Shown here: piece by piece, positions 1 through 48,061 of the stretch
How positions within the stretch are numbered: the first letter of the stretch is position 1
Layout of the letters: every line of letters starts with the position of its first letter
From: Clostridia bacterium
Lineage (GTDB): Bacteria > Bacillota > Clostridia > Christensenellales > Borkfalkiaceae
Direction: 5' to 3'
Assembly (NCBI GenBank): GCA_017399035.1
Contig: JAFQEM010000012.1
Location: forward strand, 1-48,061
Length of the DNA: 48,061 nucleotides
Made by a program: the position numbers and the translations under genes
The notes under the pieces: generated by a model
What the model was told of the DNA's origin: nothing
Seen by the model: only the letters and a program-made list of their open reading frames with translations
Database searches by the model: none

Positions 1-233
1 AAGTTGCTTTCTTTGAGAACTTCCACGAGAATATCAACAACAGGCTTTGCCCAAATGGAAGAAATCGCGGTACTTCCTATATTACTTATCCTTTGGACTT
101 TTGGAAGAACTTTCTTTAACAGGGTTTCTTCTTCCAAGTACCATTCTTTCCAACACTCTTGATGTTCTGTTAAAATGATAGGAAACAACTGCCACAGTTC
201 TTCTAAACTCATTTCGGTTAATTTTTTGTTCAT
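1..233 (-). CDS. GrpB-family (UPF0157) nucleotidyltransferase-like protein, C-terminus cut by window
   Basis: An open frame runs on the minus strand from an ATG at 231-233 to the window edge (77 codons seen, no stop). A GGAG ribosome binding site lies about 6 nt upstream. The peptide starts MNKKLTEMSLEELWQLFP and carries the stretch IGSTAISSIWAKPVVDILVEV (in parts: IGST, then AKPVVDI), which matches the nucleotidyltransferase-like core of the GrpB/UPF0157 family, usually written IGSTAVPG-AKPIIDI. These proteins are about 170-180 residues, so more than half is missing. Substrate is unknown; some members are fused to or near acetyltransferases or CoaE. The family call is fairly safe, the role is not known. 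Confidence 0.75.
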   Translation of the reverse strand, partial: MNKKLTEMSLEELWQLFPIILTEHQECWKEWYLEEETLLKKVLPKVQRISNIGSTAISSIWAKPVVDILVEVLKESN

Positions 234-320
234 TATACACTCCGTCAAATTCTTATTTATCGGTGAGTTTATTATAAACTAAAATCAAATTTAATGCAAT
301 ATATTTTGCGTGGGCAAGAG

Positions 321-348
321 AAAACTCGACTTGTCAAAAGTCGAGTTT
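321..348 (-). terminator. Intrinsic terminator downstream of nagA
   Basis: An 11-bp perfect inverted repeat (AAACTCGACTT / AAGTCGAGTTT, loop about 5 nt) is followed on the minus strand by TTTTCTC. It sits just past the nagA stop and before the GrpB-like gene, so it most likely ends the nagA transcript. Confidence 0.7.
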
Positions 349-413
349 ATAAGTTGCATATTTAAATCCTTATAAGTAATGCCGTTATGCTCGGTTTTTT
401 GTTTTTAACTTTT

Positions 414-1565
414 TCACGCTTTATAGATAACGTTGCCGTTGCGCACGGTTAAAACAACGTTAAATTCTTGGTCTAAAATTGCAAAGTTTGCTTTTTTGCC
501 AACTTCTATAGTTCCAACAAAGTTGTCAATTGATAAATTTTTTGCAGGGTTTATTGTCGCAAAATCCACCGCATCTGTAAACTTTATTCCGCAAGATAGA
601 ACAAGGTTTTTAATAGCGTCGTTCATCTTTAATATACTGCCTGCAAGCGCGCCGTTTTTAAGGCGAGCCTCACCGTTTTTAACAATAACTTCTTGACCGC
701 CAAGTTCGCTTATGCCGTCGGATAGATGTTTAGCGCGCATACTGTCCGTTATAAGCGTAAATTTATCGTGGGGCTTATTTTTAATAAGAAGTTTTATTGC
801 AGGAACGGATAGGTGAATAAGGTCGCAAATTGCCTCACAGTTAAGGCTATCAAAAAGCATTGCGCTACCTGCCGTGCCAACTTCTCTATGGTGAACGCCT
901 TTTTGCGCGTTGTAAGTGTGCGTAATATTAGATAGACCACAATTTATTGCTTTTTCTATATCGTAATAACCCGCGTCGGTATGACCTGCGCTTGCAACAA
1001 CATTTAAATCTTTTAAGTGTTTAATAAGTTGTTCTGCACCCTCTTCTTCGGGGGCAAGGCTCACTATTTTAATAGCGTTTCCACTTTCATTGTTATATTT
1101 GTCAAAAACCTCAATGCTTGGGGTTGCAACGTATTCAAGCGGTTGCGCGCCTATATGTTTTTTAGATATAAAAGGTCCTTCCAGGTGAACGCCTAAAACT
1201 TCTGCGCCAGTTTTGGGGTTAGCCTTTTTATAATCTTTAACGGCCTTCATAGCCTTTAAAATATTTTCAGGGCTTTGCGTCATAGTGGTTGCTAAAAATG
1301 ACGTAGTTCCCTCTTTAGCAACTGCGCCTGCAATGGTAGATAGAGCCTCAACAGTACCGTCCATAGCGTCTGCGCCCGCTGCGCCGTGAATATGTTGGTC
1401 TATAAAACCAGGCAAAATAACCGCATCTTGTGGGGTAGGTATAATTTCTGTAATAAATTTTTGGTTTTCGCCTATATATTTAATCACGTCGTTTTCAAAA
1501 GCGACGTTTGTTTTTATAATACCTTTGCCGTAAATATAAACGTTTGCATTTACAAAACCTTTCAT
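414..1565 (-). CDS. nagA: N-acetylglucosamine-6-phosphate deacetylase
   Basis: NagA removes the acetyl group from GlcNAc-6-phosphate, giving glucosamine-6-phosphate and acetate in amino sugar catabolism and cell wall recycling in the cytoplasm. The 383-residue protein shows amidohydrolase signatures: PGFIDQHIHGAAGADAMDG near the N-terminus (HxH metal motif), the ligand stretch LGVHLEGPFIS, SAGHTDAGY, the HTYNAQ region and LITDSM with the catalytic Asp, then a C-terminal AILDQEFNV strand. The open frame extends 37 codons further upstream, but that part translates a hairpin-rich spacer. The ATG at 1563-1565 is preceded by AAAGGAG 6 nt away and starts MKGFVNANVYIYG, the usual NagA beginning. No nagB or PTS gene is adjacent. 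Confidence 0.93.
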   Translation of the reverse strand: MKGFVNANVYIYGKGIIKTNVAFENDVIKYIGENQKFITEIIPTPQDAVILPGFIDQHIHGAAGADAMDGTVEALSTIAGAVAKEGTTSFLATTMTQSPENILKAMKAVKDYKKANPKTGAEVLGVHLEGPFISKKHIGAQPLEYVATPSIEVFDKYNNESGNAIKIVSLAPEEEGAEQLIKHLKDLNVVASAGHTDAGYYDIEKAINCGLSNITHTYNAQKGVHHREVGTAGSAMLFDSLNCEAICDLIHLSVPAIKLLIKNKPHDKFTLITDSMRAKHLSDGISELGGQEVIVKNGEARLKNGALAGSILKMNDAIKNLVLSCGIKFTDAVDFATINPAKNLSIDNFVGTIEVGKKANFAILDQEFNVVLTVRNGNVIYKA

Positions 1566-1589
1566 ATTTTCTCCTTTAATATAATGTTT

Positions 1590-1865
1590 TTTTCTAAACG
1601 GCACGGCTATGCCGTAACGATACTTCATATCTAAAACTTTTTCGCTAAAACTCAAAAGTTTGCCGTTATCGTGCAATATGGCGAAGATTTATTTATGTGC
1701 AAGTACTCAAATAAATCTTCTTATATTATAATTATTAAAATCAAATCTTTAGAAAAAGATTTTATAAAGGCTATGCCTTTACTGCAAAACTGGCGTTTTG
1801 CGATTTTATAATTGCAATATGGCTAAATTGTAAACCCTTGCAAGCAAGTTTCCAATTTCTTATAT
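1590..1865. repeat. Intergenic short-hairpin array, copy 1
   Basis: This roughly 280-bp spacer between nagA and DUF4363 holds no convincing gene but a chain of small inverted repeats: AAACTTTT/AAAAGTTT inside CGATA/TATCG, GAAGATTTATTT/AAATAAATCTTC, AAATCTTT/AAAGATTT, TAAAGGC/GCCTTTA, GCAAAAC/GTTTTGC, and finally AAATTG...CAATTT around GTAAACCCTTGCAAG (1825-1858). The last three modules recur in altered form at 22781-22884, with paired changes that keep the stems. None has a clear T-tail of a terminator. Function unknown; it may act as RNA or be a remnant of a small mobile repeat. Confidence 0.65.
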
Positions 1866-1926
1866 TATATAATATTTTTTCCATAAGGTATTTATAAAAT
1901 TTAATAAATTATTTATACAAAAGGAT

Positions 1927-2304
1927 TTATAAAACATTGTCCCACGTTAAAAGAAAGGTTCTTGGAATTTGTTCTGCAAGTTCTTTTAACACTTCTACTT
2001 TAGATATAGCGTCGTTCCACTCTTTATCTCTAACTAGCGTTGCAGATTCAGAAAGCCAAAGGTCAACCTCTTTTATTTCGTTATGAGGTATAAAGATATG
2101 CAAAAACCGTTTTTTATCTAGCCAGTTTTTTTGCACGGCGTAAACGTCGTCTTGAGTTGCCGTTTCTTGGTCAACTTTTTCGTAAAGTATTTCTAAAACA
2201 GAGTGAAATTCTGAAAATTGTTTTTGAACGAATTTAGTTTCAAAAGTTGCGCCTATAAACAAAATAAACGCAACGCAAAGCATAGATATAATTGACCTTA
2301 CCAT
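1927..2304 (-). CDS. DUF4363 family protein
   Basis: A 125-residue protein with one N-terminal hydrophobic segment (about residues 4-20, MVRSIISMLCVAFILFIGAT) that is an anchor or uncleaved signal, followed by a helical, charged extracytoplasmic part. This layout and the coupling to a DUF421 gene match the DUF4363 family seen in Clostridia, whose function is unknown. Its start overlaps the end of the DUF421 gene by 7 nt, so the two are translated together. It may be the partner subunit of the DUF421 membrane protein. Confidence 0.75.
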   Translation of the reverse strand: MVRSIISMLCVAFILFIGATFETKFVQKQFSEFHSVLEILYEKVDQETATQDDVYAVQKNWLDKKRFLHIFIPHNEIKEVDLWLSESATLVRDKEWNDAISKVEVLKELAEQIPRTFLLTWDNVL

Positions 2305-2984
2305 TTGATGCCCTCCGAAAGCGGAAAAGAAAGAATTTTATATTTTTCTTTTTTATATTTAATATAAACTCTTCCGTTGCCGTCAACCGTCATAATTTCA
2401 GTATTTTTAATACCGTTACCGTTTTTTGCGGTAAATTTTTTAACCGTTTCCGTATCGCTGTGCATAAGTTCAACGTTTTTTACGTTGATTTTACCCTCGT
2501 TTACAATCATTAGCGGAACGCTTTTGCAAACACCATTGCGGTTGGGGTTTTCTAAAGGGGAAAGTTTTCCGTTAGACTCAAATATGGCGTAAGATAAATC
2601 GTCAAGAGAATAATAGCCTAGCGCGCGCATAGATTCAATCAAATCGTCAACGCCCATATTGTTGCGTTTTAGTTCTATCATATCCACCCCATCAGAGTTA
2701 ATAACTAAACTGGGTTTTCCTGAAATAATGCGTTTAAGCAATCCACCGCTCATCTCTATCAAAGACAATAACTGATGCAAAATAAATAGGGCAAGTATTG
2801 AAACAACACCGTATATTAGGGGGATAGAAACGTCTGCCATAGGTATACAAGCAAGGTCGGCAATAATTAGCGTAACTATAAATTCAAACGGTTGCATTTC
2901 GCCTATTTGACGTTTACCCATAAGTCGCATAACAACAACCAAAGTAATAAAAATTATAAGCGTTCTAAAAAATGTTACTAGCAT
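2298..2984 (-). CDS. DUF421 (YetF-like) membrane protein
   Basis: A 228-residue protein with three N-terminal membrane segments (about residues 6-22, 33-52 and 56-75) and the family signature LMGKRQIGEMQPFEFIVTL. A soluble domain follows, with the typical GKPSLVINSDGVD and NMGVDDLIESMRALGYYSLDDLSYAIFE stretches. This is the DUF421/YetF family, common in spore-forming Firmicutes; relatives have been tied to spore membrane properties, but the biochemical role is unknown. It is first in a two-gene unit with DUF4363. I see no ribosome binding site before the ATG at 2984. Confidence 0.88.
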   Translation of the reverse strand: MLVTFFRTLIIFITLVVVMRLMGKRQIGEMQPFEFIVTLIIADLACIPMADVSIPLIYGVVSILALFILHQLLSLIEMSGGLLKRIISGKPSLVINSDGVDMIELKRNNMGVDDLIESMRALGYYSLDDLSYAIFESNGKLSPLENPNRNGVCKSVPLMIVNEGKINVKNVELMHSDTETVKKFTAKNGNGIKNTEIMTVDGNGRVYIKYKKEKYKILSFPLSEGIKW

Positions 2985-3029
2985 ATAAAATAGTTTAGGT
3001 AAACTCTAAAAATTTATGCTGTAAATTCG

Positions 3030-3058
3030 TTGACAAAATTCGCACGTAATGATATTAT
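3030..3058 (+). promoter_or_regulatory. Promoter of the folT riboswitch leader
   Basis: TTGACA (3030-3035), a 17-bp spacer, and TATTAT (3053-3058) form a near-consensus sigma-A promoter. The predicted start, about 7 nt downstream near 3065, coincides with the first paired base of the THF aptamer, which supports both calls. Confidence 0.8.
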
Positions 3059-3065
3059 AATAGCC

Positions 3066-3157
3066 GTAGAGTAGCAAAGATGCGTAAAGTGTTGCAAAAT
3101 GGGATGTCGTTTGCAAACGAAAGGGGTTTCCCTGCGGTGTCTTTGCGCGTCCGCTAT
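3066..3157 (+). promoter_or_regulatory. Tetrahydrofolate (THF) riboswitch aptamer
   Basis: The leader matches the THF riboswitch class: AGAGTAG at the 5' side, GCGTAAAGTG, the conserved GGGATGTCG, CGAA, TGCGGTG, and CGTCCGCT at the 3' side. Stems are plain: GTAG/CTAT (3066-3069 with 3154-3157), GCAAAGA/TCTTTGC (3074-3080 with 3140-3146) and TTGCAAA/TTTGCAA (3092-3098 with 3110-3116) flanking GGGATGTCG. The next gene is a folate-type ECF S-component, the expected target. The aptamer senses reduced folates. Confidence 0.92.
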
Positions 3158-3210
3158 TATTAAAAGCGCGCTAAAAGTGTAAAGTTTTAAACGCGCCATA
3201 ATTTTAACGG

Positions 3211-3240
3211 TCTCTCTAAATTTTATTTGGGAGATTTTTT
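3211..3240 (+). promoter_or_regulatory. Expression platform hairpin of the THF riboswitch
   Basis: TCTCTCTAAA (3211-3220) can pair with TTTGGGAGA (3226-3234) around a 5-nt loop. The 3' arm contains the folT Shine-Dalgarno GGGAG and is followed directly by six T residues. It could therefore block ribosome binding, end transcription, or both. The pairing is seen in the sequence; which mechanism operates is inferred. Confidence 0.65.
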
Positions 3241-3241
3241 T

Positions 3242-3841
3242 ATGCAAAAATTAAAGAAGTTGTTTTCTTCAGACCTTATGTCTGACAGCACGCCCACGCA
3301 AAGAATTGCTTATATTGCAATTATGTCTGCCTTTTTGGTGGTATGCAATATGTTCTTTGAATTTAAACTTGCCGACACGCAGTTTTCACTAACCATTTTC
3401 TTCTCTGCGCTAACTGGGCTTGTGATAGGACCTGTTTACGGGTTTATTGCCTGCTTTTTGGGCGATTTGGTTGGTTTTTTATATAACTCTGGCGGATTTA
3501 TGTATATGCCTTGGATAGGGCTTGCAATGGGTATGGTTGCGTTTATTTCAGGTTTTATAATGAATTGCTTTGATTTTAAGTTTAAGTTTGCAATTTATAT
3601 AAAACTGCTTTTAGTTTGTTTGTTGACCTTTTTGGTTTGCACTGTTGGTATAAATACCACGGCTTTTTGGATTATGTATAATACTAGAAAAGTTCCGTTT
3701 ATGGCTTATCTTGTAACAAGGCTTTTCGTTCAAGGTCAAATTTGGAACAGCGTGTTTAATTACGTTCTATTATTTATACTATATCCTATAATAATTAAAA
3801 TAAAGTCGCTCATAAAACCTAAAACTCAACAAGATAATTGA
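3242..3841 (+). CDS. folT: ECF transporter S component, folate type
   Basis: FolT is the substrate-binding membrane subunit of an energy-coupling factor transporter and takes up folates together with the shared EcfA/EcfA'/EcfT module, not present here. The 199-residue protein begins MQKLKKLFSSDLM and has about six hydrophobic segments; RIAYIAIMSAFLVVCNMF, the TIFFSALTGLVIGPVYGFIACFLGDLVGFL stretch (two halves) and MYMPWIGLAMGMVAFISGF are typical of S components. A TTG 15 nt upstream is in frame, but the ATG at 3242 follows GGGAG by 8 nt. The THF riboswitch upstream makes folate the expected substrate. Confidence 0.88.
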   Translation: MQKLKKLFSSDLMSDSTPTQRIAYIAIMSAFLVVCNMFFEFKLADTQFSLTIFFSALTGLVIGPVYGFIACFLGDLVGFLYNSGGFMYMPWIGLAMGMVAFISGFIMNCFDFKFKFAIYIKLLLVCLLTFLVCTVGINTTAFWIMYNTRKVPFMAYLVTRLFVQGQIWNSVFNYVLLFILYPIIIKIKSLIKPKTQQDN

Positions 3842-3864
3842 TATAAAAAGTTTATATAAAAGTT

Positions 3865-3907
3865 AAAATCCTTCTACTTGCGGTTTGCAAATAGAAGGAT
3901 TTTTTTT
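3865..3907 (+). terminator. Intrinsic terminator after folT
   Basis: A 12-bp stem, AAAATCCTTCTA with TAGAAGGATTTT, encloses a loop of about 15 nt and ends in a run of eight T. It closes the riboswitch-folT unit. Confidence 0.88.
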
Positions 3908-3982
3908 GATATATTTTAATTTTTAAGTTAAAATCAATAAATTTTAAGTATACTAAATTAAAAAGTGTTTTGTGGAGTTAAA

Positions 3983-5533
3983 ATGAATAAAGGTAAAACG
4001 GATAAAAATAAATCGCTTTACGGGCGAGCAGTTAGAGGCGGGCGAGGAAAGTTAAAAGGTCTTTTAATAATTTTGCTTGCCATTTTGCCGTGGATTGCGT
4101 TTGCTTATCTTCATACTATTTATGCGTTTGCCGTAACTGGCGCGCTTATTTTTAGTTTTGCGGTAAGTTTGCTAACTTGCATTTACGTTTTATCTACAAA
4201 CAAAAACAGTCAGTCAAAAGCGGTATGGATTATATTTTTACTGGTATGTTTTACTTTTGGTTACGTGGTGTTTTGGTTATCTGACGAGCGAATTTTTTTC
4301 AAAAAGAACAAAAAACGCTATACGGCTGTATATCGTCAATCAGAAGAATTTTTGTTAGAGAATAAAATAGAATTTTCTTCGGTTGCCGTTAAACAAAACG
4401 CACAATTTTTATATTCTACCGGCAAGTTTGTGGCTTATAATTCAACCGATTGTGAATATTTTCCGTCGGGTGAGTCCTTTTTCGACGACGTTATTGAAAG
4501 AATAAAACAAGCAAAAAAGTTTATATTTTTAGAATTTTTCATTTTGTCAGACGGACTATTGCTTGATAGAATTTTAGAAATTCTTTCACAAAAAGTTAAA
4601 GAGGGCGTTGACGTAAGAATTATTTACGACGATTTAGGTAGCGCACGCGCCTTTTCTCTTTCTACAAAAGAAAAGATAAAAAAGTCGGGTATACAATTAA
4701 AAGCCTTTAACAAAATGTTCCCCGTGTTTTCAGTTGCGCTAAATTATCGCGACCACAGAAAAATTATCGTAATCGACGGGCAAACGGCTTATACTGGCGG
4801 GTGCAATCTTGCAGATGAATATATAAATCAAAAGCGTTTGCACGGTTACTGGAAAGATTCGGGCGTCCGCATTGACGGAAACGCCGTTGACGGTTTTACT
4901 ATAATTTTTTTACGGCAATGGGAAGTTTTATCTAAAGTTCGTGAAGATTATTCGCCCTTTTTCAACTTATATATTCCCACGCAAAATAAATTTACCGTTA
5001 TACCTTACGCCGACGGTTTAGATTATTCACACCCTATTGCGCGCGGTGTTTATGAAAATATGATTATTTCTGCAAACGAATATCTATATATTTCAACACC
5101 TTATTTTATCGTTGACGACGGAATTACAAACTTGCTTATGAATAAGGCGTTATCGGGGGTAGACGTGCGTTTGGTGTTGCCTGCCATACCCGATAAAAAA
5201 TTCGTTTACGGTGTATCTAGAAGTAACGCTGAAAAACTTATTGAATACGGCGTTAAGGTTTATGTTTTTAACGACACTTTCGTTCATTCAAAATTGTTGC
5301 TTACTGAAACAGCCGTTGCAATAGGCTCGGTAAATATGGATTTAAGAAGTTATTATCAACAGTTTGAAAGTTCTATTTATACCGACGACCATAAAGTATG
5401 CACAGACGTTAAAGATGACTTTAACAATATGTTTAATTCAAGCACGCTAATCACTAAAGAAACTATGTTGCGAAAAAACGTGTTTTATCGTCTAATTGTG
5501 GGGCTTATGCAGGTGTTTTCACCATTTATGTAA
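3983..5533 (+). CDS. cls: Cardiolipin synthase (phospholipase D family)
   Basis: Joins two phosphatidylglycerol molecules to cardiolipin and glycerol at the cytoplasmic membrane. The 516-residue protein has two to three N-terminal membrane segments (about residues 20-85), then two PLD domains. The first HKD motif is intact: HRKIIVIDG with TAYTGGCNLADEY. The second reads HSKLLLTE with AVAIGSVNMDLRS, so the usual Asp is Glu. That change is conservative and the Asp is not the nucleophile, so activity is plausible. The start is the ATG at 3983 after GTGGAG; a GTG at 3965 is in frame but lacks a binding site. It converges with the flippase gene, with no clear terminator in the 37-nt gap. Confidence 0.9.
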   Translation: MNKGKTDKNKSLYGRAVRGGRGKLKGLLIILLAILPWIAFAYLHTIYAFAVTGALIFSFAVSLLTCIYVLSTNKNSQSKAVWIIFLLVCFTFGYVVFWLSDERIFFKKNKKRYTAVYRQSEEFLLENKIEFSSVAVKQNAQFLYSTGKFVAYNSTDCEYFPSGESFFDDVIERIKQAKKFIFLEFFILSDGLLLDRILEILSQKVKEGVDVRIIYDDLGSARAFSLSTKEKIKKSGIQLKAFNKMFPVFSVALNYRDHRKIIVIDGQTAYTGGCNLADEYINQKRLHGYWKDSGVRIDGNAVDGFTIIFLRQWEVLSKVREDYSPFFNLYIPTQNKFTVIPYADGLDYSHPIARGVYENMIISANEYLYISTPYFIVDDGITNLLMNKALSGVDVRLVLPAIPDKKFVYGVSRSNAEKLIEYGVKVYVFNDTFVHSKLLLTETAVAIGSVNMDLRSYYQQFESSIYTDDHKVCTDVKDDFNNMFNSSTLITKETMLRKNVFYRLIVGLMQVFSPFM

Positions 5534-5570
5534 ATTTGTTTAAGGAAAAAAGATTAAAGATAAAAATTGT

Positions 5571-7088
5571 TTACGCTTTTTTTAGGCGCGGTGTGTGGGA
5601 TTTAATTTTTCCTTTAATAAAGTTTACGCTAATAAGCCCAAAGCCTAAATATAATCCAAAATGGAAAACGCACATAATAATTGAACATATAATTAAGGTG
5701 AAAAATATTCCTAAATTTGCAATTATAAGTTTTTCAATCATAAACCCTATTATTGCAGTTGGTATACATAACAAAACTGAAATTAGGGTAAATTTAATAT
5801 ATTCGGGTTTTTGCGGGCAACATTTTCCAAGTAAAATCAAATTTAATACGGTGGTAATTCCGTAAATAAAAGTGTAACCTATAAGCAGAGAAAAAATTCC
5901 ACAAAATTTTGGCAATATTAAAACTGCAAGCAACATAAACGCTTCGCTTATTATGTAATAAATTAAGGTTTTATTCTCTTTGCCCATAGAATTTAGCATA
6001 CTAGTAGTTATTGCTGATAAACTCATAAATAACATCATAAATGCGCTTGCAGAAAGATAACTGCCACATTCGTGTCCGCCAAATACCGTTATGCCTATTT
6101 CTGAACCACAAACGGTGAACACGGGTATAAATATACAAGTTAAAAAAACTGTAAATTTTAACGCTTTTTCTATATCCATTTTAAGGCTATTATATTTTTT
6201 TCGATAATAGTTTTCAGATATTTCAGGCACTAAAACAAGAGTGAAAGAACTTATAAGAGAAGTGGGGGTACATAGTAAGGGTATTGCTTGCCCAACCGTT
6301 GCGCCAAACGCGCTCATTGCTTGTGAATTAGTATAGCCTGCGGATATAAGTCTTATAGGTAAAATTACCGATATAAGTGAGTTCGCAAGAGAATTTGCCG
6401 TACGCATTGCCGTTATAGGTATTGAAGATGAGAGCAACGGCTTAAATTCTGATTTTGGATTTTTAAGTTTATTTTTTCTTATAAAGAATACCGCAGTTGC
6501 AAGTGAAAAAGAAAATATATAAGATATAAGCACCGCAACGCCTGCTCTAAACGCGCCTTGATAGACGTCTGATGCAAAACTTATTAGTATTATACCGCTT
6601 ACAATCATGCAAATTTCTTCTAATAGTTCAATTATGCTGTAAGGCAAAAAATCTTTATTTCCCCAAAAAACCCCACGCAAAACTGCGTAAACGGAAGTGA
6701 AAATTAGCCCAGGCATAATTATTTTGAAAATGTTTACACAACGCTCGTCTGCAAACAAAAAATTTAAATTTTGCCCAAACAATATTGCTAAAATGCATAC
6801 AGGGATTGAAAGTAAAAGGGTTAAACATAACCCTGCGGTAATAATTTTATAAACGCGCGTTTGGTCGTTTTGCGCCTTATATTTAGTCATCAATCTAGAA
6901 ACGGTTATAGGCGTTCCAGAGCAACATATAGTAAATAAAAGCGCAAAAACCGACAATGCAACTTGATAAAGCCCTATACCTTCTGCGCCTATCGTGCGAG
7001 ATAGATATATTCTGTATAAAAAACCGAGAAACTTTTCGCTCAAAGAAAATACAGTTACTATTGCTACCGTTTTGAAAAAACTTCTCAA
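5571..7088 (-). CDS. SpoVB/MurJ-like polysaccharide flippase (MOP superfamily)
   Basis: A 505-residue polytopic membrane protein with about 14 hydrophobic segments. The opening FFKTVAIVTVFSLSEKFLGFLYRIYLSRTIGAEGIGLYQ (first helix and loop) and CCSGTPITVSRLM are the pattern of the SpoVB/YkvU/YtgP branch of oligosaccharide and lipid-linked precursor flippases. Such proteins move wall or spore cortex precursors across the membrane. The start is TTG at 7086-7088 with AAGGGG 6 nt upstream; no ATG fits. The gene is alone, so it cannot be assigned to sporulation from context. Confidence 0.85.
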   Translation of the reverse strand: MRSFFKTVAIVTVFSLSEKFLGFLYRIYLSRTIGAEGIGLYQVALSVFALLFTICCSGTPITVSRLMTKYKAQNDQTRVYKIITAGLCLTLLLSIPVCILAILFGQNLNFLFADERCVNIFKIIMPGLIFTSVYAVLRGVFWGNKDFLPYSIIELLEEICMIVSGIILISFASDVYQGAFRAGVAVLISYIFSFSLATAVFFIRKNKLKNPKSEFKPLLSSSIPITAMRTANSLANSLISVILPIRLISAGYTNSQAMSAFGATVGQAIPLLCTPTSLISSFTLVLVPEISENYYRKKYNSLKMDIEKALKFTVFLTCIFIPVFTVCGSEIGITVFGGHECGSYLSASAFMMLFMSLSAITTSMLNSMGKENKTLIYYIISEAFMLLAVLILPKFCGIFSLLIGYTFIYGITTVLNLILLGKCCPQKPEYIKFTLISVLLCIPTAIIGFMIEKLIIANLGIFFTLIICSIIMCVFHFGLYLGFGLISVNFIKGKIKSHTPRLKKA

Positions 7089-7151
7089 CTTAAACCCCTT
7101 AAAAAATCTTTTTATAAAGTATTTTATTCGCTTGTTTGCATAAATATTATT

Positions 7152-7433
7152 ATGGAAAAATTTTTTTATAGAGTTTCGGCTAATGAAACGGTGTTTTCTG
7201 TTGCAAACAAGTTTGACTTGCCTTTATGCGCAATTATAAAGGATAATAACTTAAAAAAAGAAATAAGCGAAGGCGACCTTTTGTATATTGAGCGTGCTGG
7301 CGATATAGTTTATAAAGTTACCCCGTTTGACACGGTTTGTTCTATTGCTCAAAAGTTTGGCGTTAAAGAAAAAGATATTTTACAAAAAAACGGCGTGCCT
7401 TATATTTTTTACGGTCTAACCATAAAAATTTAA
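7152..7433 (+). CDS. Small protein with two LysM-like domains
   Basis: A 93-residue protein made of two LysM-like repeats: residues about 5-47 (FYRVSANETVFSVANKFDL ... GDLLYIE) and about 52-93 (VYKVTPFDTVCSIAQKFGV ... VPYIF). LysM domains bind N-acetylglucosamine polymers in peptidoglycan. There is no signal peptide and no membrane segment, so export is unexplained. No Shine-Dalgarno is visible before the ATG. It is divergent from the flippase gene by 63 nt, which may mean shared control. Confidence 0.75.
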   Translation: MEKFFYRVSANETVFSVANKFDLPLCAIIKDNNLKKEISEGDLLYIERAGDIVYKVTPFDTVCSIAQKFGVKEKDILQKNGVPYIFYGLTIKI

Positions 7434-7441
7434 AAAAATTG

Positions 7442-7470
7442 TTGACAAAGTGATTCAAGTATGATATCAT
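7442..7470 (+). promoter_or_regulatory. Promoter of the SPFH / ribbon-helix-helix pair
   Basis: TTGACA (7442-7447), 17 bp, then TATCAT (7465-7470). The -10 lies inside the TGATATCA repeats described separately, so a protein bound there would block transcription. Confidence 0.75.
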
Positions 7471-7480
7471 TTTGATATCA
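7451..7480 (+). promoter_or_regulatory. Candidate operator: three TGAT repeats at 11-bp spacing
   Basis: TGATTCAA (7451), TGATATCA (7462) and TGATATCA (7473) start exactly 11 bp apart, one helical turn. The last two are perfect 8-bp palindromes. Ribbon-helix-helix proteins bind such short phased repeats cooperatively, and one is encoded by the second gene of this unit. Autorepression is an inference. Confidence 0.6.
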
Positions 7481-7500
7481 AGTATTAAAGGAGAGTTTTT

Positions 7501-8541
7501 ATGGAAGAAAAAATTTTGCAAAACAAAAAGAACGGAATGCTAGCGTTAATTTTAACAAGTTTGTTATACCTTGCGTTTATAGGTATTTTCATACTTGGCG
7601 CTATAGGTATTGAAGGTGGCATAACTTGGCTAAATTCAACGTTGTCAACGGTGGCGTTGGCTGTTGGTATAGTATATATGTGCATAGGTTGGTTACCATA
7701 TTTAGGCTTAAAGATATTGAAACCTCAAGAGGCTTTAGTTTTAACGCTATTCGGTAAATACGTTGGCACGCTAAAAGGTGACGGGTTTTATTTTGTAAAT
7801 CCTTTTTGCGTAGGTGTGAACCCTGCTGCAAAAACTAAATTAAATCAAAGTAGCGACGTAGACGGTGGAGCAAGCCATAATCCGTTTAGGCTTTCTACAA
7901 ACGGTCAAGTGAACATAGAAGTCGTAAACAACAAAATTTCGCTTAAAATTATGACGCTCAACAACGCTCGTCAAAAAATCAACGATTGTTTGGGTAACCC
8001 AGTTGAGATAGGCATTGCAGTTATGTGGAAGATAGTTGACACGGCAAAAGCGGTATTTAACGTAGATAACTATAAAGAATATCTTTCTTTGCAATGCGAC
8101 AGCGCGCTTCGTAATATTGTAAGAATTTATCCTTACGACGTGGCTCAAGGGGTTGACACTACTGGTGACGGTCAGGCAGACGAAGGTAGTTTAAGGGGTT
8201 CAAGTGAAGTTGTTGCTGAAAGAATCCGTGGGGAAATACAAAAGCGTGTAACCGAAGCAGGCATTGAAGTTATAGAGGCAAGAATAACTTATCTTGCATA
8301 TGCGCCTGAAATTGCGGCGGTAATGTTACAACGTCAACAAGCATCTGCAATAATTGATGCAAGAAAGATGATTGTAGACGGTGCGGTTGGTATGGTAGAA
8401 ATGGCGCTTGAACGCCTTAACGAAAAAGAAATAGTGCATCTTGATGAAGAAAGAAAGGCTGCAATGGTTTCTAATTTGTTAGTAGTTCTTTGCGGTAATC
8501 ACGACGCTCAACCCGTGGTAAATTCGGGAAGTTTATATTGA
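7501..8541 (+). CDS. SPFH/band 7 domain membrane protein
   Basis: A 346-residue protein with two N-terminal membrane segments (about residues 13-36 and 49-72) and then an SPFH (stomatin/prohibitin/flotillin) domain: GLKILKPQEALVLTLFGKY, GDGFYFVNPF, VMWKIVDTAKAVFNVDNY, SALRNIVRIYPYD. The C-terminal part is helical, with ERIRGEIQKRVTEAGIEVIEARITYLAYAPEIAAVMLQRQQA read in parts; this matches the flotillin-like oligomerisation region. SPFH proteins form large membrane-bound rings; the partner here is unknown. RBS GGAGAG precedes the ATG. The stop is 1 nt before the ribbon-helix-helix gene. Confidence 0.88.
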   Translation: MEEKILQNKKNGMLALILTSLLYLAFIGIFILGAIGIEGGITWLNSTLSTVALAVGIVYMCIGWLPYLGLKILKPQEALVLTLFGKYVGTLKGDGFYFVNPFCVGVNPAAKTKLNQSSDVDGGASHNPFRLSTNGQVNIEVVNNKISLKIMTLNNARQKINDCLGNPVEIGIAVMWKIVDTAKAVFNVDNYKEYLSLQCDSALRNIVRIYPYDVAQGVDTTGDGQADEGSLRGSSEVVAERIRGEIQKRVTEAGIEVIEARITYLAYAPEIAAVMLQRQQASAIIDARKMIVDGAVGMVEMALERLNEKEIVHLDEERKAAMVSNLLVVLCGNHDAQPVVNSGSLY

Positions 8542-8542
8542 T

Positions 8543-8746
8543 ATGAGTGATAGCGGTAAAAAACAGATACCATTGAGGGTATCGGAAAAACTTTTCAATG
8601 CATTAGCGCAGTGGGCTGAAGATGATTTTCGTTCGGTAAACGGTCAAATAGAATATCTTTTGACAGAGTGCGTTAAGCAGAGAAAGAAAAACGGTAAATA
8701 CGTTGGTGAAGAAATTGATTTACCTATAGAACTTGACGTAAAATAA
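8543..8746 (+). CDS. Arc/CopG-type ribbon-helix-helix protein
   Basis: A 67-residue protein with the ribbon-helix-helix pattern: strand KKQIPLRVSEKLF, helix ALAQWAEDDFRSVNG, helix QIEYLLTECVKQRKK. The tail KYVGEEIDLPIELDVK is acidic. These proteins bind DNA as dimers through the paired strand. It is separated from the SPFH gene by one base and therefore translated with it. The phased TGATATCA repeats over the promoter are its likely target. A toxin-antitoxin reading is unlikely because the partner is a large SPFH protein. Confidence 0.78.
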   Translation: MSDSGKKQIPLRVSEKLFNALAQWAEDDFRSVNGQIEYLLTECVKQRKKNGKYVGEEIDLPIELDVK

Positions 8747-8763
8747 AAAGAATTTATTAAAAA

Positions 8764-8806
8764 AAGGCGAGTTTGGAAGTTTCCAAACTCGCCTTAAATT
8801 TTTTTA
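8764..8806. terminator. Bidirectional terminator between the RHH gene and aspS
   Basis: A near-perfect stem (AAGGCGAGTTTGG / CCAAACTCGCCTT) with a small loop, A-run on the left and T-run on the right, between two converging genes. Confidence 0.88.
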
Positions 8807-8814
8807 AATAGGGT

Positions 8815-10152
8815 TTAGGGTGTTACGCGGTTGATGTCACGTGGGAACATTGTAGTTTCTCTAACGTTCTTTGCGCCAAGTAGGTGCATAGTAAGTCTTT
8901 CTAAACCTATGCCCAAACCACCGTGTGGGGGAGCGCCGTATTTGTGTAGCATAAGATAGGTTTCAAACTCTTCGGGGTTAGTTCCTAACTTAATCATTTT
9001 TTCAACTTGTTCTTTATAGTCGTGAATACGTTGACCACCAGAAGTAATTTCTAACCCTCTAAACAATAGGTCGAAAGATAAAGTATATTCAGGGTCTGCT
9101 GGGTCGTCCATAGTGTAGAAGGGGCGTTTCTTTGACGGATAGTGGGTGATGAAAATAAAGTCGCTACCCAACTCTTTTTTAGCATACTTTCCTAAAAGTT
9201 CTTCTTCTGCAGGGTCAAAGTCTTTCATATCAGACGGTTTATACTTAAACTTGGTCATCAAAAGTTCTTTAGCGTCCATAAATTTCATAACGGGAATTTC
9301 CGTTATTTCAGGTATATCTACGTGAGCGAGCGCAACTTCTTCTGCATATTCGGTTTTAAGCAAGTTCATAATATATTTCAAAACGCCAACTTCTGTGTTC
9401 ATAATATCTTCAAATCCGTTGATAAAGCCCATTTCAAGGTCCATTGAAGTATATTCGTTGAGGTGGCGAGAGGTGTCGTGATGTTCAGCACGGAATACGG
9501 GTGCAATTTCAAACACGCGTTGATATACGCCAACCATTGCTTGTTTATAAAGTTGGGGTGATTGAGCAAGATAAACTTGTTTTCCAAAATAATCTAACTT
9601 AAATACATTAGTTCCGCCCTCTGCGCCTGCATAGTTGATTTTTGGCGAACGGATTTCGGTAAATCCGTTTTGCATAAGATATTCTCTAAAACCTCTAGCA
9701 ATACCTTCTTGAATTTTGAATATTGCGCGTTCTTTAGGGTTACGCATAGCAACTGGGCGCAAGTCTAAAATGGTAGAAAGTTGAATATTGTCAAGTTGTT
9801 TTTTGTTTATAACGATAGGCAAGCCTTCTGCGGGTAGAGAAAGAATTTCAATATTATGAATTTGAAGTTCGTATCTGTCGTTCCCCTTCGCGTCTTTACT
9901 TGAAACTACCTTGCCGGTAACCTTAACGCACGCCTCTTCACAAAGTTTTTCATCCCAACGATAATCTGAAAAATCGGGTGAATATACGCATTGAATAGTA
10001 TCTCTTGCCGTTCTAATTATAACGAAAGAAAACCCCGTCATTTCACGAACGCGGTGAATATATCCTTTAATAGAAACAACTTCGCCGTCGTGCGACTTAA
10101 AATCAGCAAAAGCAACGGTGTCAGTATTTAAAATTCCGTTTATTTTTTCCAT
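8815..10152 (-). CDS. aspS: Aspartyl-tRNA synthetase, archaeal/non-discriminating type
   Basis: Charges tRNA with aspartate. At 445 residues it is much shorter than the bacterial AspRS (about 590) because it lacks the GAD insertion; this is the archaeal-type enzyme. The OB-fold anticodon domain covers about residues 1-110 (VSIKGYIHRVREMTGFSFVIIR). Class II motif 2 appears as FRAEHHDTSRHLNEYTSMDLEMGF (read in parts) and motif 3 as GGLGIGLERLTMHLLG, with the end FPRDINRVTP. AspRS is favoured over AsnRS by the RHLNEYTSMDLEM stretch. Such enzymes often also form Asp-tRNA(Asn), later amidated by GatCAB; that dual role is inferred. RBS AGGAG precedes the ATG. Confidence 0.88.
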   Translation of the reverse strand: MEKINGILNTDTVAFADFKSHDGEVVSIKGYIHRVREMTGFSFVIIRTARDTIQCVYSPDFSDYRWDEKLCEEACVKVTGKVVSSKDAKGNDRYELQIHNIEILSLPAEGLPIVINKKQLDNIQLSTILDLRPVAMRNPKERAIFKIQEGIARGFREYLMQNGFTEIRSPKINYAGAEGGTNVFKLDYFGKQVYLAQSPQLYKQAMVGVYQRVFEIAPVFRAEHHDTSRHLNEYTSMDLEMGFINGFEDIMNTEVGVLKYIMNLLKTEYAEEVALAHVDIPEITEIPVMKFMDAKELLMTKFKYKPSDMKDFDPAEEELLGKYAKKELGSDFIFITHYPSKKRPFYTMDDPADPEYTLSFDLLFRGLEITSGGQRIHDYKEQVEKMIKLGTNPEEFETYLMLHKYGAPPHGGLGIGLERLTMHLLGAKNVRETTMFPRDINRVTP

Positions 10153-10344
10153 AATTACTCCTAAAATAAAAAAACGTTTACTATATAATAATAAAACATT
10201 TACCTAATTAAAGCAAGTAAATTGTGCTTTTTTTTGTAGAAAGTTAAACAATAATTGAATAATATTTTCACTCAAAATATTTGTATAAATTTTAAAAATA
10301 TGGTAAAATATCTTTATAATTAAAGAGATACAATGGAGAATTTT

Positions 10345-11193
10345 ATGAAGATTGCAGTTTCAGTTGAATCTACGAGCGATTTAAGTAAAGAATTATTGCA
10401 AAAATACGATATTAAGGTTGTGCCTTTTCAAATAGTGGTGGGTGAAGAGTTGCTTAAAGATGGCGACATCACTACGGAAGAGTTGTTTGCGTCTGTTGAA
10501 AAAACGGGTAAATTGCCCAAAACCAACGCCCTTAATATGTTTGAATATATCGAATATTTTAACGAACTAAAAAAAGATTACGACGCAGTTGTTCATATCT
10601 GTTTGTCAAGCGGTCTTTCATCTTCTTGCAACAATGCTATTAACGCATCTAAAGAACTTGAAAACGTTTATATTGTTGACAGCCAAAGTTTGTCTACGGG
10701 TATAGGTTTGCTTGCAATCTATGCAAGAGAACTTGCTGACGAGGGTATCTGTGCAAGTGAAATTGCGCAAAAGGTTAGCCAAAGGGTAGATAAATTGCAA
10801 GTAAGTTTCGTTATTGAAAGGCTTGATTATCTCTATAAAGGCGGAAGATGTAACGCACTTGCGCTGTTGGGTGCAAATATTTTAAGAATAAGACCCAGAA
10901 TTACTGTAAAGGGCGGAAAGATGGGTTCTGATAAAAAATATCGTGGAACAATGGAAAAAGTAGTTGCAAAATATTGCGCTGAAACACTTGACGAATTCCA
11001 TACGCCCGACAGAAAAAGAGTGTTTATAACTTACACCACGGCAACACCTGAAATGGTGTCGTCGGCAAGGGAAGCATTGATAGACGCTGGGTTTGAAGAA
11101 ATTTACGAAACACACGCAGGTTGCACTATCGCAAGCCATTGTGGCGCAAATACTCTTGGTATTTTGTATTTTAACGACGGCGCTGAAAACTAA
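10345..11193 (+). CDS. DegV family fatty-acid-binding protein
   Basis: DegV (FakB-like) proteins bind fatty acids and, with FakA kinase, can feed exogenous fatty acids into phospholipids; no FakA is nearby. The 282-residue protein starts MKIAVSVESTSDLSKELLQ and shows the usual features: VPFQIVVGEE, KLPKTNALN, VVHICLSSGLSSSCNNA, VYIVDSQSLSTGIG, ERLDYLYKGGRCNA and the C-terminal GCTIASHCGANTLGILYF. An ATG at 10333 is in frame, but the ATG at 10345 has GGAGA 5 nt upstream and gives the family's normal N-terminus. Confidence 0.92.
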   Translation: MKIAVSVESTSDLSKELLQKYDIKVVPFQIVVGEELLKDGDITTEELFASVEKTGKLPKTNALNMFEYIEYFNELKKDYDAVVHICLSSGLSSSCNNAINASKELENVYIVDSQSLSTGIGLLAIYARELADEGICASEIAQKVSQRVDKLQVSFVIERLDYLYKGGRCNALALLGANILRIRPRITVKGGKMGSDKKYRGTMEKVVAKYCAETLDEFHTPDRKRVFITYTTATPEMVSSAREALIDAGFEEIYETHAGCTIASHCGANTLGILYFNDGAEN

Positions 11194-11212
11194 ATTATAA
11201 TGGTTTACAATT

Positions 11213-11240
11213 AAAAGCGTGATTTTTATCACGCTTTTTT
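11213..11240 (+). terminator. Intrinsic terminator after degV
   Basis: AAAAGCGTGAT pairs with ATCACGCTTTT around a short T loop, followed by T residues. Confidence 0.85.
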
Positions 11241-11261
11241 AAAAGATTTTTGCTTACATTA

Positions 11262-11290
11262 TTGCACTTTTTAAGTTTTTGTGATATGAT
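11262..11290 (+). promoter_or_regulatory. Promoter of the double-YegP gene
   Basis: TTGCAC (11262-11267), 17 bp, TATGAT (11285-11290). The predicted start near 11297 gives a 145-nt leader containing the hairpin repeat copy 2. Confidence 0.6.
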
Positions 11291-11297
11291 TAACTAT

Positions 11298-11382
11298 AAG
11301 AAGTTAAATGTTTTTACTAACGTAAAACATTTGTAAAACTTGCCTTTTTATATCTTGGTTCAAAATAGGGCAAAGTTATCGT
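11298..11382 (+). repeat. Intergenic short-hairpin array, copy 2, in a 5' leader
   Basis: AAATGTTTTTAC pairs with GTAAAACATTT (11307-11334), and AACTTGCC pairs with GGGCAAAGTT further on. The 29 bp at 11312-11340 match 22766-22794 at 26 positions (shared TTTTACTAACG, TTTGTAAAACT). The element would be transcribed as the leader of the downstream gene. Confidence 0.55.
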
Positions 11383-11442
11383 AATTTTAATTAACTTAAT
11401 ATTTTTTTGTGTTAAAGATTTTATACTAAATAGGAGATAGTT

Positions 11443-12720
11443 ATGGAAAAATTTATTAGTTCTGTAAGAGATTTCGTCAAAAATATTTGCGTTAAAATAG
11501 GTAATGCTGTAAACCTTCCCCCTAAAACGGTTGGTTGGATAGGTTTAGGCGTTATTTGCGCGCTCATTATTCTTTGCGTAGTGCTTATTGTCGTTACTGC
11601 AAGAAAGGGTAAAAATAAAGACGAACAACAACCTCAAGCGTTTGCAAAACCTGCAACTTGCACAGAGGCTGCTGCTGACCGCGCACGAGTTATCGTAAAT
11701 ACACCCGTTGTCCCCGTTGAAGAACCTTCTTCAGCGCCTGCAGTTGAACAACTTCTTAAAGAACACGAAAATAAAGTAGATGAAGAACCCACTCAACAGC
11801 AAGCGGAAGTTGTAAAAGAAGATGAGCAAATTACGAATACGGTTGAAGAAAAACCCGTCGTAGAACAAGAAAAGCCCACCCTAGAACAAGAAAAACCTGC
11901 AAAGGCAAAACCTGCAACTGCAACTAAACCAGCAAAGGCAAAACCCAAAAAAGCAGACGACAAAAAGGGCGACGATGCAAGCGCAAAACCCGCTAAAAAA
12001 CTTAATGGAAAGTGGACGGTTGAAATTAAAAGCGAAGGCGAATTTATGTCAAAACTTTTGGCAAGCAACGGCGAAGTTATGTTGTCTAGTGAAATTTATA
12101 CAACCGAAGATGGCGCAAGAAACGGCATTAACACAATAATAAAAGGTGTTGACAACGGTAAGTTTATTATCTATCAAGACAAAAACAACAATTACTATTA
12201 TAAACTTAAAACTGCTAATAACAGAATTTTGTGCGTTGGTGAAATTTATAAGTCTAAAGACCAGTGCTTAAAAGCGGTTGAAACGGTTAAACGTATTGCA
12301 AAAGATTCGCCAGTTTCCGCAGAACTTTTTAGCGGTGCAAAATATATTGACTATATTCCTGCACCTTTAGAACCCGAAACGAAGAAAGGTGCGCGTGGTA
12401 AGTGGAAAATTGAAACTACTGAAAGCGGAGCGTTTAGCGCAAAACTTTATGCAAATAACGGTCAACTTATGTTAGCCACCGAAGAAGTTTCTTTAAGAAA
12501 GAGCGCAGAAAACGCTTTAGCGTCAGTTAAAAAGAATTCGGCTGAAGGCAACTTTATTATCGATAAAGATAAATTTGGTAGATTTTATTATAAACTTCGT
12601 AATGCTCAAAAGTCCGTGGTTTGTATAGGCGAGGCTTACGATAGCCTTGAATCTTGCACCAGTGCAATAGAATCGGTTCGTCGTTTTGCAGCAAACGCAA
12701 CTATCGTAACTGAAGAATAG
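11443..12720 (+). CDS. Membrane-anchored protein with two YegP (paired DUF1508) units
   Basis: A 425-residue protein in three parts: a membrane segment (about residues 28-52, VGWIGLGVICALIILCVVLIVV), a long low-complexity linker rich in Glu, Pro, Lys and Ala (about 55-187) with repeats such as VEQEKPTLEQEKPAKAKP, and two C-terminal YegP units (about 188-290 and 322-423). Each unit has two DUF1508 halves with the pattern F-KL-A-NG/N-VM--SE-Y-----A-NGI--V. YegP proteins are normally short and soluble, of unknown function. Which side of the membrane the domains face is not clear: the N-terminal 27 residues and the basic RKGKNK after the segment argue for cytoplasmic domains. Confidence 0.82.
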   Translation: MEKFISSVRDFVKNICVKIGNAVNLPPKTVGWIGLGVICALIILCVVLIVVTARKGKNKDEQQPQAFAKPATCTEAAADRARVIVNTPVVPVEEPSSAPAVEQLLKEHENKVDEEPTQQQAEVVKEDEQITNTVEEKPVVEQEKPTLEQEKPAKAKPATATKPAKAKPKKADDKKGDDASAKPAKKLNGKWTVEIKSEGEFMSKLLASNGEVMLSSEIYTTEDGARNGINTIIKGVDNGKFIIYQDKNNNYYYKLKTANNRILCVGEIYKSKDQCLKAVETVKRIAKDSPVSAELFSGAKYIDYIPAPLEPETKKGARGKWKIETTESGAFSAKLYANNGQLMLATEEVSLRKSAENALASVKKNSAEGNFIIDKDKFGRFYYKLRNAQKSVVCIGEAYDSLESCTSAIESVRRFAANATIVTEE

Positions 12721-12735
12721 AATTTAATCTAAATT

Positions 12736-12775
12736 AAAAATGTCTCTAAATACAGTTTAGGGGCATTTTTTTATT
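12736..12775. terminator. Bidirectional terminator
   Basis: A 15-bp stem (AAAAATGTCTCTAAA with TTTAGGGGCATTTTT, two G-T pairs) with a TACAG loop lies between converging genes; A and T runs flank it. Confidence 0.82.
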
Positions 12776-12977
12776 TTAATTTAGGTTTGTTTGGCAATAG
12801 TTTTAGGTATTCTTGCCATCTGTTCTCTCTAATGGGCATAACGTGGTGCTTGTCGCAGTCGAAAATAAGCACTAACGCCGGCGAAATTTTATTGTGTTTG
12901 TCAACGAAATAAAAATCTTTCAATTTGCCTTGCGCAATAAGTTTTTTTGCAGTTGCGTGATAATTAAAATAACTCAT
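12771..12977 (-). CDS. Small conserved clostridial protein of unknown function
   Basis: A 68-residue basic protein, MSYFNYHATAKKLIAQGKL then DFYFVDKHNKISPALVLIFD and MPIRENRWQEYLKLL. The motif set FNYHA-K-LI, ISPALVL and MPIRE-RW-EY is recalled from a conserved clostridial family that databases sometimes label thermostable hemolysin delta-VPH; nothing in the sequence supports a hemolysin (no signal peptide, no membrane segment). No Shine-Dalgarno is seen, and a TATAAT lies one base before the ATG. Function unknown. Confidence 0.7.
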   Translation of the reverse strand: MSYFNYHATAKKLIAQGKLKDFYFVDKHNKISPALVLIFDCDKHHVMPIRENRWQEYLKLLPNKPKLK

Positions 12978-13037
12978 AATTATATCTTGCGCAAATATAT
13001 TAAATCTAAAAAAGTTTTCAATGACTTTACAGATAAC

Positions 13038-13066
13038 TTGACAGATGTAATTTAATGTGCTACAAT
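13038..13066 (+). promoter_or_regulatory. Promoter of the nad operon
   Basis: TTGACA (13038-13043), 17 bp, TACAAT (13061-13066). The element ACAGATGT (13041-13048), an ACA-N2-TGT pair overlapping the -35, and a TTACA/TGTAA inverted repeat (13027-13050) are candidate NiaR contacts; that part is a guess. Confidence 0.7.
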
Positions 13067-13140
13067 ATGTTTAGACTAGGTTGCAAATTTTGTTGTATTG
13101 CAAAAATTTAAAATGCTAAAAATTACAAAAGGAAACGGAA

Positions 13141-14052
13141 ATGGATAGTCGTTTAGCGGAAAAAATTCAACAGTTAAAAAAAGATAAAAACGCAGTTATT
13201 TTGGCGCATTATTACGTTGACGGAAAAGTTCAAGCGATAGCCGACTTCGTGGGTGATTCTTATTATCTTGCAAAAGTGGCAAAAAAAGTTGAACAACAAA
13301 CTATAGTTTTTTGCGGTGTATCGTTTATGGGTGAAAGCGCAAAAATATTAAATCCTGAAAAACAAGTTTTATTGCCCGACTTAACAGCCGATTGCGAAAT
13401 GGCGCATATGGTTAAAGAGGGTAAAATTGAGCAAATGCGCGCTCAATATAAAGACCTTGCGGTTGTGTGTTATATAAATTCTACTGCAGAGTTAAAAACC
13501 AAAAGCGACGTTTGCGTAACTTCTTCTAATGCGGTAAAAATTGTAAAGGCTTTGCCAAATAAAAATATATTTTTTATTCCTGATGAAAATTTAGGTAGGT
13601 TCGTTAAAGAACAAGTTCCTGAAAAGAACGTTATATTAAACGACGGATTTTGCCCAAAGCATAAGGTCATCACGGCAAAGCAAGTTTTAGATGCTAAAAA
13701 CGCGCACCCCAACGCCTTGGTTTTAACGCACCCTGAATGTGTTAAAGAAGTTCTTGACATATCCGATTATATAGGTTCTACTTCTGGCATAATAGACTAT
13801 GCAAAACAAAGTGATAAAAATGAATTTATAATTTGCACGGAAGTTGGTGTGCTTTATCAATTACAAAATGATAACCCAAATAAAAAATTCTATTTTGTAG
13901 ACCCGTGCCCCGTGTGTTCGGATATGAAAAAAATTACTCTTGAAAAAATTGTCAACGTGCTTGAAACTGGCGAAAATTCAGTTGAGATAGACGATTTAGT
14001 GCGTGAACTCGCACTTAAGCCTTTAGATAAAATGTTGGAACTTGCTAAATAA
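13141..14052 (+). CDS. nadA: Quinolinate synthase
   Basis: NadA condenses iminoaspartate from NadB with dihydroxyacetone phosphate to quinolinate, using a [4Fe-4S] cluster. The 303-residue protein begins AEKIQQLKKDKNAVILAHYY and has the three cluster cysteines in their family contexts: VVCYINSTAELK, ILNDGFCPKH and DPCPVCSDMKKITLEK. HPECVKEV and GSTSGIIDY are also conserved. Length is normal for the family. It is first in a nadA-nadB-nadC-niaR operon; the stop lies 1 nt before the nadB ATG. RBS AAAGGA. Confidence 0.96.
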   Translation: MDSRLAEKIQQLKKDKNAVILAHYYVDGKVQAIADFVGDSYYLAKVAKKVEQQTIVFCGVSFMGESAKILNPEKQVLLPDLTADCEMAHMVKEGKIEQMRAQYKDLAVVCYINSTAELKTKSDVCVTSSNAVKIVKALPNKNIFFIPDENLGRFVKEQVPEKNVILNDGFCPKHKVITAKQVLDAKNAHPNALVLTHPECVKEVLDISDYIGSTSGIIDYAKQSDKNEFIICTEVGVLYQLQNDNPNKKFYFVDPCPVCSDMKKITLEKIVNVLETGENSVEIDDLVRELALKPLDKMLELAK

Positions 14053-14053
14053 T

Positions 14054-15325
14054 ATGAAAACGGATATAATTATAGTAGGTTGTGGCGCGGCAGGTCTTTA
14101 TTGCGCGCTGAATTTACCTAGAGAAAAAAAGATAACCATTTTAACTAAAAGTATTGCTAGAAAAAGTGATTCGTTTTTAGCCCAAGGCGGAATTTGTGTT
14201 TTAAAAGACGAAAGTGATTACGATTCTTTTTTTGAAGACACTATGCGTGCGGGGCATTACGAAAACAACAAGCGTTCAGTTGATATTATGATACGCTCGT
14301 CTAGGTCGGTTATAAACGAACTTGTATCTTACGGCGTTCGTTTTGAAAAAGATGGCAACGATTTTGCTTACACTAAAGAGGGCGCGCATTCAAAACCGAG
14401 AATTTTATTCCATCAAGACGAAACGGGCAAAGAAATAACTTCGCACCTTTTAGAGGCGGTTAAAAAACTTGAAAACGTTACGCTCATTGAAAATTATACC
14501 GTGGTTGACATCTTGTGTGAAAACAACGTTTGCTATGGCGTTATAGGTCATAACGAGAGTGAAGAATTTTCTTATTTTACTGCAGATTACACCGTTTTTG
14601 CAACGGGCGGAATAGGCGGTTTGTATGAGCATTCAACTAATTATAGGCACTTAACTGGCGACGCGCTTGCAATTTCACTTAAACACGGCGTAAAACTATT
14701 AAATATAGATTATATACAAATTCACCCCACTACTTTTTATTCAAAGAGTGAAGGTAGAGAGTTTTTGATTTCAGAATCCGTTAGGGGTGAAGGCGCAAAA
14801 CTTCTAAATTCTAAAGGCGAGCGGTTCGTTGATGAACTTCTTCCTAGAGACGTTGTTGCAAACGCCATTATGAACGAGATGAAAAAAGAGGGTACTAAAC
14901 ACGTTTGGTTGTCTTTTAAAGATATACCCGAGCACGAAATAAAAACTCACTTTCCACACATCTATCAACATTGTTTAGAAGAGGGGTATGACGTAACAAA
15001 AGAGAGCATACCAGTCGTGCCGTCGCAACACTACTTTATGGGCGGAATAGAAGTCGACGAATACAGCAAAACGTCTATGGATAGGCTTTTTGCGGTAGGT
15101 GAAACGGCTTGTAACGGTGTTCACGGAAAAAATCGTTTGGCAAGTAATTCACTTTTAGAAAGTCTTGTTTTTGCAAAGCGTGCTGCTGGGCGAATAACCG
15201 AAAATTATACCGTTGCAGAGTATCAAAAAAATATAGAGATTGACCCAAAGACTTATTCAAATTATAAAGAAGAATATAAAATAGCAGTTCTTGAACAAAT
15301 AGAAAAGGAGAAAAACAAAAAATGA
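14054..15325 (+). CDS. nadB: L-aspartate oxidase, short form
   Basis: FAD enzyme that oxidises L-aspartate to iminoaspartate for NadA. The 423-residue protein has the dinucleotide motif GCGAAGLYCALNL, SFLAQGGICVL, the substrate region KPRILFHQDETGKEI, YIQIHPTTFY, RGEGAKLLNSKGERF, LLPRDVVANAI, HYFMGGIEVDE and NGKNRLASNSLLESLVFAKRAA (as VHGKNRLASNSLLE). It lacks the C-terminal helical domain of E. coli NadB (about 540 residues), so it is shortened but not broken at its catalytic part. A TTG 12 nt upstream would overlap nadA; the ATG right after the nadA stop is preferred, with translation coupled. Confidence 0.93.
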   Translation: MKTDIIIVGCGAAGLYCALNLPREKKITILTKSIARKSDSFLAQGGICVLKDESDYDSFFEDTMRAGHYENNKRSVDIMIRSSRSVINELVSYGVRFEKDGNDFAYTKEGAHSKPRILFHQDETGKEITSHLLEAVKKLENVTLIENYTVVDILCENNVCYGVIGHNESEEFSYFTADYTVFATGGIGGLYEHSTNYRHLTGDALAISLKHGVKLLNIDYIQIHPTTFYSKSEGREFLISESVRGEGAKLLNSKGERFVDELLPRDVVANAIMNEMKKEGTKHVWLSFKDIPEHEIKTHFPHIYQHCLEEGYDVTKESIPVVPSQHYFMGGIEVDEYSKTSMDRLFAVGETACNGVHGKNRLASNSLLESLVFAKRAAGRITENYTVAEYQKNIEIDPKTYSNYKEEYKIAVLEQIEKEKNKK

Positions 15326-16173
15326 ATAATATAAGTATGAAAGTAAACGCAGACGATTTAATTTTAAGTGCGCTTAAAGAAGATATTACTAGCGAAGATA
15401 TAACCACAAATTCAGTTATGCCCAACTATCAACTTGGAGAAGTTGAACTTATTTGCAAACAAGACGGCGTTATTGCAGGGCTTGACGTTTTTAAAAGAGT
15501 TTTTGAACTTTTAGATAAACAAACTTACACAGAGTTTTACGTTGCTGACGGAAACGAAGTAAAAAAAGGTCAAAAAATAGGGCTTGTTCGTGGCGATATA
15601 AGGGTATTGCTTTCAGGCGAAAGAACTGCGCTTAACTATTTGCAAAGAATGAGTGGCATTGCAACTTATACACGTTCTATCGTTAAACTTCTTGAAGGCA
15701 GTAAGACTAAACTTCTTGACACTAGAAAGACCACGCCTAATATGAGAGTGTTTGAAAAATATGCAGTTAAAGTGGGTGGTGGCTGTAACCACAGATATAA
15801 TTTAAGCGACGGCATTTTGCTTAAAGATAATCACATAGGGGCTGCCGGCGGTGTAAAACAGGCAATTAAAATGGCTAAAGAATATGCGCCGTTCGTTAGA
15901 AAAATAGAAGTTGAAGTTGAAAATCTTGATATGCTTAAAGAGGCTTTAGAGGCTGGCGCAGATATTATAATGCTTGACAATATGAGCGTTGAAGATATGA
16001 AAACAGCGGTTAGCCTTACAAAGGGAAAAGCAGAAACAGAATGTAGTGGAAACGTTACTAAAGAAAACGTTGCAAAACTTGTTGATATAGGTGTAGATTA
16101 TATCTCTAGCGGTGCGCTAACTCACTCTTCACCGATATTAGATTTATCACTTAAAAATTTACATGCAATTTAA
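15322..16173 (+). CDS. nadC: Nicotinate-nucleotide pyrophosphorylase (quinolinate phosphoribosyltransferase)
   Basis: Converts quinolinate and PRPP to nicotinate mononucleotide, CO2 and pyrophosphate. The 283-residue protein shows LALKEDI-like LSALKEDITSEDITT at the N-terminus, SGERTALNYLQRMSGIAT, DTRKTTPNMRVFEKYAVKVGGGCNHR (in parts), DGILLKDNHI, EVEVENLDML, ADIIMLDNMS and GVDYISSGALTHS. All catalytic Arg/Lys/His contexts look intact. Its ATG overlaps the nadB stop (ATGA). Confidence 0.96.
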   Translation: MNNISMKVNADDLILSALKEDITSEDITTNSVMPNYQLGEVELICKQDGVIAGLDVFKRVFELLDKQTYTEFYVADGNEVKKGQKIGLVRGDIRVLLSGERTALNYLQRMSGIATYTRSIVKLLEGSKTKLLDTRKTTPNMRVFEKYAVKVGGGCNHRYNLSDGILLKDNHIGAAGGVKQAIKMAKEYAPFVRKIEVEVENLDMLKEALEAGADIIMLDNMSVEDMKTAVSLTKGKAETECSGNVTKENVAKLVDIGVDYISSGALTHSSPILDLSLKNLHAI

Positions 16174-16190
16174 CGTTTAGGGGGGAATAA

Positions 16191-16703
16191 ATGAACGCGG
16201 AAGAAAGAAGAAAAGAGATAGCCTTGTTTCTTTTGTCGCAAAACAAACCTGTACCCGGTGCAATGCTTGCAGAACAATTTAAGGTTTCAAGGCAGATAAT
16301 CGTTCAAGACGTGTCGAGTTTAAAAGATAGTGGATATGAAGTTTTATCAACCCACTACGGATATTTGTTAAAACAATCGCCATACGTAGAAAAAGTGTTT
16401 AAGTTTAAGCACGAAAAAGAGCAAACGGAAGATGAACTAACAACCGTTGTAGATTTGGGCGGTATAGTGGTAGACGTTTTTGTTTGGCACAAAGTTTACG
16501 GCAAGGTAAGGGCAGAACTCAATATATATTCTAAATACCACGTTAAAAAGTTTATGGACGGGGTAAGAAGTGGAAAATCAACCGAACTTATGGATATAAC
16601 GGGTGGTTATCATTATCACACCGTGCGCGCAGAATCAAAAGAGATTTTAGATTTGATAGAGAAAGAGTTAAATAAAAAAGGGTTTATAATGCCAGAAGAT
16701 TAA
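16191..16703 (+). CDS. niaR: NiaR (YrxA) nicotinate-responsive repressor
   Basis: A 170-residue regulator with an N-terminal winged helix (residues about 5-60: RRKEIALFLLSQNKPVPGAMLAEQF, VSRQIIVQDVSSLKDSGYEVLST) and a C-terminal 3H domain named for its three conserved histidines, which bind metal and nicotinic acid: here H at VWHKVYG, H at KYHVKKF and the GGYHYHTV pair. NiaR represses NAD synthesis genes when nicotinate is available. Its place at the end of the nad operon fits autoregulation of this unit. RBS GGGGG 6 nt before the ATG. Confidence 0.92.
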   Translation: MNAEERRKEIALFLLSQNKPVPGAMLAEQFKVSRQIIVQDVSSLKDSGYEVLSTHYGYLLKQSPYVEKVFKFKHEKEQTEDELTTVVDLGGIVVDVFVWHKVYGKVRAELNIYSKYHVKKFMDGVRSGKSTELMDITGGYHYHTVRAESKEILDLIEKELNKKGFIMPED

Positions 16704-16710
16704 AACTAAA

Positions 16711-16747
16711 AAACCACGGCAAAAGTTTTGCCGTGGTTGAATTTTTT
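16711..16747. terminator. Bidirectional terminator after niaR
   Basis: AACCACGGCAAAA pairs with TTTTGCCGTGGTT, with A-rich left and T-rich right flanks, between converging genes. Confidence 0.88.
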
Positions 16748-17525
16748 AAACTACTCTGCGTGAAGTTATATAATAATTCCATCTAGTTGAAGAAATAGGC
16801 TCAATAACGGCGTGGTCGCTTGCGGTGTGTAAAATATAATTGTTGCCAAAATATATCGCCACGTGTCCTATTCGTTCGGCGCCAACGTTGTTTTTTCTTG
16901 ACTGGTTGGTGAAGAACATAAGGTCGCCACGTTTAAGGTCGTTTAGCGCAACTTCTTTGCCGTTATATACTTGGGTGCGTGTAGTTAGGTCTAAAACAAC
17001 AGAGTTTGACAAAAAATAAACGTATTGCGTAAAAGCAGAACAGTCAAATTCGCCAGACTTAAAGTTGGCGTTTAACTTGCCGTTGCCCCAGTGATAACGT
17101 TCACTACCCCAAACGTAAGGATAGCCTAGTAAAGAACAACCTAAATCAATAGCCTTTTCAACCTCTTCGCTTGCATAATCTATTTCCATAACCGAACAAT
17201 AGTCTTTGTAAACGAAAGCGGTTTTTTCTTTATATACGGTTTGATAAAATTCCCCTTTTTCATCTATAATTAAAACTGCGTCGTTTTTATCAAGGTTACC
17301 CAAAACTTGTGAAGTTGTGTTTGCGCTTGTCCTTAATCGTAAGCCGTTCACGTTAGAAACGGCGTATTTTTTCTTGCGGTCTTGTTGCGTGTCATCTTCA
17401 GTTTCAACTTCGTCTGTAATTTGGTCAAAGGCGGGCAGTTTAATTTGCTCGTCGTTTTTGTTTGCAGAACAACCGCAAAATGAAAGTGTTAAAACCAACA
17501 AAAATAATACAATAAATCTTTTCAC
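16746..17525 (-). CDS. SH3 and NlpC/P60 cell wall lipoprotein
   Basis: A predicted wall hydrolase of 259 residues: lipoprotein signal MKRFIVLFLLVLTLSFCGCSA, a bacterial SH3 domain (about residues 60-115, NGLRLRTSANTTSQVLGNL), and an NlpC/P60 endopeptidase domain (about 125-259). The catalytic Cys is in FDCSAFTQYVYF, the His in GHVAIYFGNNYILHTASD. GYPYVWGSERYHWG is the usual lead-in. It should cut peptide bonds in peptidoglycan outside the membrane. The open frame extends to a TTG at 17552, but that lies between promoter boxes. The GTG at 17523-17525 gives a perfect signal peptide and sits 6 nt after TATAAT, so a leaderless mRNA is likely. Confidence 0.85.
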   Translation of the reverse strand: MKRFIVLFLLVLTLSFCGCSANKNDEQIKLPAFDQITDEVETEDDTQQDRKKKYAVSNVNGLRLRTSANTTSQVLGNLDKNDAVLIIDEKGEFYQTVYKEKTAFVYKDYCSVMEIDYASEEVEKAIDLGCSLLGYPYVWGSERYHWGNGKLNANFKSGEFDCSAFTQYVYFLSNSVVLDLTTRTQVYNGKEVALNDLKRGDLMFFTNQSRKNNVGAERIGHVAIYFGNNYILHTASDHAVIEPISSTRWNYYITSRRVV

Positions 17526-17531
17526 AATTAT

Positions 17532-17560
17532 ATTATAATTGCTAAAAGCCAAACTGTCAA
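17532..17560 (-). promoter_or_regulatory. Consensus promoter directly before the NlpC/P60 start codon
   Basis: On the minus strand TTGACA (17560-17555), 17 bp and TATAAT (17537-17532), both perfect consensus. Six bases separate the -10 from the GTG start, so transcription should begin on or next to the start codon. Confidence 0.82.
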
Positions 17561-17583
17561 TAGGGGATTTTTGGTAAAAATTT

Positions 17584-17620
17584 AACCCCGTCTGCGAAAT
17601 TTTCGCCGACGGGGTTTTGC
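17584..17620 (-). terminator. Terminator of the P-type ATPase gene
   Basis: AACCCCGTC pairs with GACGGGGTT, with an inner GCGAA/TTCGC stem, just past the ATPase stop. T-rich tail on the minus strand. Confidence 0.75.
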
Positions 17621-17649
17621 ATCTAAAAGTATATAACGGTTATTAAATT

Positions 17650-20346
17650 TTAGTTATTTTCCGTATGTCCGTGGTGTTTAATTAAACCAAGCGCTTTAGA
17701 AATTTCCATAACGAGTATGGGGAAGAGTGAAAGTCCAAGACCAACTAGATATAACCACCAGTCAACGTACATCATTCCGAATACGCCGTTTACGCCAGGG
17801 ATAAACAAAACGACAGCCGTAAGCGCAGAGCAGATAAGGAAAGAGAAGTTCATTGTTGCGTTAGAGAAGAAACCTATCTTAAATAGTGAGTGTGAAGAAC
17901 GCATATTGAGTGCTTGAACAAGTTGGCTCATAGCAAGAACCATAAACGCCATAGTGCTACCAGCCTCGTGGTTGAGCGCGCCCGTAGTTGGGTCTTTCAT
18001 AACTATTGCGCCTAAAACGTAACCTGCAAGTGTAGTTAGCGTAAGCAGAACGCCGTTCAATATTATCTTAACGCCTAAACCGTGAGCAAACAAACTTTCT
18101 TTTTTAGGCTTGGGTTTTTTGAACATAACGTCGTTTTCAACAGCCTCTTTACCAAGCGCTATTGCTGGCAGTGAGTCGGTAACAAGGTTAATCCAAAGAA
18201 GTTGAATAGGAATAAACGGATTTCCTAGCCCTGCAATATATCCTAAAATTACGGTAGAAATAAATACTACTAAAACTTCTGCAAGGTTGGTTGAAAGTAA
18301 AAATCCTACAACCTTTTTAATGTTTTCAAATATTCCACGGCCTTCTTTAACTGCGTCAACTATGGTTGCAAAGTTGTCGTCGGTAAGTGTCATATCTGCC
18401 GCGCCTTTTGCAACGTCTGTTCCCGTGATACCCATTGCGCAACCGATATCCGCCGCCTTTAATGCAGGTGCGTCGTTTACGCCGTCGCCCGTCATAGAAA
18501 CAACTTCGCCCTTTTTCTGCCAAGCCTTTACAATTCTAATTTTGTTTTCGGGTGAAACACGCGCGTAAACGGATATGTTTCTAACTTCAGCGTCTAACTG
18601 TTCGTCGCTCATTTCGTCAAGTTGTGCGCCAGTTATAGCCTTGTCGCCGTCAACGTAGATGCCAAGTTCTTTTGCAATGGCGGTTGCGGTTACTATGTGG
18701 TCGCCCGTAATCATAACGGGTTTAATACCTGCTTTACGGCAAGTTGCAACTGCAACTTTGCACTCGGGTCTAGGCGGGTCAATCATACCAACCAAACCAA
18801 CGAACGTAAGTCCGTTTTCAAGTTGTTCAAAAGAGGGATTTTCAGGCACTTCTTCAAGTTCTTTATAAGCAACTGCAAGCACGCGTAGAGCGTTAGAACT
18901 CATTTCGTCGCAAGCAATTCTTGCCTTTTCCACGTCGCCTTTAATCGTTCTCTTTGCAATAACGTCAAACGCGCCTTTAACTATTGCAACGGGTTTTCCG
19001 TCAATTAAATTTACCGTAGTCATAAGTTTGCGGTCAGAGTCAAAGGGAAGTTCAGCCTTTCTTGGGCTTTGAGCGTTCAATTCGTCTTGAACACCGCCAG
19101 CCTTATGCGCCGCGAGAACGATAGCCGTTTCGGTGGGGTCGCCAAGGTGTTTTTCTGCACCGTTTTCAAACACTACTTTACCGTCAGAGCAAAGCGAACC
19201 GAAACATAACATTTTGTAAGTTTCGCCGTCAGCCGTGCCTTTAAAGTCTATAATCTCTTCGCCGTCAACGTAAGTTTTAACAAGCGTCATTCTGTTTTGT
19301 GTTAAAGTTCCGGTTTTGTCAGAACATATTACAGACGCGCTACCAAGCGTTTCAACTGCGGGCAATCTTCTAATAATAGCGTTTCTCTTAACCATGCGTT
19401 GCACGCCGATAGAAAGAACTATGGTTACAACTGCGGGCAAACCTTCGGGGATAGCAGACACCGCTAAAGATATAGCCGACATAAATCCGTTGATAACGTT
19501 GTCAAAGTCAAAGCCGTCTCTTAAGAGTTGAACGCCAAACATTACGAAACAAATTCCTAAAACAAGGAAACCTAACATTTCGCCAAGTTTAGCAAGTTTT
19601 TCTTGCAAGGGGGTTTTGCTCTCTTCTTCGTTTGCTAAAATACCTGCAATTTTACCCATTTCGGTGTCCATACCAGTTGCAGTTACAACGGCAATAGCTG
19701 TTCCGTAAGTGATAGAACAACCAGAGAAAACCATATTAGTCCTATCGCCGATAGGCGCTTTTTCTTTTACTTCAGCATCTGCAAACTTTTCTGACGGAAC
19801 TGATTCGCCAGTGAGCGCAGATTCTTCACTCTTTAGGTTTACGCTCTTTATAAGTCTTGCATCGGCAGGAACAAAGTCGCCTGCTTCAAGTTTAATAATA
19901 TCACCAGGAACTAGTTCTGAAGACATTATAATTTTTTCCGTGCCGTTTCTAATAACTCGTGCGTGCGGGGCAGACATATTTTTTAGCGCATCTAACGCCT
20001 TTTCTGCCTTACTTTCTTGAGCAACGCCCATAATGGCGTTTATCAAAACGATTGCGAGAATGAGAAAGGGTTCAACCATTTCAACAACGTCTAAATGATT
20101 GTTTGCAACTGCGTTATAGATTGCAATGCCCAAAGAAACAGCGGCTGCAATAAGTAAAATTATAATCATTGCGTCCTTAAACTGTTCAAAGAAACGTTGC
20201 AATAGCGTCTTTTTCTTTTTCTCTTTGAGTTTGTTTTCTCCAAACTTCTCTTTGCGCTCAGCAACTTGAGCGTCGCTTAAGCCTTTCACTACGTCCGTTT
20301 GAAGTTCAGTTAAAACTTGTTCTTGACTTGTGCTGTGAGGTATCAA
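17650..20346 (-). CDS. P-type cation ATPase (Ca2+/Mn2+ type, P2)
   Basis: An 898-residue ion pump with ten membrane segments. In order: cation N-domain (residues about 5-60), actuator loop with LTGESVPSEK, M4 with VSAIPEGLPAVVTI, phosphorylation site CSDKTGTLTQN (Asp about 343), KGAFDVI in the nucleotide domain, TGDHIVTATAIA, MTGDGVNDAPALKAADIG, and M6 LLWINLVTDSLPAIALG. By sequence it resembles the SERCA/PMCA-like bacterial Ca2+ ATPases. The yybP-ykoY riboswitch in its leader points to Mn2+ instead, as shown for the Lactococcus yoaB ATPase. RBS AAGGAGA. Single-gene unit. Confidence 0.93.
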   Translation of the reverse strand: MIPHSTSQEQVLTELQTDVVKGLSDAQVAERKEKFGENKLKEKKKKTLLQRFFEQFKDAMIIILLIAAAVSLGIAIYNAVANNHLDVVEMVEPFLILAIVLINAIMGVAQESKAEKALDALKNMSAPHARVIRNGTEKIIMSSELVPGDIIKLEAGDFVPADARLIKSVNLKSEESALTGESVPSEKFADAEVKEKAPIGDRTNMVFSGCSITYGTAIAVVTATGMDTEMGKIAGILANEEESKTPLQEKLAKLGEMLGFLVLGICFVMFGVQLLRDGFDFDNVINGFMSAISLAVSAIPEGLPAVVTIVLSIGVQRMVKRNAIIRRLPAVETLGSASVICSDKTGTLTQNRMTLVKTYVDGEEIIDFKGTADGETYKMLCFGSLCSDGKVVFENGAEKHLGDPTETAIVLAAHKAGGVQDELNAQSPRKAELPFDSDRKLMTTVNLIDGKPVAIVKGAFDVIAKRTIKGDVEKARIACDEMSSNALRVLAVAYKELEEVPENPSFEQLENGLTFVGLVGMIDPPRPECKVAVATCRKAGIKPVMITGDHIVTATAIAKELGIYVDGDKAITGAQLDEMSDEQLDAEVRNISVYARVSPENKIRIVKAWQKKGEVVSMTGDGVNDAPALKAADIGCAMGITGTDVAKGAADMTLTDDNFATIVDAVKEGRGIFENIKKVVGFLLSTNLAEVLVVFISTVILGYIAGLGNPFIPIQLLWINLVTDSLPAIALGKEAVENDVMFKKPKPKKESLFAHGLGVKIILNGVLLTLTTLAGYVLGAIVMKDPTTGALNHEAGSTMAFMVLAMSQLVQALNMRSSHSLFKIGFFSNATMNFSFLICSALTAVVLFIPGVNGVFGMMYVDWWLYLVGLGLSLFPILVMEISKALGLIKHHGHTENN

Positions 20347-20450
20347 TTTTTTATCTCCTTATATATAATTTTATATATTGTTTAGCAAATTATAACAATT
20401 TGTAATAATTATTGTCAACAATGTTAATAATTTTATTTAATTTTTTGTTA

Positions 20451-20490
20451 ATAAAAAAATCCAAATATAACGTTTGGCTATATTTGGATT
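20451..20490 (-). terminator. Riboswitch-controlled terminator upstream of the ATPase
   Basis: AATCCAAATATA pairs with TATATTTGGATT (20458-20469 with 20479-20490) and is followed on the minus strand by seven T. The loop-proximal TATAGCC (minus, 20482-20476) can instead pair with GGCTATA (minus, 20520-20514) just after the aptamer, which would open the terminator. This is the expected layout of a transcriptional on-switch. Confidence 0.82.
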
Positions 20491-20532
20491 ATAATTCTAA
20501 AATAGAAACTCCGTATAGCCAAAAAAGTTATA

Positions 20533-20616
20533 CGCAAGTCTCGTAAATTAAAACAAGCCAGACCGACGGGCCATGATGTTGACTTGTTCCGTTTACACGG
20601 TTACTACTCCCTCACG
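20533..20616 (-). promoter_or_regulatory. yybP-ykoY (Mn2+) riboswitch aptamer
   Basis: On the minus strand: CGTGAG (20616-20611), then GGAGTAG, a CCG/CGG hairpin, AACAAG...CTTGTT enclosing GTCAACATCATGG and GGTCTGG, then ACGAGA and CTTGCG (20538-20533), which pairs with CGTGAG. The GGAGTAG and CGAGA loops are the conserved Mn2+ site of this class. The target downstream is a P-type ATPase, a known kind of client. Confidence 0.88.
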
Positions 20617-20626
20617 GATTAGTTTT

Positions 20627-20655
20627 ATTCTACCATTTGTCTTTTATTTTGTCAA
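20627..20655 (-). promoter_or_regulatory. Promoter of the riboswitch-ATPase unit
   Basis: Minus-strand TTGACA (20655-20650), 17 bp, TAGAAT (20632-20627). The start near 20620 falls just before the aptamer. The remaining leader between the terminator and the ATPase ATG (20347-20450) shows no gene. Confidence 0.8.
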
Positions 20656-20699
20656 CTGTTTTTTAATCAATATTTTTTTATAAACCCCCTATAATTCGA

Positions 20700-20728
20700 T
20701 TGACAATAAGCGCTTGCGGTATTATAAT
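20700..20728 (+). promoter_or_regulatory. Consensus promoter of the isc operon
   Basis: TTGACA (20700-20705), 17 bp, TATAAT (20723-20728), both perfect. It is divergent from the ATPase promoter. Confidence 0.85.
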
Positions 20729-20729
20729 A

Positions 20730-20758
20730 CTAATTGCAACTAAAATGGTTGCAATTAG
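20730..20758 (+). promoter_or_regulatory. Candidate IscR operator
   Basis: A perfect 11-bp inverted repeat, CTAATTGCAAC / GTTGCAATTAG, separated by 7 bp, sits between the promoter and the iscR start. Its position over the transcription start fits autorepression by the Rrf2-type regulator; it could also form an RNA hairpin. Confidence 0.7.
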
Positions 20759-20765
20759 GTGAGTT

Positions 20766-21167
20766 ATGAAATTATCATCAAAAACCAAATACGGACTTAA
20801 AGCCTGTCATTTTTTAGGAATTAACTATCCTGACAATACGGTGTCTGCAAGCACGCTAGAGAGTTACGTTTCGGTTTCGGGTAAATATCTTGAAAAGATT
20901 ATGCGTATGCTGTCTAGCCGTAACGTTGTTTCGGCAAACCGTGGGGCAAACGGTGGTTATTATTTATCAAGACCACCAAAAGATATTACCATAGGTGAAA
21001 TCGTGCGCGCATTAGAAGACGATATGGAAATTATTGAGTGCGTAAAAGAAGATGGAAAGTGTAAATGTTGCCCGTCAAGCGGTGTTTGGAAACGCTTGCA
21101 TAAGGGTATAAACCAACTGCTCGATTCTATGACGCTAGAGCAAATGATAAAAGGCGAATTGCAATAA
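20766..21167 (+). CDS. iscR: Rrf2/IscR-family iron-sulfur regulator
   Basis: A 133-residue Rrf2 protein: winged helix at the N-terminus (MKLSSKTKYGLKACHFLG, SGKYLEKIMRMLSSRNVV, RGANGGYYLSRPPKDITIGEIVRALE) and a cysteine cluster, ECVKEDGKCKCCPSSGVWKRL, that should hold a [2Fe-2S] cluster as in IscR. It probably senses Fe-S status and represses the isc genes that follow. It heads iscR-nifS-nifU, 15 nt before nifS. RBS AGGTGAG. Confidence 0.9.
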   Translation: MKLSSKTKYGLKACHFLGINYPDNTVSASTLESYVSVSGKYLEKIMRMLSSRNVVSANRGANGGYYLSRPPKDITIGEIVRALEDDMEIIECVKEDGKCKCCPSSGVWKRLHKGINQLLDSMTLEQMIKGELQ

Positions 21168-21182
21168 AAAGGAGCATATAAA

Positions 21183-22370
21183 ATGGAAAATAAACCAGTT
21201 TATTTCGACCACGCGGCTACAACACCTTTGTGCAAAGAGGCGTTAGAAAAAATGTTGCCGTATTTTACAGAAGTTTTCGGCAACCCAAATAGCCAACACG
21301 CATACGGTAGAGAATCTGTTAAGGCTGTTGACGAGGCTAGAGACGTCATTGCAAAAATAATCAACTGCAAACCCAACGAACTTTATTTTACTTCGGGCGG
21401 AACTGAAGGGGATAACTGGGCTCTTCGTGGAATAGCAAACGCTTATAAGTCAAAGGGCAAACACATTATTATAAGCCATATCGAACACGCCGCAATGATT
21501 GTAACGGCAAAGGCTCTTAAAAAAGAGGGTTTTGAAATTGAATATATGAAAGTTGATGAAAACGGTTTCGTTGACCTTGAACACTTAAAGAGTATCGTTC
21601 GAGACGACACTATTTTCGTTGGTTGTATGATGGCTAATAACGAAGTGGGAACTATTGAGCCTATTAAAGAAATAGCAAAAATAGCGCACGAAAAAGGCGC
21701 AGTGGCGTTTACTGACGCAGTTCAGGCGGCGGGCGTTCTTAAAATTGACGTTAAAGATTTGGGCGTTGATATGATGAGTATGAGCGCACATAAAATTTAC
21801 GGACCAAAAGGCGTTGGTGCGCTATATATAAGAAACGGTCTAAAAACGCAAAGCATCATAACTGGTGGGCATCAAGAAAGAATGAAACGTGGCGGAACGA
21901 CCAACGTTGCAGGCATAGTCGGTTTTGCAGAGGCGTTTAAGATTGCAATTAGAGATATTGACAAAAATTTTGAATACGTTTCAAGTTTACGTGATAGATT
22001 TATAGATAGAGTATTAAGCGAAGTTCCGTTTGTAAAACTCAACGGACCAAGAGAAAACAGATTGCCCGCTAATGCAGATTTTTCTTTTAAGTTTATTGAG
22101 GGCGAATCAATATTGTTTAGTTTAGACCTAGCAGGCATTGCCGTTTCTTCTGGTTCGGCTTGTTCGTCAGGTTCGCTAGAACCATCACACGTTTTGCTCG
22201 CGTTGGGCTTGCCCGAAGAACTTGCGCACGGTTCAATTAGATTTTCGTTTGGAAAACACAACACAATGGAAGAAGTTGATTTTGCGGTGGACGTTATAAA
22301 AGAGTCAGTTCAAAGACTGCGTGAAATGTCCCCACTATTTAAAGCAGAAGGAGAAATTAAGTATGTATAA
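21183..22370 (+). CDS. nifS: Cysteine desulfurase (IscS/NifS type)
   Basis: PLP enzyme that takes sulfur from cysteine and passes it as persulfide to the scaffold protein. The 395-residue protein has FDHAATTPLCKEAL, FGNPNSQHAYGR, FTSGGTEGDNWAL, the H of HIEHAAM, DAVQAAGV, the PLP lysine in MSMSAHKIYGPKGVGALY and the mobile catalytic Cys in SSGSACSSGSLEPSHVL. Complete and ordinary. RBS AAGGAG 8 nt upstream. Confidence 0.95.
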   Translation: MENKPVYFDHAATTPLCKEALEKMLPYFTEVFGNPNSQHAYGRESVKAVDEARDVIAKIINCKPNELYFTSGGTEGDNWALRGIANAYKSKGKHIIISHIEHAAMIVTAKALKKEGFEIEYMKVDENGFVDLEHLKSIVRDDTIFVGCMMANNEVGTIEPIKEIAKIAHEKGAVAFTDAVQAAGVLKIDVKDLGVDMMSMSAHKIYGPKGVGALYIRNGLKTQSIITGGHQERMKRGGTTNVAGIVGFAEAFKIAIRDIDKNFEYVSSLRDRFIDRVLSEVPFVKLNGPRENRLPANADFSFKFIEGESILFSLDLAGIAVSSGSACSSGSLEPSHVLLALGLPEELAHGSIRFSFGKHNTMEEVDFAVDVIKESVQRLREMSPLFKAEGEIKYV

Positions 22371-22734
22371 CGAAAAAGTAATGGATGTTTTTAAAAATCC
22401 TAAAAACGTAGGCGAAATTGAAAATCCAGATGGAATAGGTACGGTAGGCAATGCGTCTTGTGGAGATATTATGCAGATATCGTTGCGCATTGAAAACGAA
22501 ATTATAGTGGACGCAAAATTTAAAACTTTTGGTTGCGCAGCAGCAATAGCAACTAGTTCAACTGCAACTGAAATGATAAAAGGTATGACTGTTGAAGAGG
22601 CGCTTAAAGTTACCAACAAAAAGGTTGTTGAAACACTCGGCGGACTTCCTTCTCAAAAACTTCATTGTTCAGTTCTTGCTGAAGAGGCAATAAAAAAAGC
22701 CATTGAAGATTATCAATCAAAGAAAAACGCATAA
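22363..22734 (+). CDS. nifU: Iron-sulfur scaffold protein NifU/IscU
   Basis: A 123-residue scaffold on which Fe-S clusters are assembled. It starts MYNEKVMDVFKNPKNVGEI and keeps the three ligand cysteines: GNASCGDIMQ (with the conserved Asp), KTFGCAAAIATSS and KLHCSVLAEEAI. The start is the ATG at 22363 with AAGGAG upstream; it overlaps the nifS stop by 8 nt. The usual clostridial neighbour mnmA is not in the following position. Confidence 0.94.
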   Translation: MYNEKVMDVFKNPKNVGEIENPDGIGTVGNASCGDIMQISLRIENEIIVDAKFKTFGCAAAIATSSTATEMIKGMTVEEALKVTNKKVVETLGGLPSQKLHCSVLAEEAIKKAIEDYQSKKNA

Positions 22735-22740
22735 ACTTTA

Positions 22741-22884
22741 TTATAAACTTAAAAGAAGATAAATCTTTTACTAACGCAAAATCTTTGTAAAACTATCGTT
22801 TTACTGTAAAAACATAGTTGTTTTTACACTTCTAGTTTGAAACACAGCGAAGTTGTAAACCCTTGCAAGTAAGTTTCCAACTTC
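22741..22884 (+). repeat. Intergenic short-hairpin array, copy 3
   Basis: Follows nifU and precedes the DMT transporter. Modules: TTTTACTAACG...TTTGTAAAACT (shared with 11312-11340), GTAAAAC/GTTTTAC, GTAAAAAC/GTTTTTAC, and GAAGTTG...CAACTTC around GTAAACCCTTGCAAG (22849-22884). Compared with copy 1, AAATTG/CAATTT has become AAGTTG/CAACTT and GCAAAAC/GTTTTGC has become GTAAAAAC/GTTTTTAC, so pairing is kept while sequence changes. Confidence 0.65.
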
Positions 22885-22910
22885 TCGTATTATAGTTTAA
22901 GGAGTTTATC

Positions 22911-23813
22911 GTGTTAAAGTCAGTCAATTCAAAAGCGTTTTCTACTGTTTGTGTTATTCTTTCGGGTATTCTGTGGGGAATAATAGCAATTTTTGTAGAC
23001 GGGCTTAAAAGAGTGGGATTTTCTTCTGTGCAATGCGCTGCTATAAGGTGCATTTTCACAAGCCTTTTATTGCTTATTATAATACTTATAACCGATGCCA
23101 AAAGTTTGAAAGTGGAACTTAAAGACTTATTTGTGTTTTTATGCTCTGGCGCGTTTGGTATTTCGGTGTTTAGCCTTTGTTATTTTAAGGCAATACATAT
23201 TTTAGGAGGTGCAAGCGTGCCTTCGTTGTTGCTTAACACTTCGCCTATATTCGTGCTAATAATTGCGTCAATATTTTTTAAAGAAAAAATCACGCTAAAT
23301 AAAATTGTTGCCATTGTTATGGCAGTTTTTGGTGTTGCGTGTGTGTCGGGTGTTTTTAACGGCGTTGGCGCAATATCTCTAGAGGGATTAATTTTTGGAA
23401 TATTGAGCGGTTTGGGTTACGCATTGTATAGCGTTTTTACCAAAAGCGTTGCAAAAAAATATAATCCCTTGGTAATAAATTTCTACGCTTATTTATTCGC
23501 AATGCTCGTCGTAGTTCCTGCGTCGGGAATATTTAATGATATAGGGTTACTTATAACGCCAAAAGGCGCGCTCTATTCTCTAGGGTTAGTGGTGCTTTGC
23601 ACGGCAGTACCGTCAGTTTTATATTCTTTCGGAATGAAAAACTTAAACGTTAGCACGGTTTCAGTTATGGCAATGATAGACCCCGTAACTGCAACGGTGA
23701 TAGGGCTAGCGATTATGAGTGAAAGTATAAGTGTGTTTAAGATTGTTGGCATAATTTGCGTACTCACGGCAATAGTGATATTAAACTTACCGCAAAAAGA
23801 AAAAAATAAATAA
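22911..23813 (+). CDS. EamA-family DMT transporter
   Basis: A 300-residue membrane protein with ten predicted segments in two five-helix EamA halves. The first half opens with FSTVCVILSGILWGIIAIFV, the second near ISLEGLIFGILSGLGYALYSVF; MIDPVTATVIGLAIMSESIS is the typical late motif. Such transporters move small metabolites, amino acids or nucleotides; substrate cannot be told. GTG start with AAGGAG 9 nt upstream. The hairpin array fills its leader. Confidence 0.87.
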   Translation: MLKSVNSKAFSTVCVILSGILWGIIAIFVDGLKRVGFSSVQCAAIRCIFTSLLLLIIILITDAKSLKVELKDLFVFLCSGAFGISVFSLCYFKAIHILGGASVPSLLLNTSPIFVLIIASIFFKEKITLNKIVAIVMAVFGVACVSGVFNGVGAISLEGLIFGILSGLGYALYSVFTKSVAKKYNPLVINFYAYLFAMLVVVPASGIFNDIGLLITPKGALYSLGLVVLCTAVPSVLYSFGMKNLNVSTVSVMAMIDPVTATVIGLAIMSESISVFKIVGIICVLTAIVILNLPQKEKNK

Positions 23814-23826
23814 TAACTTATTGAAT

Positions 23827-23854
23827 AAAAGCCTTGCAATTTTGCAAGGCTTTT
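23827..23854 (+). terminator. Terminator after the DMT transporter
   Basis: AAAAGCCTTGCAA with TTGCAAGGCTTTT, 13-bp perfect stem ending in T residues. Confidence 0.85.
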
Positions 23855-23864
23855 ACAATATAAA

Positions 23865-23893
23865 AAAACGGCAAGTGATTTACTTGCCGTTTT
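23865..23893 (-). terminator. Terminator of fba
   Basis: AAAACGGCAAGT with ACTTGCCGTTTT; on the minus strand it follows the fba stop and ends in a T run. Confidence 0.83.
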
Positions 23894-23911
23894 AATATGC
23901 TAATTATTTAA

Positions 23912-24892
23912 TTATTTGCATTCGTCTGCTTTGCCTGCGCAACCAAGAACGTTAATAAGTTTGTGCTTAACAATTTCTTTAATGTTAGCGCGTGCGGGTT
24001 TCAAATATTCTCTGGGGTCAAACTTGTCGGGCTTTTCGTTGAAGAATTGACGGATAGTTCCGGTCATAGCCAAACGAAGGTCAGAGTCGAGATTGATTTT
24101 GCAAACTGAAAGACCAGCAGCCTTGCGAAGTTGTTCTTCGGGTACGCCGATAGCGTCAGGCATCTTACCGCCGTTGTCGTTTACCATCTTAACGTATTCT
24201 TGTGGAACTGAAGAAGAACCGTGAAGAACGATAGGGAATCCGGGAAGTTTCTTTGAAACTTCTTCTAAAATGTCAAAACGAAGTGCAGGGGGAACTAAAA
24301 TTCCTTGTTCGTTTCTGGTGCATTGTTCGGGTTTGAACTTATATGCACCGTGAGAAGTACCGATAGCGATTGCCAAACTGTCAACGCCAGTTCTGGTAAC
24401 GAATTCAATAACTTCTTCGGGTTTGGTGTAACTTTCTGCGCCGTGTTCAACCTTAACGTCGTCTTCAATACCAGCCAAAGTTCCAAGTTCGCCTTCAACT
24501 GTAACGCCACGAGCGTGAGCGTATTCAACAACCTTTTTGGTGAGTTCAATGTTTTCTTCAAAAGGAAGATGACTTCCGTCAATCATAACAGACGTAAATC
24601 CACCGTCTATGCAAGATTTGCAAGTTTCAAAATCAGGACCGTGGTCAAGGTGTAAAACGATAGGAATTTCAGGGCATTCTTTAACAGCAGCCTCTACAAG
24701 TTTAACAAGGTAAGTGTGGTTAGCGTATGCTCTTGCACCCTTACTAACTTGAAGAATAACTGGAGCGTTAACTTCTTTGCACGCTTCGGTGATACCTTGA
24801 ACGATTTCCATGTTGTTTACGTTGAACGCGCCGATTGCATAGCCGTTCTTGTAAGCCTGTTCAAACATTTTCTTTGAGTTTACTAAAGCCAT
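23912..24892 (-). CDS. fba: Class II fructose-bisphosphate aldolase
   Basis: Splits fructose-1,6-bisphosphate into dihydroxyacetone phosphate and glyceraldehyde-3-phosphate, using Zn2+. The 326-residue protein starts MALVNSKKMFEQAYKNGYAIGAFNVNN. Zn and catalytic residues are visible in VLHLDHGPDFETC, VTVEGELGTLAG, AIAIGTSHGAYKF and FPIVLHGSSSVP, and INLDSDLRLAMTGTIR near the end. It belongs to the FbaA/class IIB-like group. The frame is open 27 codons further, but the ATG at 24892 has GGAGG. Single gene unit. Confidence 0.95.
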   Translation of the reverse strand: MALVNSKKMFEQAYKNGYAIGAFNVNNMEIVQGITEACKEVNAPVILQVSKGARAYANHTYLVKLVEAAVKECPEIPIVLHLDHGPDFETCKSCIDGGFTSVMIDGSHLPFEENIELTKKVVEYAHARGVTVEGELGTLAGIEDDVKVEHGAESYTKPEEVIEFVTRTGVDSLAIAIGTSHGAYKFKPEQCTRNEQGILVPPALRFDILEEVSKKLPGFPIVLHGSSSVPQEYVKMVNDNGGKMPDAIGVPEEQLRKAAGLSVCKINLDSDLRLAMTGTIRQFFNEKPDKFDPREYLKPARANIKEIVKHKLINVLGCAGKADECK

Positions 24893-25111
24893 TTTAAGAC
24901 CTCCAACAATATATAAATATAAATTTTTTATCTTTTCAGGGGAAAGACGTTTATCAACCCCACAATTCGACAAATACTATTATATATCTTTTTTGTCAAA
25001 TAATCAAACAAAATTCAATTCTATATTAAAAATACTTGATAAAAAAACGTTTTAGTTATAAAATAAATAAAAAACTTGCGCTTTGATAGTGCACTAAATT
25101 ATAGGTAAGTT

Positions 25112-26227
25112 ATGCAAGATTTAAGAATTAACAAACTAGCAGAAAATTTAATCAACTATTCGTGTTCGCTAAAAAAGGGCGAAAAGATTTTAATTGAGGC
25201 TAAAGGCATTGATTATATGCTTGTAAACGCTCTCGTTAAAGAAGTTTATAAGGTTGGGGCTTATCCTTTCGTTGAACTTTACGATAACCGTGTAACTAGA
25301 GAACTTTTACTTGGAAACTCGCCTGAACTTGCAAAGATGAAGGCAAAGTTTGACGGCGCTCGTATGGCGGAAATGGACGCTTATATAGGTATTCGCGGTG
25401 GGGAAAACTGCAACGAACTTTCAGACGTACCTGAAAATAACGCTAAAATAGAAAGCGAATATTATTCACACCCCGTTCATCACGAAATTCGTGTTAAAAA
25501 AACCAAGTGGGTTGTTTTGCGTTATCCTAACCAAGGTATGGCGCAACAGGCAGGTATGAGTACCGACGCTTTTGAAGATTTTTATTTTAAGGTATGCAAC
25601 CTTGATTATTCAAAGATGGATAGGGCAATGGACGCGCTTGCAGAAAGAATTAACCGCGCAGACAAAGTGCATATTATCGCTAAAGATACAGACCTAACTT
25701 TTTCTATTAAAGGTATAGGTTGTAAAAAGTGTTCGGGTGAACGCAATATTCCCGACGGAGAAATTTACACCGCGCCCGTTAAAAATAGCGTAAACGGCGT
25801 TATAACCTACAACGCACCGTCTGTTGAAAACGGATTTAAGTTTGAAAACGTTTCACTTACGTTTAAAGACGGAAAAATTATTAAGGCAACCGCAAACGAC
25901 AACGAAAAAGTAAACGCAATTTTTAATACTGACGAGGGCGCAAGATACGTTGGCGAATTTGCTTTTGGCGTAAATCCGTATATAAATAAGCCGATGGGGG
26001 ATATTTTATTTGATGAAAAAATTTCTGGTTCAATACATTTTACCCCCGGTTGTTGTTATGAAGATTGTGATAACGGCAACGTTTCTGCAATCCACTGGGA
26101 TTTGGTTCAAATACAAACCAAAGAGTACGGCGGTGGGGAAATTTACTTCGACGGGGAACTTATTCGTAAAGACGGATTATTTATTCCCGACGATTTAAAG
26201 TGTTTAAACCCCGAAAATTTAAAATAA
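25112..26227 (+). CDS. M29-family aminopeptidase
   Basis: A 371-residue cytoplasmic metallo-aminopeptidase of the thermophilic (AmpS/PepS) M29 family. The metal centre contexts are seen: CSGERNIPDGEIYTAP (Glu), EFAFGVNPYI (Glu), GSIHFTPG (His), NVSAIHWDLVQ (His and Asp). NYSCSLKKGEKILIEAKG is the usual N-terminus. It is somewhat shorter than the classic 400-410 residues. RBS AGGTAAG. It stands alone between fba and gap. Confidence 0.9.
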   Translation: MQDLRINKLAENLINYSCSLKKGEKILIEAKGIDYMLVNALVKEVYKVGAYPFVELYDNRVTRELLLGNSPELAKMKAKFDGARMAEMDAYIGIRGGENCNELSDVPENNAKIESEYYSHPVHHEIRVKKTKWVVLRYPNQGMAQQAGMSTDAFEDFYFKVCNLDYSKMDRAMDALAERINRADKVHIIAKDTDLTFSIKGIGCKKCSGERNIPDGEIYTAPVKNSVNGVITYNAPSVENGFKFENVSLTFKDGKIIKATANDNEKVNAIFNTDEGARYVGEFAFGVNPYINKPMGDILFDEKISGSIHFTPGCCYEDCDNGNVSAIHWDLVQIQTKEYGGGEIYFDGELIRKDGLFIPDDLKCLNPENLK

Positions 26228-26240
26228 TCGCTAAAAATAA

Positions 26241-26269
26241 TTGACTTAACTCTTATTTGGCGGTATAAT
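26241..26269 (+). promoter_or_regulatory. Promoter of gap
   Basis: TTGACT (26241-26246), 17 bp, TATAAT (26264-26269); leader about 50 nt with GGAGG before the ATG. Confidence 0.82.
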
Positions 26270-26325
26270 GTATAAGACGAAATTTGAAAAATTTTAAAGT
26301 ATTATATTATTTGGAGGACATAAAA

Positions 26326-27348
26326 ATGTCAAAAGTAACAAAAGTTGCAATTAACGGTTTCGGTCGTATCGGCCGTCTCGCTTTCAGACAGATGTTCGGT
26401 GCTGAAGGTTACGAAGTTGTTGCTATCAACGACCTCACCAGTCCTGAAATGCTCGCTCATCTTTTGAAATACGACACTATGCAAGGTAACTACGTTGCAC
26501 AAGGTCATACCGTTGAATCTACTGAAGATTCAATTATCGTTGACGGCAAGGAAATTAAAATTTCTAAGTGCGCTAACGCTGCAGAATGCCCCTGGGCTCA
26601 ATACGACGTTGACGTTGTTTTAGAATGCACGGGTTTCTACACCAGCAAAGAAAAGGCTCAAGCTCATATCGTTGCAGGCGCAAAGAAAGTTGTTATTTCT
26701 GCTCCCGCAGGTAACGACCTTCCCACTATCGTTTACAACGTAAACCACAAGACCTTAACTGCTGAAGACAAGATTATCTCTGCTGCATCTTGCACCACCA
26801 ACTGTCTTGCTCCTATGGCAAAGGCTCTCAATGATTACGCTCCTATCCAAAGCGGTATCATGACCACCGTTCACGCTTACACTGGCGACCAAATGATTCT
26901 TGACGGACCCCAAAGAAAGGGTGATAAGAGACGTTCAAGAGCAGGCGCTATGAACATCGTTCCTAACAGCACTGGCGCTGCAAAAGCAATCGGTCTTGTT
27001 ATCCCTGAACTCAATGGTAAACTTATCGGTGCTGCACAACGTGTTCCCACCGCTACTGGTTCAACCACTATCCTTATCGCAGTTGTTAAGGGTAAAGACG
27101 TTACCAAAGAAGGCATCAACGCTGCTATGAAAGCACAAGCTACTGAATCTTTCGGTTACAACACCGACGAAATCGTTTCTTCTGACGTTATCGGTATGAG
27201 ATTTGGTTCACTCTTTGATGCTACTCAAACCATGGTTTCTAAAATTGATGAAGAAACTTATCAAGTACAAGTTGTTTCTTGGTATGACAACGAAAACTCT
27301 TACACCAGCCAAATGGTAAGAACCATCAAATACTTCTCTGAAATCTAA
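26326..27348 (+). CDS. gap: Glyceraldehyde-3-phosphate dehydrogenase
   Basis: NAD-dependent step of glycolysis from glyceraldehyde-3-phosphate to 1,3-bisphosphoglycerate. The 340-residue protein starts [21 protein letters not shown]; the catalytic Cys is in [12 protein letters not shown], with [27 protein letters not shown] (in parts), RVPTATGS and [15 protein letters not shown]. Codon choice differs from its neighbours: many C-ending codons (ATC, CTC, ACC, GGC), as expected for a highly expressed gene. The frame is open 14 codons upstream, but GGAGG marks the ATG at 26326. Confidence 0.97.
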
Positions 27349-27370
27349 TTAAATTTTAGTTTCAAAAACC

Positions 27371-27407
27371 AAAAGCCCTTTGCATAGCATAGGGCTTTTA
27401 TATTTTT
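27371..27407 (+). terminator. Terminator of gap
   Basis: AAAAGCCCT with AGGGCTTTT, 11-nt loop, followed by TATATTTTT. Confidence 0.82.
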
Positions 27408-27516
27408 GTCGCTCATAAAAATTTTTTATAAAAATCGTTTGGTTATTTATAAAATTTATGATATAATTGTTTTTAATAAGTTTTGAAAAAATATAAAATA
27501 AAATTATGGAGAGAAT

Positions 27517-28464
27517 ATGGAAGTAAACGATTATATTTATGAAATATATAGAGAAAAAAGTTTTTCAGTTGCGGCAAAAAAGTTTTTCGTTTCGCAACCT
27601 GCCTTGTCTGCCATGGTTAAAAAGGTAGAAACTGCTTTAGGCGTAACTATATTTGACCGTTCAACCTCACCTATAACCCTTACCGAGGCGGGTAAAATTT
27701 ACATTAAATCTATAGAAGAAATGCGTTCTCTTCAAAAAAGATTAAAAGAAGAACTTAACGACTTGTGCGCGCTAAAAACGGGTACTCTTATTGTAAGTGG
27801 CGAAAATTTTGTTTCTTCTTTTATTATGCCCAAAGTTATAATGCGTTTTTCTGAAATTTATAAAGGTATAAAGGTAGAACTTGTAGAATCTAACTCACCT
27901 GACTTGCGTCAACTTTTACTTACCGACGCAATAGACCTTTTGATTGCGCACGATTTTGACCAAAAACTTTATTCGTGCGAGCCGTTGTTTGACGAAATGT
28001 TGTTGCTTGCCGTTCCTGAAAGACTCTCTATAAATTATGGGCTTAAAGATTGCGTTCTTTCACTAGAAGATATAAAGGCGGGTAAGCATTATCAAGAAAA
28101 TTGTCCAGCAGTAAATCTTGCAACTTTCAAAGACGAAGAGTTTTTAATAATGAAAAAAGGTAACGATATGCAACGTCGCGCTCAACTGCTGTGCGAAAAA
28201 GCAGGCTTTACACCCAAAGCGAGAATATACCTTGACCAACTTATAACGTCTTATAATATGGCTTGCGCTGGTATGGGTATTGCCTTTGTTACTGATATGC
28301 TTGCAACAAATGCAAACGGGGAAAATTGTGTTTATTATAAAATAAAAGGTAACGACGTTACTAGACGTATGTACATAGGTTATAAGCGCAATCGCTATAT
28401 AAGTCAAGCCTGCACCGCGTTTATAGATATGGCAAAAACTGTTTATAAAGACAAACTTTTTTAA
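27517..28464 (+). CDS. LysR-family transcriptional regulator
   Basis: A 315-residue LysR protein: helix-turn-helix at residues about 10-60 (KSFSVAAKKFFVSQPALSAMVKKVE, LGVTIFDRSTSPITLTEAG) and a periplasmic-binding-like effector domain (about 90-300: GTLIVSGENFVSSFIMPKVI, LLIAHDFD, GMGIAFVTDML). Target and ligand are unknown. It lies between gap (own terminator) and a terminator, with no divergent partner gene, so there is no context clue. RBS GGAGAG. Confidence 0.9.
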   Translation: MEVNDYIYEIYREKSFSVAAKKFFVSQPALSAMVKKVETALGVTIFDRSTSPITLTEAGKIYIKSIEEMRSLQKRLKEELNDLCALKTGTLIVSGENFVSSFIMPKVIMRFSEIYKGIKVELVESNSPDLRQLLLTDAIDLLIAHDFDQKLYSCEPLFDEMLLLAVPERLSINYGLKDCVLSLEDIKAGKHYQENCPAVNLATFKDEEFLIMKKGNDMQRRAQLLCEKAGFTPKARIYLDQLITSYNMACAGMGIAFVTDMLATNANGENCVYYKIKGNDVTRRMYIGYKRNRYISQACTAFIDMAKTVYKDKLF

Positions 28465-28509
28465 TACCGTTTTAGGTTTTTAACGACATATGCGCATATA
28501 TTATAATAA

Positions 28510-28536
28510 AAAAGACAGCAAACGCTGTCTTTTTTT
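28510..28536 (+). terminator. Terminator after the LysR gene
   Basis: AAAAGACAGC, AAAC loop, GCTGTCTTTTTTT. Symmetric A/T flanks mean it can also serve the small minus-strand gene that ends at 28551. Confidence 0.88.
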
Positions 28537-28550
28537 ATCTAAAGCGAATT

Positions 28551-28721
28551 TTAACTAAAAGTTGTTGTTGCGTTATTATTGTTACCGCAAAGGCAGTTGC
28601 CAAACCCGTTGACGGTTGTTGAAAGAAGTGCAAGTAGTAAAAGAAGTTGAGTTGTGTTTATCGTATTATTACTCGTTAGTAAAAGCAAAAGAGCGATTAA
28701 AACGATATTGTTTGAGTTCAA
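28551..28721 (-). CDS. 56-residue Leu- and Asn-rich membrane peptide
   Basis: A short minus-strand frame that begins at TTG (28721-28719), 9 nt after a strong AAGGAGG. It reads MNSNNIVLIALLLLLTSNN, then TINTTQLLLLLALLSTTVNG and FGNCLCGNNNNATTTFS. There are two Leu-rich hydrophobic stretches (about residues 6-15 and 26-34) and an Asn-rich tail with a Cys-x-Cys pair. The ribosome binding site, clean stop before a terminator, and non-random composition argue that it is real. I recall similar short LLLLL/Asn-rich clostridial proteins without known function. It is divergent from the ArsR gene. A GTG closer to the binding site is out of frame (stops after 2 codons). Confidence 0.65.
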   Translation of the reverse strand: MNSNNIVLIALLLLLTSNNTINTTQLLLLLALLSTTVNGFGNCLCGNNNNATTTFS

Positions 28722-28769
28722 AACACTTTACCTCCTTAAGATAAAATACGCTTTTTACCATAAAATATA

Positions 28770-28829
28770 ATATGCGACAAATATATTAAAAATTCCACTA
28801 TGCGTTTTATTATACTATATATGCGCAAA
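28770..28829 (+). promoter_or_regulatory. Candidate ArsR operator repeats
   Basis: ATATGCGACAAA (28770-28781) and ATATGCGCAAA (28819-28829) form a direct repeat in the divergent spacer between the 56-residue peptide gene and arsR. A related perfect palindrome, ATATGCGCATAT, lies at 28488-28499. ArsR/SmtB proteins bind AT-rich palindromic sites of this sort; assignment is inferred. Confidence 0.4.
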
Positions 28830-28854
28830 CGTTATAAATAAAAGGAGATTTGTT

Positions 28855-29190
28855 ATGAACGAAGTTTTGCTTGATAGAAGATTGCAATCTATGGTTAAAG
28901 AATACGTTCCACAAGGGGAAATTTTAGACGATTTGGTTTGTTTTTTTTCTATGTTTTCAGACTACACGCGCTTGCGTATAATTTCCGCCCTTGCAATAAG
29001 TGAAATGTGCGTTAGCGACATATCCGTGCTTTTATGTCTAAATCAAACGACGGTGTCGCATCAGTTGCGCTTACTTAAAAATTTAAATGCCGTTACCACT
29101 AGAAGACAAGGCAAAGTTGTGTTCTATTCTTTGCGCAACGAAGTTCTAAACGACGTTCTTTTAAAGGGAGTGGAATTTTTAGGCTATTAA
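28855..29190 (+). CDS. ArsR/SmtB-family regulator
   Basis: A 111-residue winged-helix repressor: FFSMFSDYTRLRIISALAISEMCVSDISVLLCLNQTTVSHQLRLL (in parts) and QGKVVFYSLRNEVLNDVL. The helix alpha-3 stretch reads EMCVSDIS, so only the first of the two Cys of the classic ELCVCD metal site is kept. Metal sensing of the ArsR type is thus possible but not certain. No metal exporter is adjacent; the divergent gene is the small membrane peptide. RBS AAAGGAGA. Confidence 0.85.
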   Translation: MNEVLLDRRLQSMVKEYVPQGEILDDLVCFFSMFSDYTRLRIISALAISEMCVSDISVLLCLNQTTVSHQLRLLKNLNAVTTRRQGKVVFYSLRNEVLNDVLLKGVEFLGY

Positions 29191-29194
29191 CCGC

Positions 29195-29223
29195 TTGTAA
29201 AATTATTAAAAATCGGTTATAAT
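29195..29223 (+). promoter_or_regulatory. Promoter abutting the uvrC start
   Basis: TTGTAA (29195-29200), 17 bp, TATAAT (29218-29223). Six bases (29224-29229) separate the -10 from the ATG, and no Shine-Dalgarno is present, so uvrC is probably leaderless from this promoter. Confidence 0.75.
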
Positions 29224-29229
29224 AAAATA

Positions 29230-31053
29230 ATGAGCGTTATAGAAGAAAAGTTAAAACATCTACCCGAAAACCCCGGCGTTTACGTTATGCTTGACGCTGA
29301 CGGGCAGATTATATACGTCGGTAAGGCAAAAAACCTTAAAAACCGTGTAAGGCAATATTTTTTCAGCGGGGTTAAAACTGACAAAGTTATGGCTATGGTG
29401 AAAAATATAGCCGACTTTTACTATATTATAGTTCCAAGTGAGATTGACGCTCTTTCTTTAGAAAACAATTTAATAAAAAAGCATAAACCAAGATATAATA
29501 TACTCTTAAAAGACGACAAAACTTATCCGTATCTTAAAATAGACTTAAAAGAACCTTATCCAACTTTTAAGGTTACACGAAAAATTAAAAAAGACGGTGC
29601 TAAATATTTTGGTCCGTTTATGGGTGGGGTTTCGGTTAAAGGCGTTTTAGAAATTATAAACCTTGCTTTCGGTTTGCGCCCGTGCGATAAAAAATTAAAT
29701 CCTCAAAAAGCAACGAAGCCTTGCCTTAACTATCACATAAAAAAATGCTTTGCGCCTTGCTCACTTCTAATAAGCGAACAAGAATATAACCAAAAAGTTT
29801 CGGGCGCGATAGATTTTTTAAGTGGGGATATTGCTGACACTGAAAAATTGCTTAAAGAAAAAATGGCTGACGCAGTTGAGCGTGAAGAATTTGAAATTGC
29901 CTTAAAGTTTAGAGATAATCTTTCTTCTTTAGAAAAAATTAAATTAAAAAGAATAACTGCTCTCAATAAGTTCTTAAATGCAGACGTTTTGGCGTATAGG
30001 GCAAACGGAATTTATTCAACCGTAAACTTGCTTATCGTTAGAAACGGCAGAATGCTCGGCAGTAAAAACTTTTCTTTTGAAAGCGCCGCGCTTTCCGACG
30101 GGGACGCTTTGAGCGAATTTGTTATGCGCTATTATAAAAAAGATAGCGATATCCCTGACGAAATTATAACGGCAACCGAAATAACGTCTTCAGACGTAGT
30201 TGCAGATTATATTAAAAATAATTACGGCAAAAGCGTAACGTTTTTATGCGTAAAACAAGGGGTAAGAAAACAACTTGCAGATATGGCAGGGGTCAATGCA
30301 GAAGAACACCTTGAAACAGCCGTAGATAAAATTAAACACAAATCGGATATGACGGTTACCGCTTGCAAGGCGTTGAAAGAAAAACTTTCACTAAAAAATT
30401 TTCCCAAGCGTATGGAATGTTACGACATATCAAACATAAGCGGTGTGGATAAAGTGGGCAGTATGGTGGTGTTTATCGACGGACAGCCAGACTTTGATTC
30501 TTACCGTAGATTTAAGATTAAAACGTTTGAGGGCGCAGATGACTTTAGGGCGCATCAAGAGATGATGAGCCGTCGTCTTGAAAGACTTTTAACAGACCCT
30601 GAAAAATTTCCTAAACCCGATTTAATTATAATTGACGGCGGAAAGGGGCAACTTTCTAGCGTTAAAGAGATTTTTGACCAAAAAGGCGTTGAAGATATAG
30701 ACCTAATATCACTTGCAGAAAAAAACGAAGAAGTTTTTACGTTAGATAGTTCTTTGCCGGTTGTTTTAGAGCGTAGAGATTATTGTCTTAAAATGTTGCA
30801 ACGTATTCGTGACGAAGCGCATCGCTTTGCAATAACTTATCACCGCTCACTTCGTAGTAAACGCGCATTAACTTCGGTGTTAGATAACGTTAAGGGGTTA
30901 GGTAAAATAAAAAAACGCGCGTTGCTTGATAAATTTAAAGATTTAGAAGGTATAATAAAGGCCACCGTTGAAGAACTCAAAACGGTGGAAGGCATAGGCG
31001 ACGTACAGGCAAATAACATAATTTATGCACTTACAAAGGAGGGTTTGAAATGA
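29230..31053 (+). CDS. uvrC: Excinuclease ABC subunit C
   Basis: UvrC makes both incisions in nucleotide excision repair after UvrAB damage recognition. The 607-residue protein has the GIY-YIG nuclease (residues about 10-90: NPGVYVMLDADGQIIYVGKAKNL in parts), the UVR motif that contacts UvrB (about 200-235: DAVEREEFEIALKFRDNL), the RNase H-like 5' nuclease (MECYDISNISG, LIIIDGGKGQLSS, RDEAHRFAITYHR) and C-terminal helix-hairpin-helix pairs. Normal length. It leads uvrC-HAD-lon-engB with tight junctions. Confidence 0.96.
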   Translation: MSVIEEKLKHLPENPGVYVMLDADGQIIYVGKAKNLKNRVRQYFFSGVKTDKVMAMVKNIADFYYIIVPSEIDALSLENNLIKKHKPRYNILLKDDKTYPYLKIDLKEPYPTFKVTRKIKKDGAKYFGPFMGGVSVKGVLEIINLAFGLRPCDKKLNPQKATKPCLNYHIKKCFAPCSLLISEQEYNQKVSGAIDFLSGDIADTEKLLKEKMADAVEREEFEIALKFRDNLSSLEKIKLKRITALNKFLNADVLAYRANGIYSTVNLLIVRNGRMLGSKNFSFESAALSDGDALSEFVMRYYKKDSDIPDEIITATEITSSDVVADYIKNNYGKSVTFLCVKQGVRKQLADMAGVNAEEHLETAVDKIKHKSDMTVTACKALKEKLSLKNFPKRMECYDISNISGVDKVGSMVVFIDGQPDFDSYRRFKIKTFEGADDFRAHQEMMSRRLERLLTDPEKFPKPDLIIIDGGKGQLSSVKEIFDQKGVEDIDLISLAEKNEEVFTLDSSLPVVLERRDYCLKMLQRIRDEAHRFAITYHRSLRSKRALTSVLDNVKGLGKIKKRALLDKFKDLEGIIKATVEELKTVEGIGDVQANNIIYALTKEGLK

Positions 31054-31862
31054 AATATAAACTTTTTATAAGCGATTACGACGGAACGCTAGGTGGCGCA
31101 CCACAGAATAATATAGACCAAGAAACTTTAAACGCTATAAATAGATTTGTTGAAAAAGGTGGGGTTTTTGTAGTTTGTTCGGGCAGAGAAACTTCATCAA
31201 TAACTAGAATTTTGCGTCAACATTCACTCAAAGGTTTGGTGGTTTCATTTCAAGGCGCAAGAATTAGCGATATTGAAAGTGGCAAAGTTATTTTTAGCGG
31301 TGGTTTAAGTGCAGAAAAAGCAATAGAGGCATTAACTGCGGTTGGTGATAGAGGTATAACGCCTATTGCTTACGGCGAAAGTGAACTCTATATAAAAGAG
31401 CGCACGCCTTACGTTGAACATTACGAAAAAGCGGTGGGGCTTACGGGCATAATTACTGATATTGAGCAAGAAGTTAAAAAACAAGGTAAAAACGTAAGTA
31501 AAATTTGTTGGTTAGGCGATAATAAGATAGTAAACGAAACTGCTGACGAATTAAACAAAATTTATAAAAATAAAGGGCTTAAATTTAATAGCGGTGCAAA
31601 CAATTTGCTCGAAGTTATCAACCCTGAATTTAGTAAAGGCGTTGCCGTTAAATTTATTGCCGACTACTATAAAATTCCATTAGAACAAGTAATAGCCGTT
31701 GGCGACAGCACTAACGATATAGATTTACTGGTAGGACCGTGGCACGGCGTTGCGGTGGGCGACGGCAGAGAAGAACTTAAAGCAGTTGCCGACGAGATTA
31801 CCGTAAGTTTTGCGCAAAAACCCGTTAAAACGTTACTTGAAAAATATTGTTTGAACGATTGA
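31050..31862 (+). CDS. Cof-type HAD hydrolase
   Basis: A 270-residue HAD phosphatase with a type IIB (Cof) cap. Motif I is ISDYDGTLG, motif II region FVVCSGRE, the late motif AVGDSTNDIDLL and the GVAVGDGREELKAVADEIT end. Substrate is probably a sugar phosphate or cofactor phosphate; not determinable here. The ATG overlaps the uvrC stop (ATGA), so the two are co-translated. Confidence 0.9.
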   Translation: MKYKLFISDYDGTLGGAPQNNIDQETLNAINRFVEKGGVFVVCSGRETSSITRILRQHSLKGLVVSFQGARISDIESGKVIFSGGLSAEKAIEALTAVGDRGITPIAYGESELYIKERTPYVEHYEKAVGLTGIITDIEQEVKKQGKNVSKICWLGDNKIVNETADELNKIYKNKGLKFNSGANNLLEVINPEFSKGVAVKFIADYYKIPLEQVIAVGDSTNDIDLLVGPWHGVAVGDGREELKAVADEITVSFAQKPVKTLLEKYCLND

Positions 31863-31882
31863 TACATAAGACAGGTGAAAAA

Positions 31883-34264
31883 ATGACAGAAAAACAAGCA
31901 AAAGAATTTATTGAAGAGATAATAAAGAGCGCAGAAGAAACGCCAAAAGATGAACAACCTAAAGAAAGAATTTTACCATTGATAGCATTGAGGGGCAAGG
32001 TTTTTTGCCCAAGCACCCTTCTTAACTTTGACGTGGGTAGACCTATGTCCGTGGCGGCGGTAGAAAAGGCGGTAAAAGACCAGTCGGAAATTTTTATCAC
32101 TTCACAGGCGAGCGCGTTTATAGAAAATCCTAAAATAAGCGATTTGTGTAACACGGGCGTGGTTGCAAAAATAAAACAAGTTATAAAAGTTCAAAATACA
32201 GGCACAATTAAAGTTTGCGTAGAATCAGTTTGCAGAGCAAAAATTAAAGAAGTTATAGAAACCAAGGGAATTTTTACCGTTTCCGTTATAGATAGTCCTT
32301 ATATCTTGCCCGTCGATAACGCAGAGTGCGAGGCTTATTTAAGGGTAGCAAAAAAGAACTTCGTAGAGTTTGCTCAAGGCGACAAACGAATTTCTAAAGA
32401 GATGATTGCAACGGTAACCGAGTTTGCAGACGCAAACGAATTTATTGATAACGCCGTATCCGTGGTCAATTTAAAAGAAAAACTAGTGCAACACATATTA
32501 GAGATTGACGACACTATTTTACGTTTGCAAGAGTTTATAAAACTTTTTGAAAAAGAGATAGAAATTTCAAAGATAGAACGTAAAATAACTGCAAGGGTGC
32601 GTGGTAGCATAGATAAAAGTCAAAAAGAATTTTATCTTCGTGAGCAACTTAAAGCAATACACTCTGAACTTGGCGACGACCTTGAAGAGGGGGAAGAGTT
32701 GGTTGAACAAATTAAGGCTAAAGGCTTGCCAAAAGACGTAGAAGAAAAGGCGCTTAAAGAGATTAGCCGTTTAGATAAAATCAATCCCTCATCTCCCGAT
32801 TATAGTATTATATTAAACTATCTTGACTGGATAAAAGAATTACCCTTTAATCAAAGCACGGTTGATACTGAAAATTTAAAGTCTGCAAAAGAGATTTTAG
32901 ACAAAGACCATTTTGGTTTAGAAAAGGTTAAGCAAAGAATTGTAGAATATCTTGCGGTGTTGCAACTCACTAAAGAGATAAAAGGACCTATTTTGTGTTT
33001 CGTAGGCCCTCCAGGGGTGGGCAAAACTTCGGTTGCTACGAGTATTGCGCGTGCGCTTGGTAGAAAGTTTGTTAGAATGAGTTTGGGTGGCGTTAAAGAC
33101 GAGGCGGAAATTCGTGGGCATCGTAAAACTTACGTTGGCGCAATGCCAGGACGTATAATATATGGGCTTAAAAATGCAGGTTCAAACAACCCCGTGTTCT
33201 TGCTTGACGAAATAGACAAACTGTCTTCAGATATTCACGGCGACCCTGCAAGCGCGCTTTTAGAGGTGCTAGACCCCGAACAAAACACAACTTTCCGTGA
33301 CAGATATTTAGAAGTACCTTTCGACCTTTCAAAGGTAATGTTTATAACCACGGCAAACACGCTTGATACCATACCTTATCCGTTGCTTGATAGAATGGAA
33401 GTTATAGAACTTACGGGCTACACCAACGAAGAAAAATTGCAAATAGCAAAGCAATATCTTATACCCAAACAGTTGAAAGCCAACGGATTAAGCGACAAAA
33501 AAGTTGAAATTACCGACCAAGGTATTGCGGAAATTATAAGCGGATATACAATGGAAGCGGGCGTTAGAAATCTAGAGCGTGAAATAGGTAGCGTTATAAG
33601 AAAAATTGCAACCAAAGTTGCGCAAAATCCTAGAACGAAAAAGCAAATTGTTGACCAAAACAACGTAGAGAAATATCTTGGAATAAAAAAACACGTGCGT
33701 GATTTGACTTTAGAAAAAGACGAAATAGGCGCATGTACGGGCTTGGCGTGGACAAGCGTTGGCGGAACAACTTTAACCATTGAAGTTGGGCTTATGAAAG
33801 GCAAGGGCGAAATTTTGCTCACAGGTAAACTTGGCGACGTTATGAAAGAATCTGCACGCGCTGCAATAAGTTATATAAGAGCGCACGCAAATAACTACGG
33901 AATAGAAGAGAGTGATTTTGAAAATACGGATATACACGTGCACGTTCCCGAAGGCGCAACACCAAAAGACGGACCAAGCGCAGGTATAACTATGGCAACG
34001 GCAATACTTTCAGCCTTTACTAAAAAGGCGGTTAAAAAGAGCGTTGCAATGACGGGCGAAATAACATTGAGAGGAAAGGTTTTGCCTATCGGTGGCTTAA
34101 AAGAAAAGTCGCTTGCCGCATACCGCCAAGGTATAAAAGAAATTATAATACCGTCGGCTAACCAAAAAGATTTGACGGACATACCCAAAGAAATACGAAA
34201 GGAAATAAACTTTATTGCTTGCGACGAAATTGACCAAGTGTTCAAAATGGCTATAAAGTTTTAA
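31883..34264 (+). CDS. lon: ATP-dependent Lon protease
   Basis: Lon unfolds and degrades damaged and short-lived regulatory proteins in the cytoplasm. The 793-residue protein has the LON substrate-binding N-domain (about 25-220, starting RILPLIALRGKVFCPST), AAA+ domain with Walker A GPPGVGKTS (about 375-383) and Walker B VFLLDEIDKL, and the protease domain with catalytic Ser in PKDGPSAGITMA (about 698) and Lys in GGLKEKSLAAYRQG. All active-site parts are intact. The start at 31883 follows AGGTGA; an upstream TTG at 31847 overlaps the HAD gene. Confidence 0.97.
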   Translation: MTEKQAKEFIEEIIKSAEETPKDEQPKERILPLIALRGKVFCPSTLLNFDVGRPMSVAAVEKAVKDQSEIFITSQASAFIENPKISDLCNTGVVAKIKQVIKVQNTGTIKVCVESVCRAKIKEVIETKGIFTVSVIDSPYILPVDNAECEAYLRVAKKNFVEFAQGDKRISKEMIATVTEFADANEFIDNAVSVVNLKEKLVQHILEIDDTILRLQEFIKLFEKEIEISKIERKITARVRGSIDKSQKEFYLREQLKAIHSELGDDLEEGEELVEQIKAKGLPKDVEEKALKEISRLDKINPSSPDYSIILNYLDWIKELPFNQSTVDTENLKSAKEILDKDHFGLEKVKQRIVEYLAVLQLTKEIKGPILCFVGPPGVGKTSVATSIARALGRKFVRMSLGGVKDEAEIRGHRKTYVGAMPGRIIYGLKNAGSNNPVFLLDEIDKLSSDIHGDPASALLEVLDPEQNTTFRDRYLEVPFDLSKVMFITTANTLDTIPYPLLDRMEVIELTGYTNEEKLQIAKQYLIPKQLKANGLSDKKVEITDQGIAEIISGYTMEAGVRNLEREIGSVIRKIATKVAQNPRTKKQIVDQNNVEKYLGIKKHVRDLTLEKDEIGACTGLAWTSVGGTTLTIEVGLMKGKGEILLTGKLGDVMKESARAAISYIRAHANNYGIEESDFENTDIHVHVPEGATPKDGPSAGITMATAILSAFTKKAVKKSVAMTGEITLRGKVLPIGGLKEKSLAAYRQGIKEIIIPSANQKDLTDIPKEIRKEINFIACDEIDQVFKMAIKF

Positions 34265-34273
34265 GGTGAAAAA

Positions 34274-34864
34274 ATGAAAATTAAAGATGCGGTTTTTGTA
34301 ACTAGCGTTGCAAGCGCAGACAAGTTTTTAAAAACCGATAAACCTATAATTGCAGTTGCAGGCAAAAGTAACGTGGGCAAAAGTTCACTCATAAATATGC
34401 TTGCAAACAGAAAAAAACTTGCAAAAACGTCGGTTACGCCTGGGCGCACAAGATTGATAAATTATTTTGATTTTGGCGAATTTATGCTAGCGGATTTGCC
34501 GGGCTACGGCTTTGCAAAAGTTAGCAAAGAAGAAAAAAAGAAGTGGGGTGTTTTGCTTGAAGAATTTTTGTCAACGCAAAAAATCAATCTACTTTTATCG
34601 CTAGTGGATATCCGCCACGAACCCACGGCAGACGATAAGATGATGATAAATTATTTATATCATTATCAAGTTCCGTTTGCGCTTGTGGCAACCAAAGCGG
34701 ATAAACTTGGAAAAACCAAAATAAAACCAAGGGTAAAAGAAATTGCAACCGCTCTAAAGGTTGGTTTTGCAGACCTAACGGCAACTAGCGCACAAACGGG
34801 CTATGGCAAAGACGACTTGTTAAGAATTATAGAACAAGCAATTACTATAACTGACGAAGAATAA
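34274..34864 (+). CDS. engB: Ribosome biogenesis GTPase EngB (YsxC/YihA)
   Basis: A 196-residue GTPase needed for assembly of the large ribosomal subunit. Motifs: G1 GKSNVGKSSLINML, the switch with SVTPGRTRLINYF, G3 LADLPGYGFA, G4 VATKADKLGK, and SAQTGYG near the end. It lies 9 nt after lon, the conserved lon-ysxC order of Firmicutes. RBS AGGTGA as for lon. Confidence 0.95.
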   Translation: MKIKDAVFVTSVASADKFLKTDKPIIAVAGKSNVGKSSLINMLANRKKLAKTSVTPGRTRLINYFDFGEFMLADLPGYGFAKVSKEEKKKWGVLLEEFLSTQKINLLLSLVDIRHEPTADDKMMINYLYHYQVPFALVATKADKLGKTKIKPRVKEIATALKVGFADLTATSAQTGYGKDDLLRIIEQAITITDEE

Positions 34865-34870
34865 AAAAAC

Positions 34871-34904
34871 AAACCGACTAAACAACAATTTAGTCGGTTT
34901 TATA
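34871..34904. terminator. Bidirectional terminator after engB
   Basis: AAACCGACTAAA, CAACAA loop, TTTAGTCGGTTT, followed by T-rich sequence; A-run on the left side. It separates converging genes. Confidence 0.88.
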
Positions 34905-34905
34905 T

Positions 34906-35493
34906 TTATGGTAAATAGAAAGTTTGTTCTGGTCCAGTATCTTTCATTAAAAGGTTTTTACTTCTAAATTTTATTAAAAGAAGAAGAAAAACAAAAAGGT
35001 CGCCTGCGCAACCGCCAACGTGCATTGCAAAAACGAAACCGATTGCCAAAAATATTAGCCGATTATGTATAAAAAATATCAATGCAACTACAAATAGCAC
35101 AGAGAAAAATATAAAGGGCGTAAGCAAGGCAATAAGCGCAGTTTTTCTGGTAACGTAAATATCAGGTACACCGCAAAAAGCGCAACTCCAACTTATTCCA
35201 AAAGTAAGTTTTCTGCCCGTTGTAAGTTTATAAGCAATTCCGTGCAACAGTTCGTGCAAAATCATATAAATTAAAAGGCTAAACGCTACGCCCGAAAATA
35301 CCGCGCAAAGAACAAGTGGGTGAGTTGTGAATATCACTGACAAATCAACCAACAAGGTCAATAAATACATCACGATAAATGCTAGAATTAAAGCCGATAG
35401 GTTAAGCGCCAACCCCGTTTTTGTAGATTTAGCGTTTATATGAAAAACGCTGTCGTAACCGTCGGGCAGGGTAGTATAAAAGGAAGTTTTCAT
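34906..35493 (-). CDS. DUF3267 zincin-like membrane protein
   Basis: A 195-residue protein with four to five membrane segments and a HELLHG zinc-peptidase motif (about residues 80-85) inside the second segment, plus a later GCAGDLFV that may give the third ligand. The ending DTGPEQTFYLP is typical of the DUF3267 family, proposed membrane metallopeptidases of unknown substrate. It starts 3 nt after the DUF6062 stop without its own Shine-Dalgarno, so it depends on translation of that gene. Confidence 0.85.
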   Translation of the reverse strand: MKTSFYTTLPDGYDSVFHINAKSTKTGLALNLSALILAFIVMYLLTLLVDLSVIFTTHPLVLCAVFSGVAFSLLIYMILHELLHGIAYKLTTGRKLTFGISWSCAFCGVPDIYVTRKTALIALLTPFIFFSVLFVVALIFFIHNRLIFLAIGFVFAMHVGGCAGDLFVFLLLLIKFRSKNLLMKDTGPEQTFYLP

Positions 35494-35496
35494 AAT

Positions 35497-36174
35497 TTAA
35501 TCAATCTTTTTTCCGTAAAGTTTTTCACGCATACGTGGTAGAGCCGTTTCAGCGTTTCCAAGTGGTTCTAAAGCATTTCGATAGTCGTGTTTATCACAGA
35601 ATTTTTTAAGGTCTTGACGCACCCTTTCTAAATTGCGTTTTTCAACGCCTGCAATAACCCCAACGTAATCTTTAGCAAGAAACCCTGCATAGCGAGAGTA
35701 TCTTAAAAGTTCTGCATAGTGGTGCAAGCAAAAGCCCTTGCTTTTAATAAGAGTTTTATAAAATTCTCTCTCTCTTTCAAACATTTGGGCAATGGTTTTA
35801 TAATATTTAACCATACTGTCCTCAACGTAATCACAAAGTACGCAAGTTTTTGAGGCTTTATCTAATGCGTTTGCTTGTTTTATTGCGCTACTAACGCTTT
35901 TTTTATCGGACAAAAGTTTTTCAAGTTGGTCAACCCTAGTGCCTATTTGAAGAGCAACTGAAAGTTTGTTTTGCCTTGAAAACAACATATCAAAGTGTTT
36001 AGAACAAAAACCGAGTTGACCTACCTTAATGCGCGTGTTATCCTCCATAACAGCGTCGTTTAAAAACTCGTATAAAAACTGTTCTTCAACCACCTTTTGA
36101 ATTTCGCAAAGCGGACACTCACAATCCACTTTAAATTTCTCGTGTATTAAACCTGTATCTATATGATATCCCAT
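35497..36174 (-). CDS. DUF6062-like cysteine-rich protein
   Basis: A 225-residue soluble protein built from two similar halves, each with a CxxC and a downstream GFCxxH: first CPLCEIQ and GFCSKHFDML, second CVLCDYVED and GFCLHHYAEL. The four sites suggest two zinc-type or redox centres. I place it in the DUF6062 family; function is unknown. The start is the ATG at 36174 (MGYHIDTGLIHEKF), with a GTG 6 nt upstream as a weaker option. There is no Shine-Dalgarno, and TAAAAT lies exactly 6 nt before the ATG. It is co-transcribed with DUF3267. Confidence 0.75.
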   Translation of the reverse strand: MGYHIDTGLIHEKFKVDCECPLCEIQKVVEEQFLYEFLNDAVMEDNTRIKVGQLGFCSKHFDMLFSRQNKLSVALQIGTRVDQLEKLLSDKKSVSSAIKQANALDKASKTCVLCDYVEDSMVKYYKTIAQMFEREREFYKTLIKSKGFCLHHYAELLRYSRYAGFLAKDYVGVIAGVEKRNLERVRQDLKKFCDKHDYRNALEPLGNAETALPRMREKLYGKKID

Positions 36175-36180
36175 AAGCAC

Positions 36181-36209
36181 ATTTTAACAAAAAACTCTAA
36201 AAAATACAA
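36181..36209 (-). promoter_or_regulatory. Promoter abutting the DUF6062 start
   Basis: Minus-strand TTGTAT (36209-36204), 17 bp, TAAAAT (36186-36181), then 6 nt to the ATG. Same geometry as at uvrC and the NlpC/P60 gene. Confidence 0.6.
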
Positions 36210-36217
36210 GCATTGAG

Positions 36218-36246
36218 TTGTAAATTTTGTAAGTAAATGATATAAT
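36218..36246 (+). promoter_or_regulatory. Promoter of the HAD/SGNH pair
   Basis: TTGTAA (36218-36223), 17 bp, TATAAT (36241-36246). The 5' leader of about 20 nt carries GAGGG before the ATG. Confidence 0.72.
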
Positions 36247-36273
36247 TAACTTAATTTTTAGCGAGGGCAAAAA

Positions 36274-36912
36274 ATGCAAAAAACTTTTATATTTGATTTT
36301 GACGGAACGCTTGTTGACTCAATGCCCGTTTTCGTTGGTGCAATATATAACATTTTAGATAAATATAAAGTGCCATATACTGAAGAAATTGTTAAAATTT
36401 TAACCCCACTTGGCGGACAGGCAGGCGCAGAATATATGAGAAAAATGGGCGTGCCTATCACCACCGAACAAGTGCTTGAACTTATGTTTGAATATATGGT
36501 TAAAGAATATGAGCATAACGTTTTAGCAAAAGAGGGGGTTGTTGAAACGCTAAAACAAATGAAAGAGCGTGGTTATAGCCTAAACGTGCTAACGGCAAGC
36601 CCGCACTTAACCCTTGACCCTTGCCTTAAAAGGCTTAAAATATTTGATATTTTTGATAACGTTTGGTCTTGTGATGATTTTAACACCACAAAAGCAAACC
36701 CAGAAATTTACGCTCAAGCGTCAAAACTGTTGAAAAAGAGCGTAGAGCAAGTGATTTTTGTTGACGATAATTTTAACGCTTGCGCAACTGCAAAAAAAGC
36801 GGGTATGAAAGTTTATGGTATTTTTGACAAATCGTCTCAAGATTACGTTGAAGAGATTAAAAGCGTTGCCGACGGCTACGCATATAAATTTAGTGAACTT
36901 TTGGAGGTGTAA
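36274..36912 (+). CDS. HAD-family phosphatase (beta-PGM/Gph-like)
   Basis: A 212-residue HAD hydrolase with an alpha-helical (type I) cap: motif I FDFDGTLVDSMPVF, motif II LTASPH, motif III Lys in TTKANPEIY, motif IV IFVDDNFNACATAKKAG. This resembles phosphoglycolate phosphatase and beta-phosphoglucomutase-type enzymes; substrate is unknown. It is 3 nt upstream of the SGNH hydrolase gene, whose GGAGG lies in its last codons. Confidence 0.9.
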   Translation: MQKTFIFDFDGTLVDSMPVFVGAIYNILDKYKVPYTEEIVKILTPLGGQAGAEYMRKMGVPITTEQVLELMFEYMVKEYEHNVLAKEGVVETLKQMKERGYSLNVLTASPHLTLDPCLKRLKIFDIFDNVWSCDDFNTTKANPEIYAQASKLLKKSVEQVIFVDDNFNACATAKKAGMKVYGIFDKSSQDYVEEIKSVADGYAYKFSELLEV

Positions 36913-36915
36913 AAA

Positions 36916-37980
36916 ATGGCTAGTTACGATTTAGAAACTTATATAAAACCTATTTGGCAAGGCGACACGGTCTATTATGAAACGGTGCTTTTTGTTGGTG
37001 AAGAAGATTGCGCACCGCTTTTGTACCCGATAGAGCAAGTAGTTGGCGTTTATAATTACGGTTTGACCGAAGAATATCAACTTGGCAAAGATTTTGAAAT
37101 TATTGACGGAAAAATTAAAAGAATTAAGGGCGGAAAAACCCCTTATTGCCCTGTTGACGACTATTATTTAGATAAGCAAGCACAATACGCAATAGAGATA
37201 GTAAATAACCGTGAAGTTGCGCCTGCTGGTAAAAAATATTTTAACTTTGGCGAAAAAGATAGTTATTCAAAATATCAAATTGCAGTAACTTACCGCCACT
37301 CTGCGCAAAATAAAACGCTTATTCCGCAAGGTAAAAGTCAAAGGTTTTCTTGCTTTTTAAATAAGTTGAAAGAGCAAAAGAGTGCAAGCGTAATATTTTA
37401 TGGCGATAGCATAACCACGGGTTGCAATTCAAGTGGAACGCCTATGGGCGGAATGGTTGAGCCGTTTGCAGAAAGTTTTCCCGTTATGGTTCATAAAAAA
37501 TTGCAAAAAGAATTTGATGCAGAGATTGAATATGCAAACACCGCCGTTGGTGGTTGGGCAACCGATAGGGGACTAGATGCGTTTGACGAACGTGTTTTAG
37601 ATAAAGAATATGACCTTTTAGTTTTGGGTTTTGGTATGAACGACGGTGCAACGCCACTAGAAACTTATTTAGAGCGAACGGAAAAGATGGTGCTTAAATT
37701 TAGAGAGCGCAATCCACAAGGTCAAGTTGTGTTGCTTTCAACAACTTATCCAAACACCGAAAGCAACTGGGTAAGAAACCAACCGCTATTTATAAACGAA
37801 CTTGTTAAGTTAGAGAAAAAATATTCTTTTGTTGGCGTTGCCGATATGACAAATATGCACTATAATCTTTTAGAAACAGGCAAAAGATATAGAGATATGA
37901 CGGGCAACAACGTAAACCACCCCAACGATTTTTTGGCAAGAATATACGCGCAAGTTGTGCTAAAAACCTTGTTAGGTTAA
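36916..37980 (+). CDS. SGNH/GDSL-type hydrolase
   Basis: A 354-residue protein with an N-terminal beta-rich domain (about 1-150) and a C-terminal SGNH esterase fold: block I FYGDSITTGCN (Ser nucleophile), block II Gly in GGWATDRG, block III LGFGMNDGATP (Asn), block V NNVNHPNDFLARIYAQV (Asp and His). No signal peptide, so it acts inside the cell. It is likely a carbohydrate or lipid acyl esterase. Two-gene unit with the HAD phosphatase. Confidence 0.88.
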   Translation: MASYDLETYIKPIWQGDTVYYETVLFVGEEDCAPLLYPIEQVVGVYNYGLTEEYQLGKDFEIIDGKIKRIKGGKTPYCPVDDYYLDKQAQYAIEIVNNREVAPAGKKYFNFGEKDSYSKYQIAVTYRHSAQNKTLIPQGKSQRFSCFLNKLKEQKSASVIFYGDSITTGCNSSGTPMGGMVEPFAESFPVMVHKKLQKEFDAEIEYANTAVGGWATDRGLDAFDERVLDKEYDLLVLGFGMNDGATPLETYLERTEKMVLKFRERNPQGQVVLLSTTYPNTESNWVRNQPLFINELVKLEKKYSFVGVADMTNMHYNLLETGKRYRDMTGNNVNHPNDFLARIYAQVVLKTLLG

Positions 37981-38002
37981 AATTTTTAATGTAAAAACTA
38001 TA

Positions 38003-38034
38003 AAAACTCGGCTATTTTCAGGTCGAGTTTTTTT
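38003..38034 (+). terminator. Terminator after the SGNH gene
   Basis: AAAACTCG with CGAGTTTT, loop of about 13 nt, T-run of seven. Confidence 0.8.
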
Positions 38035-38050
38035 ATATTTTAAAATCCGC

Positions 38051-38079
38051 TTGATAAAAATTTTTTTAAGTGATATACT
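38051..38079 (+). promoter_or_regulatory. Promoter of small RNA 1
   Basis: TTGATA (38051-38056), 17 bp, TATACT (38074-38079). The start about 7 nt on, G38086, is the first base of the RNA's closing stem. The same boxes and spacing recur at 38333-38361. Confidence 0.78.
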
Positions 38080-38085
38080 AAATAT

Positions 38086-38291
38086 GCCAAACTAACTAAA
38101 TAATGCATATTAAAAAGGTATGCTTTTTTAAAAGTGTATAATTATTTGTACATTTCTCATAACAGTTTAAAGACTGTAAAAAGTGCAGATTTCAAATGCT
38201 GTTATGGGTTTACCTTTATGCATAATGTTAGTTTGGCGACTACTGAGGTTTGCATTTTTTGGTGCGTTGACTTCGGTTGGCGCACTTTTTT
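38086..38291 (+). ncRNA. Structured small RNA 1 of a tandem pair (6S-like architecture)
   Basis: About 205 nt from a predicted start at G38086 to a terminator. The 5' end GCCAAACTAAC (38086-38096) pairs perfectly with GTTAGTTTGGC (38227-38237); the stem continues with an ATGCATA pairing and AAAGGTA/TACCTTT. Inside, CATAACAG (38158-38165) pairs with CTGTTATG (38199-38206), leaving a large asymmetric opening on the 5' side. The end is GTGCGTTGAC, a TTCG tetraloop, GTTGGCGCAC, then six T (38262-38291). No protein frame with a ribosome binding site is present. The rod shape with an internal bubble and paired ends resembles 6S RNA, which binds RNA polymerase holoenzyme; this identity is not proven. 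Confidence 0.75.
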
Positions 38292-38332
38292 ATTTTAAAA
38301 GCATTGAAATAAATCGCTTTTTGAAAAAGTGC

Positions 38333-38361
38333 TTGATAAAATTTTTATTAAGTGATATACT
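38333..38361 (+). promoter_or_regulatory. Promoter of small RNA 2
   Basis: TTGATA (38333-38338), 17 bp, TATACT (38356-38361). Start predicted at G38368, the first base of its closing stem. Confidence 0.78.
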
Positions 38362-38367
38362 AAATAT

Positions 38368-38567
38368 GTCACATTAGTTTAAGAAATACAATTTACAGTT
38401 AGCAGGGGTATATTTTAAATCTTTGTTGACCATTATTACTATTGAAATAAGCAGAAATGCAAATTCCATTAAGTAATTATGGTTCAACTGTAATTTTTTA
38501 AACTTGTGTGACAACAAACGGAGTTTCGCATTTTGCGGTGCGTTGACTTCGGTTGGCGCACTTTTTT
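38368..38567 (+). ncRNA. Structured small RNA 2 of a tandem pair (6S-like architecture)
   Basis: About 200 nt. The ends pair over 13 of 15 positions (38368-38382 with 38498-38512, GTCACA at the base), then TTACAGTT (38393-38400) with AACTGTAA (38486-38493). An inner stem joins 38429-38440 with 38472-38483 (11 of 12 pairs). Between the stems 28 nt are unpaired on the 5' side and 2 nt on the 3' side, like a 6S central bulge. The terminator (38538-38567) is the same C(UUCG)G hairpin as in RNA 1. The body has little sequence in common with RNA 1, yet the fold is alike. Read-through would enter the gene at 38588. Confidence 0.75.
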
Positions 38568-38587
38568 ATTTTAAAAGGAGATATTTT

Positions 38588-38842
38588 ATGAAAAAGAAAC
38601 ATACCGACGAAGAGATTATTCAAATGGTTTCTGAAATTACAAAGGGTGCAAAAATTCCCGATTTAAGAAAAGCAGAACTTACTTTGCTAGTTATGATTGC
38701 AGAACAAACAATGATGGATGCAGAAGTTAAATTTTTAAATTCTTTAACAGACGAGCAAAAAGAGTTATACGAAGATTATATGTTATGCACCAAATGTTAT
38801 CACGATACTTATTATGAAAGAATTACTAAATATAAACGATAA
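38588..38842 (+). CDS. Small helical protein of unknown function downstream of the RNA pair
   Basis: An 84-residue, mostly helical charged protein: MKKKHTDEEIIQMVSEITK, then IPDLRKAELTLLVMIAEQ, EVKFLNSLTDEQKELYEDY and CTKCYHDTYYERITKYKR. A CTKC pair is near the C-terminus. I do not recognise a family. AAGGAG lies 7 nt before the ATG, immediately after the RNA 2 terminator, so expression may need terminator read-through. Upstream in-frame starts (38504) only translate the terminator and are rejected. Confidence 0.7.
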   Translation: MKKKHTDEEIIQMVSEITKGAKIPDLRKAELTLLVMIAEQTMMDAEVKFLNSLTDEQKELYEDYMLCTKCYHDTYYERITKYKR

Positions 38843-38862
38843 AAACTTTTAAACAAAACAAA

Positions 38863-38913
38863 AAAGGGCAGTTTGTCGCAATTCCCTACGGGAAGAGCGA
38901 CAAACTGCCCTTT
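38863..38913. terminator. Large bidirectional terminator
   Basis: AAAGGGCAGTTTGTCGC pairs with GCGACAAACTGCCCTTT (17 bp), with an inner TTCCC/GGGAA hairpin. Lies between converging genes. Confidence 0.88.
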
Positions 38914-38928
38914 AACTTTTTTATTTGA

Positions 38929-39909
38929 TTATTCCCACTCAATGGTTGCAGGCGCTTTGGGTGAAAGGTCATAAAGTACACGGCAAACACCTTTAACTTC
39001 TGCTAAAATTCTGTCTGCAATCTTTTTCAAAACTGCCCAGTCAATTTCCGGCACGGTTGCGGTCATAGCGTCAACGGTGTTCACGGCACGGATAATAACA
39101 GGCCAGTCAAACACTCTCTTTCCGTCACGAACGCCCGTTGAACGGAAATCGGGAACAACCGTAAAGAATTGCCAAACTTTATCCGTAAGGTTAGCCTTGT
39201 CAAATTCTTCACGCAAAATTGCATCTGATTCACGAAGAGCCTCAAGTCTGTTGCGTTCAATAGCGCCAAGACATCTAACGCCCAAACCAGGACCGGGGAA
39301 GGGTTGGCGGTCAACCATTGCTTTGGGCAAGCCTAAAGCGTAGCCAACAACTCTAACTTCGTCTTTATATAAAAGTCTAACTGGTTCAACAAGTTCAAAC
39401 TGCAAATCTTCTGGCAAACCACCAACGTTGTGATGCGCCTTAACGCCGTCGCTTTCAATAATATCGGGGTAAATTGTGCCTTGTGCTAAAAACTCAATGC
39501 CTTCAAGTTTTCTAGCCTCTTCTTCAAAAATGCGTATAAATTCTGCGCCGATAATCTTTCTTTTAGTTTCGGGGTCTTCAACGCCTTTAAGTTTTTCAAG
39601 ATAACGTTCGGTTGCGTCAATATAAACTAGGTTAGCGTCTAAACCGTCTTTAAAAACTTTAATAACTTGTTCGCTTTCGCCCTTACGCATAAGCCCGTGG
39701 TTTACGTGTACGCAAACAAGTTGTTTGCCTATTGCTTTTATCAAAAGAGCGGCAACCACCGAACTGTCAACCCCACCAGATAGTGCAAGAAGAACTTTCT
39801 TGTCTTTAACTTGTTCACGGATAAGTTTAACTTGTTCGTCAATAAATGCGTTTGCAAGTTCAACGGTTGTGATGCGCGCCATATTTTCAGGTCTTTTGTT
39901 TAAATCCAT
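38929..39909 (-). CDS. guaA: GMP synthetase, ATP-pyrophosphatase subunit only
   Basis: Converts XMP to GMP by adenylation and amination. At 326 residues it contains the ATP-PPase domain (LLALSGGVDSSVVAALL P-loop, HVNHGLMRKGE, FLAQGTIYPDIIES, HHNVGGLPEDLQFELVEPVRLLYKDEVR in parts, GRQPFPGPGLGVRCLG as RQPFPGPGLGVR) and the GuaA dimerisation domain ending DLSPKAPATIEWE. The N-terminal glutamine amidotransferase domain of usual bacterial GuaA (about 510-525 residues) is absent, as in archaeal two-subunit enzymes. The start is complete (ATG with GGAGA), so this is not a truncation by frameshift. No amidotransferase gene is in the window. Confidence 0.93.
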   Translation of the reverse strand: MDLNKRPENMARITTVELANAFIDEQVKLIREQVKDKKVLLALSGGVDSSVVAALLIKAIGKQLVCVHVNHGLMRKGESEQVIKVFKDGLDANLVYIDATERYLEKLKGVEDPETKRKIIGAEFIRIFEEEARKLEGIEFLAQGTIYPDIIESDGVKAHHNVGGLPEDLQFELVEPVRLLYKDEVRVVGYALGLPKAMVDRQPFPGPGLGVRCLGAIERNRLEALRESDAILREEFDKANLTDKVWQFFTVVPDFRSTGVRDGKRVFDWPVIIRAVNTVDAMTATVPEIDWAVLKKIADRILAEVKGVCRVLYDLSPKAPATIEWE

Positions 39910-39942
39910 AAATAATCTCCGTACAAAATTTTGTATATATCA

Positions 39943-39971
39943 ATTATACACCGCATTGAAGTCAATTTCAA
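39943..39971 (-). promoter_or_regulatory. Promoter of guaA
   Basis: Minus-strand TTGAAA (39971-39966), 17 bp, TATAAT (39948-39943). A perfect 14-bp palindrome, TACAAAATTTTGTA (39922-39935), lies in the short leader and could be an operator. No purine riboswitch is seen. Confidence 0.65.
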
Positions 39972-40133
39972 GTGTTTTTAATATAAAAATTATTCTTAAA
40001 ACATTAAAATTTTTTAGCAACACTATAATTACATAAAATATTTTTTATATTTTCGCTTAAGGTATCGTTTTATTATTAAACGATTTTATAATCAAATTTT
40101 AGGTTAAAATTTATGTTCGGTCAAAAAAGCGTT

Positions 40134-40161
40134 TTGAAAATTTTGGCGGTTGTGATATAAT
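40134..40161 (+). promoter_or_regulatory. Promoter of the DMT transporter / sodium symporter unit
   Basis: TTGAAA (40134-40139), 16 bp, TATAAT (40156-40161). Confidence 0.55.
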
Positions 40162-40181
40162 AAGCAAGATATTTTTTTAAA

Positions 40182-40204
40182 TAGCAATCTAAATAAGATT
40201 GCTA
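40182..40204 (+). other. Leader hairpin; rest of the 39.9-40.28 kb spacer shows no gene
   Basis: TAGCAATCT pairs with AGATTGCTA (5-nt loop) in the leader before the DMT transporter. No T-tail follows on the plus strand. Apart from the two promoters, this AT-rich spacer shows nothing else I can support. Confidence 0.5.
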
Positions 40205-40279
40205 AAAACACTTTTAAGTCACGGCTAAGTAATTAAAAAACGCTAACGGTTGATAAAAACGCTGTCAATGGAGAATAAA

Positions 40280-41221
40280 ATGCTTAAAAATTCTAAAAAA
40301 CTTAATCTTTTAGGGCAAGCGTTGTTGCTTTTAGCCACCCTTGTTTGGGGAACTTCTTTCGTTATTTTAAAAGATACTATATCGCAAGTTCCCGCAATGT
40401 ACGTTATAGCAATAAGGTTCTTGTTTGCAGGCGTTGTTTTCTCTTTCGTCTTTTTGAAAAAAATCATAAAAGCGTCAAAATATTCTTTAATTTCGGGCGT
40501 TATCGTTGGGCTTATGGTGGCGGGGGCTTACGTAACGCAAACTTACGGATTGTCTTTAACAACACCGGGAAGAAACGCTTTCGTAACTTCTTCTTACTGC
40601 GTTATGTGTCCGTTTTTGTTGTGGTTTTTCTTTAAGCAAAAACCCACCCTTAAAAACGTAGTCTGCGCTGTTTTGTGCGTGGTTGGTATAGGTTTAATCG
40701 CCTTATCGGGTGATAAAAGTTCGGGCAGTCAGTTGTTGTTTGGCGACGGCTTAACGCTAATCTCTGCAGTATTTTTCGGTTTGCAAATTATATTTTTAGA
40801 CCGCTTTCAAAAAAAAGGGGCGGATACTAGCGTAGTTATTGCCGTTGAATTGTTTACGGCAGGCGTGGTGTTTGCAATTATCACTTTTGCTTTTGAGTTG
40901 CCTTATTACGGCATACAAAAATATGCGCTTAACACAAATCAACTGCTAAACATAGGTTATCTTGCTGTTGCTTGTACTCTGTTCGCTCAAACTGCTCAAA
41001 CGGTTGGTCAAAAGTTTACAACGGCAAATCAATCTTCACTTATTTTAAGTTTAGAATCGGTTTTCGGTATGCTTTTTTCGGTTGTAATGGGGGCGGAAAA
41101 ACTTTCGGTTATTTTATGTATAGGGTTTGCCGTAGTGTTTACTGCAATTATTATAAGTGAATTACAGTTTGAAAAAAAAGGCGCGCAATTAAATGCGTTG
41201 GAGGATAAATATGGAAAGTAA
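40280..41221 (+). CDS. EamA-family DMT transporter
   Basis: A 313-residue protein with ten membrane segments in two EamA halves. LLLLATLVWGTSFVILKDTI is the classic opening; YVTQTYGLSLTTPGRNAFVTS and FTTANQSSLILSLESVFGMLFSVV are conserved late features. Substrate unknown. Two nearer in-frame ATGs exist; 40280 has GGAGA 5 nt upstream, the spacing used elsewhere here. It overlaps the sodium symporter gene by 11 nt. Confidence 0.88.
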   Translation: MLKNSKKLNLLGQALLLLATLVWGTSFVILKDTISQVPAMYVIAIRFLFAGVVFSFVFLKKIIKASKYSLISGVIVGLMVAGAYVTQTYGLSLTTPGRNAFVTSSYCVMCPFLLWFFFKQKPTLKNVVCAVLCVVGIGLIALSGDKSSGSQLLFGDGLTLISAVFFGLQIIFLDRFQKKGADTSVVIAVELFTAGVVFAIITFAFELPYYGIQKYALNTNQLLNIGYLAVACTLFAQTAQTVGQKFTTANQSSLILSLESVFGMLFSVVMGAEKLSVILCIGFAVVFTAIIISELQFEKKGAQLNALEDKYGK

Positions 41222-42632
41222 AACTAATTTTACCGCGCAAGGGGAAAGAGAAAAGTTTGGGTCTAGGCTTGGCTTTATTCTAATTTCTGCAGGTTGCGCT
41301 ATAGGGCTTGGAAACGTTTGGCGTTTTCCGTATATCGTAAGTCAATACGGCGGTGCTGCTTTTATCTTGTTATATTTGCTGTTCTTGGTAATTTTCGGCT
41401 TGCCTATTATGACTATGGAATTTGCCGTGGGCAGAGCCAGTCAAAAAAGTATTGCAAATTCGTTTACCGCTCTTGAACCAAAAGGCACAAAATGGCACTG
41501 GTTCAGTTGGGTGGGTATGGTCGGTAATTATCTTTTAATGATGTTTTACACCGTCGTTACCGCTTGGATGTTTATTTATTTTTATAAGATGATTGCAGGC
41601 GATTTCGTTGGACAAACTTCAACTGAAGTTTCCGCACAGTTTGACGCAATGAACGCTAATCCGTGGTTGCTTGTCGGCGTAACTGCTCTAGTCGTTGCGC
41701 TGGGTGTAGTGGTGTGTTCGTTGGGGCTTAAAAAGGGTGTTGAAAAAATCAACAAAATTATGATGCTTTGTTTACTTGCAATAATTTTGGTGCTTGCCGT
41801 TTACGTTTGCACGCTTGACGGCGCGGGCGAAGGGCTTAAATATTATCTAGTGCCTAATTTTAACAATATCGTTTACGACGCCGATGGTAATTTCATTTTA
41901 GGTCAAGTGGTTTTTGCTGCGTTGGGTCAAGCGTTTTTTACCCTTTCAATAGGTATGGGTTCAATGGCAATTTTCGGAAGTTATATAAAGAAAGACAGAA
42001 GTCTTTTTGGCGAATCTGCATCAATCGCATTGCTTGACACGGGCGTTGCTTTCGTTGCAGGGTTAATTGTTATTCCCGCAACTTTCGTTTACCCAGTTGA
42101 GGGTGCGGAAACTGGTGGACCAGGTCTTATATTTAAAACCTTACCAAACATTTTTAATCATCTAGAAGGTGGCAGAATTTGGGGTGCGTTCTTCTTTTTG
42201 TTTATGATTTTTGCTGCAATGAGTACGGTAACCGCCGTATTTGAAAATATAATTGCGTTTGGTATGGATAAATGGGGTTGGTCAAGAAAAAAATCTTGCA
42301 TAATTAACGTAATTTTATTATTCGTATTAGTATTGCCTTGTATATTAGGGTTTAACGTTTTATCTGCCTTTACGCCTCTTGGTCCTAAAACGAGTATTAT
42401 GGATTTGGAAGATTTTATAGTCAGCAACAATATTTTACCGTTAGGTTCTTTGATTTACGTGCTGTTTTGCACTTTTGATAAAAAGGCTTGGGGTTGGAAT
42501 AACTTTTTGACCGAGGCTAACCAAGGTAAGGGGCTAAAGATTTCTAAAAATCTGCGCATATATTGTAAATACGTTTTGCCTATATTGCTAATAATTTTTT
42601 ACGTTTACGGTATAGTTAGTATGTTTATTTAA
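41211..42632 (+). CDS. Neurotransmitter:sodium symporter (NSS) family transporter
   Basis: A 473-residue LeuT-fold transporter that couples uptake of an amino acid or related solute to sodium. The TM1 signature GFILISAGCAIGLGNVWRFPY is clear, followed by FGLPIMTMEFAVGRASQ; about eleven membrane segments. TM6 contains GQAFFTLSIGMGSMAIFGSY, the unwound substrate-binding helix. Bacterial members often carry tryptophan, tyrosine or other amino acids; the substrate cannot be told. GGAGG RBS. Overlap with the DMT gene shows one operon. Confidence 0.9.
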   Translation: MESKTNFTAQGEREKFGSRLGFILISAGCAIGLGNVWRFPYIVSQYGGAAFILLYLLFLVIFGLPIMTMEFAVGRASQKSIANSFTALEPKGTKWHWFSWVGMVGNYLLMMFYTVVTAWMFIYFYKMIAGDFVGQTSTEVSAQFDAMNANPWLLVGVTALVVALGVVVCSLGLKKGVEKINKIMMLCLLAIILVLAVYVCTLDGAGEGLKYYLVPNFNNIVYDADGNFILGQVVFAALGQAFFTLSIGMGSMAIFGSYIKKDRSLFGESASIALLDTGVAFVAGLIVIPATFVYPVEGAETGGPGLIFKTLPNIFNHLEGGRIWGAFFFLFMIFAAMSTVTAVFENIIAFGMDKWGWSRKKSCIINVILLFVLVLPCILGFNVLSAFTPLGPKTSIMDLEDFIVSNNILPLGSLIYVLFCTFDKKAWGWNNFLTEANQGKGLKISKNLRIYCKYVLPILLIIFYVYGIVSMFI

Positions 42633-42645
42633 TCTTTGTAAAAAA

Positions 42646-43007
42646 GACGGCAGGTTGTTGGGGCGTTCCTATAAGGGAATTTTAATTTAATACAAAAGTG
42701 TAGCCCACTATACTTCGCTTTAAGGCGAAATATGGTGGGCTTTTCTTATCCACAAAAGATTAAGATAATTTAGTTTTATTTTTAGCCTTGTGGCTAAAAG
42801 TTGTATTGCTTGTTTTACAAGCAGTTATATTTTGGCTACGCCAAAGTTATATTAAATAAATCCACAACTTGCCGTTAGGCAAATTTCACCTAGGCAAATT
42901 TCACCGCCGTAGGCGATATCACCCGTTGTTAGACGGATATAACAAATCCGTTTGTGGATTTATTTAGTTGCCGAATCCCTTGTAGGGACTCGGCTTACAC
43001 CTGCCGT
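42646..43007. repeat. Hairpin-array element with terminal inverted repeats (MITE-like), copy 4
   Basis: A 360-bp non-coding element bounded by ACGGCAGGT (42647-42655) and ACCTGCCGT (42999-43007). Inside are at least eight hairpins: AGCCCAC/GTGGGCT with TTCGC/GCGAA (42702-42741, T-rich tail, may end the symporter transcript), TTTTAGCC/GGCTAAAA, TGCTTGT/ACAAGCA, TTTGGC/GCCAAA, a 14-bp perfect outer stem (42854-42867 with 42952-42965) holding TTGCC/GGCAA, two AAATTTCACC direct repeats and ACGGAT/ATCCGT, then GCCGA-TCCCT/AGGGA-TCGGC. No reading frame. Such layouts suggest a non-autonomous mobile repeat. Confidence 0.7.
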
Positions 43008-43081
43008 TTTTCATTTTAAACATATGCTCATATATATTATTTTAACGCAATTTTTTAATACGCTTGCGCATGCGTTAGTGA

Positions 43082-43831
43082 TTAAAGGAATAAAAATTTA
43101 GCCTTTATAGGCACTTTAAAATAACTTTCTAAATCACGGTCGCTTACTATATAATCTACGTCGCTTACGTTGCACAATCTAAACGGCGCGGATTTTCCAA
43201 ATTTACTGTTGTCGCACAAAAACACGCTTTTTGCAGAGTTTTTTATCATTGACATTCTCAACACGTTTTCTTGTTCAAAACAATCAAAAATTTCCCCGTC
43301 GTCGTAAATGGTTTGCGCAGAGAAAAAAGATATGTCTGCGTGTATGTTTTTTATCATTGATTCGGCGTAATGACCTATCAAAACCGACGTATTTTCAGAA
43401 GATAAATGTCCGCCCGTAGAGTAGGCGTTTATATGATATTTTGAAAGTAAAGACAAGGTATCTACGCCGTTTGTGAAAACTTTTATATTCTTAAATTCAG
43501 ATAGATATTCTGCAATAAAAAATGATGACGTAGAGCCGTCTAAAAATATAACGTCGCCGTTTTTAATAAGTTTTATTGCGGCAAGCGCTATTTTCTTTTT
43601 TTCAAGACTGTTAGAGTGCACCCTAAACGAAAAACTAGGGAAATAATTTTTCTCGTCGTTAATTTGCGCGCCACCCCTAGTTCTAGTTATAAGCCCTTTG
43701 TTTTGCAAGTCCGTAAGTTTGCGCCTTATCGTAGATTCACTAACGTCTATAAGTTTTGCAAGTTGTTCGGTCTTGATAAATTCTTTATCTTTAATTATTT
43801 GCAAAAGTTCTTTTTCTGTGGTTTCTTTCAT
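43082..43831 (-). CDS. DeoR-family repressor (GlpR-like)
   Basis: A 249-residue sugar-phosphate-responsive repressor: DeoR helix-turn-helix (residues about 5-55, LLQIIKDKEFIKTEQLAKLIDVSESTIRRKLTDL in parts, GLITRTRGGAQ) and a DeoRC sensor domain (IALAAIKLIKNGDVIFLDGSTSSFFIAEYL in parts, FTNGVDTLSLL, DISFFSAQTI). Its divergence from the glycerol-3-phosphate dehydrogenase-like operon suggests GlpR function. The start at 43831 has AAAGGAG; the frame is open 21 codons further upstream through the operator region. Confidence 0.87.
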   Translation of the reverse strand: MKETTEKELLQIIKDKEFIKTEQLAKLIDVSESTIRRKLTDLQNKGLITRTRGGAQINDEKNYFPSFSFRVHSNSLEKKKIALAAIKLIKNGDVIFLDGSTSSFFIAEYLSEFKNIKVFTNGVDTLSLLSKYHINAYSTGGHLSSENTSVLIGHYAESMIKNIHADISFFSAQTIYDDGEIFDCFEQENVLRMSMIKNSAKSVFLCDNSKFGKSAPFRLCNVSDVDYIVSDRDLESYFKVPIKAKFLFL

Positions 43832-43864
43832 TTTATATGCTCCTTTGCTCGTTTTTGAGCGCGC

Positions 43865-43975
43865 ATTATTGCTTAAACTTTCTATTTTGAGCAATAATTT
43901 AATTTACTTTGTAATATTTTGCACGTTTTGAATGTTTTTATTATAATATAAAAAAATGCTTTTGTAAAGTAAATT
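43865..43975. promoter_or_regulatory. Candidate DeoR/GlpR operators in the divergent spacer
   Basis: Two inverted repeats: ATTATTGCT (43865-43873) with AGCAATAAT (43890-43898), and AATTTACTTT (43901-43910) with AAAGTAAATT (43966-43975). The second pair brackets the operon promoter, so looping or dual-site repression is possible. Confidence 0.55.
43919..43947 (+). promoter_or_regulatory. Promoter of the glycerol-3-phosphate oxidoreductase operon
   Basis: TTGCAC (43919-43924), 17 bp, TATAAT (43942-43947). Confidence 0.68.
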
Positions 43976-43994
43976 TAAGTTAGGGAGTTAGTTT

Positions 43995-45425
43995 ATGTAT
44001 GACGTTGTTGTCGTAGGTGGCGGAATTATCGGTGGCGCGATTTTGAGAGAACTCACACGCTATCGCTTAAAAGTATGTTTGATTGAAAAACAGAGCGACG
44101 TTGCTATGGGGCAAAGTAGAGCCAACAGCGGTATTGTGCACGCAGGGTTTGACGCGCCCGTTGGTTCGCTTAAAGCAAAGTTTAACGTGCTTGGTAACGC
44201 TATGATGGAAAATTACGCAAAAGAGTTGTCGGTTAAGTTTAAGCGCAACGGTTCTTTGGTGGTTGCTTTTTCTGCCGAAGACATGGTTACACTTTCAGAA
44301 CTTAAAGCACGCGGTGAAGAAAACGGCGTTACCGATTTGAAAATTCTTGATGCGGATAGCCTTTTTGAACTAGAACCTAATATTTCTAAAAATGCTTTAG
44401 GCGCGCTTTACGCACCTACTGGCGGAATAGTTTGCCCTTATAAACTTACGGTTGCCGTGGTTGGCAACGCAATGGATAACGGCGCAGACCTTTACACTAA
44501 CTTTGAAGTATCTTCCATTTCGGGAAAGTTTGGCGATTTTACAATTAGTTCGCAAGACGGGCAAAATGTTAAAACTAAAATTATTATAAATTGTGCAGGC
44601 ATAGGCTGTCAAAAGATAGCAAATTTGGCGGGTGATTATTCGTTTACGATAGGCGGAAGAAAAGGGGAATATATTTTGCTTGACAGAGAGTGTGAAAACT
44701 TTGTAAAGCAAACCTTGTTTTTTACGCCAAGCAAAAAGGGTAAAGGTATATTAGTTTCACCAACGGTAGACGGTAATATTATTTTAGGACCTACCGCAAA
44801 AGAGGTTGACGACGCAAACGTTCTCACCAGCGAAGAGGGGCTTAAAGAAGTTCAAGAAAAGGCGTCTAAAATGTGTGAAAACGTTCCTTTTGGTCAAACT
44901 ATAACTTCGTTTGCAGGAACTCGCGCGTTTTGTGATAGACACGACTTTATAATTGAAGAAAGTAAAAGCGTGTCAGGGCTTATAAACTGTGCGGGCATAG
45001 AGTCGCCGGGGCTTACTAGCGCACCCGCTATTGCAAAATTCGTTGTGGAAAAACTTGTTTCTAGCCGTATCGATTTAAGGTTCAACACCTCTTTTAACGG
45101 ACATAGAGAACCAACTGACTTTTTTAATTCTCTCTCTATTGAGCAAAAAAATCAACTTATAAAAGAAAAGCCAGAATACGGAAAAATAGTTTGTCGTTGT
45201 GAAAAAATTACTGAAGGGGAAATTATTCACGCAATAAAAACCAACCCACCTGCTACGGATATTGACGCTGTTAAAAGAAGAACTCGTGCAGGAATGGGCA
45301 GATGTCAGGGCGGTTTTTGTCAACCCCAAGTTGCTGAAATTATTGCGCGAGAACTTGGTATTCCACTTGAAAAAGTTACCAAGTTTGGAAAAGGTTCTTA
45401 TCTTTTAAGGGGGAAAACCAAATGA
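43995..45425 (+). CDS. GlpA-like FAD-dependent glycerol-3-phosphate dehydrogenase with BFD [2Fe-2S] domain
   Basis: A 476-residue flavoprotein, probably oxidising glycerol-3-phosphate to dihydroxyacetone phosphate. The DAO domain starts VVVVGGGIIGGAILREL, with SRANSGIVHAGFDAP, CPYKLTVA and GGRKGEYILLDRE. The C-terminal BFD-like domain (about 390-476) carries VCRCEKITEGEI and RCQGGFCQPQV, four cysteines for a [2Fe-2S] cluster. This is the clostridial form found with a second flavoprotein and a DUF1667 protein. The stop overlaps the next ATG by 4 nt. RBS GGGAG. Confidence 0.88.
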   Translation: MYDVVVVGGGIIGGAILRELTRYRLKVCLIEKQSDVAMGQSRANSGIVHAGFDAPVGSLKAKFNVLGNAMMENYAKELSVKFKRNGSLVVAFSAEDMVTLSELKARGEENGVTDLKILDADSLFELEPNISKNALGALYAPTGGIVCPYKLTVAVVGNAMDNGADLYTNFEVSSISGKFGDFTISSQDGQNVKTKIIINCAGIGCQKIANLAGDYSFTIGGRKGEYILLDRECENFVKQTLFFTPSKKGKGILVSPTVDGNIILGPTAKEVDDANVLTSEEGLKEVQEKASKMCENVPFGQTITSFAGTRAFCDRHDFIIEESKSVSGLINCAGIESPGLTSAPAIAKFVVEKLVSSRIDLRFNTSFNGHREPTDFFNSLSIEQKNQLIKEKPEYGKIVCRCEKITEGEIIHAIKTNPPATDIDAVKRRTRAGMGRCQGGFCQPQVAEIIARELGIPLEKVTKFGKGSYLLRGKTK

Positions 45426-46678
45426 AAAATTACGACGTGGTTATAATAGGCGGTGGTCCTGCAGGGCTTGCCGCAGGTATAAAAGCTTACGATTACGGCG
45501 CAAAAGTGCTTATAATCGAGCGTGAAGAAATTACTGGTGGAATATTAAATCAGTGCATACATAACGGCTTTGGTTTAACTAGGTTTAAAGAAAGTCTTTC
45601 AGGCCCTGAATATGCCTCAAGGTTTATAGAACAGGTAGCAAAGAGAGATATTGACGTGCTTACTGAAACCACTGTGTTATCCATTGATAAAAACAATAAA
45701 ACGGTAACTGCAATAAATTCAAAAGAGGGTATTTTTGAAGTTAACGCAAAAGCAATAGTTCTTGCAATGGGTTGTAGAGAACGTAGTAAAGGCGCTCTAA
45801 ATATTGCAGGGTCAAGACCGTCTGGCTTATATTCAGCGGGTACTGCTCAAAAATACGTAAATATAAAAGGTTATCTTCCGGGTAAAGAAGTGGTTATTTT
45901 AGGGTCGGGCGATATCGGTCTTATTATGGCAAGGCGTATGACGCTTGAGGGTGCAACGGTTAAAGCCGTTTGTGAAATTATGCCCTATTCAAGCGGTCTA
46001 AAAAGAAATATCGTTCAATGTCTTGACGACTTTGGTATTCCGCTATATTTAAGCCACACTATCGTAGATATAGAGGGTAAAGATAGGGTAACTGCCGTAA
46101 CTATTTGTCAAGTAGACCAAAATAAAAAACCTATAAAGGGAACTGAAAAGCGTTTTGAGTGTGATACGGTGTTGTTTTCAGTTGGGCTTATACCCGAAAA
46201 CGAACTTGCAAAAGATGCAGGTATTGAACTCAATAGGTTGACAAAAGGCGCAACCGTGTATCAAAATCGTGAAACAACCTCGTCAGGAATTTTCGCTTGC
46301 GGTAACGTTTTACACGTGCACGACCTTGTGGATTTTGTTTCTGAAGAGGCTGAAATTGCAGGTATAAGTGCAGCGCAATACGCGCTTAACGGCGCAAAAG
46401 AACACGACTCGGTAGATTGTATTGCAGGGGATAACGTAAGTTACGTTTTACCTCAAAAGATTGATAAAAATTTATCGGGGGCAGTAAAACTGTTTTTCAG
46501 GGTAAGAAAATCTCTAAACAACTGCAAAGTTAAAGTATGCGTTGGTGATAAAACGGTTATTGAAACTAAAAAGCGTGTGGTTCGTCCCGGTGAAATGGAA
46601 CACGTTTTAATTGCTGAAGATAAAATAAAAAGTTTAGACGGCAACGTTACCGTGTCGATAGAGGGGTGTGAATTATGA
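45422..46678 (+). CDS. NAD(P)/FAD-dependent oxidoreductase, partner of the GlpA-like protein
   Basis: A 418-residue pyridine nucleotide-disulfide type oxidoreductase: FAD site VVIIGGGPAGLAAGIKAYDYGAKVLIIE (in parts), EITGGILNQCIHNGFG, VLAMGCRERSKGA, a second dinucleotide motif VVILGSGDIGLIMARRM and GIFACGNVLHVHDLVDFVSEEAEIAG (in parts). It probably passes electrons between the GlpA-like dehydrogenase and NAD or another carrier, in the place of GlpB. Both junctions in the trio overlap by 4 nt (ATGA), which points to a stoichiometric complex. Confidence 0.88.
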   Translation: MKNYDVVIIGGGPAGLAAGIKAYDYGAKVLIIEREEITGGILNQCIHNGFGLTRFKESLSGPEYASRFIEQVAKRDIDVLTETTVLSIDKNNKTVTAINSKEGIFEVNAKAIVLAMGCRERSKGALNIAGSRPSGLYSAGTAQKYVNIKGYLPGKEVVILGSGDIGLIMARRMTLEGATVKAVCEIMPYSSGLKRNIVQCLDDFGIPLYLSHTIVDIEGKDRVTAVTICQVDQNKKPIKGTEKRFECDTVLFSVGLIPENELAKDAGIELNRLTKGATVYQNRETTSSGIFACGNVLHVHDLVDFVSEEAEIAGISAAQYALNGAKEHDSVDCIAGDNVSYVLPQKIDKNLSGAVKLFFRVRKSLNNCKVKVCVGDKTVIETKKRVVRPGEMEHVLIAEDKIKSLDGNVTVSIEGCEL

Positions 46679-47016
46679 AATTGACTTGTATAGAATGCCC
46701 TATGGGGTGTGAAATTGAAGTTGTTGTAACAGACGGGGTAGTTTCGGTTAGTGGAAACGGTTGCCCAAGAGGTAAACTTTACGCACAGAACGAAACGGTT
46801 TGCCCAAGAAGAGTTTTAACGACCACCGTTATGACTGAAAAAGGAATTCCAGTTAGCGTAAAAACGGATAAACCAGTAAAGAAGAGTGAAATGCAAGACC
46901 TTATGCAAAAGATAAATAAAATTACCGTTTGCACCCCAGTTAAGATAGGTCAAATAATTGAAAATAATTTAACTGAAGACATAAATCTTGTTGCAACTTC
47001 TACGTTAAATAAATAA
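46675..47016 (+). CDS. DUF1667 cysteine-rich protein
   Basis: A 113-residue protein with MKLTCIECPMGCEIEV, GNGCPRGKLYAQNE and VCPRRVLTTTV: six cysteines in a CxxCxxxC...C...C pattern suited to an iron-sulfur or zinc site. The rest (about 55-105) is the helical end with VKKSEMQDLMQKINKI. DUF1667 proteins accompany the two flavoproteins above in many Clostridia and are taken as the third subunit. Exact role unknown. It overlaps the preceding gene by 4 nt. Confidence 0.88.
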   Translation: MKLTCIECPMGCEIEVVVTDGVVSVSGNGCPRGKLYAQNETVCPRRVLTTTVMTEKGIPVSVKTDKPVKKSEMQDLMQKINKITVCTPVKIGQIIENNLTEDINLVATSTLNK

Positions 47017-47024
47017 AAAAACGC

Positions 47025-47053
47025 TTTACAAATAAATGCAAAAGTGCTATACT
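47025..47053 (+). promoter_or_regulatory. Promoter of the HAD phosphatase gene
   Basis: TTTACA (47025-47030), 17 bp, TATACT (47048-47053); start predicted near 47060. Confidence 0.68.
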
Positions 47054-47055
47054 TT

Positions 47056-47090
47056 AACAATTCCCGCTAGATATGGTAGGAATTGTTTTT
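47056..47090 (+). terminator. Hairpin with T-run at the transcript start (terminator or attenuator)
   Basis: AACAATTCC (47056-47064) pairs with GGAATTGTT (47079-47087), then TTT. It can end the upstream glp-like operon, but for transcripts from the 47025 promoter it lies at the very 5' end. Confidence 0.6.
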
Positions 47091-47105
47091 ATTTGGAGGG
47101 GTTTT

Positions 47106-47750
47106 ATGGCAAAGGCTGTGTTTTTTGATTTAGACGGAACGGTGCTTGATACGTTAGAAGATATTGCAGACTGTATGAATATGGCGTTAGAAGAGTTAGG
47201 ATATCAGCCTAAAACTTATGCTGAATATAGACCTGTAGTAGGTAACGACGCGCCAAACTTCGTAAGAAAACTTTTGGGCGAAATGCCTTATGAAGAACTT
47301 ATGCGTATTTGGAATTGTTACATACCTTACGTGGAAAAATACGGCACGCTAAAATCTAAGGTTTTCGACGGACTAAAAGAAGTTATTTTGACGCTTAAAG
47401 AACGTGGTTTTAAACCAGTTTTGTACACTAACAAGACCCCCGACGAATTAGTACCTTTTATAGATAAGTTTTTATCGGATATAGGGTTTGAAGTTATTGA
47501 GGGTGTTGGCGGAACTAAATATTCTAAACCTTGCCCTGACAGAGTTGTTGAAATATTAAAACAACTTGGCGTTGACAAAAAAGACGCTTATTTTGTTGGC
47601 GACGGCGAAACGGATATGTTCACTGCAACTAATTCGGGTATAAACGCCGTAGGTGTGCTTTGGGGTAACCGTGATGAGGGGCAACTGCTTGAAAGCGGTG
47701 CAAAATTTATAGCAAAAAAACCGTGTGATTTGTTAGATATAATTAAATAG
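47106..47750 (+). CDS. HAD hydrolase, phosphoglycolate phosphatase-like
   Basis: A 214-residue HAD phosphatase with a helical cap: motif I VFFDLDGTVLDTLEDIADCMN, motif II VLYTNKT, Lys in TKYSKPCPDRV, motif IV YFVGDGETDMFTATNSGINAVGVLWG (in parts). This is the Gph-type group; it may clear phosphoglycolate or act on other small phosphates. The start at 47106 has GGAGG 6 nt upstream; an earlier ATG at 47073 lies inside the leader hairpin. Confidence 0.9.
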   Translation: MAKAVFFDLDGTVLDTLEDIADCMNMALEELGYQPKTYAEYRPVVGNDAPNFVRKLLGEMPYEELMRIWNCYIPYVEKYGTLKSKVFDGLKEVILTLKERGFKPVLYTNKTPDELVPFIDKFLSDIGFEVIEGVGGTKYSKPCPDRVVEILKQLGVDKKDAYFVGDGETDMFTATNSGINAVGVLWGNRDEGQLLESGAKFIAKKPCDLLDIIK

Positions 47751-47761
47751 TGATAATAGAA

Positions 47762-47802
47762 AACGCGCCGTCGTGAAAAGACGGCGCGTTAAATTTTAAA
47801 TA
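47762..47802. terminator. Bidirectional terminator
   Basis: AACGCGCCGTC with GACGGCGCGTT (11 bp), 7-nt loop, then AAATTTTAAA; lies between converging genes. Confidence 0.85.
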
Positions 47803-47805
47803 AAA

Positions 47806-48061
47806 TTATACTATTATAAACCCAGCAATCAATACCGCAACGCAAGCAAGAATTGCAACGGTTAAAAGCGAGCGCTTGCAAACGGACGCAAAAACGGCTA
47901 TAATCGTTCCTATAAGTGCTGTATAAAAGTTTCCAGTAGAGTAAAATATGTACGGAAAAGTCATTGCGGAAAGGACTGCGTAGGGGATATAAAAGAGCAC
48001 GCTTTTTAAATACGTAGACTTAATTTTGCGACGAAAAAACGCAAACGGTATCATTCTTATT
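47806..48061 (-). CDS. azlD: AzlD-family branched-chain amino acid exporter subunit, N-terminus cut by window
   Basis: The visible part ends a small membrane protein: IRMIPFAFFRRKI, then LKSVLFYIPYAVLSAMTFP, TGNFYTALIGTIIAVFASV and a last hydrophobic helix. AzlD pairs with AzlC to export branched-chain amino acids or analogues. The frame continues past the internal Met at 48054 (codons for Ile and Arg precede it), and family members have about 20 further residues with TYLIR before MIPF, so the true start and azlC lie beyond the window. Confidence 0.82.
   Translation of the reverse strand, partial: IRMIPFAFFRRKIKSTYLKSVLFYIPYAVLSAMTFPYIFYSTGNFYTALIGTIIAVFASVCKRSLLTVAILACVAVLIAGFIIV

Follow-up and report, generated by a model that had tools for sequence, protein, structure and literature searches.

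A family of structured leader RNAs in gut Clostridia, probably riboswitch-like transcription attenuators

In type III toxin-antitoxin systems, pseudoknotted RNA repeats come together with a terminator and a toxin gene, and put-, EAR- and LoaP-like RNAs make RNA polymerase ignore a terminator. A study of 2017 reportedly listed 224 candidate RNAs, from which the family described below is set apart through Rfam 15 only. This family resembles transcription-terminating riboswitches, orphan candidates included, in that its members are 5′ leaders with a folded body, covarying stems and conserved unpaired bases, in that terminator and antiterminator share a strand, and in that complete units stand in tandem before one gene, as described in PMC9481103. 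It differs from them in that the terminator loop and its partner in the leader are conserved in sequence across the collected copies, as if they travelled as one cassette, and in that the genes behind the units share no pathway. For the tandem arrangement, the closest precedent that we found is that of complete riboswitches before one ORF (PMC9481103). These pseudo-cooperative tandem riboswitches likewise consist of two complete units and one gene, whereas here each unit has its own promoter and, in the metagenome assembly RGIG4022, the upstream units each have a truncated copy of the same gene's start behind them. Finally, the raiA-motif RNA (ModT) is, according to PMC11706538, a structured RNA of Bacillota, as are the units described here, but these have no Rfam match to its model. 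In the following, we describe the units and their relatives, and propose that they are probably an undescribed riboswitch-like transcription attenuator, a complete 5′ leader with two mutually exclusive folds.

Two tandem units and the gene behind them

The window is a stretch of 48,061 nucleotides from a Clostridia bacterium (contig JAFQEM010000012.1). As the sequence-only reading had proposed, and as a scan for promoters and terminators confirmed, it holds two promoter-RNA-terminator units in tandem on the + strand, composed as follows:

38051..38079, +: promoter of leader 1, TTGATA-17-TATACT, extended −10 (TG before the −10)
38086..38291, +: leader RNA 1, predicted +1 G through end of T-run
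38086..38096, +: P1 5′ strand of leader 1, partner 38227-38237
38182..38193, +: putative pseudoknot strand in the P4 loop of leader 1, AGTGCAGATTTC; complementary to 38245-38256 at 12 of 12 positions
38227..38237, +: P1 3′ strand of leader 1
38240..38256, +: shared switching strand of leader 1, of which 38245-38256 would form the pseudoknot with the P4 loop
38240-38250 with 38269-38279, +: predicted antiterminator of leader 1, on the loop side of the terminator
38261..38291, +: intrinsic terminator of leader 1 (scan site 38261-38286)
38333..38361, +: promoter of leader 2, TTGATA-17-TATACT, TG before the −10
38368..38567, +: leader RNA 2 (fold z −5.57)
38368..38379, +: P1 5′ strand of leader 2, partner 38501-38512, imperfect
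38456..38467, +: putative pseudoknot strand in the P4 loop of leader 2, AATGCAAATTCC
38501..38512, +: P1 3′ strand of leader 2
38515..38531, +: shared switching strand of leader 2; pseudoknot recognised by eye, with one bulged C
38515-38525 with 38545-38555, +: predicted antiterminator of leader 2
38537..38567, +: intrinsic terminator of leader 2 (scan site 38537-38562)
38588..38842, +: gene behind the leaders, encoding an 84-aa protein with no assigned function

Between 37000 and 39500, on both strands, the scan returned 13 promoter-like sites (shuffles: 7.0 ± 2.5) and six terminator-like sites (shuffles: 2.5 ± 1.8). About 40 nt lie between the T-run of the first unit and the second promoter. 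The end-to-end folds that had been noted from the sequence were recovered by calculation, with −65.5 kcal/mol for RNA 1 (z −6.46) and −57.5 kcal/mol for RNA 2 (z −5.57), values reached by 0 of 200 shuffles in either case; the stretches folded were shifted by one base (38087-38292 and 38369-38568). Both closing stems are present, that of RNA 1 with 11 bp and that of RNA 2 interrupted, and the two bodies are indeed hardly alike: their identity of 58% is just over that of shuffles (mean 53%, maximum 57% of 60), compared with 85% for the promoters and 85% for the linker plus terminator. The earlier note had also considered that one unit might be a decayed copy; all elements are kept in both.

The gene behind had been missed in that reading. 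An AAGGAG and the ATG of the 84-aa ORF directly follow the second terminator, so placed that the start, preceded by a Shine-Dalgarno sequence, lies about 20 nt past the second T-run, and by the same rule of Shine-Dalgarno sequence plus start codon, the first unit has no such ORF behind it. The 84-aa protein has no Pfam match over cut-off; similar small proteins, as judged by eye, are encoded behind the same RNA at five further collected loci (L039, L052, L061, L062 and L170). Since two leaders stand ahead of one gene, a transcript begun at the first promoter would pass two attenuators, and one begun at the second would pass only one.

A covarying body and a strand with two partners

All family counts are based on 148 distinct units. 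Before the unit scan, 17 loci were excluded, namely L001-L008 from the first search of the own genome, four duplicate loci, two duplicate IMG/VR contigs and three IMG/VR contigs that were chance matches. From 169 HMM hits, 19 were then dropped (14 below 20 bits, four without a recognised 3′ strand and one without P1), and the removal of two identical units left 148, among which a few with a wrong or degenerate P1 are still counted (e.g. both L092 units, L022:438-599 and L143:202-390). The element labels P1 to P4 are our own.

P1, the closing stem, has 11 or more pairs, and its sequence is free to vary while pairing is kept. Covariation was scored in 129 non-redundant units, namely those left when near-duplicates were taken out of the 139 whose P1 end was recognised and that have at least nine of 12 pseudoknot pairs; this choice favours pairing, as does the use of the best-pairing window as loop strand in this test. 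The P1 score was 0.592 (shuffles: mean 0.136, maximum 0.160), with 99.2% of cells paired (shuffles: mean 76.3%, maximum 77.7%) and double changes in 11 of 11 pairs (shuffles: mean 7.3, maximum 10). P1 is followed by an internal loop with a conserved AAUA (24 sequences), by P2 and by the hairpins P3 and P4. P4 was found with 6–22 pairs in 136 of the 148 units (median 13 pairs, median loop 29 nt), and 85% of those 136 have P3 beside it. The arms of P4 are fully paired over 11 nt with their own partner in 90 of 125 cases, but with swapped partners in 9 of 621 and with shuffled ones in 0 of 125. For P2, the difference is weaker: all eight of eight pairs form in 90 of 122 combinations with the own partner, in 171 of 607 with a swapped one and in 41 of 122 with a shuffled one. 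The body energy of 40 of the 148 units has a mean z of −8.1. The covariation of P1 and the own-partner pairing of P4 bear out the earlier claim of selection on structure while sequence changes. A fixed geometry of the pseudoknot was considered and rejected; the correlation of P4 length with the P1-P2 column is −0.29, of the opposite sign.

The large loop of P4 holds a strand, typically AAUGCAAAUUCC, that is complementary to the strand right after P1, GGAGUUUGCGUU. At least 10 of 12 positions are paired in 137 of the 148 units, counted in the best-pairing window of the loop, which favours pairing; the shuffle control for this pairing preserved single-base, not dinucleotide, composition. With the loop strand anchored regardless of pairing, which succeeded for 105 of the 129 units, pseudoknot covariation was 0.161 (shuffles: mean 0.145, maximum 0.160). 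It lies at the edge of the shuffles because both strands are so conserved, and the pseudoknot therefore rests mainly on conserved complementarity.

The same 3′ strand has a second candidate partner. When the pseudoknot is left out of a thermodynamic calculation, it pairs downstream, i.e. with the spacer, the terminator and 12 nt beyond, at a mean probability above 0.4 in 105 of the 148 units. By inspection, the partner is the terminator loop together with the start of the 3′ arm, as in CWAUCGGAGUU with GACUUCGGUWG, and these bases also lie within the terminator stem. In an 8-bp window of this antiterminator, 139 of the 148 units form seven or eight pairs in their best register; covariation (0.212) and the paired fraction (0.932) are just over the maxima of 300 permutations (0.209 and 0.929), and the pairs with double changes, five of eight, lie within the permutations (mean 3.2, maximum 7). 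Extended to 11 pairs in 136 anchored units, 12 of the 148 not being anchorable on the loop motif, covariation (0.210) and the paired fraction (0.896) both exceed the maxima of 1000 permutations (0.189 and 0.882), in a window chosen after inspection of the alignment and in tests that ignore the shared ancestry of the units. For one pair, likewise chosen after inspection, linker T/A against terminator A/T gives 21/10 against 3/82 (Fisher p = 1e-12; p = 1.5e-10 in the non-redundant set), and another pair gives p = 6e-6.

Nineteen units have divergent strands, and in these the own partner gives a better fit than a swapped one (permutation p = 0.0004); 15 of the 19 beat the median swapped terminator, but only 11 do better than the median consensus terminator, and the best stretch sometimes falls outside the expected register. 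Judged by eye, some of them (L065 and L157) keep the complementarity of the P4 loop too, so that three segments change together. Folded alone, the terminator and antiterminator stretches have nearly the same mean energy (−15.5 and −15.6 kcal/mol, respectively). Moreover, the P4-loop strand has an exact 5-nt complement inside its own loop in 81 of the 148 units, and its pairing probability is above 0.4 in 129; with the loop paired to itself, the 3′ strand would therefore be free for the antiterminator.

Two further observations concern the region behind the terminator. GCAAAT, a part of the P4-loop strand, recurs within 30 nt after the terminator in only 8 of the 148 units (L060, L119, L123, L132, two in L143, L144 and L151) and is therefore not a general element. 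In both tandem units of L143, a second 3′ strand and a divergent terminator (TCGAAGCTATGTGTTTTT...) lie behind the first, as if the output parts were stacked.

Gene context, spread and tandem arrays

A −10 element lies 4–11 nt before P1 in 130 of the 148 units, with an extended TG in 120 of these, which probably places the RNA start at P1 or beside it. Downstream, a Shine-Dalgarno sequence with a start codon is found within 45 nt past the T-run in 98 of the 148 units and within 95 nt in 119, compared with 227 and 442, respectively, of 3000 random positions in the same loci; for the other 29 units, this rule finds no start within 95 nt. Same-strand orientation holds for the first ORF downstream in 132 of 143 cases and for the nearest one upstream in 53 of 84. 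Because start codons adjoin the terminator and the downstream ORFs lie on the same strand, the unit is, judged from sequence, a 5′ leader and not a free RNA.

The genes behind the leaders are heterogeneous. Pfam, PADLOC and PHROGs scans covered 102 of the 119 downstream proteins, the short, the near-duplicate and one very long protein being excluded. Among the best 25 of 53 Pfam families, BspA-type leucine-rich repeats are the most frequent (13 of 102), and fewer proteins carry zinc ribbons, InlB-like repeats, copper amine oxidase N-terminal domains, ricin lectins, SPFH, SLOG, Rho-N, GIY-YIG or a DNA methylase domain. A simple pattern classifies 24 of the 119 as lipoprotein-like, and 28 more have a hydrophobic N-terminus. 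Among the best 25 of 99 PHROGs, two families without a function match 13 and 11 of the 102 proteins, and the others one or two each. The downstream proteins thus have no common function or pathway, and therefore suggest no ligand. A role in defence was considered and dropped, as PADLOC returned eight models, each matching one or two of the 102 proteins. Several loci do resemble each other: similar small cysteine-rich proteins lie behind the leader in L087, L090, L095, L098, L124, L125 and L167, and look-alike small proteins in L013, L045, L049, L058 and L059. Rho_N is found in three of the 102 proteins, and the protein of L013 matches it weakly, below cut-off.

Across 41 genomes, a DNA search returned the promoter and the units' 3′ end repeatedly. 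We describe the spread of the family with R1, a covariance model of the 3′ part of the unit built from 76 sequences. At E ≤ 0.001, it has matches in 39 of the genus's 44 genomes; at the level of the order, it has them in 92 of 297, where the weakest (near 25 bits) may be chance terminators. At E ≤ 1e-7, it matches 85 of 391 genomes in a sample of the class, with up to 12 matches each among those listed, and a single one of 348 in a sample of the phylum, which is the window's own genome. The two richest genomes are the metagenome assemblies RGIG4022 and RGIG4040, with 15 and 21 matches at E ≤ 0.001 and about 14 copies each above 35 bits. A DNA pattern search of GTDB genomes found 29 stretches, 29 of 29 in metagenome assemblies of Clostridia, Clostridiales or Oscillospiraceae bacteria; for 20 of the 29, a gut source is named (deer, sheep, goat or water-buffalo). 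With a looser pattern, 3 of 15 IMG/VR stretches contain a unit (L105, L111 and L114, with the same displayed sequence), and the other 12 have a chance-level score or none. Two faecal records deposited as phage match the unit in part, and plasmids, searched with one unit, gave no match. In L105, the leader (5978-6181) lies within a record deposited as phage, and in the unverified phage record MT835503.1 (L179 474-531), it precedes an ORF that by eye resembles the EcoRI-like methylase of L065.

Besides the window, tandems without a full gene between the units are found in L022 (the first unit being degenerate), L076, L143, L154 and L156 (three units). An array of units comes from RGIG4022, in which two contigs (L081 and L086) hold five full units and one partial unit, each before the first codons of the same gene; a stop after 27 or 28 codons ends four of the ORFs behind them, the contig end truncates another, and the remaining one continues into the whole gene. 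This leader array spans L081 1-1730 and L086 1178-1851, and the last unit of L081 stands before the full gene of 151 aa. Within the array, the promoters are 78–100% identical, the 3′ parts 92–100% and the downstream 60 nt 87–100%, whereas the bodies are 61–73% identical, little above the median of 61% between random family members. L154 and L156 likewise have kept flanks and a divergent body, as in the window pair (85%, 85% and 58%). In L022 and L143, the promoter is not kept (41–42%), and the start of the first unit is degenerate or misplaced. Given near-identical flanks around divergent bodies, we conclude that the body turns over while the flanks stay.

The proposed switch and its alternatives

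At the gathering score, Rfam 15 matches only a THF riboswitch in the whole window and nothing at the two units; this aptamer (RF01831) lies at 3065-3158 and scores 75.2 bits. With a lowered threshold, up to E = 5, the region 37950-38620 yields weak matches only, and 6S RNA is not among them. In the loci of six relatives, a tRNA alone reaches a gathering score. An RNA family absent from Rfam 15, which the sequence-only reading had offered as one of two options, is thus what the searches indicate. In the open literature searched, including passages of PMC11109978, PMC8632094 and PMC9481103, we found no such motif. A twister-like ribozyme was rejected, as the twister-P3 match at 38155-38209 scores 24 bits, against a gathering score of 39.9, and does not recur in the six relatives' loci.

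The other option of that reading, a duplicated 6S RNA, drew on the size of about 200 nt, the long closing stem and the internal opening, which the units do share with 6S RNA. The model search, the position of the units as leaders and the presence of 6S loci elsewhere all contradict it. RF00013 has no match in the window at the gathering score, nor in 37950-38620 up to E = 5, and each unit, instead of being a free RNA, is a 5′ leader that brings a switching terminator of its own. Furthermore, RF00013 scores over its cut-off in 24 of 42 genomes tested, including 11 of 21 RNA-bearing ones, and in these 11, the true 6S RNA lies elsewhere, at no R1 match among the matches listed; in four members of the genus (69–79% complete), it found nothing. 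We thus assign next to no probability to a 6S origin: the structured RNA family is real, and it is not 6S.

What we propose instead is the attenuator. Its parts, their conservation, the gene behind and the covariation in P1, P4 and the antiterminator can be read from the sequences themselves. Two features of a riboswitch, a 5′ leader on the strand of its gene and a folded domain with compensatory changes (P1 and P4), are present, and a third, mutually exclusive terminator and antiterminator folds, appears to be present as well. Transcription would start at the first base of P1, and the RNA would fold into P1, the internal loop with AAUA, P2 and a junction with P3 and P4, the latter tipped by its large loop. 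In the off state, this loop would pair with the strand just 3′ of P1, forming the pseudoknot and leaving the terminator free to form. In the on state, the 3′ strand, released from the loop, would pair with the terminator loop and the start of its 3′ arm, and transcription would read through into the gene. Closure of the P4 loop on itself, as predicted for many units, would favour the on state, such that the two full states would be pseudoknot plus terminator (off) and closed loop plus antiterminator (on). We infer that the two folds exchange, that a ligand bound to the folded body decides between them and that the pseudoknot corresponds to the off state; the ligand is most likely a small molecule. 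Cyclic di-GMP was rejected as a ligand, because GGDEF domains are absent from 10 of the 21 RNA-bearing genomes and present in the other 11; those without include the window's own genome (69% complete) and the ones with 15 and 21 R1 matches.

The same attenuator might respond to a protein or to a trans-acting RNA instead of a small molecule. Heterogeneous genes behind the leader would fit such a global signal, and the loop and 3′ strands, near-identical in most copies, could also pair between molecules. However, the large conserved P1–P4 fold and the conserved bases of the internal loop exceed what a simple protein site needs, and we consider a trigger of this kind somewhat unlikely. For a LoaP-type factor in particular, the genomes offer little room: among the 21 RNA-bearing ones, 17 encode one NusG-domain protein, three none and a single one two, which argues against such a factor as a general trigger and led us to reject LoaP-type antitermination. 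A cis-acting processive antitermination RNA of the put, EAR or LoaP kind would also be a structured RNA before a terminator, often ahead of long genes for surface proteins, as observed here. Yet the terminator is itself conserved as part of the unit, with a loop complementary to a strand of the leader, which points to a local switch and makes processive antitermination very improbable.

The remaining alternatives concern what is made from the locus. With its own promoter, a start at the base of the closing stem and a strong terminator, a unit could yield a discrete RNA of about 200 nt, and most transcripts may indeed terminate there; one could thus imagine a stable small RNA acting in trans, its neighbour gene being incidental or expressed by leakage. 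Against this stand the closely spaced start codons and the same-strand ORFs reported above, and a covarying antiterminator would serve no purpose in such an RNA, so that we regard this as improbable. As an RNA antitoxin of a type III toxin-antitoxin system, the locus would show a similar order of promoter, tandem pseudoknotted RNA, terminator and gene. The units, however, are larger than the RNAs of those systems, branched leaders of about 200 nt with a separate promoter and terminator each, and the genes behind them are unrelated, vary from copy to copy and in part encode lipoprotein-like products (24 of 119); an antitoxin function is extremely improbable. The best 25 of 53 Pfam families in the 102 downstream proteins scanned do not include a ToxN-type toxin.

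For the family as a whole, a broader picture is conceivable, although we hold it to be speculative and rather unlikely. The promoter, sensor body, terminator and antiterminator might form a portable switch cassette that has spread in gut Clostridia to positions ahead of unrelated genes of surface, restriction and phage type, its sensor bodies being exchanged as blocks within tandem arrays, so that adjacent copies could differ in the signal sensed while having the same output part. If the attenuator proposed here is right, the units would represent an undescribed class of RNA gene switch in uncultured gut bacteria. As the genes behind them include surface, lipoprotein, restriction and phage genes, the trigger would be a signal tied to part of the outer surface and to mobile genes. 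Both competing folds are already specified by the sequence, which would make the function and the ligand of this switch accessible to direct tests.
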